From Myxococcota bacterium (lineage in GTDB: Bacteria > Myxococcota_C > UBA6777), in contig JAKLKB010000014.1 in the NCBI GenBank assembly GCA_023150835.1, positions 1 to 64,000 of the forward strand: 64,000 nucleotides of DNA, in the 5' to 3' direction. Below are positions 1 to 64,000 of the stretch, one piece after another. The notes beneath the pieces were generated by a model. The model saw only the letters and a list, made by a program, of their open reading frames with translations, did no database searches and had not been told where the DNA came from. The translations under genes were made by a program, and so were the position numbers. Numbering within the stretch: the stretch's first letter is position 1; each line of letters begins with the position of its first letter.

Positions 1-130
1 AAAACCTCTGGTTTTCTTGCCTTGATCTTTCGCAACGTTCGGGGTATCCTCCCCTCTGATGCACGTTCGGCTCTTTCGTTCGGTGGTGTCTTCTTTGGTT
101 CCTTGACGCCCACAAGCATTCGGAAAACAC

Positions 131-883
131 ATGTCCCAAACAGCCGAGACCCCCCTCACACGGGAGCAATTGATCCATCAATACCGCCCCTACGTGCGGA
201 ACATCGTCAGCAAGATCATGAAAACGCTCTCTCCCGATGTGGACTTCGATGACCTTGTTGGATACGGAGAGCTCGGCCTGATCGAAGCAGCAGACCGCTT
301 CGACCCCAAGTTCAAAGTCAACTTTATGACCTTCGCTTATTACCGCATACGCGGAGCCGTCTACGATGGACTCCGTGGCATGGGCTGGATCTCCCGATCT
401 CAATACACCAAACTCCGCTACGAAGAACGCGCCAACGCCTACCTCGCCAGCGCCAACGAACGACACGCCTCCAACCACGAACAACACCCCGTCCAAGACG
501 AAGTCAACCAGATCAGCGAAGTCATCGCTGGGCTCGCCTCCATCTTCATCACCTCCCTCGACGCCCAAGAAGGTCTTCAGATCGAAGACGACGACAAAGA
601 CAAAGATCCCCTCAATCAGATCGAAACCAAACAAGCCCAAAAACTCCTGCGCGAAGCCCTCCAAAAACTCCCCGAACAAGAACGCACTCTCCTCGAATAC
701 TACTACTATCGAGACTTTACGCTCGAACAAGCCGGCGAACAACTCGGACTCTCCAAGTCGTGGGCCTCCCGCCTTCACGCACGCGCTATCCAAAAACTCC
801 AAAAGCTCGTCAGCGAACTCGACCCCCTCGCCCCCGAAGAACCCCCCGCCTCCAAACAAGCCCCCCGCGCACGCCGATTTTGA
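131..883 (+). CDS. RNA polymerase sigma factor, FliA/WhiG (sigma-28) type
   Basis: A 250-residue alternative sigma factor that would direct RNA polymerase to a special promoter class. Region 2 is clear at about residues 38-90 (DDLVGYGELGLIEAADRFDP, then TFAYYRIRGAVYDGLR and WISR), the pattern of the FliA/SigB/WhiG group. Region 4 lies at about 175-225 (LPEQERTLLEYYY, then FTLEQAGEQLGLSKSWASRLHARAI), a normal helix-turn-helix. The region between is long and acidic (about 125-165). The proline/lysine-rich tail ends PRARRF. The ATG at 131 gives the expected N-terminus, although no strong ribosome-binding site precedes it. It lies 198 bp upstream of sctI in the same direction, so it is probably a dedicated regulator of the type III secretion genes. 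That role is inferred from position; the family assignment is seen directly. Confidence 0.9.
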   Translation: MSQTAETPLTREQLIHQYRPYVRNIVSKIMKTLSPDVDFDDLVGYGELGLIEAADRFDPKFKVNFMTFAYYRIRGAVYDGLRGMGWISRSQYTKLRYEERANAYLASANERHASNHEQHPVQDEVNQISEVIAGLASIFITSLDAQEGLQIEDDDKDKDPLNQIETKQAQKLLREALQKLPEQERTLLEYYYYRDFTLEQAGEQLGLSKSWASRLHARAIQKLQKLVSELDPLAPEEPPASKQAPRARRF

Positions 884-1081
884 ATTTCACCCCAAACGAG
901 ATATCGAGATACCGATGCACCACTCGTCGACATATCTCCCCGATACTTCGGCCTTACAGATCGCCTCACACAACGCCTCTTCCACCCCAACGCAACCTTT
1001 CCCACAAAGCGCCGAAGATATCCTCAACAACGATGGCGTTTTCTTTCACCCACACACGCACCTTGAACACAGGAGGATACC

Positions 1082-1576
1082 ATGAGCAACCCATTGGCTG
1101 GAGCAGGCGGCGGCGCTGCCAAGATCGCCATGCAACAACTGCAACAGATGCAGAATATGCAACCCAACCAACAAGTGAACACACAAGGCGGAAATGCCGC
1201 CAAGTTCCAACAAAGTATGCAGACCCAACAGATCAACCAACCCCAACAAGTCAACCAAATCAACCAAACACAAAAGGTTGAAAAAACCCGATCTATCCGC
1301 GAGATCTCACAAACACAAAAAACCCAAGGAGCCGATGCTCCTCAAAAACCAAACTCCGCAAAAGGCGTCGAACGTTTCCTTGACGGCCTCAACAACCGCA
1401 AAAACGACGTCGACAAACTGATGAAACAAGCCATGCAAGGCAAATGCTTTAACAACAAAGAACTGCTGGTCCTTCAATACAAAATGTCGACCTTCTCGCT
1501 TGAAATGGACCTCGTCTCCAAAGTCGTTGAAAAAGCCTCCAGCGGCATCAAACAAGCCATGAACACCCAAGTTTGA
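1082..1576 (+). CDS. sctI: Type III secretion inner rod protein SctI (YscI/PrgJ-like)
   Basis: A 164-residue protein. About the first 85 residues are low complexity, rich in Gln and Asn (MQQLQQMQNMQPNQQ). The last 45 residues (FNNKELLVLQYKMSTFSLEM, then DLVSKVVEKASSGIKQ) match the C-terminal pattern of YscI/HrpB/PrgJ inner rod proteins: a Leu-Gln pair, an aromatic-Ser-Leu stretch, the SKVV segment and a terminal helix. These proteins polymerise inside the needle base. The position directly before the sctJ lipoprotein gene is the canonical yscI-yscJ order. Known SctI proteins are about 80-140 residues, so the Q/N-rich N-terminal extension is unusual. A good ribosome-binding site (aggagg) lies 5 bases before the ATG. 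The call rests on the C-terminal motif plus synteny. Confidence 0.8.
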   Translation: MSNPLAGAGGGAAKIAMQQLQQMQNMQPNQQVNTQGGNAAKFQQSMQTQQINQPQQVNQINQTQKVEKTRSIREISQTQKTQGADAPQKPNSAKGVERFLDGLNNRKNDVDKLMKQAMQGKCFNNKELLVLQYKMSTFSLEMDLVSKVVEKASSGIKQAMNTQV

Positions 1577-1584
1577 TCCGCCCC

Positions 1585-1655
1585 CTCCCTTGCGTCTCCT
1601 CCCTTGCGTCTCCTCCCTTGCGTCTCCTCCCTTGCGTCTCCTCCCTTGCGTCTCC
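1585..1655 (+). repeat. 14-bp tandem repeat, five copies, between sctI and sctJ
   Basis: The unit ctcccttgcgtctc is repeated five times without interruption, beginning nine bases after the sctI stop codon, and then decays into a pyrimidine tract. It sits inside the 296-bp spacer that separates sctI from sctJ. No other gene or terminator is visible in the spacer; sctJ has its own ribosome-binding site at its far end. Such a short perfect array is prone to slippage and could vary in length between strains. Confidence 0.9.
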
Positions 1656-1872
1656 TCTCTTCTTCCTCACCGTAAATGCCTCCACGCGATCGAGGCTCTT
1701 GTCAGCCTTGGGATCGTGTGCTATCTATTCCGCTACCAAAAAGAGCAGCGCCCGTCGCTTCGGAGCGAACAAACCCCGAAACAACAACTCTCTCGCTGTG
1801 TTGATCGACCCCCATACATAACGCCCGTCCTCTCGGGCGGACGAGCATCGAACCAATAGGAGACTTTATCTG

Positions 1873-2688
1873 ATGAAGATTCGAAACGATCGCCCCCGCG
1901 CACTCGTGCTCCTGAGCCTGCTGTTGGCTCTCTTTGTGGTCGGTTGTACTGTCTCCATCCAACATGGCCTCTCCGAAAAACAAGCCAACGAGATCCTTGT
2001 TCTCTTGGCCAAAAACAACATCACCGCTACCAAACTTGCCGATACATCGGGCCGCGAAGTCAAATGGACGATCCAAGTAGACGGATCGAACAACGCCCGC
2101 GCCATCCGTATCCTCCAACAACACAACCTCCCCTTCTCCCAAGAAAAAGGCTTTGAAGGTGTGTACGGAAGCACCGGCATGATCCCCACCGCCACCGAAG
2201 AAAAAGCCAAATACCTCATGGCCCTCTCAGGCGAACTCCAAAACACCCTGCGCAGAGTAGAAGGCGTGCTTGATGCGCGTGTTCACATCGTGATCCCACA
2301 AGATCGCATTCTCAAAAGCAAAGACGAACCCAAGGTCTATCCCAAAGCCTCCGTCTTGATCATCAAACGCCCAACATCCGGCCCCGGCATCACGGAAAAA
2401 CAAGTCAAAGATCTCTTGGTCGGCAGCCTCGAAGAACTGACCAGCGCAAACGTGAACGTCATCTTTATCACCCAACGACCTGACGGAGCCTCCGATGACG
2501 CCGGCGCAAGCGGCGATCTCTCCAACTTCCTCGGCGTTCGTGTTGCAGCCGCAGATGCCAACAAATTCAAGATCGTGATCGGCGCACTTTGTGGCTGTAT
2601 CATGCTGTTTCTTGGCCTCTTTGTGTGGTCCTTTTTGCGCTCCGCCTCTTTCAAAAACCAACTGCGCGCCCAAGGGGGCCTCGCCTAA
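1873..2688 (+). CDS. sctJ: Type III secretion inner-membrane ring lipoprotein SctJ (YscJ/PrgK/FliF family)
   Basis: A 271-residue lipoprotein forming the inner-membrane ring of the secretion base. It has a lipoprotein signal (LLLALFVVGC, Cys at about 25). Two ring-building domains follow: residues 30-85 (EKQANEILVLLAKNNITATK, then AIRILQQHNLPF) and 95-200 (GELQNTLRRVEGVLDARVHI, then PKASVLIIKR and a segment ending VKDLLVGSLEEL). A C-terminal transmembrane helix lies at about 235-258. All of this is standard for YscJ, and the length is normal for the family. The ATG at 1873 follows an aggaga ribosome-binding site and gives a correct signal peptide. It is flanked by sctI and the FliG-like gene in the same direction. 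Confidence 0.95.
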   Translation: MKIRNDRPRALVLLSLLLALFVVGCTVSIQHGLSEKQANEILVLLAKNNITATKLADTSGREVKWTIQVDGSNNARAIRILQQHNLPFSQEKGFEGVYGSTGMIPTATEEKAKYLMALSGELQNTLRRVEGVLDARVHIVIPQDRILKSKDEPKVYPKASVLIIKRPTSGPGITEKQVKDLLVGSLEELTSANVNVIFITQRPDGASDDAGASGDLSNFLGVRVAAADANKFKIVIGALCGCIMLFLGLFVWSFLRSASFKNQLRAQGGLA

Positions 2689-2790
2689 TCGCGCCGACTT
2701 GGTGTTCGGCTTGTGTGCGTTGCTTCATCGCACTAATCCCCTTCGCTGCGTGGCTGATCGTCCTTTCTCCCTTCCAAACGAGGCGCTTTG

Positions 2791-3849
2791 ATGCGGCATC
2801 TCATCCAACATCTCTCCAAACAACAAGCCATGCTCTTGTTGACGCTTCTCACCCTCGAAGGCGAAAAAGACCTCCCGCTTCTTCGTTTTCTCCCCAAAGA
2901 CGAAGCAAAAAAACTCGAACCCATCGCCCGCCAACTCTGCGAAACCCCTCGCAAACAGCTTCTCCCCCAACTCGTCCAAGAGATCAAACGCCTGATCGCT
3001 GACAGCCATCGCAGCAAACTCGAACAACACGATCCCGCTTGGCTTGCCGAACTCCTTCAACACGAATCCCCCCAAATCATCGCCGTGATCCTCCAAGGAC
3101 TCCCCCGCAACTCTGTCCAACGCATCTACCAAGCCCTCCCTCGACAACTCGCCCAACGCATCCCCCAACAACTTAACCCCGTCGCTCCCGAGATCGCAAA
3201 ACAGATCAAACTCCGCATCGAACAACGTTTCCCTGAACCCCCCGAACACGACCCCGCCTCCCTAAACCTCTCCGCCCTCGCTCACCTCTCCTCCGAAGAA
3301 CTCATCCTTTTGATCCGTGAGATCGGCTTTCGCGAACTCGCAATCGCCTTCAGCAATGTCGGTCGTGGCCCACTCATGGAGCTTTGCCGACGCTTGCGCA
3401 ACGAAGACGCCGAACACCTGCTCAAAGTCGTCCAAAACCTTCCCTCCCTCAACGCCAAACACATCAAATCCGCCCAACGCACCATCCGCGCCATCTCCAA
3501 TGAACACCAATCCCAAAGCGATATGATCGAAGGCGCCGGGATGTACAAGTTCGCAAACGCCCTTCACACCAGCCACCGCGAACTGCTCCATACCCTCGCC
3601 TATCGCCTCCCTTATCCTCTCGGCATCCGCTTTCATCGCCATACTCCACCCCCCCTCACCCCCAACGATATCTTGCGCCTTCACCACGATATCCTCCAAA
3701 CACTCCAATCTCTCGCCGTCGAGCAACGCATCCACCGACCTTGGGCCCAAAAAACCATCGATCTGCCCCCCATCCCCGCAGAACCCGATCCCCCAAGCAC
3801 AAGCGGACGCGACGATTATGACGATACCACCGGCCATATCGGAAACTAA
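2791..3849 (+). CDS. FliG-like protein in the sctK position of the type III secretion operon
   Basis: A 352-residue protein in the slot where Ysc-type operons carry sctK, an accessory cytosolic sorting-platform protein. It resembles the flagellar switch protein FliG. Residues 84-105 (WLAELLQHESPQIIAVILQG, then LP) match the FliG middle-domain signature around EHPQTIAxIL. Residues 157-215 (LSSEELILLIREIGFRELAI and onward to IKSAQRTIRAI) match the pattern of the FliG C-terminal domain, including the AQ-x-x-I ending. The last 50 residues are Pro/Asp-rich and not FliG-like. An ATG at 2791 with gagg upstream is preferred to the TTG one codon earlier. No signal peptide or membrane helix is seen. 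Position and fold suggest it links the ring to the ATPase complex; that is inference. A classical SctK too diverged to recognise is the alternative. Confidence 0.7.
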   Translation: MRHLIQHLSKQQAMLLLTLLTLEGEKDLPLLRFLPKDEAKKLEPIARQLCETPRKQLLPQLVQEIKRLIADSHRSKLEQHDPAWLAELLQHESPQIIAVILQGLPRNSVQRIYQALPRQLAQRIPQQLNPVAPEIAKQIKLRIEQRFPEPPEHDPASLNLSALAHLSSEELILLIREIGFRELAIAFSNVGRGPLMELCRRLRNEDAEHLLKVVQNLPSLNAKHIKSAQRTIRAISNEHQSQSDMIEGAGMYKFANALHTSHRELLHTLAYRLPYPLGIRFHRHTPPPLTPNDILRLHHDILQTLQSLAVEQRIHRPWAQKTIDLPPIPAEPDPPSTSGRDDYDDTTGHIGN

Positions 3850-3955
3850 ACCCTCCTCGGCTCCCCACAACACTCGATCTGGATGACAGCGCGAACAGAA
3901 AGCGTTATGTTGGTTTTCGTTTCTTCTTTTCCACAAACGACAAGGAGCAATACGG

Positions 3956-4633
3956 ATGAGCAAAGTCATCAAAGGTGGCGGCTCCACGCTTGGCCCACCC
4001 CCCCCCGCAAGACCCGCCGTCAGCGCCTACAGCGGCACTCCCCCCAGTACCTTCGGCCAACCTGCCCCCAACCGCGTCATCTCTGGCGCCGAAGTCAAAG
4101 CCCAAGGCTCCGCCCAAGAGATCATCCTCAAAGCCCAATCCGACGGCGAACGCATCCGCATGCAAGCCGAAGAATACCGCCAACGCGGCTACGAAGAAGG
4201 CTACCAAGCCGGCTTTGAAGAAGGAAAACAAGAGCTGACCGCCACTATCCTCGATCTCAACCGCCAAAACCAAGAACGTTTCAAGCATTACGAACCCGAA
4301 CTGGTCAAACTCGCCATGCGCATCGCCGAAAAAATCGTCGGCGAACAAGTCAAGATCGCACCCGAAACCGTCGTCGGGATCGTCTCCAAAGCCCTCGGTA
4401 ACGTCCGACACCAACGCGAGATCTATGTCCGCGTCAACCCCGACGATTACGATACCATCCAACAACACAAGCCCATCCTGCTTGAGCGCCTTTCACGCGC
4501 CCAAGATATCGATATCCGACCCGACGCCAACATCTCCCCCGGAAGTTGCCGCATCGAATCAGAACTCGGAACCATCGACGCCAATCTCCAAAATCAACTC
4601 GCAGCCATCGAACGCGCCCTCCTTGGCGGCTAA
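3956..4633 (+). CDS. sctL: Type III secretion ATPase stator/regulator SctL (YscL/FliH family)
   Basis: A 225-residue cytosolic protein that tethers and regulates the SctN ATPase. The N-terminal 40 residues are Pro/Gly-rich and disordered. A charged helix follows at about 55-95 with the FliH-type glycine pattern (RGYEEGYQAGFEEGKQE). The C-terminal half (LVKLAMRIAEKIVGEQVKI, then a beta-rich stretch IYVRVNPDDYD and the ending PGSCRIESELGTIDANLQNQ) is the typical FliH/YscL C-domain; the G-x-C-x-I-E-S-x-x-G-x-I-D sequence is diagnostic. The ribosome-binding site aaggag precedes the ATG at 3956. The gene stops 18 bp before sctN, as expected for translationally linked partners. Confidence 0.92.
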   Translation: MSKVIKGGGSTLGPPPPARPAVSAYSGTPPSTFGQPAPNRVISGAEVKAQGSAQEIILKAQSDGERIRMQAEEYRQRGYEEGYQAGFEEGKQELTATILDLNRQNQERFKHYEPELVKLAMRIAEKIVGEQVKIAPETVVGIVSKALGNVRHQREIYVRVNPDDYDTIQQHKPILLERLSRAQDIDIRPDANISPGSCRIESELGTIDANLQNQLAAIERALLGG

Positions 4634-4651
4634 CCAAGGAAGCTCTTTCTG

Positions 4652-6028
4652 ATGACCGCCGATTACATCTCCGCTGGAATGCGACACGACATGCAAAGAT
4701 TTCCTTCCCTGTTGGATTTCTCCAAATACTACGAACGCCTCGAAAGCCTCACCACCGTCACCAGCCGAGGACGCGTCACCCAAGTCGTCGGACTGGTGAT
4801 CCGCGCTGTCGTTGGCGGCGTTCGCGTCGGTGAGATGGTGATCATCCGCAACGAACACGCGCCCGACCTGCGCGCCGAAGTCGTTGGCTTCCAAGACGAT
4901 CAAGTCATGCTCATGCCCATCGGTGAAGTACGCGGCGTCGGACCCGACTCCGTCGTCATCCCCACCGGAAAGCCCTTCTCCATCCTCTGCGGTGATGCCT
5001 TGCTTGGCCGTGTCCTCAACGGCGTTGGCGAGGCCATGATCGGCCCGCCGCTCTCCCGCGAAGAAGGTCTCTCCGAATGGGCCGTCGAACGCGACCCTCC
5101 CGACCCCATGATCCGAAAACGCGTCCTCGAACACCTTCCCCTCGGCGTTCGCGCTATCGATGGCCTTCTTACCGTCGGAGAAGGCCAACGTGTCGGCCTC
5201 TTCGCAGGTTCTGGCGTCGGAAAGTCCACACTCATGGGACAGATCGCTCGCAACACCTCCGCCGAGATCAACGTCATCTGTCTGATCGGTGAGCGTGGAC
5301 GCGAAGTCCTCGACTTTATCGAAGAATCCCTCGGCGAAGAAGGCATGCGCCGCTCCGTCGTCGTCTGCGCAACGTCCGACACTCCCTCGCTCGTTCGCCT
5401 CAAATCCGCTTTTGTCTCCACCGCCATCGCTGAGTTTTTCCGCGCACAAGGGCGAAAAGTCCTGTTTATGATGGACTCCACCACCCGCTTTGCTCGCGCA
5501 CAACGCGAGATCGGCCTCGCTGTCGGCGAACCCCCCGCACGCCAAGGCTACCCCCCCTCCGTCTTTGCCATGCTCCCTCGCCTACTCGAACGCACCGGCA
5601 ACGACGACAAAGGCTCCATTACCGCCCTCTACACCGTCCTCGTCGCAGGGGGCGATATGGAAGAGCCGATCTCCGACGAAGTGCGCGGGATCTTGGACGG
5701 CCATATCATCCTCAACCGCGCTCTCGGGGCCAAAAACCACTGGCCCGCCATCGATGTCCTCCCCTCCCTCAGCCGCGTGATGACCGGATTGGAAACCATC
5801 CAAAAACGCCATCTCAAAGCCGCCAACGAACTTCGCCGCGTCCTCGCCGCTTACAAGAAAAACGAAGATCTGATCCTCCTCGGAGCCTACACCCCCGGCA
5901 CCGACCCCGAAACCGATTACGCCATCGAAAAAGTCGAAGAATGCAACACCTTCCTCAAACAAGGTCTTCACGATCGCCCCTCTTGGGACGAAACCATCGA
6001 ACACCTCACGGGCATCTTTGGCCTCTAA
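4652..6028 (+). CDS. sctN: Type III secretion ATPase SctN (YscN/InvC/FliI family)
   Basis: A 458-residue F1-type hexameric ATPase that unfolds and feeds substrates to the export gate at the cytosolic face. The Walker A motif is at about 186-193 (GSGVGKST) and Walker B at about 270-276 (VLFMMDS, followed by TTRFARAQREIGLAVGEPPA). The arginine-finger region and the family segment GYPPSVFAMLPRLLERTGN are present. The N-terminal beta-barrel (about 30-100) precedes the catalytic core, and the C-terminal domain ends HLTGIFGL. Length is normal. It lies between sctL and sctO. FliI and SctN are close relatives; the sctI/sctJ neighbours decide for the non-flagellar type. Confidence 0.95.
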   Translation: MTADYISAGMRHDMQRFPSLLDFSKYYERLESLTTVTSRGRVTQVVGLVIRAVVGGVRVGEMVIIRNEHAPDLRAEVVGFQDDQVMLMPIGEVRGVGPDSVVIPTGKPFSILCGDALLGRVLNGVGEAMIGPPLSREEGLSEWAVERDPPDPMIRKRVLEHLPLGVRAIDGLLTVGEGQRVGLFAGSGVGKSTLMGQIARNTSAEINVICLIGERGREVLDFIEESLGEEGMRRSVVVCATSDTPSLVRLKSAFVSTAIAEFFRAQGRKVLFMMDSTTRFARAQREIGLAVGEPPARQGYPPSVFAMLPRLLERTGNDDKGSITALYTVLVAGGDMEEPISDEVRGILDGHIILNRALGAKNHWPAIDVLPSLSRVMTGLETIQKRHLKAANELRRVLAAYKKNEDLILLGAYTPGTDPETDYAIEKVEECNTFLKQGLHDRPSWDETIEHLTGIFGL

Positions 6029-6060
6029 GCCAACAACCCCCCTAGATCGGAGCCTTTACG

Positions 6061-6546
6061 ATGCCGACTTACCGACTGCAAACTCTCCTCGACTTGCGCG
6101 AACGCACCGAAAAAGAAAAAAAGGACGCCCTCGCCGAAGCCCAGAAAAAGCATCGACAAGAGCAACAAAAAGCGGACGATCTCCGAAAACAAGACAAGCA
6201 GATGCGCGAGACCCGCAAACAAAAAGAAGATGAGCTTTTTTTCAAGATGCAAGCAGGTGAACTCGGCGTCAAAGACTACAACATGGGCGAGCGGTACATC
6301 AAACGCCTTGAACGCGAGATCGAAGAATTCCAAAGCGTGATCAAAGAACAAGACAAACGCGTCATCTTCGCGCAACAAGAAGTCGATTGGTGTCAAGAAG
6401 AACTCCTCAAAGCCACTCAAGAGGTCAAAGCCCTCGAAAAACACAAGGAAAAGTGGCTCGAAGAGTACAAAAAAGAGATGGCCGCCAAAGAGGAACTGGC
6501 CCAAGAAGAGATCGCCACCACTCTCTTCCTCTTCGGCAAAAAATAA
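6061..6546 (+). CDS. sctO: Type III secretion stalk protein SctO (YscO/FliJ-like coiled coil)
   Basis: A 161-residue, almost wholly helical coiled-coil protein, very rich in Lys, Glu and Gln with no long hydrophobic segment. The opening PTYRLQTLLDLRERTEKEKK is typical of FliJ/YscO proteins, which insert into the SctN hexamer like the gamma subunit of F1-ATPase and connect it to the export gate. Its place immediately after sctN (32-bp gap) and its size (YscO and FliJ are about 150 residues) support the call, since coiled-coil similarity alone would be weak. The ATG at 6061 is preceded by ggagc. Confidence 0.85.
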   Translation: MPTYRLQTLLDLRERTEKEKKDALAEAQKKHRQEQQKADDLRKQDKQMRETRKQKEDELFFKMQAGELGVKDYNMGERYIKRLEREIEEFQSVIKEQDKRVIFAQQEVDWCQEELLKATQEVKALEKHKEKWLEEYKKEMAAKEELAQEEIATTLFLFGKK

Positions 6547-6636
6547 ACCCGCCTTCTCTCCTCCCGCTCCTTTCCCCCCCAAACTCTGCACCCTAACAAC
6601 AACACTCTGTTGTGGCACATACAAGGAGAAAACGCC

Positions 6637-7533
6637 ATGACGCGTATCAACGAATCACAGGTTCAACAGCAGCAACAAGCGCAGCAGGCGAACCAAGCAC
6701 GCGACTCCCAAGCCCCTCCACCCGACTCCGAACGCGCCTTCGCTGCGCGTCTCAAAAAACAAGACGAAAACAAACCCACCCAACAACCCAAAAACGAAAC
6801 CAGCACCTCCACCTCCACCAAAGACGCGGATTCCGCCAAAACACGCTTGCTCCAAAATCAATCCTTTAGCCTCTCGGGTCGCAAAGGCACCGTCTCCGAT
6901 CTCCAAGCCCGCCTCAACGCACAAGAAGGCGCACAAGGCGCAAAAGGCAAAGGTCTTGACGCACAAAAAGGCGCAGAGACCGAGGCTCTCGATGCAAAAG
7001 GACTCGATGGCAAAGGACTCGACGGAAAGTCCGAAGGTATGGGCATCGGTAAAGAACTTGGTGCCGAAGGCGAGATGAAACTGTCCATCGACGGAAAGCC
7101 CGATCTTGCCGTCGGCATGGGTGGCCTGCAAGGTGGTGGTCAAATCCAACAAAGCGGTCAGATCGCCACTTCCGCAACATTTGAAGTGCGTGGTGCCAAG
7201 ATCCCCACCGCCATGATGGAAAAAATGATGGAGCAAGCCCGTGTCGGCGTCAACGAAGTCGGCGCTCCCGAATTCCAATTCGACCTCAAAGGCGATGTCC
7301 TCGGCGGAATGAAGATGCGCATCAGCATGGAAAACGGCCAACTCAAAGCCATCTTCGTCGCCGAAAACAGCGAAGTCCGCAAGTTTGTGGACGGAAACCT
7401 CAAAGACCTCGAACGCAACCTCCAAGATCGCGGGATCTTTATCAAAGACCTCCAAGTCCGCGACCCCGAAGAAGACCGCCGTCAACGCCAACGCGAACAA
7501 CACCAGCGCGACCGCGAACAAGCGATGGGCTGA
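6637..7533 (+). CDS. sctP: Type III secretion needle-length/substrate-switch protein SctP (YscP/FliK-like)
   Basis: A 298-residue protein. The first 175 residues are a low-complexity secreted-ruler-like region rich in Gln, Lys and Gly, with a short internal repeat of the form DAKGLDGKGLDGK at about 114-128. Residues 200-285 form the conserved FliK/YscP C-terminal domain (FQFDLKGDVLGGMKMRISME, then LKAIFVAENSEVRKFVDGNL and LERNLQDRGIFIKDLQV), which in known systems touches SctU to switch substrate class. An Arg/Gln-rich tail follows. The ATG at 6637 with aaggag upstream is preferred to a TTG nine codons earlier. It ends the co-directional secretion block; the next gene is convergent. Confidence 0.82.
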   Translation: MTRINESQVQQQQQAQQANQARDSQAPPPDSERAFAARLKKQDENKPTQQPKNETSTSTSTKDADSAKTRLLQNQSFSLSGRKGTVSDLQARLNAQEGAQGAKGKGLDAQKGAETEALDAKGLDGKGLDGKSEGMGIGKELGAEGEMKLSIDGKPDLAVGMGGLQGGGQIQQSGQIATSATFEVRGAKIPTAMMEKMMEQARVGVNEVGAPEFQFDLKGDVLGGMKMRISMENGQLKAIFVAENSEVRKFVDGNLKDLERNLQDRGIFIKDLQVRDPEEDRRQRQREQHQRDREQAMG

Positions 7534-7554
7534 TCTCCACAGCCTCCGCCTTCC

Positions 7555-8724
7555 TTATCTCAACACCTCTGTGTCGATCCGCTTCAACTGATAGCCCTGC
7601 AAGTTTTCAAATCCCCCGTCCATCCGCGACCCACGCAAACGAAAACGCACACCACACCCCTCCGCCTCCAACACAAACGGCAGATCAGAACGCCGAAAAA
7701 ACAGACTCGGCTTGCGTTGTTGCGCTTCGACCTCCCAACGAAAGCGATAACGTAATGCGCTCGGAGTATCGGGAAAAAAGCCACACTGCTTCCAAATGCC
7801 TTCGCTCCAAAACTCGATCCGTTGGGCTTTTTGCACACACGCAGGCACCTGTGGCTGCGTCCACGCACCATCCACCAGCCGAAACATCACCCGATCCACA
7901 CCGATCCGCGCCTCCAGTGCGTACAAAAATCGACCCACATTCCGCAACACTTCGCGTTGAATGCTCGGATCGACGCGGCTCCATTGTGCCCAAGAATCCG
8001 AAGAAACCAAGTCTCGTTGTGGCTCGATATGCCGAAGAAAGAACAACCAATTCATCCGTAGATCCTGATGTTCCGTCAAGATCAAACTCTCTTTGATGTG
8101 CAGAGAATGAGACAACCCCGCATACTTTTCCCCCGCCCACTGAAACACAGCGGATTCTTCGGCTTGGCGACTGGCTGGCCCCAACCAACGCTGATAACGA
8201 CGAAACAGCGCTTGGGTCTGGGCTTTTGTTCGCGTTTGACAACTCGTCGAGATCTTCTGCAACCCCCACGCGCCAAAGAAAAACCGATGATGGCAAGGAT
8301 AAGGCCCTTGGTTGTCTTCATACAGAAAGATCTGCGGCCCACTTTTTTCAAGGGATGAAAACAACCGCTGCAAGCGCATACACGGGCCGATCAGCCATTG
8401 CTTACAAAGCACTTCTTGGACTCGATCGGGCCAATCGCCTGTCCACAAACCACGCAACATCTCCACACGCTGCGGAGCCTTCCAGACCGAAACAGGCGGC
8501 TTTTCACGCACCACAGCTGGCTGACACCCCCCCAAAAAACAAAGCAGACACACACACACAACTGCACCGATCCAACGGGGCTTTGGAAGCACTAGCACCA
8601 CCAAGCCGCGTAGAAAACCTACACTCCCCCACACAAGGGCGCTCCCTCGAAATCCCCCAGATTCCGCCCTCAACACCCTCTGCCCACGCCTCACCACGCT
8701 GCTTTGTTTTGAAGTGTCTCTCAT
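7555..8724 (-). CDS. Putative lipoprotein of unknown function
   Basis: A protein of up to 389 residues with no family I can name. A hydrophobic stretch followed by LCFLGGC is a clear lipobox, so it is probably membrane-anchored. The remainder is soluble, with many Trp and Arg and several scattered cysteines. The start is uncertain. The ATG at 8724 follows ggag, but it leaves about 65 residues before the lipobox Cys, far more than a normal signal peptide; a GTG roughly 40 codons further on would give a normal-length signal. It lies about 43 bp downstream of gpmI on the same strand and could be co-transcribed. It converges on the type III secretion operon with a 21-bp gap. Confidence 0.6.
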   Translation of the reverse strand: MRDTSKQSSVVRRGQRVLRAESGGFRGSALVWGSVGFLRGLVVLVLPKPRWIGAVVCVCLLCFLGGCQPAVVREKPPVSVWKAPQRVEMLRGLWTGDWPDRVQEVLCKQWLIGPCMRLQRLFSSLEKSGPQIFLYEDNQGPYPCHHRFFFGAWGLQKISTSCQTRTKAQTQALFRRYQRWLGPASRQAEESAVFQWAGEKYAGLSHSLHIKESLILTEHQDLRMNWLFFLRHIEPQRDLVSSDSWAQWSRVDPSIQREVLRNVGRFLYALEARIGVDRVMFRLVDGAWTQPQVPACVQKAQRIEFWSEGIWKQCGFFPDTPSALRYRFRWEVEAQQRKPSLFFRRSDLPFVLEAEGCGVRFRLRGSRMDGGFENLQGYQLKRIDTEVLR

Positions 8725-8767
8725 CCGCGATCTCCCGATCTCACCGTGTGTTCTCACAAAAACCGAC

Positions 8768-10417
8768 TCAATCCTCCCGCCGCTTGACCAATGAAGGCGC
8801 GTATCCATCGGGAGGTACGAAGCCCAAAAAGGTCAGAATCGTCGCTGCAACATTCGCTAAACCCGCCGCTTCGATCTGCGCGATCTCATAATGGGCCGAA
8901 CCAACGGGATCAAAGATGTAGAACGGAACGGGGTTGAGTGTGTGACTGGTCTTGCGTTCGGGCTTCCCATCCGCTGTATAGGCGATCTTGCCCTTCTTGT
9001 CGTGCGCAAACATCTCGTCCGCGTTCCCGTGATCCGCTGTCACAAACGCTACACCACCCGCCGCTTTCACCGCCTCCAAGATCCGACCCACGCACAAATC
9101 TACCGCTTCCACCGCAATCACCGCAGCATCCAAAGACCCCGTGTGTCCGACCATATCGCCGTTTGGCAGATTGGCTCGCAAAAATCGATGCCGACCCGCC
9201 ATGATCTCCTCGATCAAGCGATCTGTGATCTCGGCTGCTTTCATCCAAGGCCGTTGCTCAAAAGGCACCCGATCACTCGGGATCTCCACATACGTCTCAT
9301 GCTCTTCCGAAAACTTGCCTGTGCGGTTTCCGTTCCAAAAATACGTGACATGACCAAACTTTTGCGTTTCGCTGATCGCAAACTGCCGCACACCGCTGCG
9401 CACCAGATACTCACTCACGGTCTCGCGGATCGCGGGTGGCTCGACAAGATAACGCATCGGAATACCCAGATCCCCATCGTACTGCATCATCCCTGCAAAA
9501 AACACTTGAGGACGTGGACCCCGCGCAAACTTCGTAAAGTCTTGCTCTTCAAAGACGCGGCATAACTCCATCGCCCGATCACCTCGAAAGTTGAAGATCA
9601 AAAACACATCCCCATCACGCACAGGCCCCACAGCTTGGCCGTCCTCGGCGATCACAAACGGATCGAGATATTGATCGTTGTTGATCCCCCGTGAGCGACT
9701 CGCCTCGATCGCCGCCCGCGCCGTCGGATAGTGCGGACCTTCCCCCAAGATGTGCGTCTTCCAACCACGCTCCACCATCGCCCAATCCGCCTCGTACCGA
9801 TCCATCGTGATCACCATCCGCCCCCCTCCCGAAGCGATCCGATAATCCCGTCCCTGCAACACCATCTCCCGCAACACCCCCTCCAAACGCTCCACATACA
9901 CCAACGCCGAATCTGCCGGAACATCCCGACCATCCAACAAGATATGCACCCGCAACCGTGACACACCCGCCAACGCTGCCCGCCGCAACATCTCATACAA
10001 GTGCTGCTCATGGCTATGCACATTCCCATCCGACAACAAACCCAACAGATGCAGCGTCCCACCCGATCTCGCCCGTTCCATCGCCTCTTTCCACACAACC
10101 CCCTCAAACAAACGACCCGACGTGATCGCCTCTTGCACCAGCCGCGCTCCCTGCGCAAACACCCGCCCCGCCCCAAGAGCGTTATGCCCCACCTCCGAAT
10201 TGCCCATGTCTTCGTCGCTCGGCATCCCCACCGCCAAACCATGCGCACACAACCTCGTCCACTTCCCACGCGCCAACTGATCCAGATGCGGCGTGCGCGC
10301 CAACATCACCGCATTCCCTTCATCTTGCGGCCCGATCGCCACACCATCCATCACCACCAACACCACAGGCCCTTGCGTCAACGGCCCTTGTTTATGCTTC
10401 TTCAACGCCTCGACCAT
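8768..10417 (-). CDS. gpmI: 2,3-bisphosphoglycerate-independent phosphoglycerate mutase (plant/kinetoplastid-like subtype)
   Basis: A 549-residue cytosolic enzyme interconverting 3- and 2-phosphoglycerate in glycolysis/gluconeogenesis. It belongs to the alkaline-phosphatase superfamily and needs two metal ions. The metal-binding start is VVLVVMDG (18-25). The phosphorylated serine is Ser74 in MGNSEVGHNALGAGR. Other core motifs are DGRDVP, IASGGGRM, DRYEADW, FNFRGDRAMEL, PNGDMVGHTG and TADHGN. The normal bacterial enzyme is about 510 residues and has a different middle. Segments such as SETQKFGHVTYFWNGNR and the insertion near MMQYDGDLGIP match, from memory, the longer enzymes of plants and trypanosomatids. 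The start follows an aggagaggtgag ribosome-binding site. Confidence 0.95.
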   Translation of the reverse strand: MVEALKKHKQGPLTQGPVVLVVMDGVAIGPQDEGNAVMLARTPHLDQLARGKWTRLCAHGLAVGMPSDEDMGNSEVGHNALGAGRVFAQGARLVQEAITSGRLFEGVVWKEAMERARSGGTLHLLGLLSDGNVHSHEQHLYEMLRRAALAGVSRLRVHILLDGRDVPADSALVYVERLEGVLREMVLQGRDYRIASGGGRMVITMDRYEADWAMVERGWKTHILGEGPHYPTARAAIEASRSRGINNDQYLDPFVIAEDGQAVGPVRDGDVFLIFNFRGDRAMELCRVFEEQDFTKFARGPRPQVFFAGMMQYDGDLGIPMRYLVEPPAIRETVSEYLVRSGVRQFAISETQKFGHVTYFWNGNRTGKFSEEHETYVEIPSDRVPFEQRPWMKAAEITDRLIEEIMAGRHRFLRANLPNGDMVGHTGSLDAAVIAVEAVDLCVGRILEAVKAAGGVAFVTADHGNADEMFAHDKKGKIAYTADGKPERKTSHTLNPVPFYIFDPVGSAHYEIAQIEAAGLANVAATILTFLGFVPPDGYAPSLVKRRED

Positions 10418-10615
10418 CTCACCTCTCCTCTTGTGCGCTCCTTGTCAAAAAGATCATTTTGCGCTTTGATCTCGGTTGATTGACAAAAAAACCGCAGGTT
10501 TCACGACCTCGCAGGGCCGTCGTTTTTGGATATGTACCTTCGCGTACTCTACTGGCTTCTTGCTTAGACAGAAGCCCACTCCCATTCAAAGGCCACCGCG
10601 CAGAAAAGGCAGAAG

Positions 10616-11479
10616 ATGTCCACAAAACCCATCGAACAAGATCCGCAGTACCAAAATCTTCTCGAAAAGCTCGCGCAACTTGATCCCTCCTTTGATCCGC
10701 AGCTTCAGCCAAGCCGCTATTTACAAAACCAACGCTCCTCCGAACAAGAACTGATCGCCAACCTCCAACACAACGATCCGTTGATGCGTGCGGATACTGC
10801 GGAGCTTTTGGGACAACGACAAATCAAGTCTGCTCTCAAACCCCTCAAAGAACTCGCCGAAAAAGATCCTGATGGCTCTGTCCGACAAGCCGCCTCAGTC
10901 GCCGTGATCCGCATCGGCGGTGATCCTCTTCTCGCCGAGATCGCCAAAAATCTCCGACACGAAGATCCCGAAGTCGTCGCACACGCCGCCGTCACCCTCG
11001 GAAAGGTCGGCGATCCCAAGATCGTACCCAACTTGCTCGCCGCCTTCCAAACCGAAGAGCCTCTCGTCGGTTCCGCCATCGCTTGGGCGCTCGGAAGACT
11101 CGGTGATCCCCGTGCGATCTCTTGGCTCGCTGCGGCCCTCGAAAACGGTTTCGTCCCCGCAAATGCCGCCGAAGCCCTCGGACGCATCGGCGATATCGAA
11201 GCCATCCCTATCCTCACGCGCACTCTCCAACACCCCAACGATGACGCTCGCGCCTACGCCGCCCGCGCCCTCGGCTTGATGAAAGAACCTCCCGGACTCA
11301 AAGGCGTCCGCGCCCAAACTTGGCTCCAACGCAAAGAAGAGATGATCGAAGCCCTTCGCCAAGCCCTCGAAGAAGACCCTTCCCGTAAAGTCCGCATCTT
11401 CGCATCCATCGCATTGTTTGAACTCGGTGTCAAACAAGCCGGAAAACACTTCCTCCAACTCCTCAAAGATAACCCCTAA
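10616..11479 (+). CDS. HEAT-repeat protein
   Basis: A 287-residue soluble protein built largely from HEAT/PBS-lyase-type helical repeats. At least five units are visible between about residues 45 and 230. Each contains a variant of D-x-x-V-R-x-x-A-A-x-A-L-G-x-I-G-D-P-x-A-I-P-x-L: for example VRQAASVAVIRIGGDPLLAE, VVAHAAVTLGKVGDPKIVPN, AIAWALGRLGDPRAISWLAA and ALGRIGDIEAIPILTRTL. Such proteins act as binding scaffolds or, rarely, as phycobilin lyase relatives; no substrate can be inferred. There is no signal peptide, so it is probably cytosolic. The ATG at 10616 is preceded by a weak purine stretch. It stands alone between gpmI (divergent) and xseB (convergent). Confidence 0.75.
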   Translation: MSTKPIEQDPQYQNLLEKLAQLDPSFDPQLQPSRYLQNQRSSEQELIANLQHNDPLMRADTAELLGQRQIKSALKPLKELAEKDPDGSVRQAASVAVIRIGGDPLLAEIAKNLRHEDPEVVAHAAVTLGKVGDPKIVPNLLAAFQTEEPLVGSAIAWALGRLGDPRAISWLAAALENGFVPANAAEALGRIGDIEAIPILTRTLQHPNDDARAYAARALGLMKEPPGLKGVRAQTWLQRKEEMIEALRQALEEDPSRKVRIFASIALFELGVKQAGKHFLQLLKDNP

Positions 11480-11551
11480 CCCACACCTCCTGCGCCTACC
11501 GTCCTCTCGCCCACAACCAACTCTCCCCACAAAGATCCCCCCAACACAGCA

Positions 11552-11908
11552 TCAAAAGTCCCTATTATCCGACGCATCAGACGATTCATCGTCATCTTCG
11601 TCATCGTCCCCGTCTTCTTCGTCCTGTTTTTGACCACCTTGTTCCTGAACCAACTTCGCCGTCCCACCGGCCTCTTGCGAAGAAGGATCGCTCCAAGGCT
11701 CACGGAGCCAAGCCCCACCCTGTCCGTCCCGTAGCAATTGACGGATATCTTGCTCTGCTTGATCCAAACGCTGCCCGCCCTCTCGACACAGCCAAACTCC
11801 CCGCTCAAACAAGCGCAACGATTCTTCGAGGCTATGTTCCCCCTGCTCCAAACGCTCCACCAACGATTCCAACTCCACAAACAACGCTTCCAAACTTTGC
11901 GCCTTCAC
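11552..11908 (-). CDS. xseB: Exodeoxyribonuclease VII small subunit
   Basis: A 118-residue protein. Residues 5-62 carry the XseB signature: FVELESLVERLEQGEHSLEE, then SLRLFERGVWLCREGGQRLDQAEQDI. The small subunit associates in several copies with XseA to form the nuclease that degrades single-stranded DNA to oligonucleotides. The remaining 50 residues are an extra tail ending in a run of Asp/Glu (DDDEDDDE), absent from typical 75-85-residue XseB proteins. The start is a GTG preceded by aggag eight bases away. xseA is not adjacent and not in the window, although the two often neighbour each other. Confidence 0.85.
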   Translation of the reverse strand: MKAQSLEALFVELESLVERLEQGEHSLEESLRLFERGVWLCREGGQRLDQAEQDIRQLLRDGQGGAWLREPWSDPSSQEAGGTAKLVQEQGGQKQDEEDGDDDEDDDESSDASDNRDF

Positions 11909-12160
11909 CCATCACTCCTACTCTCTAAACGCGATCACCCAACTTCCGTATCTGTGGATCACGCAGACACCCTTGAACATCCAAGGACCCGATCACATCA
12001 TCCCATCAATGCGCCTTCTTGTCTGATAAGGCAATCTGCACGCCCCCCAAATGAGGTCGTGCCTCATCAGGCCAAGAACGCTCTCCCCCCCGATCATCGG
12101 CAGTTTGCCTACATGATCCCTCCTCCAACGGGCTGCGGCCCGCATCGTGGAAGGTTTGCT

Positions 12161-14461
12161 GTGCAAAAAAACACACCCTCTCCATCCCATTTCGCCTATT
12201 CTACCGTATCTACCGCGTTTTTCCTTCTGTTCTCTCTCGGCCTACTGCTCGCTTGCGAAACCACCCCAACACGACACAACCCCTCCCCCCTCTCTCTTCA
12301 ACCCGAAGAAAAAATCTTCCGCTTCCAAGGCCCCGGCCACCTCGACCTCCAAGCCGATCACCACCCCGCCCTCGTCTACCGCTTCGAGATATCCGTCGCC
12401 CAAGCCGGACTTTACGCCTTTGAGACACACGGGAAACTCGATACGCTTTGCGCGCTTGTCCACTTCACCCCCACCGAAGAACGCACCCTCTCCGTCAACG
12501 ATATCGGCGGCACAAGCGAAAATTGCAAACTGATCTGGGCTTTACCCAGCGGAACCCACATCTTCAAAGTCCGCACCGATGGAATCGGTCCTTTCCGCGT
12601 CCAACTGGATCGCGTCGCTTGGCAAAAACAAGTCAACGTAACCCTCCGCTCGGGCGGAACCACCGCAGGCCACATCGAAGGCGTCTTCGATCGACACCGC
12701 TTCCGCTTTCACCTCCCCGCCCCTCGGATGATCCAGATCCAAGCCACCGGCGAAGGCAACCTCCAGTGCATCCTTCAAAAAGCAGGAGCCTCTTGGCGGT
12801 ACGACCCCTCCTTCCGCCAGCCTTACGGCTCCTGTGTCCTTGGTCGACTGCTTGAGCCGGGCGAGTACCTCTTTGATCTTCGAAGTGATCAACCCAATAC
12901 ATCTTATAAAATCACCTATCAAAAAGTTCGGATGAGTCCCCTCCAAGCCGGGCAGATCCACGAAGGCTTCCTCCGTGAAGAAACCTTTGACATCTACCAA
13001 CTCGATCTCCCAAAAGACCGATACCACCGCATCCAAAGTCACGGCGCTCTCGCGATCCGCTGCACCCTCGAAGATGAACCCGGACACGTGATCGCCGCCT
13101 CGCATACCCCCGATGCCCCCTGCCTGATCGAAGGCTCCTTTCCCCCAAAACGCTACCTCTTGCGCGTCCGCACCGACAAACCCGCCCAACAAGGCCGCTA
13201 CCAGATCAGTTTCGAGCCACTCCCCTTCACCTCCCTCCCCACACACACACAGCGCGAGTTCCTCCCTCCCTTCCACCAAGCCCTCCAGATCTACCAGATC
13301 CACATCCAAACCCCTCAACTCTATCACTTCTCCATCGACAAACGCTCTGCACATTGCGTACTCTCCGATCAGATCGGACAAAAACCGCCAATCATGGATC
13401 TCTCTGAGTCCGATCAATGCGCCTTTTTTGCCGAACTCGAAACAGGCCGCTACTTCCTCAAAGTCTACCCCCTCGAACGCGAAGAACAACCTTACCAACT
13501 CTCCGTTGCTCCCTATCAGCCCGCGTCAAGCAATCAACTCGAAGACCGAAAACCCCGACTAATCGGCCCTGTCGAACTCGGACACAACAGCGTCTTTTTG
13601 GTCCACGTCCACAAACCACAAACCGTCGTCCTTGAAACTCACGGCTCTCTTGACACTGTCTGCGAACTCTTTCGCGCAGAACTCCCGCTCGATAAACAAA
13701 CTCCCATCGACCGCAACGACGACAAAGGCTCCGCCCACCGCTTTAATTGCCAGATCAGTCGCTTTCTGATGCCCGGGCAATACAAACTTCGTGTGCGTGT
13801 CCAAAGCCAAAAAGGCGGTCGCTTCTGGGTGCAGCGCCGCACCCTCACCGTCCCCCAGATCCGCATCGGACAACCCATCTCCGCCGTATTCAAAGACAAA
13901 CGCAAGCCCCACCGGTACCTCCTCCCTCTCCCCCAACCCACCATCCTTGCCCTTCGCACCGAAAGCGGTATCGACACCGTATGCGATCTCCTCAACAACG
14001 ACGGCGAACACGTCGCAAAAGACGATGACAGCGGCACCGACCAAAACTGTATGCTCACACAGATCCTCCCCGCAGGTTTCTACTCTCTCCAAGTCTCCGT
14101 CCACCGCGAAGTCGGTCCCTACCGCCTCTTTGCAGATACACTTCCCTCCCCCTCCCTCCAACCCAACACACCCCTCGACGGTGCCTTTTATCCACCTTAC
14201 CGAACCAACTACTATACCCTCCAACTCCCCAAAGGTGGGCAGTTTACGATGCGCACCTACGGAAACCAAGACACCCTTTGCGCCCTCTTTAATCCCCAAG
14301 GCAAACTCCTCGCCAAAAACGATGACCGCCCCCACAACGACAAAAATTGCCAGATCACCGAAGTCCTCGCCGCTGGGACTTATTTCCTCCAGATCCGCCT
14401 CCACAATAACGTCAAACCCGAAGGCAATATGCCCTTTCGCGTCGGTCTCACCTCCCCCTAA
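12161..14461 (+). CDS. Large lipoprotein with pre-peptidase (PPC)-like repeats
   Basis: A 766-residue predicted lipoprotein (signal FFLLFSLGLLLAC). The body is a chain of beta-sandwich-like repeats. The clearest copies share a frame of D-x-x-C-x-L, a D-D or N-D loop, then N-C-x-I/L, a Pro/Ala-Gly-x-Y and an alternating strand: LDTLCALVHF with SENCKLIWALPSGTHIFKVR; LDTVCELF with FNCQISRFLMPGQYKLRVRV; IDTVCDLLNNDGEHVAKDDD with QNCMLTQILPAGFYSLQVS; QDTLCALFNPQGKLLAKNDD with KNCQITEVLAAGTYFLQIR. This resembles the bacterial pre-peptidase C-terminal (PPC) domain, often a surface adhesion or calcium-binding module. The GTG at 12161 has ggaagg six bases upstream and gives a proper signal peptide; an in-frame ATG 16 codons earlier does not. 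It is divergent from xseB. Confidence 0.65.
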   Translation: MQKNTPSPSHFAYSTVSTAFFLLFSLGLLLACETTPTRHNPSPLSLQPEEKIFRFQGPGHLDLQADHHPALVYRFEISVAQAGLYAFETHGKLDTLCALVHFTPTEERTLSVNDIGGTSENCKLIWALPSGTHIFKVRTDGIGPFRVQLDRVAWQKQVNVTLRSGGTTAGHIEGVFDRHRFRFHLPAPRMIQIQATGEGNLQCILQKAGASWRYDPSFRQPYGSCVLGRLLEPGEYLFDLRSDQPNTSYKITYQKVRMSPLQAGQIHEGFLREETFDIYQLDLPKDRYHRIQSHGALAIRCTLEDEPGHVIAASHTPDAPCLIEGSFPPKRYLLRVRTDKPAQQGRYQISFEPLPFTSLPTHTQREFLPPFHQALQIYQIHIQTPQLYHFSIDKRSAHCVLSDQIGQKPPIMDLSESDQCAFFAELETGRYFLKVYPLEREEQPYQLSVAPYQPASSNQLEDRKPRLIGPVELGHNSVFLVHVHKPQTVVLETHGSLDTVCELFRAELPLDKQTPIDRNDDKGSAHRFNCQISRFLMPGQYKLRVRVQSQKGGRFWVQRRTLTVPQIRIGQPISAVFKDKRKPHRYLLPLPQPTILALRTESGIDTVCDLLNNDGEHVAKDDDSGTDQNCMLTQILPAGFYSLQVSVHREVGPYRLFADTLPSPSLQPNTPLDGAFYPPYRTNYYTLQLPKGGQFTMRTYGNQDTLCALFNPQGKLLAKNDDRPHNDKNCQITEVLAAGTYFLQIRLHNNVKPEGNMPFRVGLTSP

Positions 14462-14560
14462 ACACGCAACGCTCTTTCGCGTCGATCTCACCTCCCCCCA
14501 AACACGCAACGCTCTTTTGCGTCGATCTCACCTCCCCCCAAACACGCAACGCTCTTTTGC
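14434..14560 (+). repeat. 40-bp tandem repeat that begins inside the 3' end of a gene
   Basis: Three 40-bp copies and a 7-base partial copy. The first spans the last nine codons and stop codon of the gene ending at 14461; the second and third lie wholly in the spacer and differ by a few substitutions (a g-to-a change in gtcggtctc and loss of the stop triplet, ccta becoming ccca). The rest of the spacer, to the J-domain gene at 14753, shows no other gene or clear signal. Confidence 0.9.
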
Positions 14561-14752
14561 TAGACAAATCCCCTCTGCCAGATTATCTTGCGCCCACCTT
14601 GGGCGTACCACAGCGATCTTCCCAAAAAGCACACAACGCTCTTGTGTCCACGCTTTGGCAAAGATAAGCTACCGCTTGTTTGCATACTCATGCACAACCT
14701 TGCGATCGTGCATCCCGCACAAGGTTCCGTCCCACCAAGAGAAGGAACGCTC

Positions 14753-15205
14753 ATGAGCCTCGCAGATCTCGGGAAAAAATTGTTTGAAGCGGCACACCTC
14801 CGCACAAAAAACCTCTGGTCCGAGATCGGCAAAGACCTGCGCGATTCCTCCCTTCAATGGGACAAGATCCGCCAAGAGTTGTTGTCTCAAGGCAGCCAAC
14901 TCGTTCATGATCTCGAACGCGAGCTGCGAACGTGGATTATCGAAGAAGGCCGCAGACAGGGCGTAAGCTGGTCTTATGCCCTCGGACGTGACCCCCGCCT
15001 CGAAGAGTCCTACCGCTTGCTTGACCTCCCCTACGGCACCGAGATGAACAACGTCAAACACCGCTTCCGCGAGCTTCTTAAGCTCCATCACCCCGATCGC
15101 TATATGGCTGATCCCAAAAAATATCAACTCGCGACACGAACTTCACAAACCCTTACAGAAGCCTACCACCATATCCAAAAGGCTTTCGATGAAGGGCGGA
15201 TCTAA
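14753..15205 (+). CDS. Small J-domain (DnaJ-like) protein
   Basis: A 150-residue protein whose C-terminal 65 residues form a J-domain: a first helix LEESYRLLDLPYGTEMNNVK, then FRELLKLHHPDRYM with the essential His-Pro-Asp, then a third and fourth helix (TLTEAYHHIQKAF). J-domains stimulate ATP hydrolysis by DnaK-type Hsp70 chaperones. The N-terminal 75 residues are helical and charged, with no Gly/Phe linker or zinc fingers, so this is a class III co-chaperone with a private client. The ATG at 14753 follows agaagga; a longer frame from 14588 lacks a ribosome-binding site. No Hsp70 gene is nearby. Confidence 0.85.
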   Translation: MSLADLGKKLFEAAHLRTKNLWSEIGKDLRDSSLQWDKIRQELLSQGSQLVHDLERELRTWIIEEGRRQGVSWSYALGRDPRLEESYRLLDLPYGTEMNNVKHRFRELLKLHHPDRYMADPKKYQLATRTSQTLTEAYHHIQKAFDEGRI

Positions 15206-15324
15206 ACACTCCCCGCTGAGACCGACCATCGCGCCACACACGACACTCCGCTCCGCTCGCGCAAGATGAACAAACCTCAGCACCGCATCATATCCAAGGA
15301 CGTCAGAGGAGGCGGCAGAAGCTC

Positions 15325-16812
15325 ATGCCACTGTTGGGCAAGATAGAAGAAGGCACCATCGCACAGCTCCTACAATCCGCATCAAACACACAACAAGACG
15401 CCGTTCTTGTTCTCGACAACCACGACGAACGCGCCACCATACACATCGAAGAAGGCCAAGTCACCCGCATCGATCACCAACACAACCTCGCCACACCCGC
15501 CCTCCAAATCCTTCAAAATTGGTCGCAAGGGCGTTTCCTGCTGTGCCACGCCCACACCCCCGAAGCACGCGCTGCTTCCGTACACTACAACGCCGATATC
15601 TGGCTGCTCGATCTCGATACCACCCGCCGCGATGCTCTCCTCCAATCCATCGAAGAAGCCGGCTATAGCGTCTGCCTCCTGCTCGATCCAGCCCAAGCAC
15701 CCGCCCTGCTCCAACACAACCCTCCCGCCATCGTCTTGCTTGGCGAAGGTCTCGCTCAAAAAGACGAGGCTCTGCTCGCACAACTCGAAGAATCCGCCCT
15801 CAACGACCTTCATCTGTTCCTCCTCGGCCAACAAGAAACCCCTCCCCCTGCACTTCACGCTCACGCAAAAAACTGGTTCGCCTTCCCCTCTCAACGCGAT
15901 GATCTCTTGGATATCATCCGACAAAACCTCCGCAAAGCCCCCGGTATGCAGATCCAACCCTTCGATCCCGCATGGCTCCATCTGCTCAGCGAACTTACCC
16001 CTCCGCTCAAGCCCCAGATGCGCATCCAGATCAACCCCGCACGCTGGCAAGAACTCCAACAAAAAGAGATCCCTCCCCTCTGGCGCGAGTGGCTGCGCTC
16101 CCTTGACAGCCGACAACCTCTCGTTCGATGGCTCAAAAATTATCCCGGTGACCCCCGGCACGCTCGCCTCTCCATGAATATCCTCCTCCAAACCGGCCTG
16201 ATCGAGATCCAAGGACAACCCCACGCTGGTGACGCTCATCTCTCCGAACCCGCCACCATTTCTTCCACCCAGATCGCACCTCACACCACCAAAGGCTCTT
16301 TTGCTTGGCTCAAAGTCATCGTCCTTGGCTTGCGTGGCGACCGACGCGAAGAATACATCCATTCACTCCAACAGATCTCTCAAACCCAAGCCTCCCGCAT
16401 CCCACGCGAACCCACCGTCCAGATCCCTTACCTTCCCAAAACTGAGTACGCCCGCATCCCCCTCCGCCAAGACTCCCTTCTTGTCGTCTATGGCGCAGTC
16501 TCCGAAACCTCCGTCGACTCCATCTTTGAAAAAGTCGGCGTTGACCTCTCCAGTTTCCTGTTCTTCGTCGATATGGAAAACCCCGACGAGGCCGCCCATA
16601 TCCGCGATATCCGACAACGCCTTCTCGCTCGGTACAACATCCCCGACTTGATCATGATCGCCGACTCCCCCAACCTCCAATCCTCCCAGATCCGCGAACA
16701 ACTCCGCCTCTCCCCTCAAACCCCCATCGAACCCGTCAAACAACTTGAACTGAAATCGACTTATAAAATACTAAGAAAACTTCTCCTAAAATCTGTCGTC
16801 TCGCCGAGCTAA
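15325..16812 (+). CDS. DUF4388 protein with a degenerate GTPase-like C-terminal domain
   Basis: A 495-residue protein. Residues 1-75 (LGKIEEGTIAQLLQSASNTQ, then AVLVLDNHDERATIHIEEGQ and ILQNWSQGRFLL) match DUF4388, the PatA-like N-terminal module common in Myxococcota signalling proteins. The middle (80-310) includes a response-regulator-like stretch but is not assignable. From about 330 it follows the order of a small GTPase: VIVLGLRGDRREEYIHSL stands where the P-loop would be, SLLVVYGAVSE at the G3 position, and FLFFVDMENPDEAAHIRDIR and PDLIMIADSPN at the G4 position. The P-loop GKT/S and the NKxD motif are absent, so it would be a pseudo-GTPase. A gaggagg ribosome-binding site lies somewhat far (about 12 bases) from the ATG. 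Confidence 0.65.
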   Translation: MPLLGKIEEGTIAQLLQSASNTQQDAVLVLDNHDERATIHIEEGQVTRIDHQHNLATPALQILQNWSQGRFLLCHAHTPEARAASVHYNADIWLLDLDTTRRDALLQSIEEAGYSVCLLLDPAQAPALLQHNPPAIVLLGEGLAQKDEALLAQLEESALNDLHLFLLGQQETPPPALHAHAKNWFAFPSQRDDLLDIIRQNLRKAPGMQIQPFDPAWLHLLSELTPPLKPQMRIQINPARWQELQQKEIPPLWREWLRSLDSRQPLVRWLKNYPGDPRHARLSMNILLQTGLIEIQGQPHAGDAHLSEPATISSTQIAPHTTKGSFAWLKVIVLGLRGDRREEYIHSLQQISQTQASRIPREPTVQIPYLPKTEYARIPLRQDSLLVVYGAVSETSVDSIFEKVGVDLSSFLFFVDMENPDEAAHIRDIRQRLLARYNIPDLIMIADSPNLQSSQIREQLRLSPQTPIEPVKQLELKSTYKILRKLLLKSVVSPS

Positions 16813-16992
16813 CCGCACTTCCCAGCCGAGCCAAGTCTCCGTGCTGCTCGGCTGCTTGCAACAAAATGCTGATCTTTGAAGTCACCATCGAAGCGGGAGC
16901 CCCTGTCACGAAAAAAAGACTCCGCCCTCAAAAACACCCATAGCATACCCTCAACCGCACGAACCTCGTCTCCCAATGCACCGGAGGAAACC

Positions 16993-18999
16993 ATGCACGC
17001 TCCCTCTCCAAAAGAAGGGATCAGGCTTTTCTTTTTGGCCTTCCTTACGCTTTACCTTGAACTGGCCCTGATCCGCTTCACCAGCGCCGAAGTTCTCTAT
17101 CTCGGCTACTTTTCTAACTTCATCTTGATCGCTGTCTTCTTGGGGATCGGCCTTGGGTTTCTCTCTTTTCACCGCGAATGGACCTTTTTTCAATACGTCC
17201 CCCAACTGCTCCTTTTGTTGGTCGCTTTTGTTGTCACAACACATATCGACGCCACCTACTTGCGCGAACATATCGGACAGCTTTTTTTCGGACATCGTGA
17301 AACACCGTTTGACCTTCCTCTGTGGTTCTGCTTACCTTTTTTGTTTCTCTTGGTCGTTTTGATCTTTTTCGGTATTGCCCAAGAAACAGCACGTGTTTTT
17401 CACCTCTTTCGTCCGCTTACTTCTTATTCGATCGATATCGCTGGCAGCCTCGCAGGGATCGCCGCTTTCACCCTCCAATCTGCCCTTGCCCGCCCCCCCT
17501 ACGAATGGTTTTTATTTGCCGCTCTGCTCTTGCTTTTGTTTCGCCCCAAACACTTGCATTGGTTTAATTCCTTCGTCATGGGGGCGGGGCTTATTCTGAT
17601 CGTTTTCGCTTCCTCTCCCAAACACTTTACCCGCTGGTCTCCCTACCAACGCATCGAAGTTTGGGAGATGAAATCCCCCGCCAAAGGTTATCACCTTTCA
17701 GCCAACGGCATCGGTCATCAAACGATGCAACCCGTCGGCACAAAAGAAGCCTTTTACTTTTTTCCTTATAAAAAGCTTCCTCAATTTCATCCCACACAGC
17801 GATACGAAAACGCTCTCATCATCGGCTCTGGCTCGGGAACAGATGTCTCCTATGCCCTCAAACACGGTGTGCGCTCCATCGATGCCGTAGAGATTGATCC
17901 AGAGATCCTTGCCGCAGGAAAACAATTCCATCCCAATCGACCCTATGCCGATCAAAGAGTACGTACTTTTGTCACGGATGGGCGCGCTTTTATGGAAAAA
18001 TCAACGACAACTTACGATCTGATTCTTTTTGCCTTGCCCGATTCTCTTGCGTCACTTTCTAATTTCGCAAATATCCGACTCGAATCATTTCTTTTTACTG
18101 TGAATTCTTTCCAACAAGCCAAGCAAAGGCTTAAACCCAACGGCACACTGGTTCTTTACAATTATTACCGAAAACGATGGCTGATCATCAAGCTCGCCAA
18201 AATGCTTGAGCAAGTCTTCGGGCATCCTCCTGTCGTGGTTCACTACGGGAGCGGACTCGCTGCCTTGGCGATCGGCCCCACACTCCAAGGCAAGCCCATC
18301 CCACCCAAAAGAGTTGACTTGGCAACCGACGACTGGCCCTTTTTGTATATGCAGTACGCGACATTACCTCCTGTTTACCTTCTCATTATGTTCATGTTCG
18401 TCGCTTTCGGCGTTTTTGGAGTCTGGTTGTGCGGTGAGGCCAAACCTTCGCAAGCCAAAGAGTATATGCCTTTTGCTCTGATGGGTGCTGCTTTTCTTTT
18501 GCTCGAAACCAAAAGCATCGTCCAATTTTCTTTGTTGTTTGGCGCAACTTGGCTCGTCAATTCATTGGTCTTTTTTGCGATACTCTCCTCCGTCTTGTTT
18601 GCCAATTTTATCGTTTATAAAATCTCCATCAAACGTTCTTCACTTCTTTTTTTGTTGCTCTTTTCTTCTCTCCTCTTACAATACTTTCTTCCAACTGAAA
18701 CGTTGCTTGCAATTCAACAATTCGAATTGCGCTACGTTTTTGCATCGCTTCTCTTTTTTGCACCGATCTTTTTTGCGAATTTGATCTTTGGCTATTTTTT
18801 CAAAGACACAAAAGTCGGCCCGTTGGCTTTTGGATGGAATATCATCGGCACCATGATCGGTGGTGCCTTCGAATATTCCTCCCTGTTGTTTGGATACAAA
18901 ACACTTACCCTGTGGGTCATCGCGCTTTACCTTGCCTGTTTTGTTTGGCTTTTCTATCACCCCGCGCCTCCCGCTCAACAAGCCGATGCGACTTCTTGA
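16993..18999 (+). CDS. Integral membrane spermidine-synthase-like protein
   Basis: A 668-residue fusion of two membrane blocks around a soluble methyltransferase-fold domain. Several transmembrane helices occupy residues 8-205. A spermidine/spermine-synthase-like domain follows at about 270-425: YENALIIGSGSGTDVSYALK (glycine-rich nucleotide loop), IDAVEIDPEILAAGKQF and RVRTFVTDGRAFM, with FALPDSLAS at the catalytic-loop position. Further helices cover about 455-660. Such membrane proteins are widespread, and most have no proven polyamine activity. The ATG at 16993, with ggagg five bases upstream, is preferred to an in-frame ATG 39 codons earlier. Base composition is visibly more T-rich than in neighbouring genes, which may indicate transfer or simply the hydrophobic content. 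Confidence 0.78.
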   Translation: MHAPSPKEGIRLFFLAFLTLYLELALIRFTSAEVLYLGYFSNFILIAVFLGIGLGFLSFHREWTFFQYVPQLLLLLVAFVVTTHIDATYLREHIGQLFFGHRETPFDLPLWFCLPFLFLLVVLIFFGIAQETARVFHLFRPLTSYSIDIAGSLAGIAAFTLQSALARPPYEWFLFAALLLLLFRPKHLHWFNSFVMGAGLILIVFASSPKHFTRWSPYQRIEVWEMKSPAKGYHLSANGIGHQTMQPVGTKEAFYFFPYKKLPQFHPTQRYENALIIGSGSGTDVSYALKHGVRSIDAVEIDPEILAAGKQFHPNRPYADQRVRTFVTDGRAFMEKSTTTYDLILFALPDSLASLSNFANIRLESFLFTVNSFQQAKQRLKPNGTLVLYNYYRKRWLIIKLAKMLEQVFGHPPVVVHYGSGLAALAIGPTLQGKPIPPKRVDLATDDWPFLYMQYATLPPVYLLIMFMFVAFGVFGVWLCGEAKPSQAKEYMPFALMGAAFLLLETKSIVQFSLLFGATWLVNSLVFFAILSSVLFANFIVYKISIKRSSLLFLLLFSSLLLQYFLPTETLLAIQQFELRYVFASLLFFAPIFFANLIFGYFFKDTKVGPLAFGWNIIGTMIGGAFEYSSLLFGYKTLTLWVIALYLACFVWLFYHPAPPAQQADATS

Positions 19000-19062
19000 G
19001 CAGAGAAAAAATGCGCCTCTCCTCTCAACAAGCCATGCGACTTCTCGATCAGAGAAAAAATA
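18973..19062 (+). repeat. About 51-bp direct duplication spanning a gene's stop codon
   Basis: Two imperfect copies. The first contains the last nine codons and stop of the gene ending at 18999; the second lies in the spacer and differs by one deletion and a few substitutions (shared core tcaacaagcc, then atgcgacttct, then cagagaaaaaat). It fills most of the spacer between this gene and the convergent gene ending at 19093. Confidence 0.85.
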
Positions 19063-19092
19063 GCACCGCTGCTTTCTTTGCACGTCAAGACT

Positions 19093-20727
19093 TTATCTTT
19101 GATTTTTGGGTGCCACCGAACGTCGATAGAGCTGCCAAGGCCCAACGTGGTACCACAAACGATACGGAAACGCCGAATGCCACGCGTAGGCCGAAGACTC
19201 TTTGCGCAGCAGGACAAACGGATAGGCGTACCCAAAGCGCACGTCATCAAAACGGCTCCAATCCCACTCAAAGTCCCGAGGCGTGGGAGGCAACGCCAGA
19301 TCAGCACGCATTTTCACAGGGATATTCCAAAAAAATCGAGGAAACGTCACGGCCAAAACACCGCCTTTTTCGGCTTGGATGTACGCACCAAAATGCAGAT
19401 ATGGTGCTGTCCTCATCCACGATCCTCCCCGATCCACCGCAATATACAGCAATCTTGAACGCGGCGGGATCGCGATCATAACCTTTTCAAAAGACCGAGC
19501 CTCCCGATCAAATCCCCACAAATGATACCAAGCTGTCGCGATGCTCATCCCTACAATCAGGCACAAGATCCCCATCCATCCGCGCCCGATGCGCTCGCGT
19601 GAAACACAAGCACCCAACAACGGCAACAATGCACAAGCCAAGAATAAATGGCGAAAATGTAAGAACTTTGCCGTTTTTGTGTGCGCTGGTAAAACAAAAT
19701 ACAATAGCAGGTTCAACAACGCATACACACAAAGAATCCGACCCCATCGCCGACGCTCCGCTACGTTCGCCGCCTGTTCTCCTTCTGTTTCACGCTCGGC
19801 GTTGTTGTACTCTGCTTTGTTCTCTCCCACCGCAACGTCCCGAAATCCTTCGCCTCCCCCCCCACTCCATTGCCTCCGATCGAGCGAATCGTCCGAAGAA
19901 TCGGCCTCTTTTCGCCAAACTCTCCAAACCAAGCCCAAGACACCACACACCCAAACCAACAACAACAACAACTCACTCGGATCGCGATATCCGCCCAACA
20001 ACGCATCGGGAAGATGACGCAACCGAAACCCCAACGAACGCATCCCCAACGCCCCATATCCCGTAGCACCCGACTGAAACAGCAACCATAACCCTCCAAG
20101 CAGCCACATCGGAAACAACCACACCACACCACGACGCGCCACTTCGCGCTCACCAAAACACCACGACAACACCAAAGCCCCCGCCAAAAACGCCATCCCG
20201 TACACATGCGTCAATGCAACACACAACCCCAACGCCAGCGCTACACACGGACTCCACCTCCCCACAACGCGCCGCGATAACCACGCCCACAAAACCAACA
20301 CCAGACCCACCGCCAAAAGAAAATTCACAAACCCCCAAAAAAAGGGCCGACTATACACCAGCGGGTACGTCAACAAGACCCATCGCGGATCTCCCCCACG
20401 CACCGATAAAAAAGCCCAGACCCCCAGCGGATACGACAGCAAAGACAAAAAAACCACCAACCTCCCTGAAAACTCAAGCGAAAAAACAAAAGAAAAAAGA
20501 TATGTCAATGCGTATGGTCCCCAATAAAGTGTACGCCAACCATCCAACATATAATAAGAAGAAAAGTCGAAAGATGGTTCTCCAAAATGTTTCAAAATCG
20601 AAACCACCGCCAAATGTTGCGGATGATCCGTCATCGGCAAAAAACGAAAAACCAAAACAGGCAACAACAACAGCCACACACTCGCCAACAACCCCACTCG
20701 CCCCCAGACCCAATGTTTTTGTTGCAT
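19093..20727 (-). CDS. Polytopic membrane protein, possible glycosyltransferase-C family
   Basis: A 544-residue integral membrane protein with about ten hydrophobic helices. The first extracytoplasmic loop after helix 1 carries an acidic-histidine motif (FLPMTDHPQHLAVVSIL), the arrangement of GT-C-fold, lipid-linked sugar glycosyltransferases where an acidic residue near helix 1 is catalytic. A hydrophilic stretch at about 265-315 (DSSDDSLDRRQWSGGGGEGF) separates the last helical block. The final 130 residues form a soluble, probably periplasmic domain rich in Phe, Trp and Arg. I cannot assign a named family. The ATG at 20727 has ggagag upstream and is preferred to the longest frame. It is followed on the same strand by no close gene, but shares orientation with the similar gene upstream (127-bp gap). 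Confidence 0.6.
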   Translation of the reverse strand: MQQKHWVWGRVGLLASVWLLLLPVLVFRFLPMTDHPQHLAVVSILKHFGEPSFDFSSYYMLDGWRTLYWGPYALTYLFSFVFSLEFSGRLVVFLSLLSYPLGVWAFLSVRGGDPRWVLLTYPLVYSRPFFWGFVNFLLAVGLVLVLWAWLSRRVVGRWSPCVALALGLCVALTHVYGMAFLAGALVLSWCFGEREVARRGVVWLFPMWLLGGLWLLFQSGATGYGALGMRSLGFRLRHLPDALLGGYRDPSELLLLLVWVCGVLGLVWRVWRKEADSSDDSLDRRQWSGGGGEGFRDVAVGENKAEYNNAERETEGEQAANVAERRRWGRILCVYALLNLLLYFVLPAHTKTAKFLHFRHLFLACALLPLLGACVSRERIGRGWMGILCLIVGMSIATAWYHLWGFDREARSFEKVMIAIPPRSRLLYIAVDRGGSWMRTAPYLHFGAYIQAEKGGVLAVTFPRFFWNIPVKMRADLALPPTPRDFEWDWSRFDDVRFGYAYPFVLLRKESSAYAWHSAFPYRLWYHVGPWQLYRRSVAPKNQR

Positions 20728-20854
20728 CGATCCTCTCCACGCTTTTCTCAACACACCCACTCACTCGCCTTACAACAACGGACCGCCCACACAGGCCAAA
20801 ACAAACGCTCCCTCGCGCAACCCACAACATCCGATCTTTCCACACCAACTCCGA

Positions 20855-22558
20855 TCAATGCAACGGCGGACGGCGATCTTTTCTCAGCCGACAACTTCGC
20901 TCTAACCAACGATATTTCACGTCATCGCTGCCTTGGTGTCCCACACAGTGCTGTTTTTTTTCCGCAATCTCCGTCGGGAGTGGCCACCGCAACGGGCGAA
21001 ATCGAAAGTCCACAGGCGGGTGCGCGATGTGCTTTGTATGATGACACCACACATACACCGCTCCTTTCGACTTTTTCGCAAACAGCACGATCTCGCCAAT
21101 TCGCTTTTCTTCAACAAATCCTCGATGTTCGAGATATGTACGAAAATAGGGTGACGCTCCCTCTCTCCACACGATATGCGTGACATGGCGATCCAGCTCT
21201 TCAACCCCCAGCCAATCAGGCAAACGCACACCATACATCGGGATCGGACGATGTAAAAAAGTATAACCGCCCGAAAAGGCCAACGAATTGACGGCCATCC
21301 ACACAGCCTTGATATCTTGGCGAAAAAAAATCTCCTTCGCCATCACCAGATCCGCACGACGCTCCAAAAAACGAAACGGCAAGTATGTGATCCGCCCTTT
21401 TGCACGCAAAAGATCCCACTGCCTCGCATCGTAAAGCTGATCTTGACTTGGCAGACGATTCAAGATCCCCAAGATCGCCACCACGCCAAGCCCCACTCCC
21501 ACCACACCCCGCACCCACCGCGCAGAAACGCCCAAACAAAAAGCCCCCAACAACAGCCACAACGGGATCGCCGTAAAAACAAAGCGATATTCCTTGTGCG
21601 CGATCAAACTGTGCGGTACCACCACCAACAACACACCCATCAACACCACCCAGCCCCACACAGGCCGCAGCACCAACACCAACAACAACACCACACCGAT
21701 CATCCCAAGGCTTGCAACACCCAATCCCCACAAAAAATACCAATACGGTTCCACACCAAACCCGCTCGCCACACCATGCGCCACATTAAATTGCACTCCC
21801 GCAAGATACGAATGCCACCATCCCCCCCATGTCACCGCATCCAACGCTCCCACTCCCAACAACACCACGCTCGACGCTGCACACAGATGCAAACGCACAC
21901 GCCATGATGCCGATGCCATCGCAAATACCGCAACCCCCAACACCAACGGAGCCAATTGCACACGCAACCCCAAACACGACCCCAAACACAAACCCACTCC
22001 CCACGCCCTTTTCACGGACTTCTCGTCCCACCCGATCCCCAACGCCAAAAACAACCACCCCGTCGCCACCATCCCCGGCAACGGCTTGTGCGCGAACACC
22101 ACCAACTCATACCAAAATCCACCCAACAACAACGCCCAACACGCCGCCTTTTCCCCACCATAGCGCCGCGCAAACATCATCATCCCCACAGGAATGCTCA
22201 TCGAAAAAACACAAAAAACAAACTTGATCCAAAACAAGTAAATATCGGGTCGATCCCACCCCAGCGCCTTCAACGGCCACAACAACACCGCGATGCTCCC
22301 CGCCAACAACCAAGAGCGCGTCCCATAACGATACTCCCACGGCACGATCCCATACCCAAAAACCACCCGATGCCCTTGCTCTAGGTACTGAAACACTTCG
22401 TCAGGATGCAACAAAAAGTCCCCCACCCAAGCCACCCACACACGCAACACAAACGCCAGAACCAACAAACCAATCATCCCAAACTTCGCATCCAACGCAC
22501 GTTCCCTTTCCCGTTCACAACCACCCAAACGCTCTACATCCACAGCATCCGCACACAT
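20855..22558 (-). CDS. ALG9/PIG-B-like mannosyltransferase (GT22-type), membrane
   Basis: A membrane protein of about 567 residues with roughly ten helices. Right after the first helix it has FLLHPDEVFQYLEQGHRVVF, then YGIVPWEYRYGTRSWL. The HPDE followed by fG.g..pWEw.....RS pattern is the hallmark of the GT22 family (ALG9, ALG12, PIG-B), which transfers mannose from a polyprenyl-phosphate donor at the membrane's outer face. Bacterial members occur sporadically; acceptor unknown. The start is uncertain: I use the ATG at 22558, but a TTG at 22591 or an ATG at 22477 are possible and none has a perfect ribosome-binding site. It is divergent from the esterase-like gene at 22710, sharing a 118-151-bp promoter space. 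Confidence 0.72.
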   Translation of the reverse strand: MCADAVDVERLGGCERERERALDAKFGMIGLLVLAFVLRVWVAWVGDFLLHPDEVFQYLEQGHRVVFGYGIVPWEYRYGTRSWLLAGSIAVLLWPLKALGWDRPDIYLFWIKFVFCVFSMSIPVGMMMFARRYGGEKAACWALLLGGFWYELVVFAHKPLPGMVATGWLFLALGIGWDEKSVKRAWGVGLCLGSCLGLRVQLAPLVLGVAVFAMASASWRVRLHLCAASSVVLLGVGALDAVTWGGWWHSYLAGVQFNVAHGVASGFGVEPYWYFLWGLGVASLGMIGVVLLLVLVLRPVWGWVVLMGVLLVVVPHSLIAHKEYRFVFTAIPLWLLLGAFCLGVSARWVRGVVGVGLGVVAILGILNRLPSQDQLYDARQWDLLRAKGRITYLPFRFLERRADLVMAKEIFFRQDIKAVWMAVNSLAFSGGYTFLHRPIPMYGVRLPDWLGVEELDRHVTHIVWREGASPYFRTYLEHRGFVEEKRIGEIVLFAKKSKGAVYVWCHHTKHIAHPPVDFRFRPLRWPLPTEIAEKKQHCVGHQGSDDVKYRWLERSCRLRKDRRPPLH

Positions 22559-22709
22559 CCGCCTCAACAAAAAATCTTGCGTTCTTTTCAATACGTTGTG
22601 CTATGGTGAACACCTGTAAAAGACCTAGCGGCGGACGAGAAACCCCAAACAAAGCACCCATCGCCGAGCTAGAACCAAGTCCCGTATCCTACGCGAAGGA
22701 GGTCGCTTT

Positions 22710-23831
22710 ATGCAACGACAACGCTTTTGGCTTGTATGCTTTTTTTCCCTGTTTTCGGCTCTTTTGTTGACTTCATCCGCTTGTAGCACCGGTCCTGCCG
22801 AAGATCCCATCAAACTCCCAACCTTCCTCACCGAAGAATACAACGAGATCCCCACCGACGGTCGCACCCTTTGTTCTCGCGGCGGAAAATACGCCTTCTT
22901 TGTTCGCAAAGGCAGCGTCAACAAGGTCGTGATCGACTTTGAGGGCGGCGGCGCTTGTTGGAACGCCTTCACTTGCTCGATCAAAGATGCCATCTTCAAA
23001 GACAGCATCGACAACGTACGGAAACTTCTCAAGGATGGCTACGACAAAGGCATCTACAACACCAAAGACGAGCGTAATCCATTCCGCAACTGGTACCATG
23101 TCTTTATCCCCTATTGTACAGGCGACTTGCATTGGGGCGACAACGACGTGGAATACACCACAGACAAAGGCGAAAAGTTCACCATGCGCCATCGCGGCGC
23201 AGTCAACGCACGCGCCGCACTCGATTGGGTGAATGCGAACTTTAGTAAGCCCGAGGATATCTTTATTACGGGATGCAGCGCAGGTTCGTATGGTTCGATC
23301 GGTTGGTCGGGGCATATCGCAGAGCATTACAAAAAATCCAAGATCTACCAAGTCGGCGATTGCGGCGCAGGCATCGTCACGCGTTCGTTTATGAAAGAAA
23401 GCTTTCCTTCGTGGAAAGCCGAAAAAGTCATCCCCACATGGATCCCGGGCCTTGCCCCCGACAAGTTCGATATCACCGAGCAAGATCTCGGCGTCCTTTA
23501 CATCAACGTCGCGAATCACTACAAAAACCATCTCTTCGCCCAATACAACACGGCCTACGACGAGAACCAATTGTTTTACTTCAACGCGATGGGCGGCGGA
23601 AACAAGGACGAGTGGAACAAACAGATGCGCACGATGATCGACAAGATCAAAACATCAGCCCCGAACTTCCGCAGCTTTATCGCCAAAGGCCAAAAACATT
23701 GCGTCGTCCCCTACGAAGAATTCTACACCTACGAAGTCAACGGCACCAAGTTTCACCAATGGGTGGCCGATCTCGTCAGCGGAAAACAAGTGCCCCACGT
23801 CTCTTGCGAAGGCGAATCCTGTAAGCCCTAA
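22710..23831 (+). CDS. Pectinacetylesterase/Notum-family secreted hydrolase
   Basis: A 373-residue exported alpha/beta-hydrolase. The signal ends LLLTSSAC, a weak lipobox, so either a lipoprotein or a secreted protein. Family motifs: FEGGGACWN (77-85, oxyanion loop), the nucleophile Ser190 in TGCSAGSYGS, and the C-terminal His in AKGQKHCVVPYEEFYTY. Conserved cysteines probably form disulfides. Members deacetylate pectin in plants or remove palmitoleate from Wnt in animals; bacterial substrates are largely unknown, so only carboxylesterase activity is predicted. A strong aggagg lies eight bases before the ATG. It is divergent from the mannosyltransferase and followed by a minisatellite. Confidence 0.85.
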   Translation: MQRQRFWLVCFFSLFSALLLTSSACSTGPAEDPIKLPTFLTEEYNEIPTDGRTLCSRGGKYAFFVRKGSVNKVVIDFEGGGACWNAFTCSIKDAIFKDSIDNVRKLLKDGYDKGIYNTKDERNPFRNWYHVFIPYCTGDLHWGDNDVEYTTDKGEKFTMRHRGAVNARAALDWVNANFSKPEDIFITGCSAGSYGSIGWSGHIAEHYKKSKIYQVGDCGAGIVTRSFMKESFPSWKAEKVIPTWIPGLAPDKFDITEQDLGVLYINVANHYKNHLFAQYNTAYDENQLFYFNAMGGGNKDEWNKQMRTMIDKIKTSAPNFRSFIAKGQKHCVVPYEEFYTYEVNGTKFHQWVADLVSGKQVPHVSCEGESCKP

Positions 23832-23856
23832 CCACCGCCTTTTACGCAACGAATAC

Positions 23857-24062
23857 GCACGTCTACCGCCTCTTTCACCACGAACACACGCATCTACCGC
23901 CTCTTTCACCACGAACACACGCATCTACCGCCTCTTTCACCACGAACACACGCATCTACCGCCTCTTTCACCACGAACACACGCATCCACCGCCTCTTTC
24001 ACCACGAACACGCACGTCTACCACCTCTTTCACCACGAACACACGCATCCACCGCCTCTTTC
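23857..24062 (+). repeat. About 31-bp minisatellite, seven copies
   Basis: Consecutive copies start near 23857, 23890, 23921, 23952, 23983, 24012 and 24045. Each contains ctaccgcctctttcaccacg with occasional substitutions and two-base length differences. There are no spacers between copies, so it is not a CRISPR. It lies between the stop at 23831 and the next start at 24207; the remainder of that spacer shows no gene. Confidence 0.9.
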
Positions 24063-24206
24063 TCTGTTCTTCGCATCCTTTCTCGTTCACGCGGCACGCC
24101 GATCTTGCACCGCTCGATCACCCGCACTATACTCTGCCGCGATCAGGGACACCCCATCGCATCCCGTCCACAAACCCCCATCAGACGGGGAACACAGGAG
24201 GCACCC

Positions 24207-24917
24207 TTGCCACGAAAAGTCGCACCTGACGATCCCACACGGATCTATCAAAACGATATCTTCGAACGTATGTCGCGCTCGCATCCCTACGAACCCCTGT
24301 TTGCTTTTATCCCCACCATCCTTGGGCTTTCGATCTGGATGATCGGCTGGAGTCCGATGGCTTGGTATGTGAACCTTGGCTTGATTTCGATCGGCTTGTT
24401 TTATTGGACTTTTATGGAATATATGCTCCACCGCTATCTTTTCCATTACGAAGCCAAAAGCTCGATCGGCAAGCACATCATGAAGCTGATCCACGGCATC
24501 CATCACCAATTTCCCAACGACACTGATCGTCTGGTGATCCCGATCGGTGCGTCTTTTTTGTCTGCGCTCGCCTTTACGTTGATTTATTACACCCTCACAG
24601 GCGGCAACCTTTGGGCAGTTCTCCCTCTTTTCATCGGAACTGCCTCTGGGTATCTGAATTACGACTGGACGCACTACGCAACCCATCACGTCAAACCCCG
24701 CTTCTCATGGGAAAAAACGCAGCGCCGTCGCCACATGCTCCACCACTTCAAATATCCCGATGCCTGTTTTGGCGTAAGTACGGGCTTGTGGGACTGGGTG
24801 TTTCGGACTCGCGAGATCGATGCTGAAAAAGCCGTAGCAACGGGCAAGATGCGCGCTTATCCAAGCGAAAACTGGAAGATCCTTGACAATACACCCAACC
24901 CTAGCGAACACGCATAA
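24207..24917 (+). CDS. Fatty acid hydroxylase/sterol-desaturase superfamily protein
   Basis: A 236-residue membrane di-iron oxygenase. Histidine boxes: HRYLFH (about 72-77), HGIHHQ (93-98), HYATHH (148-153) and HMLHHF (169-174), the eight-histidine arrangement of the superfamily (PF04116). Four hydrophobic helices are visible. The closest architectural relatives hydroxylate C-2 of fatty acids in sphingolipids or glycerolipids; the substrate here is not determined. The start is the TTG at 24207, because aggagg lies five bases upstream; an in-frame ATG at 24105 has no ribosome-binding site. The next gene, on the other strand, is a fatty acid desaturase, suggesting a lipid-modification neighbourhood. 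Confidence 0.85.
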   Translation: MPRKVAPDDPTRIYQNDIFERMSRSHPYEPLFAFIPTILGLSIWMIGWSPMAWYVNLGLISIGLFYWTFMEYMLHRYLFHYEAKSSIGKHIMKLIHGIHHQFPNDTDRLVIPIGASFLSALAFTLIYYTLTGGNLWAVLPLFIGTASGYLNYDWTHYATHHVKPRFSWEKTQRRRHMLHHFKYPDACFGVSTGLWDWVFRTREIDAEKAVATGKMRAYPSENWKILDNTPNPSEHA

Positions 24918-25160
24918 TACGAAATCCGCCCGTTGTGTGATCGTAAAAATGTAGGGTCAACCCCCCGTGGCTGCCCTAGAATAGGGCGGTTCGCGAACCG
25001 CCCCTACATCATGCGATCATACCTTACGCGGAGATCGTATCATACGAAATCCGCCCGTTGTGTGATCGTAAAAAGGTAGGGGCAGCCCCCTGTGGCTGCC
25101 CTAGAATAGGGCGTCTACAGCGAGTCGTGTAGACGGATCACACGTCTCTCGGATATCAGA
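24918..25160 (+). repeat. Two tandem copies of dispersed repeat R1
   Basis: Two copies of about 120 bp, each opening atacgaaatccgcccgttgt, followed by gtgatcgtaaa, a gtaggg(g)tca/gca core, a hairpin made from gcagccccctgtggctgc, and a cctagaatagggcg stretch. The first copy has an inserted palindrome (ggcggttcgcgaaccgcc). Related sequences occur at 39029, 43137 and 55991. They fill the whole space between two convergent genes, so transcript termination or mRNA stabilisation is a possible role. Confidence 0.88.
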
Positions 25161-26234
25161 TTATACGGCGACCTGCGGTGCGGTTTCAGAAACCAAAGCA
25201 GCGGGGATGGGACGTGTGCGTACACGAAGAAAGGCCATTAATTCTTCTTTGGTTCGGGAAGGTTGGCCGACATCCACATAAATCTCTGCGAGTTTATCGT
25301 AGCGACGGAACATCAAAAGCCCCCAGACACCGACAAAATCGATCCCATGAAAAACGATCGCGTCTTCTTTCGCGTATTGATCGAGGCTTTCTTCGAATTC
25401 CACAGGAAGCTCTGTCCAATGGCGACCGGGTTTGAGATGGTGTCCGATGTGGTAGCCGTCATTAAAGCACCGCTGGTTATAGCGGGAATTGATCGATGTA
25501 ATGCTGTTGCGGTAGCAATTGGCCGGATCTGCGGGGTCAATAAAGGCGTGTTGTCCCCAATTTCCAGCCATCATCACAAAACGGCAGATCAGAAAAGGGA
25601 TGATCCAAACCACCAACGTAGCGTAAAAGTTCACAAAAGACATCGCGATCACAAAGGCATAAAAGCCCAACTCACCAATCAACATCAAGCGCAACATTTT
25701 GAGGTGACCGCGTTTGTAGTGGTAGCGCGCCATCTCCAAGACCGAGAAAAAGAAGAAGCGCAAAAAATAGCGAAGGAAATGCAAGGGGTTGTCGCGTTCA
25801 AAGCGCATTGTAGAACTCAGGTCGTCGGGAAGATTGTTCTCGGGATGGTGCATACCGATGTGATGGGCGTAATAGGTCTCAGGCGTCTCTCCAAAAAAGG
25901 GACTCAAGACCCAAGGGATGTAGTGGTTGAGCAGCGCATAATCCCGAGTAAACAAGCGTCGATGGCTGGTGTTATGAAGCATCAAGATAAAGCGATCCAT
26001 AAAGAAGAAGACGTTGAGGATCAGATACGCAGCCCCAAGCCACCAACGAAAGACACCCGGGATGTAAAGGATCGCAGCAAAGGGCAAGATCAACACGGTG
26101 GCTTGAAGGCAAAATTGCGCGAAGGGTAGATCGCGTGGATCTTTGATCATCGACAGCAAAGCCCGATCGATGGGACCATAATGCTCTTTGGGTTCATAAC
26201 GCGGATCATCGATCCGAAGGGGTGGGGTGGCCAT
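25161..26234 (-). CDS. Membrane fatty acid desaturase
   Basis: A 357-residue membrane di-iron desaturase. Histidine boxes: HNTSHR (88-93), HHIGMHH (about 124-130) and HIGHH (about 264-268), with several hydrophobic helices (residues 45-80 and 150-220). This is the acyl-lipid/acyl-CoA desaturase fold (PF00487), which inserts a double bond into fatty acyl chains and needs an electron donor. The ATG at 26234 has aggag six bases away. The donor is not identified; a cytochrome b5-like protein is encoded at 42889 but is distant. It precedes YceI on the same strand by 124 bp and may share its regulation. Confidence 0.88.
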   Translation of the reverse strand: MATPPLRIDDPRYEPKEHYGPIDRALLSMIKDPRDLPFAQFCLQATVLILPFAAILYIPGVFRWWLGAAYLILNVFFFMDRFILMLHNTSHRRLFTRDYALLNHYIPWVLSPFFGETPETYYAHHIGMHHPENNLPDDLSSTMRFERDNPLHFLRYFLRFFFFSVLEMARYHYKRGHLKMLRLMLIGELGFYAFVIAMSFVNFYATLVVWIIPFLICRFVMMAGNWGQHAFIDPADPANCYRNSITSINSRYNQRCFNDGYHIGHHLKPGRHWTELPVEFEESLDQYAKEDAIVFHGIDFVGVWGLLMFRRYDKLAEIYVDVGQPSRTKEELMAFLRVRTRPIPAALVSETAPQVAV

Positions 26235-26358
26235 GCGCTGCTCCTATTCTTTCGAGAACCATTTTGCGGCGCGCAATCCTAGCGAAACCCCTTCCATTGG
26301 TCAAGCAAAGCGCATATCCCCCGCCTCTTTTGCCTGTCTCTACCGAATCCCGCGATCT

Positions 26359-26892
26359 CTACCGCAACAACGAAGCGATATCCACTTGAAAAGAAAGGTC
26401 GATCTCGTCTTTGAGCTGCAACAAACCGAAAGGCGCTTTGTACGGTTCGATCCCCAAAGCAGCGTGAGAGATCCGCGCTTTTCCTGAGACCATCGTCGCT
26501 TTTTGTTGCAACGGGATCTGCAACGCACAAGACCCTTTGCCCAAACGCAACTGGCCGCTCAAAAGCCAGTCCTGCCCGCTATGTTTGAGCGTCCCTTCAA
26601 AAGTTAAGGGAGACTTGAGATGGCCTTTGATATTGCTTTTGATCTCCGCCTTGTCTTTTTCGGACAAGCTTTCTGGACCCAATACGACAAATGCCGCTTC
26701 GGAGGCGCGCACAGAAACGCGGATATCTGCCGATTCGCTCGGATGTTCGACGTGGATCGCAAAATCTTCGACCGACAACAACAAGTCGTGACCAAGGCGT
26801 GAAAAAAGCCCTTGCTTCCATGTGTTCAGGTGTAGCCAACCCTCTTTCGGACCCAGATCAAAAACACCTACAGCCACTGTTTTTTCTGCCAT
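26359..26892 (-). CDS. YceI-family lipid-binding protein
   Basis: A 177-residue protein with the YceI pattern of a lipocalin-like beta-barrel: VGVFDLGPKEGWLHLNTWKQ near the start, LGHDLLLSVEDFAIHV, and KSNIKGHLKSPLTFEGTLKH and EIDLSFQVDIASLL near the end. Characterised family members bind isoprenoid chains such as polyprenyl quinones. No signal peptide is visible, so it would be cytosolic, unlike classical periplasmic YceI. The ATG at 26892, with aggaaaacag upstream, is preferred to one 10 codons earlier. It lies between the desaturase and the hypothetical protein. Confidence 0.78.
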   Translation of the reverse strand: MAEKTVAVGVFDLGPKEGWLHLNTWKQGLFSRLGHDLLLSVEDFAIHVEHPSESADIRVSVRASEAAFVVLGPESLSEKDKAEIKSNIKGHLKSPLTFEGTLKHSGQDWLLSGQLRLGKGSCALQIPLQQKATMVSGKARISHAALGIEPYKAPFGLLQLKDEIDLSFQVDIASLLR

Positions 26893-26990
26893 CTGTTTTC
26901 CTGTTCCTTCAAAGCGGATCATTTCTGATCAACAAAGGGTGATTCGCTCTCCGTTGATGCTCTGCTCCGCGTTGGACAAAGCCCAAACAG

Positions 26991-27590
26991 TCACCGTCCA
27001 GCGCGGTTGTAGCGTTCTAGCACAAAGAAACTCACAAACACAGAGAGGGGGCCGATCTGTGCGTAGGCTTTTCCAAGCAAAAGGTCGGGATCATCGGGCA
27101 AAAGCTGAACAACAAAGTCTTTCAAGACTCGCCCGGGATGCAAAGGCGAGCCGATCGGACCGCGTTGGTAATCCAGCAACAGCGCATCGCGATGGGGTTC
27201 GAGTCCTCCGCCTGTATAGGGCGTCACCAAGAAATATCCGTGGCGAAAGGCATCGAGTTCGTTGGGCAAAGCGAGGTGCGGATCGCGCATCCCGTTTTGA
27301 CGCACCGACACGTTGTAGCCGATCATCTCGCCTTCTGCGTGAAGGCCCGATTGAAAACAAAAGCCTTTGCGAAACTTGCGGATCATCAAGGGGCGAGTCA
27401 GCGGGTTGGTATTCCATCCGCGAAACTCCCACCCATCGAGCGATTCGAGCGGAGGATGGGTGCCTTGTGCAAACAGCCGCTCCAGCTCTGTGTTGCTCAT
27501 CTGCGCCAAACGATAATAAGTCAAATAACGATGCAACACCCCAGCCCGTCGGGAAGTTTGGGGGATCGATTGCGATGTCGAAGCGTTCAT
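26991..27590 (-). CDS. Conserved-looking hypothetical protein next to the GMC oxidoreductase
   Basis: A 199-residue soluble protein I do not recognise. It has a basic N-terminus, then WEFRGWNTNPLTRPLMIRKF, a Gly-rich strand region (GEMIGYNVSVRQNGM, FLVTPYTGGGLEPHRDALLL) and a hydrophobic C-terminal strand ending VSFFVLERYNRAGR. There is no signal peptide or cysteine-rich motif. The start is the ATG at 27590, with gaggag upstream, rather than the TTG just before. The gene ends 98 bp before YceI and begins 14 bp after the GMC oxidoreductase stop, so it is likely co-transcribed and may be an accessory factor. That role is inference only. Confidence 0.55.
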   Translation of the reverse strand: MNASTSQSIPQTSRRAGVLHRYLTYYRLAQMSNTELERLFAQGTHPPLESLDGWEFRGWNTNPLTRPLMIRKFRKGFCFQSGLHAEGEMIGYNVSVRQNGMRDPHLALPNELDAFRHGYFLVTPYTGGGLEPHRDALLLDYQRGPIGSPLHPGRVLKDFVVQLLPDDPDLLLGKAYAQIGPLSVFVSFFVLERYNRAGR

Positions 27591-27604
27591 CAAACAAACT
27601 CCTC

Positions 27605-29116
27605 TCAGGCTGCATAGCGTTCAGCCATCTCCAGCGCTGCGCGCCGTGAGAAGGCCATAATCGTTTCTTGGGGATTGCTCACCGTACCTGTGGGCAAGAT
27701 ACTTGCGTCACAAACATACAGATCACGGATATCGTGCGACTCGCACCAGCTATCCACGACCGATTGACGGGGATCTCCGCCCATCGCACAAGTTCCAAAC
27801 AAGTGCGTGGCGACAAATTGGAAAGAGGTCGGGCGAAAGCGTTTGGTCAATAAGAGTTCACTTTGCGACGGATCGCGCATGACTTTGGGGACACCGTGAC
27901 AGCCCGCATACACTTCTCTCGCCCCTGACGCAAACAGCGCATCGATGCAGGACTTCAAGCCGAAGGCCGTCTCATCGACATCTTCTTGGCGGATCCAAAA
28001 GAACGGCATCGGTTTTCCGCCTGTGCCTTCACGCACCAGACCTGTCGAACAGCCCCGAGCCTTGGTCGCGATCGTCGTGCAGTGCTTAAAGTTTTTGATG
28101 CGCTCTTGGAGTTCGTGTCCAACCCCCGGCAAACGGCCTGCAAAGACCGCAGGCGGCGCCCACAAAGTCTCCATCACAAGACCGCGCTTTTCCATCAGGT
28201 TCGATCCCCATCCTTGAATCGCCCCATACCACGGATACACGGCCTGATCGAAAAAGCCCATCGCCATCACACCGAGGTGAGCGCGCAGATTTTTTCCGAT
28301 CCGAGCATTGCGGATCTTGGCGCGCTGCAACAGCAACGGAGACCAAAAAACACCACCGCTGCACACCACAGCATCGGCGTGGACGATCAATCGGCCTTGT
28401 GGCTTGCGCGTTTCAGGATGCAAGATATCCGCCTCAACCCCGCAAGCACGGCCCTTTTCGATGCGCAAGTGTGTCGCACGACACAACGGATACAGATCTG
28501 CTCCGTTGGTCACAGCGCGCAAGATGTAAGTGGAAGCCATCGTTTGCTTGACGCCTGTGGGGCAACCTGTAAAGCAGTCGCTCGCTCCTTTGCAACCTTT
28601 GACCACCCGCTGCAAAGGATGACTGTCCCAACCAAGTCGCTCAAAACCCCGTTTCAAAAGCAGATTCTTTTCCCCCTGCGTGGGCATCTGCGACGGTTCC
28701 ATCCCCATCTCTTCTTCGAGCACTTCGTAATGCTCGTCCATCTCGTCGACGGTCAGATCCTTGAGTTGGCGATCTTCGATCCATTCCTTCAAGATCCGCT
28801 CGGGAAGGCGCTTAAAGATCGCCGAGTTGATCTCCGAAGTTCCGCCAACACACTCGGCTTGCAACATCGTCACAAACGCATTGCCCACCGCTGCGTTGGC
28901 TCCGCTCTCCGAAAGAAAGCGTTGCATAAATTCCCCGATATCACGGGTGGATTCACTCGCTTTCAATCGCGGTCCTGCTTCCAACACGATCACATCCACA
29001 CCGCGCATCGCCAACTCTTTCGCAACCACCGCCCCTCCCGGGCCTGAACCGATCACACACACCTGCGTTCGGCGCTCATGTGTTCCTTGCAGCGCCTCTG
29101 TCTTTTGCATCGCCAT
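27605..29116 (-). CDS. GMC-family flavin oxidoreductase
   Basis: A 503-residue flavoenzyme. The N-terminal FAD-binding motif is VIGSGPGGAVVAKELA (about 20-36) followed by VIVLEAGP. Other family signatures: ECVGGTSEINSAIFKRLPE (about 88-106) and the C-terminal HLFGTCAMGGDP, then LPTGTVSNPQETIMAFSRRA. The catalytic pair is usually His-His or His-Asn in this C-terminal part. GMC enzymes oxidise alcohols, sterols or sugars. The pairing with a Gluc_dh3-like small subunit and lipid-modifying genes favours a fatty alcohol, sterol or similar hydrophobic alcohol, but the substrate is unproven. It starts 12 bp after the small-subunit-like gene stop, in an apparent operon. Confidence 0.85.
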   Translation of the reverse strand: MAMQKTEALQGTHERRTQVCVIGSGPGGAVVAKELAMRGVDVIVLEAGPRLKASESTRDIGEFMQRFLSESGANAAVGNAFVTMLQAECVGGTSEINSAIFKRLPERILKEWIEDRQLKDLTVDEMDEHYEVLEEEMGMEPSQMPTQGEKNLLLKRGFERLGWDSHPLQRVVKGCKGASDCFTGCPTGVKQTMASTYILRAVTNGADLYPLCRATHLRIEKGRACGVEADILHPETRKPQGRLIVHADAVVCSGGVFWSPLLLQRAKIRNARIGKNLRAHLGVMAMGFFDQAVYPWYGAIQGWGSNLMEKRGLVMETLWAPPAVFAGRLPGVGHELQERIKNFKHCTTIATKARGCSTGLVREGTGGKPMPFFWIRQEDVDETAFGLKSCIDALFASGAREVYAGCHGVPKVMRDPSQSELLLTKRFRPTSFQFVATHLFGTCAMGGDPRQSVVDSWCESHDIRDLYVCDASILPTGTVSNPQETIMAFSRRAALEMAERYAA

Positions 29117-29128
29117 CTTTTTGCTCCC

Positions 29129-29758
29129 TTATGCCGCGTGTTCGACCTGCGCAACATCCGCCTTTGTGCTTGCCCGAACTTCCGCTCTCATCTCTTCGAT
29201 CCATTGTTCTGCCTTTGCGATCTCAGGCGACCATTGCGTAAAGTCCGATCGGATCTCGATATCGCGTGGATCGCTTTCGTAACGATTCAGCTTGAAAAAC
29301 TCCATCTCCCGCAACACCCGCTCATCCGCAAGATACGCCATGCACACAAACACCCGAATCATCGTGCTGAGCATCCGAAACACATACACCTCGGTGTATT
29401 CGAGATCCCGCATCATCGCTTCTCGCTGTTCCGCAGACAGGCTCGAAAAGCGCCAACCACGCCGAAAAAACGCAGGAAACACAAACTCGTACATCAACAA
29501 CGTTCCCGCCACCAGATCGCGCTTGTCCGAAGAAAGCTGCGAAAATCGCACCATCAAATAATCCACAACGCCCGTCTCTTCGGCGCTATACGGGATCGCT
29601 CCCCCAGACGGCAACATCGACTGTGCCACTTCGCCCAACGTCTTTTCCATCTGACGGCGCACCGCAGGCTGATACGCCAACCCTTCGTCCAATCCCAACG
29701 CTCGCAACAAACTCCCGCCCCATTCGAGTCCACGCGACAACCATCTTGAACCCAACAT
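29129..29758 (-). CDS. Probable small subunit/accessory protein of the GMC oxidoreductase
   Basis: A 209-residue helical protein without a clear signal peptide. The middle (PYSAEETGVVDYLMVRFSQL, later FFRRGWRFSSLSAEQREAMM and YVFRMLSTMIRVFVCMAYLA) resembles the gluconate 2-dehydrogenase subunit 3 family (Gluc_dh3), which commonly accompanies GMC oxidoreductases. The assignment rests on that pattern plus adjacency (12 bp upstream of the GMC gene). The ATG at 29758, with aaggag upstream, is chosen over an ATG 14 codons earlier. It follows the regulator by 38 bp on the same strand. Confidence 0.6.
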   Translation of the reverse strand: MLGSRWLSRGLEWGGSLLRALGLDEGLAYQPAVRRQMEKTLGEVAQSMLPSGGAIPYSAEETGVVDYLMVRFSQLSSDKRDLVAGTLLMYEFVFPAFFRRGWRFSSLSAEQREAMMRDLEYTEVYVFRMLSTMIRVFVCMAYLADERVLREMEFFKLNRYESDPRDIEIRSDFTQWSPEIAKAEQWIEEMRAEVRASTKADVAQVEHAA

Positions 29759-29796
29759 CGCTTTGCTCCTTTCTTCACAAACCTGTTTGTCCTGTC

Positions 29797-30609
29797 TCAA
29801 CGAACTTCTTTGTCCTGCTTTTTGCCTTCTTGCCCTTCAAACGCACCAGACAGCCACGCCAACTTCTCGCGCAAATGCGCTTGATCCGCACGCATATACG
29901 ACCGCATCACCTCTTGCGCCTCCCTCCAAGAACCTTCTTCCAACAAAGCCTGAATCCGCCAAAAAGCCCGTGGATACGACAAAAGATCACCACCCACCTC
30001 ACACGTCACAGGACTCCAAAAGCCCGCAACATACGAAGCCGAACGCTTGTAGATCTCAGACATCGGTCGATAAAAAAACCCCAACAGCAAACTATTGGCC
30101 GCGTCGATCAACGACTCAAACCATTCCAGATCCGCCACAAAGATCTCTTCTTCGGGCGCGCCACCATCGATCCGACCTTGCAACGCCACCAACCGCGACC
30201 GCATCCGCGAACGTTGCAACGCGCTACTGCGCTCACCCACCCGCCGAACCACATGCAGCAAGATCGGCTCCCGGATCTCCATAAAATCATCAATGATACC
30301 CACAACTTCTGCCGAAAAGCCCTGCGCCATAAACAAGTCCGGCAACAGACGCAAACTCCCTTGTGACCGAAAGTCCGCCACTCGCCACGATCGGCCTTGA
30401 CCACCCTCGATCAAACCGTCTGCCTTCAACATCTGCAACGCTTGCCGCAAGCTCACACGGTTCGTCTCGAACTGCTCCGAAAGCTTCTTCTCTGCTGGCA
30501 GCGGCTCTCCCACACCCAACTCCCCTCGCAAAATCAGCCGCCGCAACACCCCCGCCAACTGCTCGGGGACTGTGATCGCTTTCTTGATCGGTTCAAAGAT
30601 CGACACCAC
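29797..30609 (-). CDS. GntR/FadR-type transcriptional regulator
   Basis: A 270-residue DNA-binding regulator. The N-terminal winged helix (LAGVLRRLILRGELGVGEPL, then LPAEKKLSEQFETNRVSLRQ and ALQMLKADGLIEGGQGRSW) is a textbook GntR domain. The all-helical C-terminal part (about 90-245) has the FCD-like layout of FadR relatives, which bind fatty acyl-CoA or small carboxylates. The start is the GTG at 30609 with aaggag seven bases before; an upstream TTG at 30681 would put the operator inside the coding region. It is the first gene of the - strand cluster, so it probably controls itself and the GMC, YceI and desaturase genes below. Ligand unknown. Confidence 0.85.
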   Translation of the reverse strand: MVSIFEPIKKAITVPEQLAGVLRRLILRGELGVGEPLPAEKKLSEQFETNRVSLRQALQMLKADGLIEGGQGRSWRVADFRSQGSLRLLPDLFMAQGFSAEVVGIIDDFMEIREPILLHVVRRVGERSSALQRSRMRSRLVALQGRIDGGAPEEEIFVADLEWFESLIDAANSLLLGFFYRPMSEIYKRSASYVAGFWSPVTCEVGGDLLSYPRAFWRIQALLEEGSWREAQEVMRSYMRADQAHLREKLAWLSGAFEGQEGKKQDKEVR

Positions 30610-30649
30610 GCTCGCGCTCCTTCTTTGCGGCTCCTGTCTCACGCCTGAC

Positions 30650-30666
30650 AACTTGTTAAACAAGTT
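30650..30666. promoter_or_regulatory. Palindromic operator upstream of the GntR/FadR-type regulator
   Basis: A near-perfect 17-base palindrome, aacttgttaaacaagtt: arms aacttgtt and aacaagtt around one central base. It contains tTGTtaaACAa, fitting the FadR-subfamily consensus TnGTnnnACnA. It lies 41-57 bases upstream of the GTG start at 30609, where autoregulatory sites usually sit. The base pattern is seen directly; binding is inferred. Confidence 0.8.
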
Positions 30667-30810
30667 ATACAGCGAGATCAAAAAAGCACAAGCGATGTTT
30701 TGTCACAAGATGGTCAAAGCAGTCTGCGGCTTGCGTTTGCTGCGTGCAGAGCCATTGTTTGAAGGGAGGGGGCAAGCGAGAAGCGAAGACAGGAGCGGTG
30801 GATCTCGCTT

Positions 30811-30878
30811 GGTTTTGTGGGGTTGGAACCCCACGCCCCGCAAGGAGCGAAGCCCCTTGACCCCGAGAGGGGCGGGGT
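30811..30878 (+). repeat. Copy of dispersed double-hairpin repeat R2
   Basis: Two consecutive hairpins: gtggggtt-gg-aaccccac (30816-30833) and caagg...ccttg (30840-30858), followed by gaccccg. A second copy at 56353 keeps the order and spacing but with changed loop bases and a longer second stem (caagggag/ctcccttg), so pairing is conserved while sequence is not. It lies in the 364-bp spacer between the regulator start and the gene at 30974, which is otherwise empty apart from the operator. Confidence 0.8.
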
Positions 30879-30973
30879 GAGCAGGAGTGTTTCAAACAAG
30901 CGATGGTACCGCGAGAAGTGTTGTGGAAACGGACATCGAAAGGCGCGGTTAGGCAAGAAAAGGAAAAGCGACC

Positions 30974-31468
30974 ATGCGAGAACAACGGACGAGGCCGAAG
31001 GACGGCAGAAAAGCAAAGCGATTTGTGTGGATGGGAGGGATCGCGATCGGTTTGTGCAGCGTGATGGGTACGGCGTGGTCGGAGCCATCGCCACGACCGA
31101 ACCCCACCAAAACGGACAAGGACTCACCGAAGAAAAAAGACGAGGCGACAAAACGAATGGAAGCGTTGTATGTGGGGCGTTGGTTGCACGAAGGCGATCG
31201 AGCGACGTTGGAGATCAAAGCGGGTGGGCAATTTACGATCGATCACAACTCGCCCGCAGGTCGGATGCGTAGCACAGGAAAATGGACCGCAACAGAAAAG
31301 CAGATCACGCTTGTGTACGCAGGGTCCGGCCACAAGGCGACCTACGATCTCGGGCGCACCCAAACCCAGATGCTCTTGATGCACAAAGGCCAATTCGCCT
31401 TCTTCAAAGTCGCGCACACCCCGCCTCCCAAACCTGCCCGACCCAAAGAAGACGAAAACAAAAACTAG
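30974..31468 (+). CDS. Small secreted protein of unknown function
   Basis: A 164-residue protein with a basic N-terminus, a hydrophobic signal stretch (FVWMGGIAIGLCSVMGTAWS, cleavage plausible after AWS), a Lys/Pro-rich linker, and a compact beta-rich domain of about 75 residues. The core reads LYVGRWLHEGDRATLEIKAG, then GQFTIDHNSP, RSTGKWTATEKQITLVYAGS and LLMHKGQFAFFKV: the G-x-W ... L-x-I-x-x-G-G-x-F-T ... G-x-W outline of small copper-/lipocalin-like lipid-binding barrels. No named family is assigned. A Lys-rich tail follows. aggaaaag lies before the ATG at 30974. It stands alone and converges with the cytochrome c gene. Confidence 0.6.
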   Translation: MREQRTRPKDGRKAKRFVWMGGIAIGLCSVMGTAWSEPSPRPNPTKTDKDSPKKKDEATKRMEALYVGRWLHEGDRATLEIKAGGQFTIDHNSPAGRMRSTGKWTATEKQITLVYAGSGHKATYDLGRTQTQMLLMHKGQFAFFKVAHTPPPKPARPKEDENKN

Positions 31469-31675
31469 GTTTTGTTTTGATAGGGTGGACAAATATTTTT
31501 ACCTCGCCTCGACACTTCGTGCCACCCCTCTCCAAGCGGACGCTCACAAAGTTCGCTGCGCAGAGAAGAGAAAAAGGTACAAGATTCTCGGAGTCTCTGT
31601 CTTTTTTCTGCCTTCTTTCCGTGTATTCCGTGGACTTTTCTCTGCCTCATCCAAACTCCCGTACGCTCCCCCAGA

Positions 31676-32350
31676 TCATCCGACAAGTTCTTGTTTCTTC
31701 GGATATGGCGGATATGCAGCCAGAATCAACCGAACCACAACCACCCCCCCCCACACCAACAAGCCTCCTCCCGCGATCTGCAACAAACGCGGAACGGTAT
31801 AGGGCGAAAGTTGTTGTGCGATCCATGCGATTCCCAACGTCCCGCCCAAAGGAATTCCCACCACAGCCCGCTTCCATCCGCTCGGAACAGCGGGGAACAG
31901 CCACAACAAAGCTCCCAAACACCACACCCACGCAAGCCAGATGGCTTGGGCATGAAAGACAGCAGGCCATGTGTACGGACGTATCAGCTTGGGCAGACGC
32001 GCCGCAGCTTGCCACTTGCGGAAGTCCAAGGCTTCTTCTGTATGGCACCTCGCACAATTCGCCCGAAGATGCGGTGTCAGTTGTTTGTAGAACGGTAAAC
32101 GACGCGCACCATCACGCACCCACGCAGCGATCCGTTGTTGAAGCTCCGATGAGATCAGGGCCTGCGAAGGATGCGACAGAAGCCGCTTGATCAAGGGGGT
32201 GTCTTCGACCGAGAGCGACGAAGGGCGCGAAGAAGGATGACGCGACGAAGACCCCCAAAGGACGGGGAAAGTCGAACGCCCCAAGAGCAACAACAAAACA
32301 ACAGCCGCCACCACCACACCAACGGAAAAAAAAGACGCCTGTGGTTTCAC
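31676..32350 (-). CDS. Membrane-bound cytochrome c-like protein
   Basis: A 224-residue protein with an N-terminal helix (VGVVVAAVVLLLLLG), a periplasmic domain carrying one heme c motif, CARCH (about 98-102) in HLRANCARCHTEEALDFRKW, and three further helices in the C-terminal half (about 130-220). It would bind covalent heme and carry electrons at the membrane. The distal heme ligand cannot be told from sequence. The GTG at 32350 follows agagg. It starts 10 bp after the stop of the Tat flavoprotein gene, indicating co-transcription and a probable role as that enzyme's electron acceptor (inference). Confidence 0.75.
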   Translation of the reverse strand: MKPQASFFSVGVVVAAVVLLLLLGRSTFPVLWGSSSRHPSSRPSSLSVEDTPLIKRLLSHPSQALISSELQQRIAAWVRDGARRLPFYKQLTPHLRANCARCHTEEALDFRKWQAAARLPKLIRPYTWPAVFHAQAIWLAWVWCLGALLWLFPAVPSGWKRAVVGIPLGGTLGIAWIAQQLSPYTVPRLLQIAGGGLLVWGGVVVVRLILAAYPPYPKKQELVG

Positions 32351-32360
32351 AGATCAACCT

Positions 32361-34082
32361 CTATTGTATCGAAGTAAAGGGGTGTTTGATACGACGCAAG
32401 GCTTCTTCGGCGATGCCTACGCTGTACATCGAGACCTGTTCAAAAACGGCCAATCCACCGACATCACAATGCGCAAACAAGATCTGCCCACAAGGTTGTT
32501 GCATCTTTCGGCGGTCTTCGCCAAACAAAAACCCGGGATAAGCGGCGTGCATCGCGTGTCCCCAACGGAAGATATCGATGTGCGTCACGATATCGGGCAT
32601 CTCAGGGTGCATCCGTGTCAACTCCTCAAGGATCTGCGAAGCCCAAAAGTCCCATCCTTCGCGCAAAAGCGACCGTCGTTCTTGATCGGGAGAAGAGGCA
32701 AAACAAGCATAAAAGGTCAGGGTGGTTTGCTCGTCTTCTTCGGCGTCCGAGGTAGGCAGATCATCGGCGTAGATGTAGCCTTGCGACCAACTGCGAAAGC
32801 CAAAGTTTTCCCATGCGATCGGAGTCTTGGACGGAAAAGAAGGGCGGCGACGGCAACGCAGATTCGCAACGATCCACGGGATATAACGCATCTGCCGAAA
32901 CTCCGAACGTCCAAGCGCCGTCAGTTCGGGGATGCAAGGATAAGCGAGATATTTGGGGGCTGCAAAGATCGCACAGCGCGCTGCGATCGTCTCGATCTTA
33001 CGGGTGTTGAGATCCAAAAAGGTGACACGCACCCCTTCGGGTACATTGCGCACCCGCAAAACCATCTGGCTTGTCCGACACGATGCAGGAGAGATGCGCC
33101 GCAAAAGCTGACGCACCAAAAAGGCGTTGCCTTCGGGCCAAGACATCTTTCGATCGGTGGGGTCGATGGCTTCGACTTCGGGAGGAAGGGCAAAGTCTTT
33201 GGCGGGGGGGACTTTTTTACGCGGGGCCAGCGAAGCGTAGTATTGCAAGCCAGCCCACGCCGAGATCGATTCGATGGGAAGGGAGAATTCGTCGATACAA
33301 CGATCGTTGATCGACCAGCGCAAAACGCCCGAATCAAGGCGATGTTCTTGCAAAAAGGCGAGCATGGTCATGCGTTCAAGGCGTACAACGCTATCGGCCC
33401 GACTCACCGAATCAAGAGGAAAGCCAAAGGCTCGTTTGCCCGAAGGATCGAGCCAGTTCGACCAATGAGAAGCGATCTGCTCGAAGCGTTCGAGATCTTG
33501 GTAATCGCTGGCTTTCATCAAGTGCCACGGATAACGGCCTTGTGACCATGCGCCCTTTGCAAAGATATTTCGATGAGGAAGTCGCACGATGTGGCGAGGA
33601 TCGCAGATCGGCTGTTGATCGCTCGGATGGTATCCGATGATCAAGCCGCAATCTTCGTAGATCTTGCACAACGAGCGGAGTTCTTTGCTGGGTGGATCGA
33701 CGTAATGCGCGCCCCACGGATAGCGATGGCCTGCGCGAGATCCGCTCTTGGCGGTTCCTCCCATCTCAGAAGCCCGTTCGAGGATCACAAAGTCCGTCAT
33801 CCCGGCCTGTTGCATCCGCCAAGCTGCACATAAGCCCGATACGCCACCCCCGATGATCGCCACGCCAAATTGTTTTGTGGGTACTTGTTCTTGAAAAGCA
33901 AAGCCGCCATCCCGCCATCGATGGCCGACTTCGACATCATCCCCAACGATCGCGCCGCTGATCCCGCGCAAACGGGCCTGTTGCTCTGTCCAAGGCAGCG
34001 CCCCCCACCACGAGATCCCTCCCGCCAATCCAGCCAAACCCAACGCCTTTAACAGTTCACGCCGACTGATCTCGTGTGCCAC
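32361..34082 (-). CDS. Tat-exported FAD/NAD(P)-dependent oxidoreductase (amine-oxidase-like fold)
   Basis: A 573-residue flavoprotein. The start region reads ISRRELLKALGLAGLAGGIS, a twin-arginine (Tat) signal, so it is exported folded to the periplasm. The FAD-binding motif is VAIIGGGVSGLCAAWRMQQA (about 77-96) with DFVILERASEMGGTAKSGSR after it, as in protoporphyrinogen-/amine-oxidase-like enzymes. The C-terminal half contains GGLAVFEQVSMYSVGIAEEA, the typical second FAD contact. Substrate unknown. The start is the GTG at 34082: aggag lies seven bases upstream and the Tat motif is at the right distance. The frame is open much further upstream, over aspartate kinase, but that is a shadow. Confidence 0.82.
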   Translation of the reverse strand: MAHEISRRELLKALGLAGLAGGISWWGALPWTEQQARLRGISGAIVGDDVEVGHRWRDGGFAFQEQVPTKQFGVAIIGGGVSGLCAAWRMQQAGMTDFVILERASEMGGTAKSGSRAGHRYPWGAHYVDPPSKELRSLCKIYEDCGLIIGYHPSDQQPICDPRHIVRLPHRNIFAKGAWSQGRYPWHLMKASDYQDLERFEQIASHWSNWLDPSGKRAFGFPLDSVSRADSVVRLERMTMLAFLQEHRLDSGVLRWSINDRCIDEFSLPIESISAWAGLQYYASLAPRKKVPPAKDFALPPEVEAIDPTDRKMSWPEGNAFLVRQLLRRISPASCRTSQMVLRVRNVPEGVRVTFLDLNTRKIETIAARCAIFAAPKYLAYPCIPELTALGRSEFRQMRYIPWIVANLRCRRRPSFPSKTPIAWENFGFRSWSQGYIYADDLPTSDAEEDEQTTLTFYACFASSPDQERRSLLREGWDFWASQILEELTRMHPEMPDIVTHIDIFRWGHAMHAAYPGFLFGEDRRKMQQPCGQILFAHCDVGGLAVFEQVSMYSVGIAEEALRRIKHPFTSIQ

Positions 34083-34117
34083 CGACACGCTCCTTTCCAG
34101 ACGCTCGCCCTCGGCGG

Positions 34118-35302
34118 CTAGGCCCCAAGGCTCTCGACACAAAAGGCCCGATGCAAGGCACGTTGCACGTCGTCTGCGCAAGCCAACGGGACGGCAAACG
34201 ACATCCGCAAAGGAGCCGTCCAGACGCGCCACTGCGCAGCCTCTAAGATCCCGCGTACAGCTTGATTTGCACGCACCAAAGCCCCCGCTATATCGCCCGA
34301 TTGGGAACCGATCACGCTGACAACCGCTTTTTCTTCTGCGATCGCGGGCCAACGCAAGCGCGCAACCGCCGCATCCAACTCGGGATACGCATCTCGCCAA
34401 AAAGCCACCTCGATCTGCTGGCCCCCCCAAAAACTTAACGATGGATGCAGACCTTGCGCCGCCAATTGCGCTTGATAAGCGGCCTCGTCTGCTTCGGCGT
34501 ACGGCACAGACAACCAACACAACGGACGCAAGCAAGTGATCGCCATCTTTGTCTTGGGTTCGGCGTCCAGATCACGGCGGATCAAGGTGTATCCTTCGCT
34601 CCCTGCGGTCGCTTTTGCGTACAACGCGATCCCATGCTCACGCGCAAAACGCACAGCTTCGGCGTGCAGCACCTTCGCGCCCATCCGCGCCATCTCTTCC
34701 ATCTCATCGTATCCCAAGCTATCAAGGCGCTTTGCATCCAAGACCACTCGCGGATCGGCATCGTACACACCGTCCACATCCGAATAGATCTCGCAGGACC
34801 CTGCCCCCAAAGCCGCAGCCAAGGCCACCGCCGTGGTGTCCGATCCACCCCGTCCCAATGTCGTGATCTCGCGCTTGTACGACATCCCCTGAAAGCCCGC
34901 AACGATCACGATCTTTCCACGCGCAAGTTCGTCTTGGATACGGATCGGGCGCACCTCGATGATCTGCGCTTCAAAGTGCCGATCGTTGGTCAAGATCCCG
35001 CTTTGCGATCCCGTAAAAGAGATCGCCTCGTACCCGTGTGCTTGGATCGCCATCGACAACAGCGCCATACTGATGCGCTCACCCGTACTCAACAACATAT
35101 CCAACTCACGACGCGGTGGTTCGGGCGTGATCTCATGCGCCATCTTCATCAAACGGTTGGTGGTATCGCCCATCGCCGACACCACCACCACCACCTGAAA
35201 GCCCTGACGCTTCGCTTCAACCACCCGCTCCGCCACCCGCAACAGCCGTCCCACATCCGCCACCGAAGATCCACCGTACTTTTGCACTCGGATCGCTGTC
35301 AT
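34118..35302 (-). CDS. lysC: Aspartate kinase
   Basis: A 394-residue enzyme making 4-phospho-L-aspartate, the first step towards Lys, Met, Thr and diaminopimelate. Motifs: [20 protein letters not shown] (about 5-24), then [34 protein letters not shown] and [16 protein letters not shown]. The C-terminal 160 residues are regulatory (ACT-type), diverged but containing [10 protein letters not shown]. The ATG at 35302, preceded by ggagcaaggcgagg, gives the standard N-terminus; a longer frame lacks one. It lies 35 bp upstream of the Tat flavoprotein gene on the same strand, an odd metabolic partner. It is divergent from the TonB receptor. Confidence 0.95.
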
Positions 35303-35579
35303 CCTCGCCTTGCTCCTTCTCCATCGCGCCGATCGACTGTGCCGTCCGCCCCGCCCCTCCGCCAACCTCGCCCCGCTTCAACTTGACAGACGGTGCGGGA
35401 CAAGCTTCTCTACACGTTGCCGAACGATACGCGATCACGCACCTTTGCGCTTTTTCCTTCCGCTGGCACCCTCACCTCGGAAGCCTTGTACCCGAAACGC
35501 TGCGTATCCACAAGCCCAAAACAATCTCTCTTCTTCCGTCTCTGCGGTCCAGCCGCCCAAGCTCATACGGAAAATCAAC

Positions 35580-38522
35580 ATGCGTCTATCTCAAAAGCTT
35601 TGCTCTCTTTTTCTCCTTTCTGCCTTCGCTGTCGTTGCATCCGCCCCATCCACCTCACAAGCCCAAAACAAACGCGCCCGTTTTGCCCACCCCACCCCCA
35701 ACTCGGTAAGTAGCGGAAAACCCCTTCGCATCGAAGGTCGCATCCTGTTTATGGACGATCTTGATTACGCCGAGTTTCGTTTTCGCCCCCTCAACAGCAA
35801 AGGCTCTTATACCACCCTTCGCCTCAAGCAGCAGGGCAACCGCTTTTTTGTGGTGCTACCCAAAAACGTCGTTCAGCCCCCCGGATTCGAGTATTACGTC
35901 GTTGGTTTGGACTTCAACCAACGCCCCAAGATCCTCTTTGGCTCGATCTTTCAACCCCAACAAGTGATCGTCCTCTCGGGTAGCGATACCGATCCTGACA
36001 AAGATCCCGAAAAAGACGGCAAGGACGGAAAAGACGGCAAGGATGGGAAAGACGGAACGGACGGAAAAGACGGCAAAGACAGCACACCCGTGAAAGCAGG
36101 CCCGGGAGAACAACTCAGCACGGCCCTGACCACCACAGGCACCTCACGCCGCGAACAAGAAGCGCACAAAGCCCCCGGCATCGTGACTGTGATCACCGCC
36201 AACGATATCTACCAACACGGCTGGCGTACCTTAACCGATATCCTTCGTTATGGCGCAGCCTTGGACGTCAACGACGACGGAAGCTGGCCTGATATCGGGA
36301 TGCGCGGCGTCAACGTCAGCCGCAGCAAAGGCCGGGGGATCTTGTTTCTGCTCGACGGATACGATATGTCTTGGCGGCAACTTCACCAAAATCTGCTCAG
36401 CCCCGCATGGATCGCCGTCGACGATATCGAACGGATCGAAGTGATACGTGGCCCGATGGCTGGTATATGGGGCGCAAACGCGATGCACGGCGTGGTGCAT
36501 ATCATCACCAAACGCGGCGCACAAATGAACGGGATCGGCGCAACCCTCGGCGTCAGCCCTGTTAGCGGCTCGCACTTGATGACGGTACGCGGTGGAAAAC
36601 GCTTTCAATCGGGCGTCGAGATCTACTCCACTCTCTCGATCAACCAGATGTTCCGTTCTCCCACCCTCGCCCCAAACTACGAATTCTCCCGCCTGACCAA
36701 ACCCATCCTCTACACCCCCCTCCAAGATCAAAACTATGCACAAAACTTTTACACCCGCATCAGTTGGGAAGGCTTGTATCTCAGCGTCCGCCAAGGCCGT
36801 TATGAGACCACCGCCCCGATGAATCCGTACAGCGTGCTCGGGGGCGACGAAAGCCGCTTTGTGACCGATCGCGTGATCACACGCATCGGATGGGGCGGAG
36901 CCGTCGGTTCTTGGGGCCGTTTGGATATCTGGGGAAGCTATGACCGCGCACAGCTTTCTCCCGGAAGCAACGTGGTCTTCCGCCCATTCAACACCCAAGT
37001 CGGAACCGATCAAGCCCGGGGACGCATCGCGGGCTACTTCATCCTGCAAAAACCCTCCACCGCCGATCCCAATACCCCCGAGCCTGTCGGAACCTTCCCT
37101 GCCTGTGATCCAAGCACCCAAGCCAGCCTTCGCTGCGTCCGACGCCAAAATGTCAAAACCACAGACGCCAACGGAAAAGAAGTCGTTCAAACCAACGCTT
37201 GCCTTTTGCTACCCAACAAAGATACTGACCCAAAGCCTTTTGGGACCGTCACCCCCGATCAAAAATACAATGTTTGGTTCCCCGCCACCGATTGTCTCGA
37301 AACCAGCACCAACGGCAAATACCGCAGCGAGATCCGCGCCGCAGACAACCGCATCCAACTCGGCACGCAACTCAGCATGACCTTCGCCAAAAGCTTCCGT
37401 TTGCTGATCGGCGGCGAATTCGAGTACTTGATCTCCAATATGCTCCACTTTCCGAGCCGTTGGGCCGAAGACGCCAAAACGGACAGCGATCTGCGCTCCC
37501 CAGACTTTACCAACTATCGCCTCGGACTCTGGACTCAAGCACAATACGCCTTTCGTGAGATCTTTGAGATCAGCGCCGCCCTTCGCCTCGACGTCGATCA
37601 ACGCTGGGGCGCACGCTTTAGCCCACAAGCCGCCTTTGTGCTCACACCCGGCGCAGGGATCTTCGGAAAAATCCACTACGGCTGGGGATATCGCGCCCCC
37701 TCTCTTTACGAACTCTCTCACTTCGAAGACACACGCTACGGAAACCCCAACCTCAAAAATGAAGAAGTCCACACCATCAGCGCCGAGATCGGCTGGCGAA
37801 GCGACAAGCTCCTACAAGTCTCCGCCACAGGATACGCCTCCTTTTACAACAACACCATCGACTACGAATCCCGCAACGCCAACCTACCCCTCGAAGGTCT
37901 CGATAACCTCCCCTTCAAAAACCGACCCTCCGGCCCTTATCAACAACTGATCAACAACGAAAAAGGCTATTCTTCGATGGGCGCAGAAGCCAACTTCCGC
38001 CTCTTCCCTGTCGGCGGATTCGAACTCTTCGCAAGCTTCGGAGTCTTCTTCGCAACCCGTGAACAAACCGATCCCAAAACCAAAGAAGTCTTTTCCGAGC
38101 GCCTCTTCTATTCTGCCGCTCTCTCCGCCAATCTCGTCGCCACCTATCGCACACGCGTCTTCCAAAAAACCGATCTGATCGCCTCCCTCGGACTGCTTTA
38201 TGTGGGCTCAAAACTCACCCAATTCAGCGCCTACAACGGAACAGGCGTCCTCCCCGCCAACACCGTCAAAGATCAAACCGCCCCACAAAACACTCCCTCT
38301 TGGGAAACCTCCAAAGATCCCCGATCTCCCGACCCCCAAGCCAATGGATACATCCACCTCCACCTCAACCTCCAACTCGTCAACATCCTCGATCACTTCG
38401 ATCTCGTCCTCCGACTCAATAACCTCCTCGGACCCACCTCCCCCACCTACGACGCCGGTGATCCCTTCCTCTATCCACACGCCGGACTTGAATTCTTTAC
38501 TTGGCTTCGACTCCGCTACTAA
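35580..38522 (+). CDS. TonB-dependent outer-membrane receptor with a collagen-like linker
   Basis: A 980-residue outer-membrane protein. Signal peptide about 1-29 (LFLLSAFAVVASAPSTSQAQ). Then comes a beta-rich N-terminal domain (about 30-135) unlike the usual receptor extension, then a Gly-x-y-like linker of GKDGKD repeats (about 142-165). The plug domain runs about 180-320 (APGIVTVITANDIYQHGWRT, then DIGMRGVNVSR, GILFLLDGYDM and IERIEVIRGPMAGIWGANAM). The beta-barrel fills the rest and ends in LEFFTWLRLRY with a terminal aromatic residue. No metal- or siderophore-specific neighbours exist, so the substrate is open. The ATG at 35580 gives the signal peptide. The 277-bp upstream space shows a ttgaca box near 35390 but no riboswitch I recognise. 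Confidence 0.88.
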   Translation: MRLSQKLCSLFLLSAFAVVASAPSTSQAQNKRARFAHPTPNSVSSGKPLRIEGRILFMDDLDYAEFRFRPLNSKGSYTTLRLKQQGNRFFVVLPKNVVQPPGFEYYVVGLDFNQRPKILFGSIFQPQQVIVLSGSDTDPDKDPEKDGKDGKDGKDGKDGTDGKDGKDSTPVKAGPGEQLSTALTTTGTSRREQEAHKAPGIVTVITANDIYQHGWRTLTDILRYGAALDVNDDGSWPDIGMRGVNVSRSKGRGILFLLDGYDMSWRQLHQNLLSPAWIAVDDIERIEVIRGPMAGIWGANAMHGVVHIITKRGAQMNGIGATLGVSPVSGSHLMTVRGGKRFQSGVEIYSTLSINQMFRSPTLAPNYEFSRLTKPILYTPLQDQNYAQNFYTRISWEGLYLSVRQGRYETTAPMNPYSVLGGDESRFVTDRVITRIGWGGAVGSWGRLDIWGSYDRAQLSPGSNVVFRPFNTQVGTDQARGRIAGYFILQKPSTADPNTPEPVGTFPACDPSTQASLRCVRRQNVKTTDANGKEVVQTNACLLLPNKDTDPKPFGTVTPDQKYNVWFPATDCLETSTNGKYRSEIRAADNRIQLGTQLSMTFAKSFRLLIGGEFEYLISNMLHFPSRWAEDAKTDSDLRSPDFTNYRLGLWTQAQYAFREIFEISAALRLDVDQRWGARFSPQAAFVLTPGAGIFGKIHYGWGYRAPSLYELSHFEDTRYGNPNLKNEEVHTISAEIGWRSDKLLQVSATGYASFYNNTIDYESRNANLPLEGLDNLPFKNRPSGPYQQLINNEKGYSSMGAEANFRLFPVGGFELFASFGVFFATREQTDPKTKEVFSERLFYSAALSANLVATYRTRVFQKTDLIASLGLLYVGSKLTQFSAYNGTGVLPANTVKDQTAPQNTPSWETSKDPRSPDPQANGYIHLHLNLQLVNILDHFDLVLRLNNLLGPTSPTYDAGDPFLYPHAGLEFFTWLRLRY

Positions 38523-38596
38523 CCCGATCACGCACCCTGCAGATCTCGTCTGACTGCCCTCGTCTCCTCTCGCTCCCACCCACAAAAAACCTGCCG

Positions 38597-38611
38597 TGTC
38601 ACGTTGTGACA
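38597..38611. promoter_or_regulatory. Short palindrome downstream of the TonB receptor
   Basis: tgtcacgttgtgaca: perfect 6-base arms around gtt, at the edge of an AT-rich stretch (38630-38720). It could be an operator or a weak stem-loop; no run of T follows, so it is not a good intrinsic terminator. Function unknown. Confidence 0.4.
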
Positions 38612-39028
38612 TCCCTCTTCTCTACACTTTGCCACATTCTATCAACTGAAAATCTTCATTAGATTCAATCAGATAGAAATAAATTGAAATTTTACTTGCG
38701 CTCATCCAAAACCTTCGCTATTTACTGAACAAGAAGTTGGTGAACATCTGCGATGAATGAAAGATTGCACACGCTGTATCAATCGTTCATCCTTGTACAA
38801 AAAAACAGTTTGGTGAAGACGCCTCACACCCCGTTGCCGCCTCACCTCACCATCTTCCCCTCGTTGTGGGAGGGTTCTCCGCCCCTCACACAACGCCCCT
38901 TTTCTTTGCGCCCCTTTGCTGAAAAGCACCTAACGGCTCGAAAATGCCGAATGCAAGGCAAAAAAAAAGCTGTGGTACAAAACCACAGCCAGTCACACAC
39001 AAAAACATATACTTTTTTACTCACTATC
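38612..39028. other. Intergenic region without a convincing gene
   Basis: The spacer between the TonB receptor (stop at 38522) and the convergent regulator gene (stop at 39295) has no frame with a ribosome-binding site and protein-like composition. A 101-codon frame at 38753 is Pro/Thr-rich with no recognisable domain. An AT-rich patch at about 38640-38720, a terminator at 38960 and a repeat copy at 39029 are the only structured elements. Confidence 0.5.
38960..38989 (-). terminator. Intrinsic terminator, minus strand
   Basis: Read on the minus strand: a perfect 8-bp stem gctgtggt/accacagc with a 5-base loop, followed by at least eight T. This is a strong rho-independent terminator for transcripts from the regulator gene ending at 39295, about 300 bp upstream on that strand, with an R1 repeat copy in between. 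Confidence 0.85.
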
Positions 39029-39141
39029 ACACGAAATCCGCCCGTTGCGTTATCGTAAAGAGGTAGGGGCAAACAGGTGTGGCTGCCCAAGAATCGGGCG
39101 TCTACAAACGATGCCTTGTGTACGCATCACTCGGATATCGT
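39029..39141 (+). repeat. Copy of dispersed repeat R1
   Basis: cgaaatccgcccgttgcgtt, then atcgtaaagaggtaggggca and gtggctgcccaagaatcggg, closely matching the 24918 copies, including the trailing cgtctacaa and ggatatcgt. The gcagcc half of the hairpin is damaged here (gggcaaacagg). Confidence 0.82.
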
Positions 39142-39294
39142 AAAAGTCGATCAATCCGAGGCGTTAATCCTCCAAGCCTTCGACTTGATGAGTAAGAATT
39201 CTATCGAATTCTACTTCAAACTCTTTATCAACCGCACGCAACCATACAACCCAACGCAATCTTTCGCACAACAGGCCCCACCCGGGCCTCGCGC

Positions 39295-39828
39295 TTAATC
39301 GCTCTCCTCCCCCGCGAAAGGGACACCAACAAAGTCCTCGGGTACTTCCCAAGGAACACTCATACGAAGACTGTTGCTCTCTGCCATCTTTTGCATACCC
39401 GACGCCTCAAGCTGACGAATGCGCTCTCGCGTCAAGTTGAGCAGCGTGCCCACTTCTTCAAGCGTCACACCACCACGTTCTGCGATATCCAACGCACACG
39501 TTTCTTTCAGCTCCCAAACCTCTTGATCTGGGAAGTTGTACTTGATCGAACCCGTTTCAGGATTCACATCCAAATACAAATGAAACCGACAACTGACGTG
39601 CGGGCAAGGGTCCACATGTCCTCGGCAATCTTTGCGAGAACGCGGACGCATCGACTCCAACCAAGCCACCACTTCCGGCCCCAGACGCTCACGCTTCACT
39701 TCCTGCTTGATTTGACGCAAAGACTGCGTCTTTTCGCGACGTGGACGTCCTGTTCGCGTGCGATCCGCTGTCACTTGCAGCAAACGATTCACCACACGCT
39801 TTTTCACCAACTTCTGTTTTTCATCCAT
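39295..39828 (-). CDS. Sigma-region-4-like DNA-binding protein with a Cys/His cluster
   Basis: A 177-residue protein. The N-terminal 60 residues are basic. The middle has a cysteine/histidine motif: CRGHVDPCPHVSCRFHLYLD (about 68-87), followed by VNPETGSIKYNFPD. The C-terminal 60 residues (CALDIAERGGVTLEEVGTLL, then NLTRERIRQLEASGMQKMAE) match sigma-70 region 4, the helix-turn-helix that reads the -35 box; there is no region 2, so it is not a complete sigma factor. It probably binds DNA or RNA polymerase, and the Cys/His cluster may bind zinc or an iron-sulfur cluster (inference). The ATG at 39828 follows gaggagg, so the start is secure. It is transcribed away from an AT-rich, palindrome-bearing upstream region. 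Confidence 0.72.
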   Translation of the reverse strand: MDEKQKLVKKRVVNRLLQVTADRTRTGRPRREKTQSLRQIKQEVKRERLGPEVVAWLESMRPRSRKDCRGHVDPCPHVSCRFHLYLDVNPETGSIKYNFPDQEVWELKETCALDIAERGGVTLEEVGTLLNLTRERIRQLEASGMQKMAESNSLRMSVPWEVPEDFVGVPFAGEESD

Positions 39829-40635
39829 CCAAACCTCCTCACACCCCAGACTCGCTGTTGTTCCTCGCACTCACCGAAACCTCCGCACACCTCGATCCTG
39901 TCCTCCGCGATCAAGATCTCGATCTGTGTAGAGCCAAGCCTATTCCTTGTAGCACAAGCCCACGTTTCATTGCAAACGTTATCTCAATTGATACGCAATT
40001 GTATCGAAGTTATATCTCAATTAGATATAACTTCTTTGCTGCAACACCTGCCCAAGCGTTTTATAACGACGGCGCTCAAAGAAGGCACGCTGGCTGACAT
40101 ATTTGGAGGATACGCGGGGGCTTGATCTGGGTCAAAAAAAGATGCAAAAAAAATTACAATCGATTGCAACCTGCTGATTTGCCAGTTTAATTTTGGCAAG
40201 TTTTCTGCCTGCCCAAACTGACTTGGTGATCCAACGCACAGTTTTGCGATCCTGTGGTTGTTCTTGCGATGGGGGGGAAGTAAAAAAAGAATCGATATAG
40301 ATCAAAATGTTAGAGCGTTATCGCCTTATTGCTTGGCATCGCTCTTCTTGCGGACAATGATCCCTCAACTTGATCCAACAGATCGCGCTTCGCCAGATCA
40401 CAAACCAGCCGTCGAAGGGATGGAGGGTCGATGCCCCAAGCAAGCGATCAGCCGAAGAGGTTGCGTTTGAACGGTGGTGGGCGTTAGACTGGGGCACAAC
40501 AAACGAAGCCCCACCGCCGAGTATTTCCCTCCGACAAGGTGGCTGGATTCGGACGGCAGGGCAAAAGCGCAACAAACAGCCCCCAGCCTCTTCATCGCAA
40601 AAACATCCCATCGCAAGGAGCGAAAAGCGCGAAAC
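39829..40635. other. Long intergenic region with palindromes, no gene recognised
   Basis: Between two divergent genes, this 807-bp space contains an AT-rich segment (about 39950-40060) with the 40007 palindrome, a further imperfect palindrome near 40176-40200 (ttgcca...tggcaa) and short runs of a. Frames inside it have no ribosome-binding site or family match. It probably holds promoters for both neighbours. Confidence 0.5.
40007..40033. promoter_or_regulatory. Perfect 11-bp inverted repeat upstream of the sigma-region-4-like gene
   Basis: Arms aagttatatct and agatataactt, loop caatt. It lies about 180 bp before the start at 39828. Nearby, on the minus strand, aattgagata occurs twice, about 30 bp apart, suggesting a regulator with repeated sites. 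There is no T-run after it in either direction, so a terminator is unlikely. Confidence 0.6.
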
Positions 40636-42840
40636 ATGCCAAGCGGACAAAGCAACGAGGCCAACCGCCAAAAACAAACACTCGCACTCGCGCAAGCCTA
40701 TACCCTTCCCTCAACGCCCCGTTGGCCGCGTGTTCTTCTTCAGTCCCTGTTGGGGGTCACCGTCGGGATGCTTGCAGGCGGCGCGCTCTTGTGGTGGCTC
40801 TGGAATTACAGCGGCCTCACAACCCCCCTCCCACCGAGATCTTCTCAAACGCCCCAAACCCGCGCAACCTCGCCACACAACCGCCCTGCCCAACCCACCA
40901 CCCAAGCGCCCACCGAGATCGGCCTTCCCTCCCTTTATACGGCTTGCCTCCAAGAAGCCGAACAAGCGGCTCCCGGCCCCGCTTATCAGTCGCTGCGCAC
41001 ACAACAAAAAACCTACGCCTTGCGTTGGCATCTCGAATGGCACATGGCGGATCGCTCTCTTCAACAAAACAAAGCAGCCCAAGCCGCCGAGATCTACGAA
41101 CGACTGGCCCAAGAAGAAGAGTCACCCCTCCCCAAAGCCATCCTCTACTTGCGCCACGGGCGAGCCCTTGCAGCACTTGGCAAAGCCCAAGAAGCGCGTA
41201 CGCTTTTGCAAAAATACGCTCGCACCATCCCGATCCAGCCCACCCAACGGCTCCAGTTTGCGCTCTACCAACAAGAGATCGCCGAAGGACTCCATACCCT
41301 CGCATCCATCGAAGAAACCGCAACACAACACACGCTCTGGCTACGCATCTGGTCTCAATTCCCCCAAAGCCCTCATGCTTTCGCGGCCTTGCAAAACTGG
41401 CTGCGCGCTTCCCCTTCTGCCTTCTCAGAAACGGAGCGCCGTTGGTTGCTGCTCGGACTCCAACGTTGGATCTCACAGGGCGCTCCCACCGCTGTAATGC
41501 GCCCTGCTCTGGCTCGGATACACCGAGAGATGCTGTCCTCTTCGCAACGCCTGATCTTTGACACCCTCCAAGCTCGTTTGGCTCTCCAAGACGATCTCTG
41601 GAAACAAGCCATGAACGCTGCGGATCAAGCCCGAAAAGAAGCCGAGAAGCCCACACGCGCCACACTCTCCTTTGCGATGGCAACACTTGCCCTCCAAAAT
41701 CAAAAACGCAGCCTCGCCCAACGCATACTTCGCACGATCCGCCCTGCCCCAAGCTACTGGCGGCGCGTCTTCATGCTCCCCGAGATGCAGTCGTTTTTGC
41801 GGCAAGGAAAATGGAAACCTGTCTTGCGAATTGGCGCAAAGTCTTGGCGAAGCAATCGCGCCGCTGCCTTACGTGCGCAAACAGCCCGATACCTCGGCCT
41901 TAGCGCACTTGGGCGACAACAATACAGCAAAGCCCACACCTACTTCTCCGCTGCCTACAAAGAACACCAAAACGCGGGAAAGCACTCGCTTCTTGATCCG
42001 ATCACTCTGATGTATTGGCAAGCCTTTTCTGCGGAGATGCGTAAAAAAACCGCCGAAGCCAAGAAGCGCTACCTTTCGATCTTTCGTGCGCAACCCTTCG
42101 ATTACAACGGCTTCCTTGCCATGCACCGCTTGCGCGATCTCGATCCACAACCTCTGCCCTTTGCTCGCGAAACCACCGGACCTTGGTCTCTTCAGCAGAT
42201 CTCCGATCCACGCGCATCGCTGCTCCTTCAAACCCTCCAACAACACGGCCCACACGCACTTTTTCTGATCGAACTCGAACGCCACTTACCTCGATACGCA
42301 CAGATACCACACACCTCGCTGCATCAAATGATCGCGCAATCCTCCCGCCTCACAGGAATCCTTCACGCTGCTCTTTCCATTCTTCCTGCTCGACCTCCAC
42401 ACAAGCGCTCACAAGAACAAATCCAACTCTTTTACCCTTCCCCTGCGCAAATCTTCGGTCGTGCCGCTTCTAAAGAAGACCTTCGCCCCTTTGCTGCTCT
42501 TTGGATCTTCCTTCAACGCCACCACACCGCGCCCTCTCCTGAGCCTCATGATTACCAACAACATCCCTTGTTTTTGCTCTCTCCCACCGCTCCCCTTGTG
42601 TACGCTCCCTCCGTGCTCTCGCTCTGGAAACAACGCCTCGCCAGCTTTCCCTCGGATCTACCGCTTTCGGCTCGCATCACTGCCCTCGTCACCCCCCACC
42701 CTCAAGCCCTCTTTCAGCTACACCGCGATCTCAAAAACGCTCCCCGCCCTCTGATCGAAGCCTTGTATCCGCCCCAAACGCACCGACTCCTCTTTCTGCT
42801 CCAACTCTACCAACTGCTCTACCTACCCGACTCCCCTTGA
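40636..42840 (+). CDS. Lytic-transglycosylase-like helical-repeat protein lacking a recognisable catalytic site
   Basis: A 734-residue protein with an N-terminal membrane anchor (LLGVTVGMLAGGALLWWLW, about 35-55), then roughly 500 residues of TPR-like helical hairpins. The segment LLDPITLMYWQAFSAEMRKK, then AEAKKRYLSIFRAQPFDYNG and FLAMHRLRDL follows the superhelical linker pattern of Slt70-type soluble lytic transglycosylases. After it, the catalytic domain should begin around YPSPAQIFGRAASKEDLRPF, then AALWIFLQRHH, but the E-S and G-x-x-G-L-M-Q motifs are missing. So it looks like a non-catalytic peptidoglycan-binding or scaffold relative. An aaggag is about 14 bases from the ATG at 40636. 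The assignment rests on motif order, not a domain search. Confidence 0.55.
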   Translation: MPSGQSNEANRQKQTLALAQAYTLPSTPRWPRVLLQSLLGVTVGMLAGGALLWWLWNYSGLTTPLPPRSSQTPQTRATSPHNRPAQPTTQAPTEIGLPSLYTACLQEAEQAAPGPAYQSLRTQQKTYALRWHLEWHMADRSLQQNKAAQAAEIYERLAQEEESPLPKAILYLRHGRALAALGKAQEARTLLQKYARTIPIQPTQRLQFALYQQEIAEGLHTLASIEETATQHTLWLRIWSQFPQSPHAFAALQNWLRASPSAFSETERRWLLLGLQRWISQGAPTAVMRPALARIHREMLSSSQRLIFDTLQARLALQDDLWKQAMNAADQARKEAEKPTRATLSFAMATLALQNQKRSLAQRILRTIRPAPSYWRRVFMLPEMQSFLRQGKWKPVLRIGAKSWRSNRAAALRAQTARYLGLSALGRQQYSKAHTYFSAAYKEHQNAGKHSLLDPITLMYWQAFSAEMRKKTAEAKKRYLSIFRAQPFDYNGFLAMHRLRDLDPQPLPFARETTGPWSLQQISDPRASLLLQTLQQHGPHALFLIELERHLPRYAQIPHTSLHQMIAQSSRLTGILHAALSILPARPPHKRSQEQIQLFYPSPAQIFGRAASKEDLRPFAALWIFLQRHHTAPSPEPHDYQQHPLFLLSPTAPLVYAPSVLSLWKQRLASFPSDLPLSARITALVTPHPQALFQLHRDLKNAPRPLIEALYPPQTHRLLFLLQLYQLLYLPDSP

Positions 42841-42888
42841 AAACAAACAAACAGAACAAAAAACCCATCCCTACGCAAAGAAATTACG

Positions 42889-43119
42889 ATGAAACAACTG
42901 AAACGCCATCAACTCGCTCTCTACAACGGACAAGACAAAAAGCAGATCTATGTCGCCTATCAAGGCCGCATCTACGATGTCACCGAAAGCCGACTCTGGC
43001 GACGCGGGATGCACTACGAGCATTGGGCCGGACAAGATCTCACCCAAGAACTCCCCGAAGCCCCTCACGACGAAGCCGTCTTTGCACGCTTCCCGCAGGT
43101 CGGCGTTCTGATCGAATAA
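42889..43119 (+). CDS. Small cytochrome b5-like heme/steroid-binding protein
   Basis: A 76-residue single-domain protein: LYNGQDKKQIYVAYQGRIYD, then VTESRLWRRGMHYEHWAGQD and LTQELPEAPHDEAVFARFPQ. This is the compact b5-like family (PF00173-type), whose members bind heme or hydrophobic ligands. It retains H-x-x-W-A-G-x-D-L-T but only one of the classical heme histidines is in the usual place, so heme binding is possible rather than certain. There is no signal peptide. The ATG at 42889 is preceded by a purine-rich stretch. It could serve as an electron donor for desaturase-like enzymes; no direct link is seen. Confidence 0.75.
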   Translation: MKQLKRHQLALYNGQDKKQIYVAYQGRIYDVTESRLWRRGMHYEHWAGQDLTQELPEAPHDEAVFARFPQVGVLIE

Positions 43120-43275
43120 TACGAAATCCGCCCGTTATCGAATAATACGAAATCCGCCCGTTGTGTGATCGTAAAGATGTACGGAGCTGCCCCTCGTGGC
43201 TGCCCAAAAACAGGACGATCACAGCGGATCACACCTACCCTTCGATCACAGATCTTTCGGATATCGTCTAAGCTC
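43111..43275 (+). repeat. Copy of dispersed repeat R1 with a 26-bp exact duplication of a gene end
   Basis: A 26-base unit (atcgaataatacgaaatccg plus cccgtt) occurs twice back to back at 43111-43136 and 43137-43162. The first copy contains the last two codons and stop of the gene ending at 43119. The R1 body follows (gtgtgatcgtaaagatgt, a diverged hairpin core ctgcccctcgtggctgccc and the ggatatcgt end). It fills the space before the polysaccharide operon's last gene. Confidence 0.85.
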
Positions 43276-43295
43276 GTATCGATCAGTCTTTTCGT

Positions 43296-44537
43296 TCATT
43301 CAAAAAGATAAGCATCCAGCAAACTTTTGAACTTTCGATGAAGCAGAGTTAACCCGTAAACGAGAACGGACACAGAAGGAACGTATCTCGGAACCTCGTA
43401 ATCAGGGAACAGTTTTCGAATAAATTGGCAAGCCTGTTCAATGTTTTCGATGCCGTATTGTGTTGTATCGATCAAGACGGTTCGATCCATGATGCCGTTT
43501 TTCAGAGGGGGCTTTTTTATTGGAGGATTTGGATTAAAAAATTCTTTTTTCCATTTGAGGATTTTCTTCTGAAAATCATCTCCTAAGTCTAAGTCTTTGA
43601 GTAATTCGAAAGCGCGGGTGTACAGTTCCGAATCAGCCAAAGACACTTGTTTGACGATCTCCTTGAGGTGGCTGGCCATATCGATACTAAGCTTTCCTTG
43701 AAAACAGCGATCATTGGCTTCCAGCAAAGCTTCCAAGAACCCCGAGTGGATTCCCCCCGCTATAGGACGCATCTTCGGATGGAAAGGGATGTCGTGTTCT
43801 GCGAGAAAAGTACTCTGCTGTTTGTTTGTTTTTGAATCCAAATAGGCCTCTCCGTTGCTGTGACCTGAGGCACCATGGACACCGAGTGGGTAGAATGTAT
43901 AGTAATAGTTGTCAAATTCTGACAGCAAAGCATAACCACTATAAACATCCGGGCTGCAAGACCAAAAATAACGACCTGTTTTTACCTTCAGTCGGCGCAT
44001 TGCTTCGGTGGAAACGAACCCTCTATAAACCATCGGAGCCCGACCACACGAAGTCAGGTTCCGTGCGATTAATGTAATTAAAATCTTTGAATTCATCAAA
44101 AATGATTTTTGATTGAGCAAAACCGCTATGCGATTGGGTGCCGAGCGTGATGTTGGCCAGCCAAATGTGGCCGGTTGCCATACGACGGCTTGAACGTCAT
44201 GGATCTCAAGAATACGATTTACCGACGAAACAGCGTTTGATAAAAGCCCGTCATCATCTCCTACAAAAGTAACAAAATCTCCAGAAACATGCTCCATTGC
44301 AAAATTCCAATTGGAGGTCATACCTAGAGTTTTGGGCGGAGTGACGCAACGGATCCTTGGATCCTGTTGTTGTAGCGTTTGGACGACTTCTTGGGTTTTT
44401 GTGTCGCTGCTGTTATTGCAAACCAAGATCTCTAAGTTGTCATATTGTTGTGCCATGCACGTTTTCAAACAAAAATAGAGCGTATCTGCACGATTTCTTG
44501 TAGGCACAACAATCGAATACTTTCTATCTTTTTTCAT
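43296..44537 (-). CDS. Glycosyltransferase family 2 protein
   Basis: A 413-residue enzyme with a GT-A domain at residues 5-230: YSIVVPTRNRADTLYFCLKT, then NLEILVCNNSSD, and the acidic GDFVTFVGDDDG segment that coordinates the metal and nucleotide-sugar. The C-terminal 180 residues are not assignable. It would transfer one sugar onto the growing polysaccharide; sugar and acceptor unknown. The start is the ATG at 44537 (ggga upstream), overlapping the flippase stop by 14 bp; an ATG four codons earlier is also possible. It is the last gene of the operon and visibly AT-richer than most of the window. Confidence 0.82.
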   Translation of the reverse strand: MKKDRKYSIVVPTRNRADTLYFCLKTCMAQQYDNLEILVCNNSSDTKTQEVVQTLQQQDPRIRCVTPPKTLGMTSNWNFAMEHVSGDFVTFVGDDDGLLSNAVSSVNRILEIHDVQAVVWQPATFGWPTSRSAPNRIAVLLNQKSFLMNSKILITLIARNLTSCGRAPMVYRGFVSTEAMRRLKVKTGRYFWSCSPDVYSGYALLSEFDNYYYTFYPLGVHGASGHSNGEAYLDSKTNKQQSTFLAEHDIPFHPKMRPIAGGIHSGFLEALLEANDRCFQGKLSIDMASHLKEIVKQVSLADSELYTRAFELLKDLDLGDDFQKKILKWKKEFFNPNPPIKKPPLKNGIMDRTVLIDTTQYGIENIEQACQFIRKLFPDYEVPRYVPSVSVLVYGLTLLHRKFKSLLDAYLFE

Positions 44538-46062
44538 CTGTTTTCCCATATAAATCTTTTTTAAGAAAAAAACGAACCAATACGAACAGCTCCGATCGCA
44601 GATGTTTGGAAAAGAAAACACAGGCGAAAACGAAACAAATCCCTACAGAGAAGAGAAAAAAGAACCAATGCACGCGGCTGGTGTAGCCGATCGGGCGCGC
44701 CCACCATGCAATCGGCGCGACAAGCAACGCACCTAGCAAAGGAAGAAAAAGATCAAAGATGTACCACCGCCATTTTTCGCCAAGCAAGATCTTTCGGTGC
44801 ATCAAGTAGATCCCGAACGTGATGTAGCCGAGGTTCAGGCAAGCCCAGATCCACGCCGCCCCCAAAGCACCATACCAAGGTACGATCCAAAACATCAACG
44901 GAACCAGCAAGCATACAGCGGCGATATTCAGCTTGATGTTTAGGCTAGTCCATCCATGCGCAAGCATACAGTGATAAGGAGTTCCCATGACGTTGTTGAA
45001 CAAGGTTCCCAGCGCAAGCGCAGAAATCAACGGATAACTCTGTTGAGCAAGAAAGATTTTTCCTGACCACATATAGACAATTCCGTCGCCAAAAAAATAC
45101 AATAACAGAGCGCACGGTATAAGCAAAACAGACGTTATCTGCGCAGCCTTATGATACAAAGAGATCAAGCCTTCCTCGTCTCTTTGCGTTTGAAGCTCTA
45201 CCATACGTGGATAAACCGCCAATCCAACGGGGCCACTGGCCATATACATCACGTTTGTGACGGTGGTTGCTAGGCTATAATAACCAAAGTCTTGAAGAGG
45301 CAGAAGATACGAAAGAATCGCTTTATCTGTATGAACAAGCGCTACAGAAAGCAAAGAAATCGCCAGCATACCTCCCGCAAATTTCCAGACTTGCCGAAGT
45401 TCTTCAACAGAAAAACACGCCCGAGAAGGAGGCTTCGGAAGTTGTTGGTGGACACGCAAACGAAAAAGAAACAAAGACAAGAAAGACAACGCCAATTGCC
45501 ACACAAAAAAAGCTTGTATACTTGGGGAAATCCACAATAGCACCAACACAACACCGCCATGGCGCAACGTTTCCAAAACGACGCTGGCGGCATTGAACCA
45601 AACCTGCTGTTGCAAACCGTACAAAGCGCTGCGATAGAGACCTTCAAGAAAACGCAGCGAAAGCACCAAAGAAATAATCGACAGGGCTTGTACAACAACA
45701 GGCACAGGCAACTTTTCCACTTTGAGCCAACGGGTCGCCAAGTACCCCGCCCCGAACCAAACCAACAGCCCCGCCAAGAAAGCAACCCCGACGCAAACAA
45801 GTTCAAGGCTATGCAAAAGGTTGTGGATGGATTGCGGCGTGTGGGCTCCTGCATGAAACCGAGCCATCTCGCGGTTTAGTGTAGGAGACATACCGACATC
45901 TAAGAGAGAGAGCCACGCGCCAAGCATTCCGAAGATACCGACAAGCGCATACGATTCCATTCCTAAAATATCGATATAGAGCGGGATAAACAGGATACCC
46001 GCAAGAGCCCGCCACCCTTGCCCAGCATAGTTGGCAACAACATTTTGCTTCAGATTGGCCAT
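44524..46062 (-). CDS. Wzx-type polysaccharide flippase
   Basis: A 512-residue membrane protein with about 12-14 hydrophobic helices and the N-terminal pattern of MATE/MOP-family flippases (MANLKQNVVANYAGQGWRAL, then AGILFIPLYIDILGMESYAL and DVGMSPTLNREMAR). It would move lipid-linked oligosaccharide units across the inner membrane. No Wzy polymerase or initiating glycosyltransferase is in the window, so they lie elsewhere. It sits between the CmcI-like and glycosyltransferase genes, 19 bp after the former. Confidence 0.88.
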   Translation of the reverse strand: MANLKQNVVANYAGQGWRALAGILFIPLYIDILGMESYALVGIFGMLGAWLSLLDVGMSPTLNREMARFHAGAHTPQSIHNLLHSLELVCVGVAFLAGLLVWFGAGYLATRWLKVEKLPVPVVVQALSIISLVLSLRFLEGLYRSALYGLQQQVWFNAASVVLETLRHGGVVLVLLWISPSIQAFFVWQLALSFLSLFLFRLRVHQQLPKPPSRACFSVEELRQVWKFAGGMLAISLLSVALVHTDKAILSYLLPLQDFGYYSLATTVTNVMYMASGPVGLAVYPRMVELQTQRDEEGLISLYHKAAQITSVLLIPCALLLYFFGDGIVYMWSGKIFLAQQSYPLISALALGTLFNNVMGTPYHCMLAHGWTSLNIKLNIAAVCLLVPLMFWIVPWYGALGAAWIWACLNLGYITFGIYLMHRKILLGEKWRWYIFDLFLPLLGALLVAPIAWWARPIGYTSRVHWFFFLFSVGICFVFACVFFSKHLRSELFVLVRFFLKKDLYGKTDEKR

Positions 46063-46081
46063 CAGGTTTCCCGCCGCAAAG

Positions 46082-46894
46082 TTAGATTCGCCTCAGGTAG
46101 CCATCAGGTGCCACAGTAATCAACAATTTGTGCTCGATCTCTTTGTCGATCTCGAAGCCCAAAGGCACGCCGTCATTGGCTTGTCGGCCTTCTTCTTTGA
46201 GGCGGCGTAGATACTCCCACACAGCCGTTTTTGGATTGTTGCCGACCCCCCAAGGGCGGTCAGGATACTGTTGCGCGGGCAGATCTTCGATCACCGTGTC
46301 AAAGACGACGCAATAGCTACCTTGGCTGGCAAGAGGTGCGTAGGCTTCCAATTCGGCAAGCACATGGTCGTGTGTGTGGTTAGAGTCCAAGATCACCAAA
46401 ATTTTCTGGTAATTCTTGGCGATTTGATAGACCTTTTCGATAATCGAAGAAGAGATAGAAGAACCCTCAAGCATCTGAATGTGGTGAGCGAGCGGATGCT
46501 GCTCAATGGCTTCGCGGTTATGGGAGCGGATATCGATGTCGATGCCCAAAACATGGCGCTTTGTTGACGTGGGGTTGAGAGTTTGGCGTAATTCGACGGC
46601 ATCACAGTAATCCAACAAGGCCAACATGGACGCGCTCAGGATCAACGAACCACCATGAGCAATGCCTGTTTCCAAGATCAAATCGGGCCGAACTCGCCAA
46701 ACCAATTCCTGTAGCGCGACGATATCCTGCGGATATTGGATAATGGGACGAGCAAGCCAAGAAAAGTGGTATGAGTATTTGTGCTTTAGTGTGTCGCGGG
46801 TCCAGATCCGCGTCAGATCCAGCATATCCCGATCTTGGCCGAGGGCTTCGATCTGTTTTTTTATCTCGTTTTGAAATGTCTCTTGTGGTTTCAC
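46082..46894 (-). CDS. CmcI/RhlMT-type sugar O-methyltransferase-like protein
   Basis: A 270-residue SAM-type enzyme in the cephalosporin hydroxylase/CmcI family (PF04989): SYHFSWLARPIIQYPQDIVA, then DLILETGIAHGGSLILSASM (the SAM-binding glycine motif), HVLGIDIDIRSHN and HTHDHVLAELEAYAPLAS, where His/Asp residues bind a metal. Bacterial relatives in polysaccharide clusters O-methylate sugars. The GTG at 46894 follows an aggaaagtgaagg tract. It is operon-linked to its neighbours (31 bp and 19 bp). Confidence 0.75.
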   Translation of the reverse strand: MKPQETFQNEIKKQIEALGQDRDMLDLTRIWTRDTLKHKYSYHFSWLARPIIQYPQDIVALQELVWRVRPDLILETGIAHGGSLILSASMLALLDYCDAVELRQTLNPTSTKRHVLGIDIDIRSHNREAIEQHPLAHHIQMLEGSSISSSIIEKVYQIAKNYQKILVILDSNHTHDHVLAELEAYAPLASQGSYCVVFDTVIEDLPAQQYPDRPWGVGNNPKTAVWEYLRRLKEEGRQANDGVPLGFEIDKEIEHKLLITVAPDGYLRRI

Positions 46895-46925
46895 AGTTTG
46901 CCTTCACTTTCCTAACAGATAGAGT

Positions 46926-47624
46926 TTATCGCCCCACAACAGGACGCGCAGGGACGCCAACCACCACACATCTCGGTGCCACGTCTTTCGTTACGACAGC
47001 TCCCGCTCCAACAACGGCATCTTCCCCGATTTGGATTCGGGGTAGGATCGTTGCCCCCGCACCAATGAAAGCGTGATCGCCAACAACAACCTCTCCCGCA
47101 AGTGTAGCACCCGGTGCGATATGGACACCCGCCCCGATGACACAATCATGATCGACAGAAGACGCTGTGTTGAGGATCGTATAATCGCCGATTCTGGCAC
47201 AAGTACAAAGCGAAGCCTTCGCCATCATTTGGCAACCTTCTCCGATCTGGGCGTCAAGAGCAACAAAAGCATACGGATGTATCGCTGAAAAAGGCAGCAG
47301 TCCAAGAGCGCGAAGTTGTAAAGAGATAGATAGACGTGCTTTTCCGTGTCCGCCTCCGATCGCAACACAAAAAAACAGAGGAGCGGTGTGGCTTGTGTAT
47401 TTCTGATCTTCGGCTCGTTGTCGCAGCCATGCTTCCAATCCGCGTTGTCCATGAAGTATCGGGAGGTTGGGCATATCTTGAAAAGGAGAAGGAATCACCC
47501 TGTTGTCGACGAGAGCCACCAAGCGAGGGGCATGGCAACCTAATTGTAAAAATAGTTCTCTTAATACGCGAGATTGTCCAGTCCCACCCCAAAAGATTAT
47601 TTCTGAAGATTCGAGATTTTTCAT
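46926..47624 (-). CDS. NeuD/PglD-type sugar N-acyltransferase
   Basis: A 232-residue protein with an N-terminal Rossmann-like stretch (IIFWGGTGQSRVLRELFLQL) and a C-terminal left-handed beta-helix of hexapeptide repeats (IGEGCQMMAKASLCTCARIG, then DHDCVIGAGVHIAPGATLAG, VVVGDHAFIGAGATI and IGEDAVVGAGAVV). Such enzymes acetylate amino sugars, with the conserved His (DHDC) as catalytic base. The start is the ATG at 47624; a TTG overlapping the aminotransferase stop at 47654 is an alternative. Directly after an aminotransferase, it is best read as acylating the amino sugar made by that gene. Confidence 0.82.
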   Translation of the reverse strand: MKNLESSEIIFWGGTGQSRVLRELFLQLGCHAPRLVALVDNRVIPSPFQDMPNLPILHGQRGLEAWLRQRAEDQKYTSHTAPLFFCVAIGGGHGKARLSISLQLRALGLLPFSAIHPYAFVALDAQIGEGCQMMAKASLCTCARIGDYTILNTASSVDHDCVIGAGVHIAPGATLAGEVVVGDHAFIGAGATILPRIQIGEDAVVGAGAVVTKDVAPRCVVVGVPARPVVGR

Positions 47625-47653
47625 CTGAATCGCCGTCGAAGAGAAATGTGATT

Positions 47654-48763
47654 TCAAGTGCCAACCTCGACACGACGCCTGATATGAGCCACGACACGAG
47701 ACATCTGCTCTTCCGTAAGGTCGTGGTACGAGGGGAGGTTGATAGCGCGTGAATAAAGCCCGTAGCTGACTTTGTTTTGACGGCATTCCTCAAACATCGG
47801 CAACATACTGAGAGGCCAGAAAAAGACGCGCCCATCAATGTGATCCGCTTGAAAGTCTGCGATCAAGGCATCTCGATCAAAGGGGATTTTCTTATCAACG
47901 ACGATGGTAGGCATCCAAAATCCGTTAATGGTGCCTATCTTTTCGGGATTCATGGCGAGCGGGAGTTCTCGAAGATGTTCTCGATAAAAGGCAAAAATAC
48001 GCCTTTTTCCCGCGATCAACTCGTCGATGCGCTCGATCTGTGCGCATCCGATGGCTGCTTGTAGATTAGAGAGTCGATACTTGAAGCCGATCATCTCAGG
48101 CCAAAACTGACGCTTTTCGCCTTTGACGCGTCCGTGGTTGTTTAGCGTAGTGACTTGCTCGTAGAGTTCGGGATCTTCGGTGGTGAGCATCCCGCCTTCG
48201 CCAGTTGTCACGGTTTTGGTTCCGTGAAAAGAGAATGTTCCAAAACGCCCCAGACTACCGGCTCGTTTTCCGTTCCATTGGCTGCCGATGGCTTCTGCTG
48301 CGTCCTCGATAACCGGGATGTTATGGCGCTTGCCGATATCCAAGAGCGCATCCATTTCACAGAGATTTCCGTACACATGAACGGCCAGAATTGCTTTGGT
48401 TTGAGGGGTGATGGCTTGTTCGACTTTTTCTGGATCAAGGCACCATGTATCCTCCAAGACATCGACAAACACGGGCTTTGCGCCAAGGTAAGTAATCGGG
48501 GCAGCAGAAGCGATCCAATTGATATCTCCCAAAATGACTTCATCGCCTGTTTGGATGCCCAAAGCCGCCATCCCAAGGTGGAGAGCGCCAGTACAACTGG
48601 ACGTTGCATGGGCATAAGAAACACCCAGATGCTCGCGAAAAAGTTTTTCAAAACGATGGAGGTAGTCGTAGCAGTGGGCTCCCCACCCGTGCTTGGCAGC
48701 ATCCGTTGCATAATCGACTTCGAGAGCCCCAATAGAAGGCTTCGTGTAGTGGATCTTGGACAT
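47654..48763 (-). CDS. DegT/DnrJ/EryC1-family sugar aminotransferase
   Basis: A 369-residue PLP enzyme: HATSSCTGALHLGMAALGIQ, then TGDEVILGDINWIASAAPIT, VIEDAAEAIGSQWNGKRAGS and GTFSFHGTKTVTTGEGGM with the PLP-binding Lys183. The lysine shows it is an aminotransferase, not a ColD/RfbH-type dehydratase (those have His). It resembles perosamine-synthase-like C4 aminotransferases. In this operon it would aminate a 4-keto sugar nucleotide, probably the CDP-4-keto-6-deoxyhexose. The ATG at 48763 is preceded by ggaaag. It lies 23 bp after the C-methyltransferase stop. Confidence 0.88.
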   Translation of the reverse strand: MSKIHYTKPSIGALEVDYATDAAKHGWGAHCYDYLHRFEKLFREHLGVSYAHATSSCTGALHLGMAALGIQTGDEVILGDINWIASAAPITYLGAKPVFVDVLEDTWCLDPEKVEQAITPQTKAILAVHVYGNLCEMDALLDIGKRHNIPVIEDAAEAIGSQWNGKRAGSLGRFGTFSFHGTKTVTTGEGGMLTTEDPELYEQVTTLNNHGRVKGEKRQFWPEMIGFKYRLSNLQAAIGCAQIERIDELIAGKRRIFAFYREHLRELPLAMNPEKIGTINGFWMPTIVVDKKIPFDRDALIADFQADHIDGRVFFWPLSMLPMFEECRQNKVSYGLYSRAINLPSYHDLTEEQMSRVVAHIRRRVEVGT

Positions 48764-48786
48764 ACGTTTCTACTTTCCTTGAAGGA

Positions 48787-50016
48787 TCAAATGGTGAGAA
48801 ATCTCAAAGACGGGACCGCGACGGCAAACCGCCCTCCCCACTCGCGCACATAGGCGTGTTGGGCCATCACTTCTTGCGCGATATTCCAAGGAAGGATGAC
48901 CACGACATCAGGTTTTTCTTCACGCATTTTTTCGGGCGAAAAAATGGGGATGCGGCTACCGGGCATCCACTTTCCCTGTTTGGAGGCAGCCGCATCGCAG
49001 ACAAAAGGCAGCAGATCGGGTTTGACGCCCGCATAGTTGAGCAACGTGTTGCCTTTTGCGGCAGCTCCGTAGGCAGCAACGCGCTTGCCTTGTTGTTTTT
49101 GCTCGATCAAAAACTTCACAAAATCATTTTTGACTCGATCAGCACAAATTTGGAAGCCTTGGTATACCGAAATATCCTGCAAGCCTTGCCGTCGTTCTTC
49201 GGCCAAAAGCAGGGGCACGGCCTCTGTTTGCGAGCGAGGATCCTCTTGGTGACAGCCGTAGATGCGCAAACTTCCGCCATGCGTAGGAAGGGTTTCGACA
49301 TCCCACACCCGCAAACCCACAGAAGAAAACATACGACACACCGTAGAAAGAGAAAGATAAGAGAAGTGTTCGTGGTACACCGTATCGAACTGGCATTGAG
49401 CGATCAACTGCATCAAGTGCGGAAATTCGAGAGTGATCGTCCCATTGGGTTTGAGCGCCGTTTTGAGACCTTGGGTAAAGTCATTGATATCAGGGACATG
49501 CGCGTAGACATTGTTGCCCAAAAGAAGGTCGGCTTGTTTTTGTTCTTTGGCCAGACGTTGCGCAAGTGCTTGGCCAAAAAACTCTTTGCGCACAGAGATT
49601 CCAAGCGATTCGGCGGCAGAAGCCGTGCTTTCTGTGGGTTCGATGCCTAGGCAGGGGATCCCTCTTGGCAAAAAGTTTCTCAACAGATAGCCGTCGTTGG
49701 AAGCCACTTCGATTACAAAGTGTCGAGAGGAAAGCGAGAATCGTTCGCAGACCTTGTCGACGTACTCTTTTGCGTGGGCCAACCATCCCGAAGAGACCGA
49801 AGAAAAATAGGCATAATCTGGTCGAAACAATTCGTCGGCTTGGGCGTAATCTTCGGTCTGAACGAGCCAACACTCCGAGCAAGCGAACAGCCTGAGAGGA
49901 AAGTACTTCTCTGGGGATCGGAGTTCTTGAGCGGTCAGGTAAGCGTTCGAGGGCGGTGCAGACCCGAGATCCAAGAAAAGATGTTGGAGGGGTGATCGGC
50001 AGTGTCGACAGATCAT
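48787..50016 (-). CDS. Sugar C-methyltransferase (TylCIII/NovU type)
   Basis: A 409-residue enzyme. N-terminal zinc finger: CRHC (about 4-7) and CSEC (about 46-49). Then a SAM-binding Rossmann core (VIEVASNDGYLLRNF, GIEPTESTASAAESLGI, LLGNNVYAHVPDI) and the conserved C-terminal domain (GKRVAAYGAAAKGNTLLNYA, then DVVVILPWNIAQEV). This three-domain architecture belongs to enzymes that methylate carbon 3 or 5 of 4-keto-deoxysugar nucleotides. The start is the ATG at 50016, one codon after a TTG. It lies 62 bp downstream of the epimerase-like gene, the largest gap in the operon. Confidence 0.9.
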   Translation of the reverse strand: MICRHCRSPLQHLFLDLGSAPPSNAYLTAQELRSPEKYFPLRLFACSECWLVQTEDYAQADELFRPDYAYFSSVSSGWLAHAKEYVDKVCERFSLSSRHFVIEVASNDGYLLRNFLPRGIPCLGIEPTESTASAAESLGISVRKEFFGQALAQRLAKEQKQADLLLGNNVYAHVPDINDFTQGLKTALKPNGTITLEFPHLMQLIAQCQFDTVYHEHFSYLSLSTVCRMFSSVGLRVWDVETLPTHGGSLRIYGCHQEDPRSQTEAVPLLLAEERRQGLQDISVYQGFQICADRVKNDFVKFLIEQKQQGKRVAAYGAAAKGNTLLNYAGVKPDLLPFVCDAAASKQGKWMPGSRIPIFSPEKMREEKPDVVVILPWNIAQEVMAQHAYVREWGGRFAVAVPSLRFLTI

Positions 50017-50078
50017 CAAAACAAGAACTCCGCGTTGCGAATTTGCCCGAACGATCCAAAGCAGAAGCCTTGGGTGGT

Positions 50079-50633
50079 TCAGAAGACCTCGACTCCACGA
50101 AAATCATCTGTGAGAAGAGGGTGTTGTTGATCACGGATCGAGACGTCGGTGATCTCCAAAGGCCATCGGATACCGATTCGAGGGTCGTGATAAGAAACGG
50201 CCCCTTCTGCACGAGGGGTATAAGGTGCAGTATGAAGGTACAGAAGCTCGCTTTCGGGTTCGAGAACCTGAAAGCCATGCGCGCACCCTTCAGGGATGAT
50301 CATCATCCGCTCGTTTTCAGCGGAGAGTTCTTCTGCATACCACTGCAAAAAAGTGGGCGAGCCATTGCGAAGATCGACGGCCACATCCCAAACCCGCCCG
50401 CGAAGGCAGCGCACGCACTTGAGTTCGGCGTGGGGCGGATACTGAAAGTGCATCCCTCGGATCGCGCCTTTTGCGAGGGTACGAGAGTGATTGATCTGAA
50501 CGATCTTACGCCCTTCGAGAGCCGCAGCAAGCTGGACATCACAAAAGAGCCGAGCAAAAGAGCCGCGATGGTCGCCTATTCTGCGGGTCGCTGCGAGATA
50601 AAGCCGATGAATCGGGGTAGAAGAGAGATCCAC
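50079..50633 (-). CDS. dTDP-4-dehydrorhamnose 3,5-epimerase-family protein (RmlC-like)
   Basis: A 184-residue cupin enzyme: RLYLAATRRIGDHRGSFARL, then IVQINHSRTLAKGAIRGMHF and KCVRCLRGRVWDVAVDLR, then IPEGCAHGFQVLEPESELLY. The catalytic His after RGMHF and the acid later on are in the usual places. In RmlC both C3 and C5 are epimerised; some relatives act on one centre only. With CDP-glucose genes next to it, the substrate is most likely CDP-4-keto-6-deoxyglucose. The GTG at 50633 has ggag nine bases upstream and lies two bases after the rfbG stop. Confidence 0.85.
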   Translation of the reverse strand: MDLSSTPIHRLYLAATRRIGDHRGSFARLFCDVQLAAALEGRKIVQINHSRTLAKGAIRGMHFQYPPHAELKCVRCLRGRVWDVAVDLRNGSPTFLQWYAEELSAENERMMIIPEGCAHGFQVLEPESELLYLHTAPYTPRAEGAVSYHDPRIGIRWPLEITDVSIRDQQHPLLTDDFRGVEVF

Positions 50634-50635
50634 GA

Positions 50636-51742
50636 TTATATTTCTCCTTTGGCAGGAGAAGTGGAGCACCAAGCGACCCGAGCGCGTGCTGCTGCGGATT
50701 GATAGGCATTCAGTTGCTCCAGACTCAGAACTTTTCCTTGCGTAAGATAAGATTGATTCCACAAGGCCGTGTAAGCCAAACCTTCATCAAGAGTCCAGAC
50801 AGGCCGCCAAGCCAGTCGGTGACGAGCCTTGGTGCTGTCAAGGTGAAGGAGACTGGCTTCGTGGGGTTGGGCTTCTTGCGTCACTTCCCAGCGCAAGGCA
50901 TCCCAAGAAGATCGGAGTTTGTGCAAGACATCCTCGACTGTGCAATTTCCTTCTGAACTGGGGCCGAAGTTCCAAGATTCCGCACACGAAGCATCTTTTT
51001 CGAGAAGTTTTTGCCCAAGTCGCAAGTAGCCAGAAAGCGGTTCGAGGACGTGTTGCCAAGGTCGGGTGGCCTTAGGAGAGCGTATGACCAACGCCTTGCC
51101 TTGTGAGACAGCACGCAGCAAGTCAGGCAACAGCCGATCTTCGGACCAATCACCTCCGCCGATAACGTTTCCTGCTCGCGCAGTGGCGATCAAAGGGCCG
51201 TGATGGGGACGAAAGAAAGAGTCGCGATAGCTTTGTACGAGTATTTCTGTACAGGCTTTTGAAGCGCTATAAGGATCGTGTCCGCCAAGGCGATCTTCTT
51301 CGCGATAACCCCAAAGCCACTCGCGGTTATGGTAGCATTTGTCGGTGGTAACGACCACAACAGCTTGGAGTTCAGGCAAGCCACGACAACTTTCGAGCAG
51401 GTTGGCTGTGCCCATGACGTTGGTGGACCAAGTATCGAGCGGATCTCGATAAGAACGGCGGACGAGGGCTTGGGCTGCCATGTGAAAGACGATCTCAGGA
51501 CGAAATGCCCCAACGCTTTGATGTACAGCGGCAAGATCGCGTAAGTCGATGCGGCTCTCCTCGATGTCAAGACCAAGCAGTTCCCAATGGGAAGGAGAAG
51601 TGTCTGGATCCAAAGCAAGGCCACAGACGTGGGCTCCGAGTTGTTGCAGCCACAACGCCATCCAACTGCCCTTGAACCCCGTGTGGCCTGTCAGCAAGAC
51701 GCGGCGGCCACGATAAAGATCTCCAAAGGCTGTTATCTCCAT
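50636..51742 (-). CDS. rfbG: CDP-glucose 4,6-dehydratase
   Basis: A 368-residue short-chain dehydrogenase-type enzyme converting CDP-glucose to CDP-4-keto-6-deoxyglucose. Motifs: [20 protein letters not shown] (nucleotide-binding glycine loop), [20 protein letters not shown], and [19 protein letters not shown] with [12 protein letters not shown] (Tyr-x-x-x-Lys active site). The HTGFKGSW form is specific to RfbG against the dTDP enzymes. The start is the ATG at 51742, overlapping the rfbF stop by ten bases; a TTG at 51751 is also possible. It is translationally coupled to rfbF. Confidence 0.92.
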
Positions 51743-52506
51743 ATTTTCCAAGGAGCCTCCCCTTTTTGCCAGAGATCTTCGAGCAAAGTTTTGTCGCGCA
51801 GGGTATCCATCGGTTGCCAGAAGCCGTTGTGTTGAAAAGCGGAGAGTTGGCCGTCGCTGGCCAATTTTTCGAGAGGCGTTCGTTCCCAGATGGTGTTGTC
51901 GTCGTCGATATAGTCCAACACGGCAGGGGAAAGCACGAAGAATCCGCCGTTGATGAACGCGCCGTCACCTTGCGGTTTTTCACGGAAACCTTTGATCTTT
52001 CCGTGATGGATGTCCAACAAACCGAAGCGCCCGGGAGGTTGAACGGAAGTGACGGTCGCAAAGGTTTGCTGCTTTTTGTGGAATTGGATCAGAGAGGTGA
52101 TATCGACGTCTGCGACACCGTCTCCGTAGGTAAAGCAGAAGTCTTCGCCTTGTGCTAAGTAGCGTGCGACGCGTTTGAGGCGCCCTCCCGTCATGGTACT
52201 GAGTCCTGTGTCCACAAGCGTGACACGCCAAGGTTCGGCATTGGCTTCGTGAACTTCCATGCGATTGGTGGACATATCGAACGTGACATCGGACATATGC
52301 AAGAAGTAATTCGCGAAATACTCTTTAATCATGTAGCCTTTGTAGCCTAGGCACACAATGAAGTCGTTGACTTGATGTTGCGAATAAATCTTCATGATAT
52401 GCCAGAGGATAGGCATTCCACCGATCTCGACCATGGGTTTGGGGCGGAGTTGCGATTCTTCTGAGATGCGCGTTCCATAACCTCCAGCAAGGATCACAGC
52501 TTTCAT
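51733..52506 (-). CDS. rfbF: Glucose-1-phosphate cytidylyltransferase
   Basis: A 257-residue nucleotidyltransferase making CDP-glucose from CTP and glucose-1-phosphate. It opens [20 protein letters not shown], then [20 protein letters not shown], the signature loop and the substrate-binding segment; later [20 protein letters not shown] and [20 protein letters not shown]. Length is normal. The ATG at 52506 gives the standard N-terminus; a longer frame adds 11 residues. It is the first gene of the - strand operon running to 43296. Confidence 0.92.
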
Positions 52507-53117
52507 CTTTTGTCCGCTCGTACTCTCAAGTGGTTTCACTTTGTTGAATGAAAGGGGTTTGTGCGATTATTTGGGCGATGGTGAAGATATCTGTTGGTGT
52601 CTTTTCGCAAAAAGACCGACTGATGAGGTTCAACGCGATCTAGGCGGCTTGATGCCTTTTGTTGTTCGCGGTCTCTTGGGCTTTGTTCGTTGGAGACTGT
52701 TCTTGTGGTTGCTGCTTCCCATGCGCATCGCCGCAGCGTATAGCAAATGCCCTCGGCCTTGTCAACACGAACAAGCGATCTCCGCCTCTGTATGCGGGTA
52801 TACGCTTAGCGGTAGAAATATCACACTCTCTGTCAACGCGTATTTACTCCCCCGTTTTGGCGAAAACCGCTCCAAACGATACCGCTCGACGTTGGCCAAA
52901 GACACCCCTTCGAAGAAGAAGCAAGCTGCCTCCCTCACAAAAAAATGTTGTCAACTGAAACACGTTCTATTCGATACTAAGAGGGCGTTGCAAGGCGAGG
53001 CAATGACGATAACGTATTCTCGCACTTTGACTCCTTCCACATCTTTGTTCACCTTCTTTGCTCATCCACAAGCAATAGAAAATACATTTTTTCGTGCAAA
53101 GAAAAGGGATATTTCTT
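52507..53117. other. Intergenic region between two divergent genes, no gene recognised
   Basis: This 611-bp space must hold promoters for the polysaccharide operon (- strand) and the MopE-like lipoprotein gene (+ strand). A 216-codon frame on + crosses it but has no family match or ribosome-binding site. Composition shifts from mixed to AT-rich toward 53000-53110. No inverted repeat or strong promoter could be fixed by eye. Confidence 0.4.
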
Positions 53118-55943
53118 ATGCGCATCCTGCACAAATATACGCTTACAGCATTCGTTCTCGGAAGTTGGCTATGGCAGGCCGCTTGTGTTGAACAAACGGG
53201 CCGAAGTTGCCGCTATAACACAGATTGTATTGATAGCGCGCCGAAGATTTACTGCGATCCACAGCGCGGGATCTGTGTTGGGCAAGTGACCGAATGCACA
53301 CCCGGCGCTGTCGAGTCCTGTTATGACGGCCCGCCCGAAACAGCCAAGTATGCGCCTTGTCGTGCAGGACAACGCTTTTGTTTGCAAAATGGCCGCTGGT
53401 CGGCCTGTCGTGATGCCGTGTATCCAAGCCGTGAGATCTGTGATCGCCAAGACAACGACTGCAACGGCAAGATCGATGATGTGGAAGGTGTACCCACAGA
53501 TCCCAACCAACCCCATCCTTGTCAATGTTACGCCCCCGGCTCTCGGCGCGGCTGTTACAGCGGCCCGAAGACGACTTACGAAGCCTCCGAAGGTCGCACC
53601 CGTGGCAGTTGTCAAATCGGCGTTCAATTTTGCGAAGCAGACGGGCAAGGCAAGAACTGGTGGGGCCGATGCTACGACCAATTGCTGCCAAGCGCCGAGA
53701 TCTGCGATGGCCAAGACAACGATTGCAACGGCAAGATCGACGATCACCGTTCTTGTACTTGCACCGCAGGCGAAACGCGGCCTTGTTATCCCGGGGATCC
53801 GCGATTTGCGGATGTGGGCAACTGCAAGCGAGGTGTCCAAAGCTGCGGAACAGATGGGCAATGGGAAACCACGTGCAAAGGTGCGATCTTGCCGAAGTTA
53901 TGGGACGAATGTGGCGGGGGCGATCAAGATTGCGATGGCAAGGTCGACGAAGAATGCAACTGCCAAGGTGTCTTGTGTACCCCCAACACCTGCATCAACA
54001 CCGAGACTTGGAACGACCAACACTGCGGCGCTTGCAACAACCCTTGCACAAGCGCCCAACGCTGCGAGCGCGATCCGCTGTGCAAAAGCGATGATCCCTT
54101 TTGTGCTTTCCAATGCGTCTGCAAGTCTGACGCGATCCTGTGCAACGGAGCGTGCGTTGACACCAAACAAAACCCCCAGCACTGCGGCGCTTGCAACAAC
54201 TCTTGTGCTGTTGGCTCGGTCTGTGAGCAAGGCAAATGCACCCAAACAACGCCCTCCTGTCCCGCTGGAACCACCCGTTGCATCGAAGATTGCGTCAATC
54301 TCCAAGAAAGCAACCAACACTGTGGCGCTTGCAACAACCCATGCCCCACAAAACAACGTTGCGAAAAAGGCCGATGCACCGATTCAACGGGCACCTGCTC
54401 CTCGGGGCAAGAGCTTTGCGGCGGAGCTTGCGTCAACCTCCAAGAAAACAACCTACATTGCGGCGTTTGTGGGAAGGCTTGCTCTGCTGGGCAAGACTGC
54501 GTTTCAAGCCGCTGCTTGTGGATCTGCGAACAAGGCCAGACTTACTGCCCGAGCGGATGTGTTGCGCTTTACCAAGACAACAATCACTGCGGCGGATGCG
54601 GGTTGGCGTGCAGCGTGAACCAAGATTGCGTTCAAGCCCGTTGTACCGAGCGTTGGAGCCTTGGTATCGGCGGAAGCGGGATCGAACATCTCCATGCGAT
54701 GGTTGCAGACGACGCAGGAAACTTGTTGCTGGTGGGCCGTTTTACAGGAAACCTCGCGGCATACAATCTCCAAACCACAGGCGGTAGTGATGCTTTCGTG
54801 ATCAAGATCACTCCCGATCAAAAGGTCGTATGGGCCAAAAAGCTCGGGGGTCTAGGAGAGGACACCGCCAAAAGCATCGCTCTCGATCGCCAAGGCAACC
54901 TCTACATCGCAGGATCTTTTGAGCAAACCCTCGAAGTGAACGGAAAGACCGTCGTCTCAAACGGAGCCAAAGACGCTTTTTGGCTGAAAATGGATCCCAC
55001 CAACGGAGAGGTGTTGTGGATCTACCGAGGCGGCGGAAAAGAAGACGATGAAGCCGATAGCATCGCAGTTTCCAGCAACGGTGACATCTATTTGACTGGC
55101 ACTTTCCAAGGCGAAGCCACTTTTTACGACAACACGATCGGCCCCCTTCAAGCCGACAAGTTCAAAGATATCTTTTTGATCAAGGCCAACTCCCAAGGCC
55201 TCCCCTTGTGGCTGCGCAAAGTCAGTGGACCCGCCAGCAACGAAAACCCCCGCGTGATCATCAGCACCAACCAAGATCCCGTTTTGTTCGGTGGTTTCCG
55301 TGCAACGGCGCAGATCCACGGGATCACCCTGCAAGCCGACAAAGTCGATATCTTTGTGGCGCGTTTCGATCCCCAAGGCAAAGTCTTGTGGGCCAAAAAA
55401 GCAGGCGGCATCGAGGACGATTACGCCACCGCCGCGCTGGCCTTACCCGACCACAGCATCGTCCTTGCGGGCCACTTCAAACAGACCGCTCAATTTGGCG
55501 CGCATCGCCTCGCTGCGATGGGCAACAACGCCGATATCTTTTTGGCACGCCTCCAGCCCGACGGAAACTTCGCATGGGCCGAGCGTTTTGGAGGCGACGG
55601 GCGCGAAGAAGTCGGGGCCATCGCCCCCCATCCCAAAGGGATATCGGTGGTCGGCTATTACAACGGTAATTCGGGTTTTGGCAGTTTCCGCTTCCCCCTC
55701 AACCAAGGCGTCAACGACAACAACGCGTTTGTCGCGACCTTTTCCCTCTCCACGCAATCCAAACCGACCGTCCTCTGGGCTGTTGGGACAGGCGGTGTCG
55801 ATCTCGAACAACCCACCGCTCTCGCTCGCTACAACGCCTCTTTGTACGTTGGCGGCGTCTTTGAAAAACAAGCCTCCCTGCTCGGTCAGACACTTTTGAG
55901 CCAAGGCGATCGCGATATCTTCGTGTGGCGGCTCTCCGAATAA
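53118..55943 (+). CDS. MopE-like cysteine-rich lipoprotein with beta-propeller-like C-terminus
   Basis: A 941-residue surface lipoprotein (signal ending WLWQAAC). Residues 100-290: three MopE-type calcium-binding-like repeats (EICDRQDNDCNGKIDD, EICDGQDNDCNGKIDD, QDCDGKVDEECN). Residues 290-510: about five repeats of the pattern LCNGACVD...HCGACNNSCAVGSVCEQGKC, a Myxococcota-typical cysteine module. Residues 515-941: about seven blades of GNLLLVGRFTGNLAAYN-, GNLYIAGSFEQTLEVNGKTV- and GDIYLTGTFQGEATFYDNTI-type sheet repeats (SBBP-like). Probably a surface adhesion or ligand-binding protein; ligand unknown. The ATG at 53118 gives a normal lipoprotein signal. Confidence 0.8.
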   Translation: MRILHKYTLTAFVLGSWLWQAACVEQTGRSCRYNTDCIDSAPKIYCDPQRGICVGQVTECTPGAVESCYDGPPETAKYAPCRAGQRFCLQNGRWSACRDAVYPSREICDRQDNDCNGKIDDVEGVPTDPNQPHPCQCYAPGSRRGCYSGPKTTYEASEGRTRGSCQIGVQFCEADGQGKNWWGRCYDQLLPSAEICDGQDNDCNGKIDDHRSCTCTAGETRPCYPGDPRFADVGNCKRGVQSCGTDGQWETTCKGAILPKLWDECGGGDQDCDGKVDEECNCQGVLCTPNTCINTETWNDQHCGACNNPCTSAQRCERDPLCKSDDPFCAFQCVCKSDAILCNGACVDTKQNPQHCGACNNSCAVGSVCEQGKCTQTTPSCPAGTTRCIEDCVNLQESNQHCGACNNPCPTKQRCEKGRCTDSTGTCSSGQELCGGACVNLQENNLHCGVCGKACSAGQDCVSSRCLWICEQGQTYCPSGCVALYQDNNHCGGCGLACSVNQDCVQARCTERWSLGIGGSGIEHLHAMVADDAGNLLLVGRFTGNLAAYNLQTTGGSDAFVIKITPDQKVVWAKKLGGLGEDTAKSIALDRQGNLYIAGSFEQTLEVNGKTVVSNGAKDAFWLKMDPTNGEVLWIYRGGGKEDDEADSIAVSSNGDIYLTGTFQGEATFYDNTIGPLQADKFKDIFLIKANSQGLPLWLRKVSGPASNENPRVIISTNQDPVLFGGFRATAQIHGITLQADKVDIFVARFDPQGKVLWAKKAGGIEDDYATAALALPDHSIVLAGHFKQTAQFGAHRLAAMGNNADIFLARLQPDGNFAWAERFGGDGREEVGAIAPHPKGISVVGYYNGNSGFGSFRFPLNQGVNDNNAFVATFSLSTQSKPTVLWAVGTGGVDLEQPTALARYNASLYVGGVFEKQASLLGQTLLSQGDRDIFVWRLSE

Positions 55944-55990
55944 GATAGAACTTAGACGAAATCCGAGTGATGTACACAACGAAGAAGAGT

Positions 55991-56334
55991 GCGGATTTCG
56001 CCCTATTCTTGGGCAGCCACAGGGGGCTGCCCCTACATTCTTACGATCACACACCCTGCGGATTCCGCCCTATTCTTGGGCAGCCACAGGGGGCTGCCCC
56101 ACCATTCTTACGATCACACACTCTGCGGATTTCGCCCTATTCTTGGGCAGCCACAGGGGGCTACCCCACCATTTTTACGATCACACACTCTGCGGATTTC
56201 GCCCTATTCTTGGGCAGCCACAGGGGGCTGCCCCTACATTTTACGATCACACACCCTGCGGATTTCGCCCTATTCTTGGGCAGCCACAGGGGGCTGCCCC
56301 TACATTTTTACGATCACACACCCTGCGGATTTCG
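55991..56334 (+). repeat. Five-copy tandem array of dispersed repeat R1 (inverted orientation)
   Basis: Period about 67 bp: gcggatttcgccctattctt, then gggcagccacagggggctgc, then a cc(t/a)ccatt stretch and ttacgatcacacaccct, repeated five times with few differences, ending in a partial unit. It is the reverse complement of the R1 copies at 24918, 39029 and 43137. The hairpin core (ggcagcc/ggctgcc) is intact in every copy. Together with the R2 copy at 56353 it occupies the 485-bp space between convergent genes. Confidence 0.93.
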
Positions 56335-56352
56335 TATCACGCATTTGGACAC

Positions 56353-56406
56353 GTTTTGTGGGGTGTCACCCCACGCCCTACAAGGGAGATCGGCTCCCTT
56401 GACCCT
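56353..56406 (+). repeat. Copy of dispersed double-hairpin repeat R2
   Basis: Hairpin one gtggggt-gtc-accccac (56358-56374); hairpin two caagggag...ctcccttg, then gaccctg. Same layout as the copy at 30811, with base changes that keep both stems paired. It lies immediately after the R1 array and 23 bp before the stop of the convergent helicase gene. Confidence 0.8.
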
Positions 56407-56428
56407 GTGTTTGGCTCGGCTGTTTACT

Positions 56429-58465
56429 TCAGTCATCCAAAGCCCAGACATCGATCAAGGGGCAGTCTTCAGCGGCCTTGAGCCACTCTTCGATATAGCG
56501 GCCCGCCTCGGATTGACGGCTTGGATCGAGCAAGATATCCCACAAAAAGCGAGAGGGTCGAGAAGCGGTCCAACGCCCACGGGACGGGCTTTCTTGGCGA
56601 AACAGCAGGAAAAGTTGTTCACGGGCGCGGGTGCAGGCGACGTAAAAAAGCCGCCGTTCCTCTTCGTCGCTGCCTTCTTCGATCGCACGAAAGAAAGGGA
56701 AGGAGCCTTCGACAAGATTCAACACAAAGACGATATCCCATTCGAGTCCTTTGGCCTGATGGATGGTGCTGAGGATGATCGGGGATTGTTCTTCGGAGGG
56801 TTCTTGGGTGGAGGGATCGACCTCTCCAAACAACACCAGCTCGTCCAAAAAAGATTGAAGATTTGGGTAGTTGTAGGCGTATGTCGCAAGTTGGACGATA
56901 TCTTCGCCACGCCGCTGGGCGTTGTCGAAGGTATTTTGGAGGTAATCTTCGTATTCTTGCTCATAAAACAAACGGATGATCTCGTTTGGCTTTTGTTCGC
57001 GCTGGATCTCGCGTGATTCTTCGATCAAGCGAAGCAGCCAATGGACAGCATCACGAGCCGCTTTGGGGAGTTTTTTGGTCCAGTTTTCTTCGGCAAGAGC
57101 GGCCAGATCGAAGCCGCGCTCTTCGAGTCTTTGGCTGATCTTTTTGACGGAGGCAGCCCCGACCCCTTTGAAGATCGGGAGCAAACGCTGCCAAGAAAGC
57201 AGATCTTGGGCATTGTTCAAGATCCGCAAAAAAGCGATCACGTCCTTGATGTGGGCTTGTTCAAAGAAGCGGACGCCCGAACGTAAAGAAAAAGGCAGGC
57301 CCGCTTTTTGGAGCGCGATCTGGGTTTCGAGCGAGTGGCTGTGGATGCGATAAAGGATCGCGATCCGATCCAAAGGAACGCCCGAAGCGTGGAGTTCTTG
57401 GATGTGTTGGGCAAGAAAAGCAGCTTCTTGACGGGCATCCCGACAAGATACCACAACAGGCACATCTCCCGTGTTTCGGACGGCTTGGAGTTGTTTTTTG
57501 AATTGGTAAGTGTTGTGAGCGATCACATGGTTGCTTAGATCGAGGATCTCGGGGACGCTGCGATAGTTTTGTTGGAGATAACAGACCTTGGCATCGGGAT
57601 ATTGGTTAGGGAAGTCGAGGATATGGCGGGCTTCGGCACCTCGAAAGCTATAGATGCTTTGGGCATCATCACCGACGACCGTCAGGTTGCGATGAACAGA
57701 GGCCATCCGCTCGATGATACGGGCTTGGATCGGATTGGTGTCTTGGAACTCATCGACCAAGATATGCAAGAATTGTTGTGCGTATTCTTGGCGGATATCG
57801 CTGTGTTGATCGAGCAGTTGCAGCCAAAACAGCAAGAGATCATCAAAATCCATCGCATTGAGGGCGAGTTTGCGCTCTTGGTAATGGGAAAAGACTTCGC
57901 GCAGTTCGCCTGTGATCGGTTCAAAGCGCGGCTGGTGACGTTCGATGATCGCATCGAGCGCCTTTTCAGTGGAGATGCAAAGGCCAAAGAGTTCGCAAAG
58001 TGCGCGCCCTGTGGGAAAACGCCCGCCTTCTTGGGAGAAAGAACACTCTTCGATCACTTGGTCGAGCAGATGAGTGCTGTCCTCACGATCGAGGATGGTA
58101 AAATTGCAGCCAAAGCCCAAGCGTCCCGCATGGCGGCGCAATATCTTGTTCGCGATATGATGGAATGTCCCCGCCCACATCGAATCCACCGAGCGATCCA
58201 ACACGGTTTGAACGCGAGTGACCATCTCACGGGCGGCTTTGTTGGTGAACGTACACAAGAGGATGCGCTCGACAGGGACGCCCTCGTGGACAAGACGAGC
58301 GACGCGATACGTCAAGGCGCGGGTCTTTCCGCTGCCCGCTCCTGCGATCACCAACAAAGGACCGCCCTCTGCAAAGGCGACAGCTTGTTGTTCTTCGCTC
58401 AGTTCGCGGCGCATCTGCTCACGGATCTTTTCGACAGTTGGTGTTCGCAGTTGGTATCGTTTCAA
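56429..58465 (-). CDS. ATP-dependent 3'-5' DNA helicase, UvrD/PcrA/Rep type
   Basis: A 678-residue superfamily 1A helicase: Walker A AGAGSGKT (41-48), motif II DEFQDTNP, motif III VVGDDAQSIYSFRGAEARHI, motif IV QQNYRS, motif V STIHQAKGLEWDIVFVLNLV and motif VI YVACTRAREQLFLL. Cells use such helicases in repair, replication restart and recombination; which one cannot be told from length alone (Rep and PcrA are 670-720). The TTG at 58465, with ggaggag upstream, is preferred; the frame extends 11 codons further. It is divergent from mtnB. Confidence 0.92.
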   Translation of the reverse strand: MKRYQLRTPTVEKIREQMRRELSEEQQAVAFAEGGPLLVIAGAGSGKTRALTYRVARLVHEGVPVERILLCTFTNKAAREMVTRVQTVLDRSVDSMWAGTFHHIANKILRRHAGRLGFGCNFTILDREDSTHLLDQVIEECSFSQEGGRFPTGRALCELFGLCISTEKALDAIIERHQPRFEPITGELREVFSHYQERKLALNAMDFDDLLLFWLQLLDQHSDIRQEYAQQFLHILVDEFQDTNPIQARIIERMASVHRNLTVVGDDAQSIYSFRGAEARHILDFPNQYPDAKVCYLQQNYRSVPEILDLSNHVIAHNTYQFKKQLQAVRNTGDVPVVVSCRDARQEAAFLAQHIQELHASGVPLDRIAILYRIHSHSLETQIALQKAGLPFSLRSGVRFFEQAHIKDVIAFLRILNNAQDLLSWQRLLPIFKGVGAASVKKISQRLEERGFDLAALAEENWTKKLPKAARDAVHWLLRLIEESREIQREQKPNEIIRLFYEQEYEDYLQNTFDNAQRRGEDIVQLATYAYNYPNLQSFLDELVLFGEVDPSTQEPSEEQSPIILSTIHQAKGLEWDIVFVLNLVEGSFPFFRAIEEGSDEEERRLFYVACTRAREQLFLLFRQESPSRGRWTASRPSRFLWDILLDPSRQSEAGRYIEEWLKAAEDCPLIDVWALDD

Positions 58466-58613
58466 GCTCGCTCCTCCAAAAGCCCAATTCCTCGGCACTC
58501 TTGACAGGTTGTGGTGGATTGTTCTATCGGTCTTTTTTGTTGTACTGCAAAGCGCAGCATCATGTCACGACTTGGCGAGACAAACAACGCCACAAGCCTC
58601 CGAGGAGACCAAG

Positions 58614-59303
58614 GTGTCAGAAAAAAGTGTATGGAAACCAGCCTTTGTGACGCGCCAGCGCGAGGATCTCACCGACGCCGAAGCCCGCGCCTTGATCTGC
58701 GAGTTGTGCCACCATTTTTACCATCAAGGCTGGGCCAGCGGCACAGGAGGAGGCGTTTCTGTGCGCAACGGAGAGCGTATCTTTATGGCTCCAAGCGGCG
58801 TACAAAAAGAGCGGATGTTGCCAGAAGATATCTTTGTGCTGAACCGCGAAGGTGAAGTGATCGAGCCACCGCAAACCCCCGGGCTGAAAGTCTCGGCGTG
58901 TCGGCCACTTTTCTTGCATGCTTACACACTGCGAAACGCAGGAGCGGTGATCCATAGTCACGGGATCTACGCGATGTTGGCGACGTTGCTCTACGAAAAG
59001 AACTTTGTGATCACAAACCAAGAGATGCTCAAAGGGATCGAAGGCGTGGGAGCCTTTGATCACCACGAAGTGCCGATCATTGCGAACACAGCATACGAAG
59101 AAGAGTTAACGAATAGCCTTGAAGAAGCCATCCGCGCTTATCCCAAAGCCCAAGCCGTCCTTGTGAAGGGACATGGCGTGTATATATGGGGGCGGGACTG
59201 GATGCACGCCAAAGCCCAAGCGGAGTGTTACCATTATCTGTTCGAGGTCGCTGTAAAGCTCCATCAGATGGGGCTTTCGCCTGCGCACGGTGGTTTGGCG
59301 TGA
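58614..59303 (+). CDS. mtnB: Methylthioribulose-1-phosphate dehydratase (class II aldolase fold)
   Basis: A 229-residue zinc enzyme of the methionine salvage pathway. Motifs: WASGTGGGVSVRNGERIFMA, then PSGVQKERMLPEDIFVLNRE, and the metal-binding AGAVIHSHGIYAML and AVLVKGHGVYIWGRDWMHAK. The GTGGG(I/V)S and APSGVQKER forms match, from memory, the eukaryotic APIP-type enzymes better than many bacterial ones. The GTG at 58614 follows gaggag seven bases away. Its last four bases overlap dprA (gtga). No other salvage gene is in the window. Confidence 0.9.
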   Translation: MSEKSVWKPAFVTRQREDLTDAEARALICELCHHFYHQGWASGTGGGVSVRNGERIFMAPSGVQKERMLPEDIFVLNREGEVIEPPQTPGLKVSACRPLFLHAYTLRNAGAVIHSHGIYAMLATLLYEKNFVITNQEMLKGIEGVGAFDHHEVPIIANTAYEEELTNSLEEAIRAYPKAQAVLVKGHGVYIWGRDWMHAKAQAECYHYLFEVAVKLHQMGLSPAHGGLA

Positions 59304-60463
59304 CGGGTCGTTGGCATCCCTTTGACGAAGAAGAAGCGCGCCTTGCGTTGGCCCTGATCGAAGGGATCGGTGGAAAGCTGGCGCAGCGGATGTTGCAGCG
59401 CTTTGGCAGCGCGTGTGCGATCTTTTCTGCTTCAGAAGAAGAACTGCGAGATGTCGAAGGGATCGGCGGAAAACTGGCGCAGCGGATGTTGGCGGGCCCC
59501 CCCACAAGCGCGCTCCAACAGATGCTTCGGCGGATACAGCAGTCATCGATCTGGCAAGTGGCGATCTGTGATCCCGATTATCCCGCCGCTCTGTTGCAGC
59601 TCACCTCGCCGCCCTTTTTGTTGTATGGGCGTGGTGATCGTCCACAACTGCGATCGATGCGAGGAGTCGGAGTGGTCGGGACACGCGAAGCCAACGCACA
59701 GGGCGCACGCTTGACGCAAGAGTGCGTCGAAGCGCTGTGCCGTCATGGTTACACCGTGATATCGGGTGGAGCGCGAGGGATCGATGCTTGTGCGCATCGA
59801 GAAGCCCTTCGTTTGGGCGGAAAGACATGGGCGCTGTTGGGTTGTGGGGTCGATGTGGCGTATCCGCCCGAACATGATACACTGTTTTCGCAGATCGCCG
59901 CGCAAGGCGGTGTGGTGCTTTCCGAATTTCCCCCGGGAGAACGCCCCGAAAAAGGGTATTTTCCACGCAGAAACCGCCTGATCGCGGCCCTGAGCGAAGC
60001 GGTGGTGGTGGTGCAATGCAGCGTGAAAAGCGGAGCGCTCAACACAGCGGAGGTTGCGAAAGAACTGCAACGACCTGTCGCGACGTATCCGGGTCGCCCG
60101 CTTGAGCCGTTGGCAGGGGGGCCGCATCAGCTTTTGCGCGAAGGGGCTTGGTTGATCGAAAGCGGCGAAGAACTTTGCCAGCGCCTCGCCGCACAAGGAG
60201 CGAGCGAAGTCCCGATCCAGCTTGCTTTGTGGGAGTCCCCCACCGAAACACCTTCAGCACGCACCTCCACTCGCCCCACACCACCGCCGCTTGGAAGCCC
60301 GCTGCGCTCGCTATGGGAACAGATCCCCCAAGAACCCCGCCACATCGACGAGATCGCACAATCAGTTGGTGAAAGCATCCAAAGCGTAAGCGCAAAGTTG
60401 GTGGAACTTGAGTTGTTGGGGCATGTGGTCGCTTATGCTGGGATGCGCTACGGAAAAACCTAG
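59300..60463 (+). CDS. dprA: DNA-processing protein DprA, with an internal duplication
   Basis: A 387-residue protein that loads RecA on incoming single-stranded DNA during natural transformation. The N-terminal helix-hairpin-helix-like part contains EGIGGKLAQRML twice (about residues 19-30 and 52-63), with the underlying DNA also nearly repeated. The Rossmann core follows: GVVGTREANAQGARLTQECV, then VISGGARGIDACAHREALRL, WALLGCGVDVAYPPEHDTLF, SEFPPGERPEKGYFPRRNRL and VQCSVKSGALNTAEVA. A winged helix closes it (HIDEIAQSVGESIQSVSAKL, then VELELLGHVVAYAG). The GTG at 59300 overlaps the mtnB stop as gtga, indicating translational coupling. The only competence-type gene seen here. Confidence 0.9.
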   Translation: MTGRWHPFDEEEARLALALIEGIGGKLAQRMLQRFGSACAIFSASEEELRDVEGIGGKLAQRMLAGPPTSALQQMLRRIQQSSIWQVAICDPDYPAALLQLTSPPFLLYGRGDRPQLRSMRGVGVVGTREANAQGARLTQECVEALCRHGYTVISGGARGIDACAHREALRLGGKTWALLGCGVDVAYPPEHDTLFSQIAAQGGVVLSEFPPGERPEKGYFPRRNRLIAALSEAVVVVQCSVKSGALNTAEVAKELQRPVATYPGRPLEPLAGGPHQLLREGAWLIESGEELCQRLAAQGASEVPIQLALWESPTETPSARTSTRPTPPPLGSPLRSLWEQIPQEPRHIDEIAQSVGESIQSVSAKLVELELLGHVVAYAGMRYGKT

Positions 60464-60625
60464 CAGGGATCGATGAGACAAGCCTCCACAGGAGAAGTCG
60501 ATTGACAGACCTGCATGAAACAAGCTATCTCTGCCCGTGCGCTTTTTTGGGTGGCGGAATGCCGCCTCGTCATCTCGCAAAGTCCGTATTATCCGTTCTT
60601 TCCGTTTTTCAAGAGAGAGTAGAGG

Positions 60626-63511
60626 ATGTCAACACTCGTCATCGTCGAGTCCCCCGCCAAAGCCAAGACCATCCAAAAGTACCTTCCTGCAAACTACGTC
60701 GTGATGGCCTCGATGGGCCACATCCGCGACCTTCCAGACAACGCAAGCCAGATGCCGACGAAGCTTCGCAAAGAAGCTTGGGCGAGTTTGGGCGTAAACG
60801 TCGAAGAAGACTTTGAGGCGGTCTATATCGTCAAAGATCCGCGCTCCAAAAAATCGATCGAAGAACTGAAAAAAGCCCTCAGCGAAGCCGACGAACTGAT
60901 CCTCGCAACGGACGAGGATCGCGAAGGAGAGGCGATTAGCTGGCACTTGAGAGAAGCACTCAAGCCCAAAGTGCCGATCAAACGGATGGTTTTTCACGAG
61001 ATCACCAAAACCGCCATCCAAGAAGCCCTCAACAATACACGCGCCATCGACGAGCATCTGGTCTCCGCACAAGAAGCTCGCCGCATCCTCGACCGCCTTG
61101 TCGGATATCCGCTCTCGCTGCTGGTGGGAAAAAAGATCAAGTACGGTCTGTCTGCGGGCCGCGTCCAATCCGCAGCGGTGCGGCTATTGGTCGAGCGCGA
61201 ACGCGAACGCCGCCGTTTTCAAAAAGGCACGTACTGGGATCTGAAGGCCGCACTCGCGAAAGGCCACGAGAGCTTTGACGCGATGCTGTACGCGATCAAC
61301 GAGGTGCGGATCGCCACAAGCAAAGATTTTGACGAACACACAGGCAAGATCGAAGCAAGCAAAGCAGGTAAGCTGTTGTTGCTCAACCAAGCCGATGCAC
61401 AACGGTATCAAGAAGCCATCCGCCAACATCCTTGGCGTGTCCTCTCCGTTCATCACAATCCGTATCGCACTTCTCCCAAACCACCGTTTACGACCTCCAC
61501 GCTCCAACAAGAAGCCAGTCGAAAGCTCGGATTATCGGCCCAAGAAACCATGGGCATCGCCCAACGCCTTTACGAAAACGGCCACATTACCTATATGCGT
61601 ACGGACAGCGTACACTTGTCCGATCAAGCCATCCAAGCAGCACGAGGTTCGATTCAAAAGCTGTACGGTGGCGACTATCTGCCCGATCAAGCCCGCCTCT
61701 ACAAATCCGCCGCCAAAGGCGCTCAAGAAGCCCACGAAGCCATCCGCCCGACAGGAGATGCTTTTGCACCGCCACGTCAAACAGGGTTGATCGGTCGCGA
61801 ACTCGCCCTGTACGAGTTGATCTGGATGCGAACGGTGGCCTCGCAGATGGTCGATGCACGCAAGACCTCGATCCGCGTAGAGATCGAGGTTCGTGCAGGA
61901 CAAGAGGCGTTGCAATTTCGCGCAAACGGCCAACGCATCGACTTTCCCGGATTCATGCGTGCCTATGTCGAAGGCAGCGACGAACCCGAGGCCGATCTCG
62001 AAAACAAAGATGTCCCACTGCCCGAACTCAAACAAGACGATCTGCTGTCTTGCCAAGAGATCAACGCTCTCTACCACGAGACCAAGCCCCCTGCTCGCTT
62101 TACCGAAGCGTCCCTCGTGAAGGCGCTTGAAGAAGAAGGCATCGGTCGTCCAAGTACGTACGCTGCGATCATCGAAAAGATCAAGGCCGAGGATCGCTAC
62201 GCTCGAAAAGTCGGAAACGCCCTTGTACCGACCTATATGGCCTTCGCGGTGACGCACTTTTTGGAGGAGTACTTTAGCGATCTCGTCGATCTGAAGTTTA
62301 CGGCGCGGATGGAAAACCAGCTTGACGAGATCGCACGCGGTGAACTGAGCAAGGTGAACTACTTGCACGAGTTTTATCGGAAAGAAGGGGCGTTTCGCGA
62401 TCAGATCGACGACCGCGACACCAACGTCGATCCAGAAAGCGCACGCTCTGTCGCGCTCGAGTCTTTTGGCGCAGAACTTCGCGTCGGTCGCTTTGGCCCG
62501 TATGTTCAATTTGAACAAGACGGTGAAGTCAAACGTGTCGATGTCCCCGATGATATCGCCCCTGCCGAGTTGACGTTGGCCCACTTGACGCAGTTGCTCG
62601 AAGAACGCGAGCAAGGCCCCACGATCATCGGCTTCCATCCTGAGGCAGGACGCGCCATCTACCTCAAAAAAGGCCCCTACGGACCTTATCTTGAGCTCGA
62701 AGCCCCCGCTCCCGAACCCGAAGACGCCGCTCCTGCCGAAGAAGGCAAAAAGAAACGCGGTCGCAAGCAAGGCACCAAAAAAGAAACGCCCAAGCCCACA
62801 CGCGCTTCGATCCCACGCTGGATCTCGATCCCCGATATCACAGAAGATCCCGATCGTGGCCTTGAACTGGCCGTCAAACTTCTGGCCCTCCCACGTCAAC
62901 TCGGCACACACCCCGAAGATCAGGCCCCCATCGAAGCGGGAATCGGTCGTTATGGAGCGTTTATCAAACACGGCGAGACCTATCGCAATCTCCCCGAAGA
63001 ATCGCGGGTGTTGGATATCACGCTCGAAGAAGCCCTCACGATCTTGCGTGAACCCCGAAAAGGCAAAGGCATCAAAACCAGCAGCGTCCTGCGAGAACTC
63101 GGCAGCGATCCCGAAGGAAATGCCGTACAGATCTGCGACGGTCGCTATGGGCCGTATATCAAAGGACACCAAGTCAATGCTCCGATCCCTCGGGGCTTTT
63201 CGCCAGAAACCTTAACCCTCGAAAAAGCCATCGAACTGCTCGCCATCCGCAAAGCCACCCAGCCCGAAAAGCCACCCAGCAAAAAGGCGACAACCAAGAA
63301 AAAAGCCGAAGCCTCCGAGGCTTCGGAGGCTTCGGATGACGACGAGAGCGACAACAAGACCCCTCGCAAAACCAAAGCCAAGGTCGCCAGTAAAGAAACC
63401 GCCGAGACCAGCGAGAAAAAAACCAACAAAACCTCGACGAAGGCGGCCAGCGAGAAAAAGCCCCCAACCGCCGCCAAGACCGCCAAGGCCGCCAAGTCGA
63501 CCAAAACATGA
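60626..63511 (+). CDS. topA: DNA topoisomerase I
   Basis: A 961-residue type IA topoisomerase that relaxes negative supercoils. TOPRIM domain: STLVIVESPAKAKTIQKYLP, then DELILATDEDREGEAISWHL. Active-site Tyr323 in ITYMRTDSVHLS. The GRVQSAAVRLLVERERERRR segment is typical. The C-terminal part has no zinc fingers; instead it carries four topo C-repeats (VGRFGPYVQFEQDG, YLKKGPYGPYLELEA, GIGRYGAFIKHGETY, CDGRYGPYIKGHQV). A Lys/Ala/Thr-rich tail of about 75 residues, with a short EASEASEASDDD acidic patch, follows. The ribosome-binding site gagagtagagg sits before the ATG. The stop overlaps the first base copies of a repeat. Confidence 0.95.
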   Translation: MSTLVIVESPAKAKTIQKYLPANYVVMASMGHIRDLPDNASQMPTKLRKEAWASLGVNVEEDFEAVYIVKDPRSKKSIEELKKALSEADELILATDEDREGEAISWHLREALKPKVPIKRMVFHEITKTAIQEALNNTRAIDEHLVSAQEARRILDRLVGYPLSLLVGKKIKYGLSAGRVQSAAVRLLVERERERRRFQKGTYWDLKAALAKGHESFDAMLYAINEVRIATSKDFDEHTGKIEASKAGKLLLLNQADAQRYQEAIRQHPWRVLSVHHNPYRTSPKPPFTTSTLQQEASRKLGLSAQETMGIAQRLYENGHITYMRTDSVHLSDQAIQAARGSIQKLYGGDYLPDQARLYKSAAKGAQEAHEAIRPTGDAFAPPRQTGLIGRELALYELIWMRTVASQMVDARKTSIRVEIEVRAGQEALQFRANGQRIDFPGFMRAYVEGSDEPEADLENKDVPLPELKQDDLLSCQEINALYHETKPPARFTEASLVKALEEEGIGRPSTYAAIIEKIKAEDRYARKVGNALVPTYMAFAVTHFLEEYFSDLVDLKFTARMENQLDEIARGELSKVNYLHEFYRKEGAFRDQIDDRDTNVDPESARSVALESFGAELRVGRFGPYVQFEQDGEVKRVDVPDDIAPAELTLAHLTQLLEEREQGPTIIGFHPEAGRAIYLKKGPYGPYLELEAPAPEPEDAAPAEEGKKKRGRKQGTKKETPKPTRASIPRWISIPDITEDPDRGLELAVKLLALPRQLGTHPEDQAPIEAGIGRYGAFIKHGETYRNLPEESRVLDITLEEALTILREPRKGKGIKTSSVLRELGSDPEGNAVQICDGRYGPYIKGHQVNAPIPRGFSPETLTLEKAIELLAIRKATQPEKPPSKKATTKKKAEASEASEASDDDESDNKTPRKTKAKVASKETAETSEKKTNKTSTKAASEKKPPTAAKTAKAAKSTKT

Positions 63512-63661
63512 TCGACCTCAAGGACAAGGACAACACGACAACTCCACGACGGAAAACGGCTCAACAGAGGGCTGTGGGTACAAACACACGATCGACCCCA
63601 AGGACAACGCGACAACTCCACGACGGAAAACGGCTCAACAGAGGGCTGTGGGTGCAAACAG
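63509..63661 (+). repeat. Tandem duplication of the 5' end of the next gene
   Basis: Two copies of about 75-80 bp (63508-63586 and 63587-63660): each starts a(t/c)gatcgacc, contains gacaactccacgacggaaaa and cggctcaacagagggctgtg, and ends gggt(a/g)caaaca. The opening of each copy matches the opening of the coding sequence at 63662 (atgatctaccttgattacaa, then cgcgacaacaccg), so the copies look like degenerate repeats of that gene start. The topA stop lies in the first copy (atga). Confidence 0.85.
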
Positions 63662-64000
63662 ATGATCTACCTTGATTACAACGCGACAACACCGCTGGAT
63701 CGGCGCGTTGCGGACGCGATGCTGCCTTTTCTGTTTGAACACTTCGGCAACCCATCGAGCAGCCATCGATTTGGCCAAGTCACCCGCGCCGCCATCGACT
63801 CCGCAAGAGAAGAAGTCGCCCGATTGATCGGCGCAAGCACCGACGAGATCATCTTTACAAGCGGAGGCACCGAGTCCAACAACATGGCGATCAAAGGCAT
63901 CGCAGAGCGAGATGTCCAAAAAGGCCGTCACATCGTGATCTCCGCGTTTGAACATCCTGCGATCACCGAGCCTTGTGCCTACCTCGAAAAAAAAGGATTT
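63662..64000 (+). CDS. Cysteine desulfurase (NifS/IscS family), partial at the window edge
   Basis: The first 113 codons of a PLP enzyme that mobilises sulfur from cysteine for iron-sulfur clusters or thio-modification. MIYLDYNATTPLDRRVADAM, then LFEHFGNPSSSHRFGQVTRA, IIFTSGGTESNNMAIKGIAE and HIVISAFEHPAITEPC match the family. The N-terminal MIYLDYNATTP is the universal opening, so the ATG at 63662 is secure. The active-site Lys and Cys lie beyond the window. A clear ribosome-binding site is not visible; the upstream spacer is made of repeats of this gene's own 5' end. Confidence 0.9.
   Translation, partial: MIYLDYNATTPLDRRVADAMLPFLFEHFGNPSSSHRFGQVTRAAIDSAREEVARLIGASTDEIIFTSGGTESNNMAIKGIAERDVQKGRHIVISAFEHPAITEPCAYLEKKGF

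Follow-up and report, generated by a model that had tools for sequence, protein, structure and literature searches.

A FliG-type gene in the sctJ-sctL slot

Between sctJ and sctL, the canonical place of sctK in type III secretion systems (T3SSs), the stretch of 64,000 nucleotides analyzed here (the window) carries a gene that a first-pass annotation had read as encoding a FliG-like protein in a non-flagellar operon. Is this protein a homologue of flagellar FliG, and what would it do in such an operon? The open reading frame begins with an ATG at 2791, its stop codon ends at 3849 on the + strand, and it encodes 352 amino acids, exactly as annotated. It belongs to the following operon, read on the + strand:

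131..883, + strand: FliA/WhiG-type sigma factor, head of the cluster (Sigma70_r4 2.8e-15, r2 2e-12; FliA_WhiG TIGR02479 6.1e-46)
1082..1576, + strand: sctI, inner rod (T3SS_basalb_I 7.9e-6, NF038054 SctI 7.3e-5; both under the curated cut-off)
1873..2688, + strand: sctJ, inner-membrane ring lipoprotein (YscJ_FliF 2.7e-21; TIGR02544 III_secr_YscJ 1.7e-45 versus FliF 9.2e-12)
2791..3849, + strand: FliG-type protein in the SctK slot (Pfam, family profile, hhalign, AlphaFold model)
3956..4633, + strand: sctL, stator (FliH 6.1e-22, T3SS_SCTL 5e-5; TIGR02499 2.7e-27, over cut-off)
4652..6028, + strand: sctN, ATPase (TIGR02546 III_secr_ATP 602.1 bits versus FliI 589.7)
6061..6546, + strand: sctO (YscO-like 2.1e-22)
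6637..7533, + strand: sctP/fliK-type protein (Flg_hook 1.6e-11)

The operon types as non-flagellar: SctJ scores best as its non-flagellar form, SctL exceeds the non-flagellar cut-off, and for SctN the non-flagellar ATPase model outscores the FliI model only slightly. Its gene order, sctJ-[FliG]-L-N-O-P, is shared with fliF-G-H-I-J-K of E. coli. The operon read contained no genes for a secretin, needle or translocon. In several related operons a FliA/WhiG-type sigma factor gene again lies just ahead of sctI (window 131-883; L005 7353-8105; L045 7866-8645; L046 10957-11790; L048 11545-12378), an arrangement that recalls flagellar gene control.

The T3SS genes of the source genome fall into at least three blocks, located on contigs C132 (I-J-FliG-L-N-O-P), C113 (Q-FliO-R-S-T-U) and C131 (V beside a TPR protein). 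There is one full-length SctV and one SctQ, and the export parts include SctU together with R, S and T reading frames on C113. The system is probably a needleless, Myxo-type non-flagellar T3SS. Upstream of the first block in the relative KLAP109 lie genes that cannot be recognized as core T3SS genes. Separately, a 788-residue frame (L011 1157-3523, contig C25) reads as NadC (nicotinate-nucleotide pyrophosphorylase) joined through a repeat linker to the C-terminal cytosolic domain of FlhA/SctV (FHIPEP positions 357-655, E 4.2e-40); such a soluble fusion of export gate and enzyme would be odd.

Homology to FliG in sequence and predicted structure

Pfam FliG_M is matched by residues 82-147 of the single sequence at 31.3 bits, against a cut-off of 25 (E 2.4e-7), and the middle-domain motif reported in the first-pass annotation is thus real. 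FliG_C is matched as a whole-protein score of 27.3 bits (cut-off 23.3, E 4.6e-6), and a search of the PDB returns FliG matches only (best E 7.7e-6). A profile built on an alignment of 33 family members likewise has significant matches only to FliG among PDB sequences (best 1.9e-19), and both the middle and the C domain reach significance. The annotated C-domain-like segment ending in AQ..I, weak in the lone sequence, gains significance once the family profile is used (i-E 1.3e-6 for the second domain). Pfam detects FliG_C in 29 of the 33 members (best 3.5e-15), FliG_M in 23 and FliG_N in 6 (best 1.2e-4). Comparison of the family profile with 38 flagellar FliGs by hhalign yields a probability of 99.2% (E 3.3e-19) over an alignment that spans the N, M and C domains.

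The same 33-member alignment underlies an AlphaFold model with a mean pLDDT of 91.7 (an earlier model from 5 sequences, pLDDT 59, was discarded). Foldseek places FliG at the top (E 2.5e-3, probability 1.00), with no match below 1e-3 and a poor whole-chain superposition. Poor superposition of this kind can arise with a flexible multi-domain chain. Rows 1-17 of a second structural comparison are all FliG, and the domains superpose well when taken singly (middle domain, Z 11.9 and 1.3 Å over 74 residues; C domain, Z 9.1 and 2.5 Å over 87 residues). PscK is not among the rows of the fold search, an absence that excludes nothing. Profile search and structure prediction thus both lead to FliG, and at the level of sequence the product of 2791-3849 is confirmed as a genuine FliG homologue in which the N-M-C domain order appears to be kept. 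Its parts are:

2791..3012, + strand: FliG_N-like domain, shortened, residues 1-74 (FliG_N in 6/33 members; inside the hhalign alignment; ~37 residues missing)
3013..3234, + strand: FliG middle domain, residues 75-148 (FliG_M 2.4e-7; structural match to 4fq0_C)
3064-3075, + strand: E-S-P-Q motif within the middle domain
3259..3498, + strand: FliG C-domain-like helices, residues 157-236 (not preceded by ARM_C; torque charges lost)
3499..3750, + strand: family-specific C-terminal helical extension, residues 237-320 (alignment and model)

The annotated C-domain segment can thus be placed at residues 157-236, with the refinement that the ARM_C ahead of it is missing and that ∼80 residues follow it.

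Spread and gene neighborhood of the family

The FliG-type protein is present in all five genomes analyzed for the small source phylum, between sctJ and sctL in the loci read. When a profile of these five is searched, long relatives turn up in five genomes from other lineages (E 1e-51 to 3e-25); its other matches are mostly to the middle domain, in FliG-sized frames. Conservation in five of five genomes of the phylum and in other lineages is therefore far above chance. Within one further phylum, to which one of these five other genomes belongs and which is represented by 195 genomes, 127 have a match (about 116 at E ∼1e-10 or better), and some have, besides the FliG-type protein, a second FliG match that is flagellar in type. 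One family of this second phylum consists largely of 9-13 Mb genomes and is probably Myxococcaceae. In this family (f29; L048, L072-L080) the protein carries a long Pro/Ala/Arg-rich tail, with open frames of ∼460-830 residues in most members.

Comparison with other T3SS loci, which the annotation had proposed, bears out the association, as the gene nearly always adjoins sctJ or sctL. All eight long loci have SctL on one flank and SctI or SctJ on the opposite flank. Among 30 short loci, 27 have SctJ or SctL beside the gene, and of the remaining three at least two break off close to it. A tblastn search of plasmids with the FliG-type protein gave no match.

A flagellum-like sorting platform

SctQ of the source genome (contig C113) contains a FliM middle domain (1.7e-11) and a FliN-type end, and the FliM middle domain recurs in the SctQs of three other such loci (8.9e-14, 2.7e-15 and 1.9e-18). 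It is absent at E values up to 1 from five of five canonical SctQs, several of them partial sequences, taken from plasmids of Paracoccus, Halomonas, Ensifer, Phyllobacterium and Leisingera. A GG-containing loop resembling the GGxG motif of FliM is found in all four SctQs of the Myxo-type systems; in the flagellum, this motif meets the EHPQ motif of FliG (PMC7355467).

A FliO gene follows sctQ and precedes sctR in the source genome and in a second genome, G135:

L012:3566-4825, - strand: FliO domain, source genome (9.1e-10)
L046:4078-4383, - strand: FliO domain, G135 (1.8e-10)

The order Q-FliO-R-S-T resembles that of flagellar fliM/N-O-P-Q-R. The position of FliO between SctQ and SctR fits a 2025 report of FliO in Myxococcota T3SSs, according to which further flagellar homologues may still be undetected in Myxo-type systems (PMC12403147). 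FliM-type SctQ and FliO together support a sorting platform that is flagellum-like, in line with the flagellum-derived platform that the annotation had envisaged. In the SctJs of the family we found no common C-terminal motif that would represent a FliF-like docking tail, nor was an SctD located. Two related T3SS operons are accompanied by FHA/YscD_cpl proteins of 700-750 residues with TPR repeats and a C-terminal PEGA domain, which are not ordinary SctDs:

L046:14928-17177, - strand: FHA/YscD_cpl-TPR-PEGA protein
L047:2458-4560, + strand: FHA/YscD_cpl-TPR-PEGA protein

These partners bear on the origin of the FliG-type gene. If a copy of flagellar FliG had taken the place of an earlier SctK in an ancestral system of this type, one could account for the long branch that connects the family to FliG in the tree, in which no specific sister lineage is resolved. 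The systems have retained FliO and a FliM-type SctQ and their gene order is flagellar, and piecemeal recruitment is less economical because all three are present. We regard such a replacement as unlikely.

Relation to SctK

Canonical SctKs encoded in the same sctJ-sctL slot, drawn not from virulence plasmids but from those of Paracoccus, Ensifer, Leisingera, Phyllobacterium, Mycetohabitans and Halomonas, give a weak YscK match, a HrpB4 match or none. Profile comparison of these SctKs with the FliG-type family or with FliG returns probabilities of 0.1-2% (0.7-2% for the family), values obtained with shallow SctK alignments. YscK (PF06578) has one sub-threshold match across 386 genomes and none in the source genome. 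Because the profile comparison gave nothing, only gene position and presumed function suggest a link between the FliG-type protein and SctK. The first-pass reading therefore stands as regards a FliG-like protein that occupies the SctK slot in a non-flagellar T3SS, and neither of the two refuting conditions set out in the annotation overturned it; a shared ancestry of SctK and FliG is not shown by these comparisons.

It is also quite improbable that the gene encodes a classical SctK that resembles FliG by shared helical-repeat architecture and does not descend from it. The slot is that of canonical SctK, and helical-repeat folds readily give middling matches; against this, two domains are independently significant by profile, the N-M-C order appears to be kept, and canonical SctKs stay at the low probabilities given above. 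NF004606 (weak, E 0.07), considered as a lead to a chlamydial SctK, proved to match FliF in the first half and FliG in the final 45 residues; it is the known chlamydial FliF-FliG fusion, and hence no chlamydial SctK.

Departures from motor FliG

In a combined alignment, ARM_C (E. coli residues 196-235) has an occupancy of 5% in the family versus 100% in flagellar FliGs. The torque charges Lys-264, Arg-281, Asp-288, Asp-289 and Arg-297, conserved or replaced by an equivalent charge in 37-38 of 38 flagellar FliGs, are not kept in the FliG-type family, which has lost ∼37 residues of the N domain and gained ∼80 at the C terminus. At the position of the EHPQ motif, Glu is present in 33 of 33 members and Pro in 23; His and Gln are not kept, the latter being mostly Arg or Ala. 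The counterpart in the window protein reads ESPQ.

We searched the source genome (93% complete) for a flagellum and found no flagellar operon, no second FliG and no rod or hook genes; FliG_M occurs once, and a profile search that detected its positive controls found no Flg_bb_rod. A leftover or misplaced motor gene, whose product would be the genuine FliG of a flagellum now lost or encoded elsewhere, can be dismissed as barely credible: FliG_M and FliG_C do both exceed their Pfam cut-offs, but the FliG equivalog TIGR00207 reaches 23.5 bits against a cut-off of 226.7, the family lacks torque charges and ARM_C, the gene is conserved in T3SS operons, no rod or hook genes were found in the source genome, and some genomes have a separate flagellar-type FliG match as well. 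Because ARM_C and the torque charges are lost, the family is a single clade (FastTree support 1.0) and no flagellum was detected, the FliG-type protein is not a functional motor FliG, nor is its gene a stray from a flagellar operon.

Proposed role

The gene product is likely a non-rotating, FliG-derived adaptor that connects the inner-membrane ring to the FliM-type sorting platform of a Myxo-type T3SS. Holding the sorting platform is the most likely function because the FliG middle domain and the FliM domain of SctQ have both been retained. The FliG-type middle domain would dock on the FliM-like part of SctQ, and docking would hold SctQ, SctL and SctN under the export gate, the job of SctK elsewhere. 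Anchoring at the membrane may proceed via SctJ or via an FHA-type SctD.

In the assembly of FliG rings, each middle domain stacks on the ARM_C of the neighboring subunit (PMC7355467). With no ARM_C, the FliG-type protein should therefore not form a FliG-like ring; the loss of ARM_C would favor separate pods over a continuous C-ring, and could explain in structural terms why the platform of injectisomes consists of pods and not of a ring. A further step is possible, though we hold it with less confidence than the adaptor role and would not bet on it: the protein may represent a direct intermediate between FliG and SctK, in which loss of ARM_C and of the torque surface broke the rotor ring into pods, and which later shrank into a SctK that is no longer recognizable.

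Comparison with known systems

Abby and Rocha (2012) described Myxo systems as devoid of FliG (PMC3459982), Notti et al. (2015) described OrgA (SctK) as having no clear flagellar homologue (PMC4443714), and a 2023 review lists the parts of T3SS* without SctK or FliG (PMC10433427). We found no paper on a FliG-type protein in a Myxo-type T3SS, in a search that covered few subscription papers. The FliG-type component described here corrects the published absence of FliG from Myxo T3SSs (PMC3459982). That survey founded the flagellum-first view and has the Myxo systems as the earliest-branching ones (PMC3459982); the FliG-type adaptor is a plausible surviving trace of an origin of injectisomes from flagella. 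Adaptor, FliM-type SctQ and FliO would together make up a nearly complete, non-rotating flagellar switch stack in Myxo systems, and the transition from FliG to SctK becomes testable. If the Myxococcaceae-like genomes are such, our findings suggest an overlooked T3SS* component in prey lysis by Myxococcus xanthus.

The protein is like FliG in its apparent N-M-C order, its middle-domain fold (1.3 Å), its C-domain helices and its slot after FliF/SctJ and before FliH/SctL. Unlike FliG, it has no ARM_C, a short N domain, no torque charges and a C-terminal addition, and it belongs to a non-flagellar T3SS with no flagellum detected. With SctK (YscK/PscK/OrgA/HrpB4) it shares the sctJ-sctL slot and the presumed function of an adaptor from the ring to SctQ; it differs in length (352 versus about 209-235 residues), in the lack of any sequence or profile similarity found, and in its FliM-type SctQ partner. 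The closest parallel so far is the FliF-FliG fusion of chlamydiae, in which a FliG middle domain likewise occurs apart from a functional flagellum; there the M domain only is fused to a reduced FliF, whereas here a free N-M-C protein occupies the SctK slot (PMC4768692). In its set of genes (sctI/J/L/N/Q/R/S/T/U/V) the system resembles Myxo-type T3SSs, including the needleless T3SS* of Myxococcus xanthus (PMC3459982, PMC12075869, PMC10433427), and it differs from the published ones, for which FliG was stated to be absent (PMC3459982) or SctK and FliG are unlisted (PMC10433427), by its FliG-type component.
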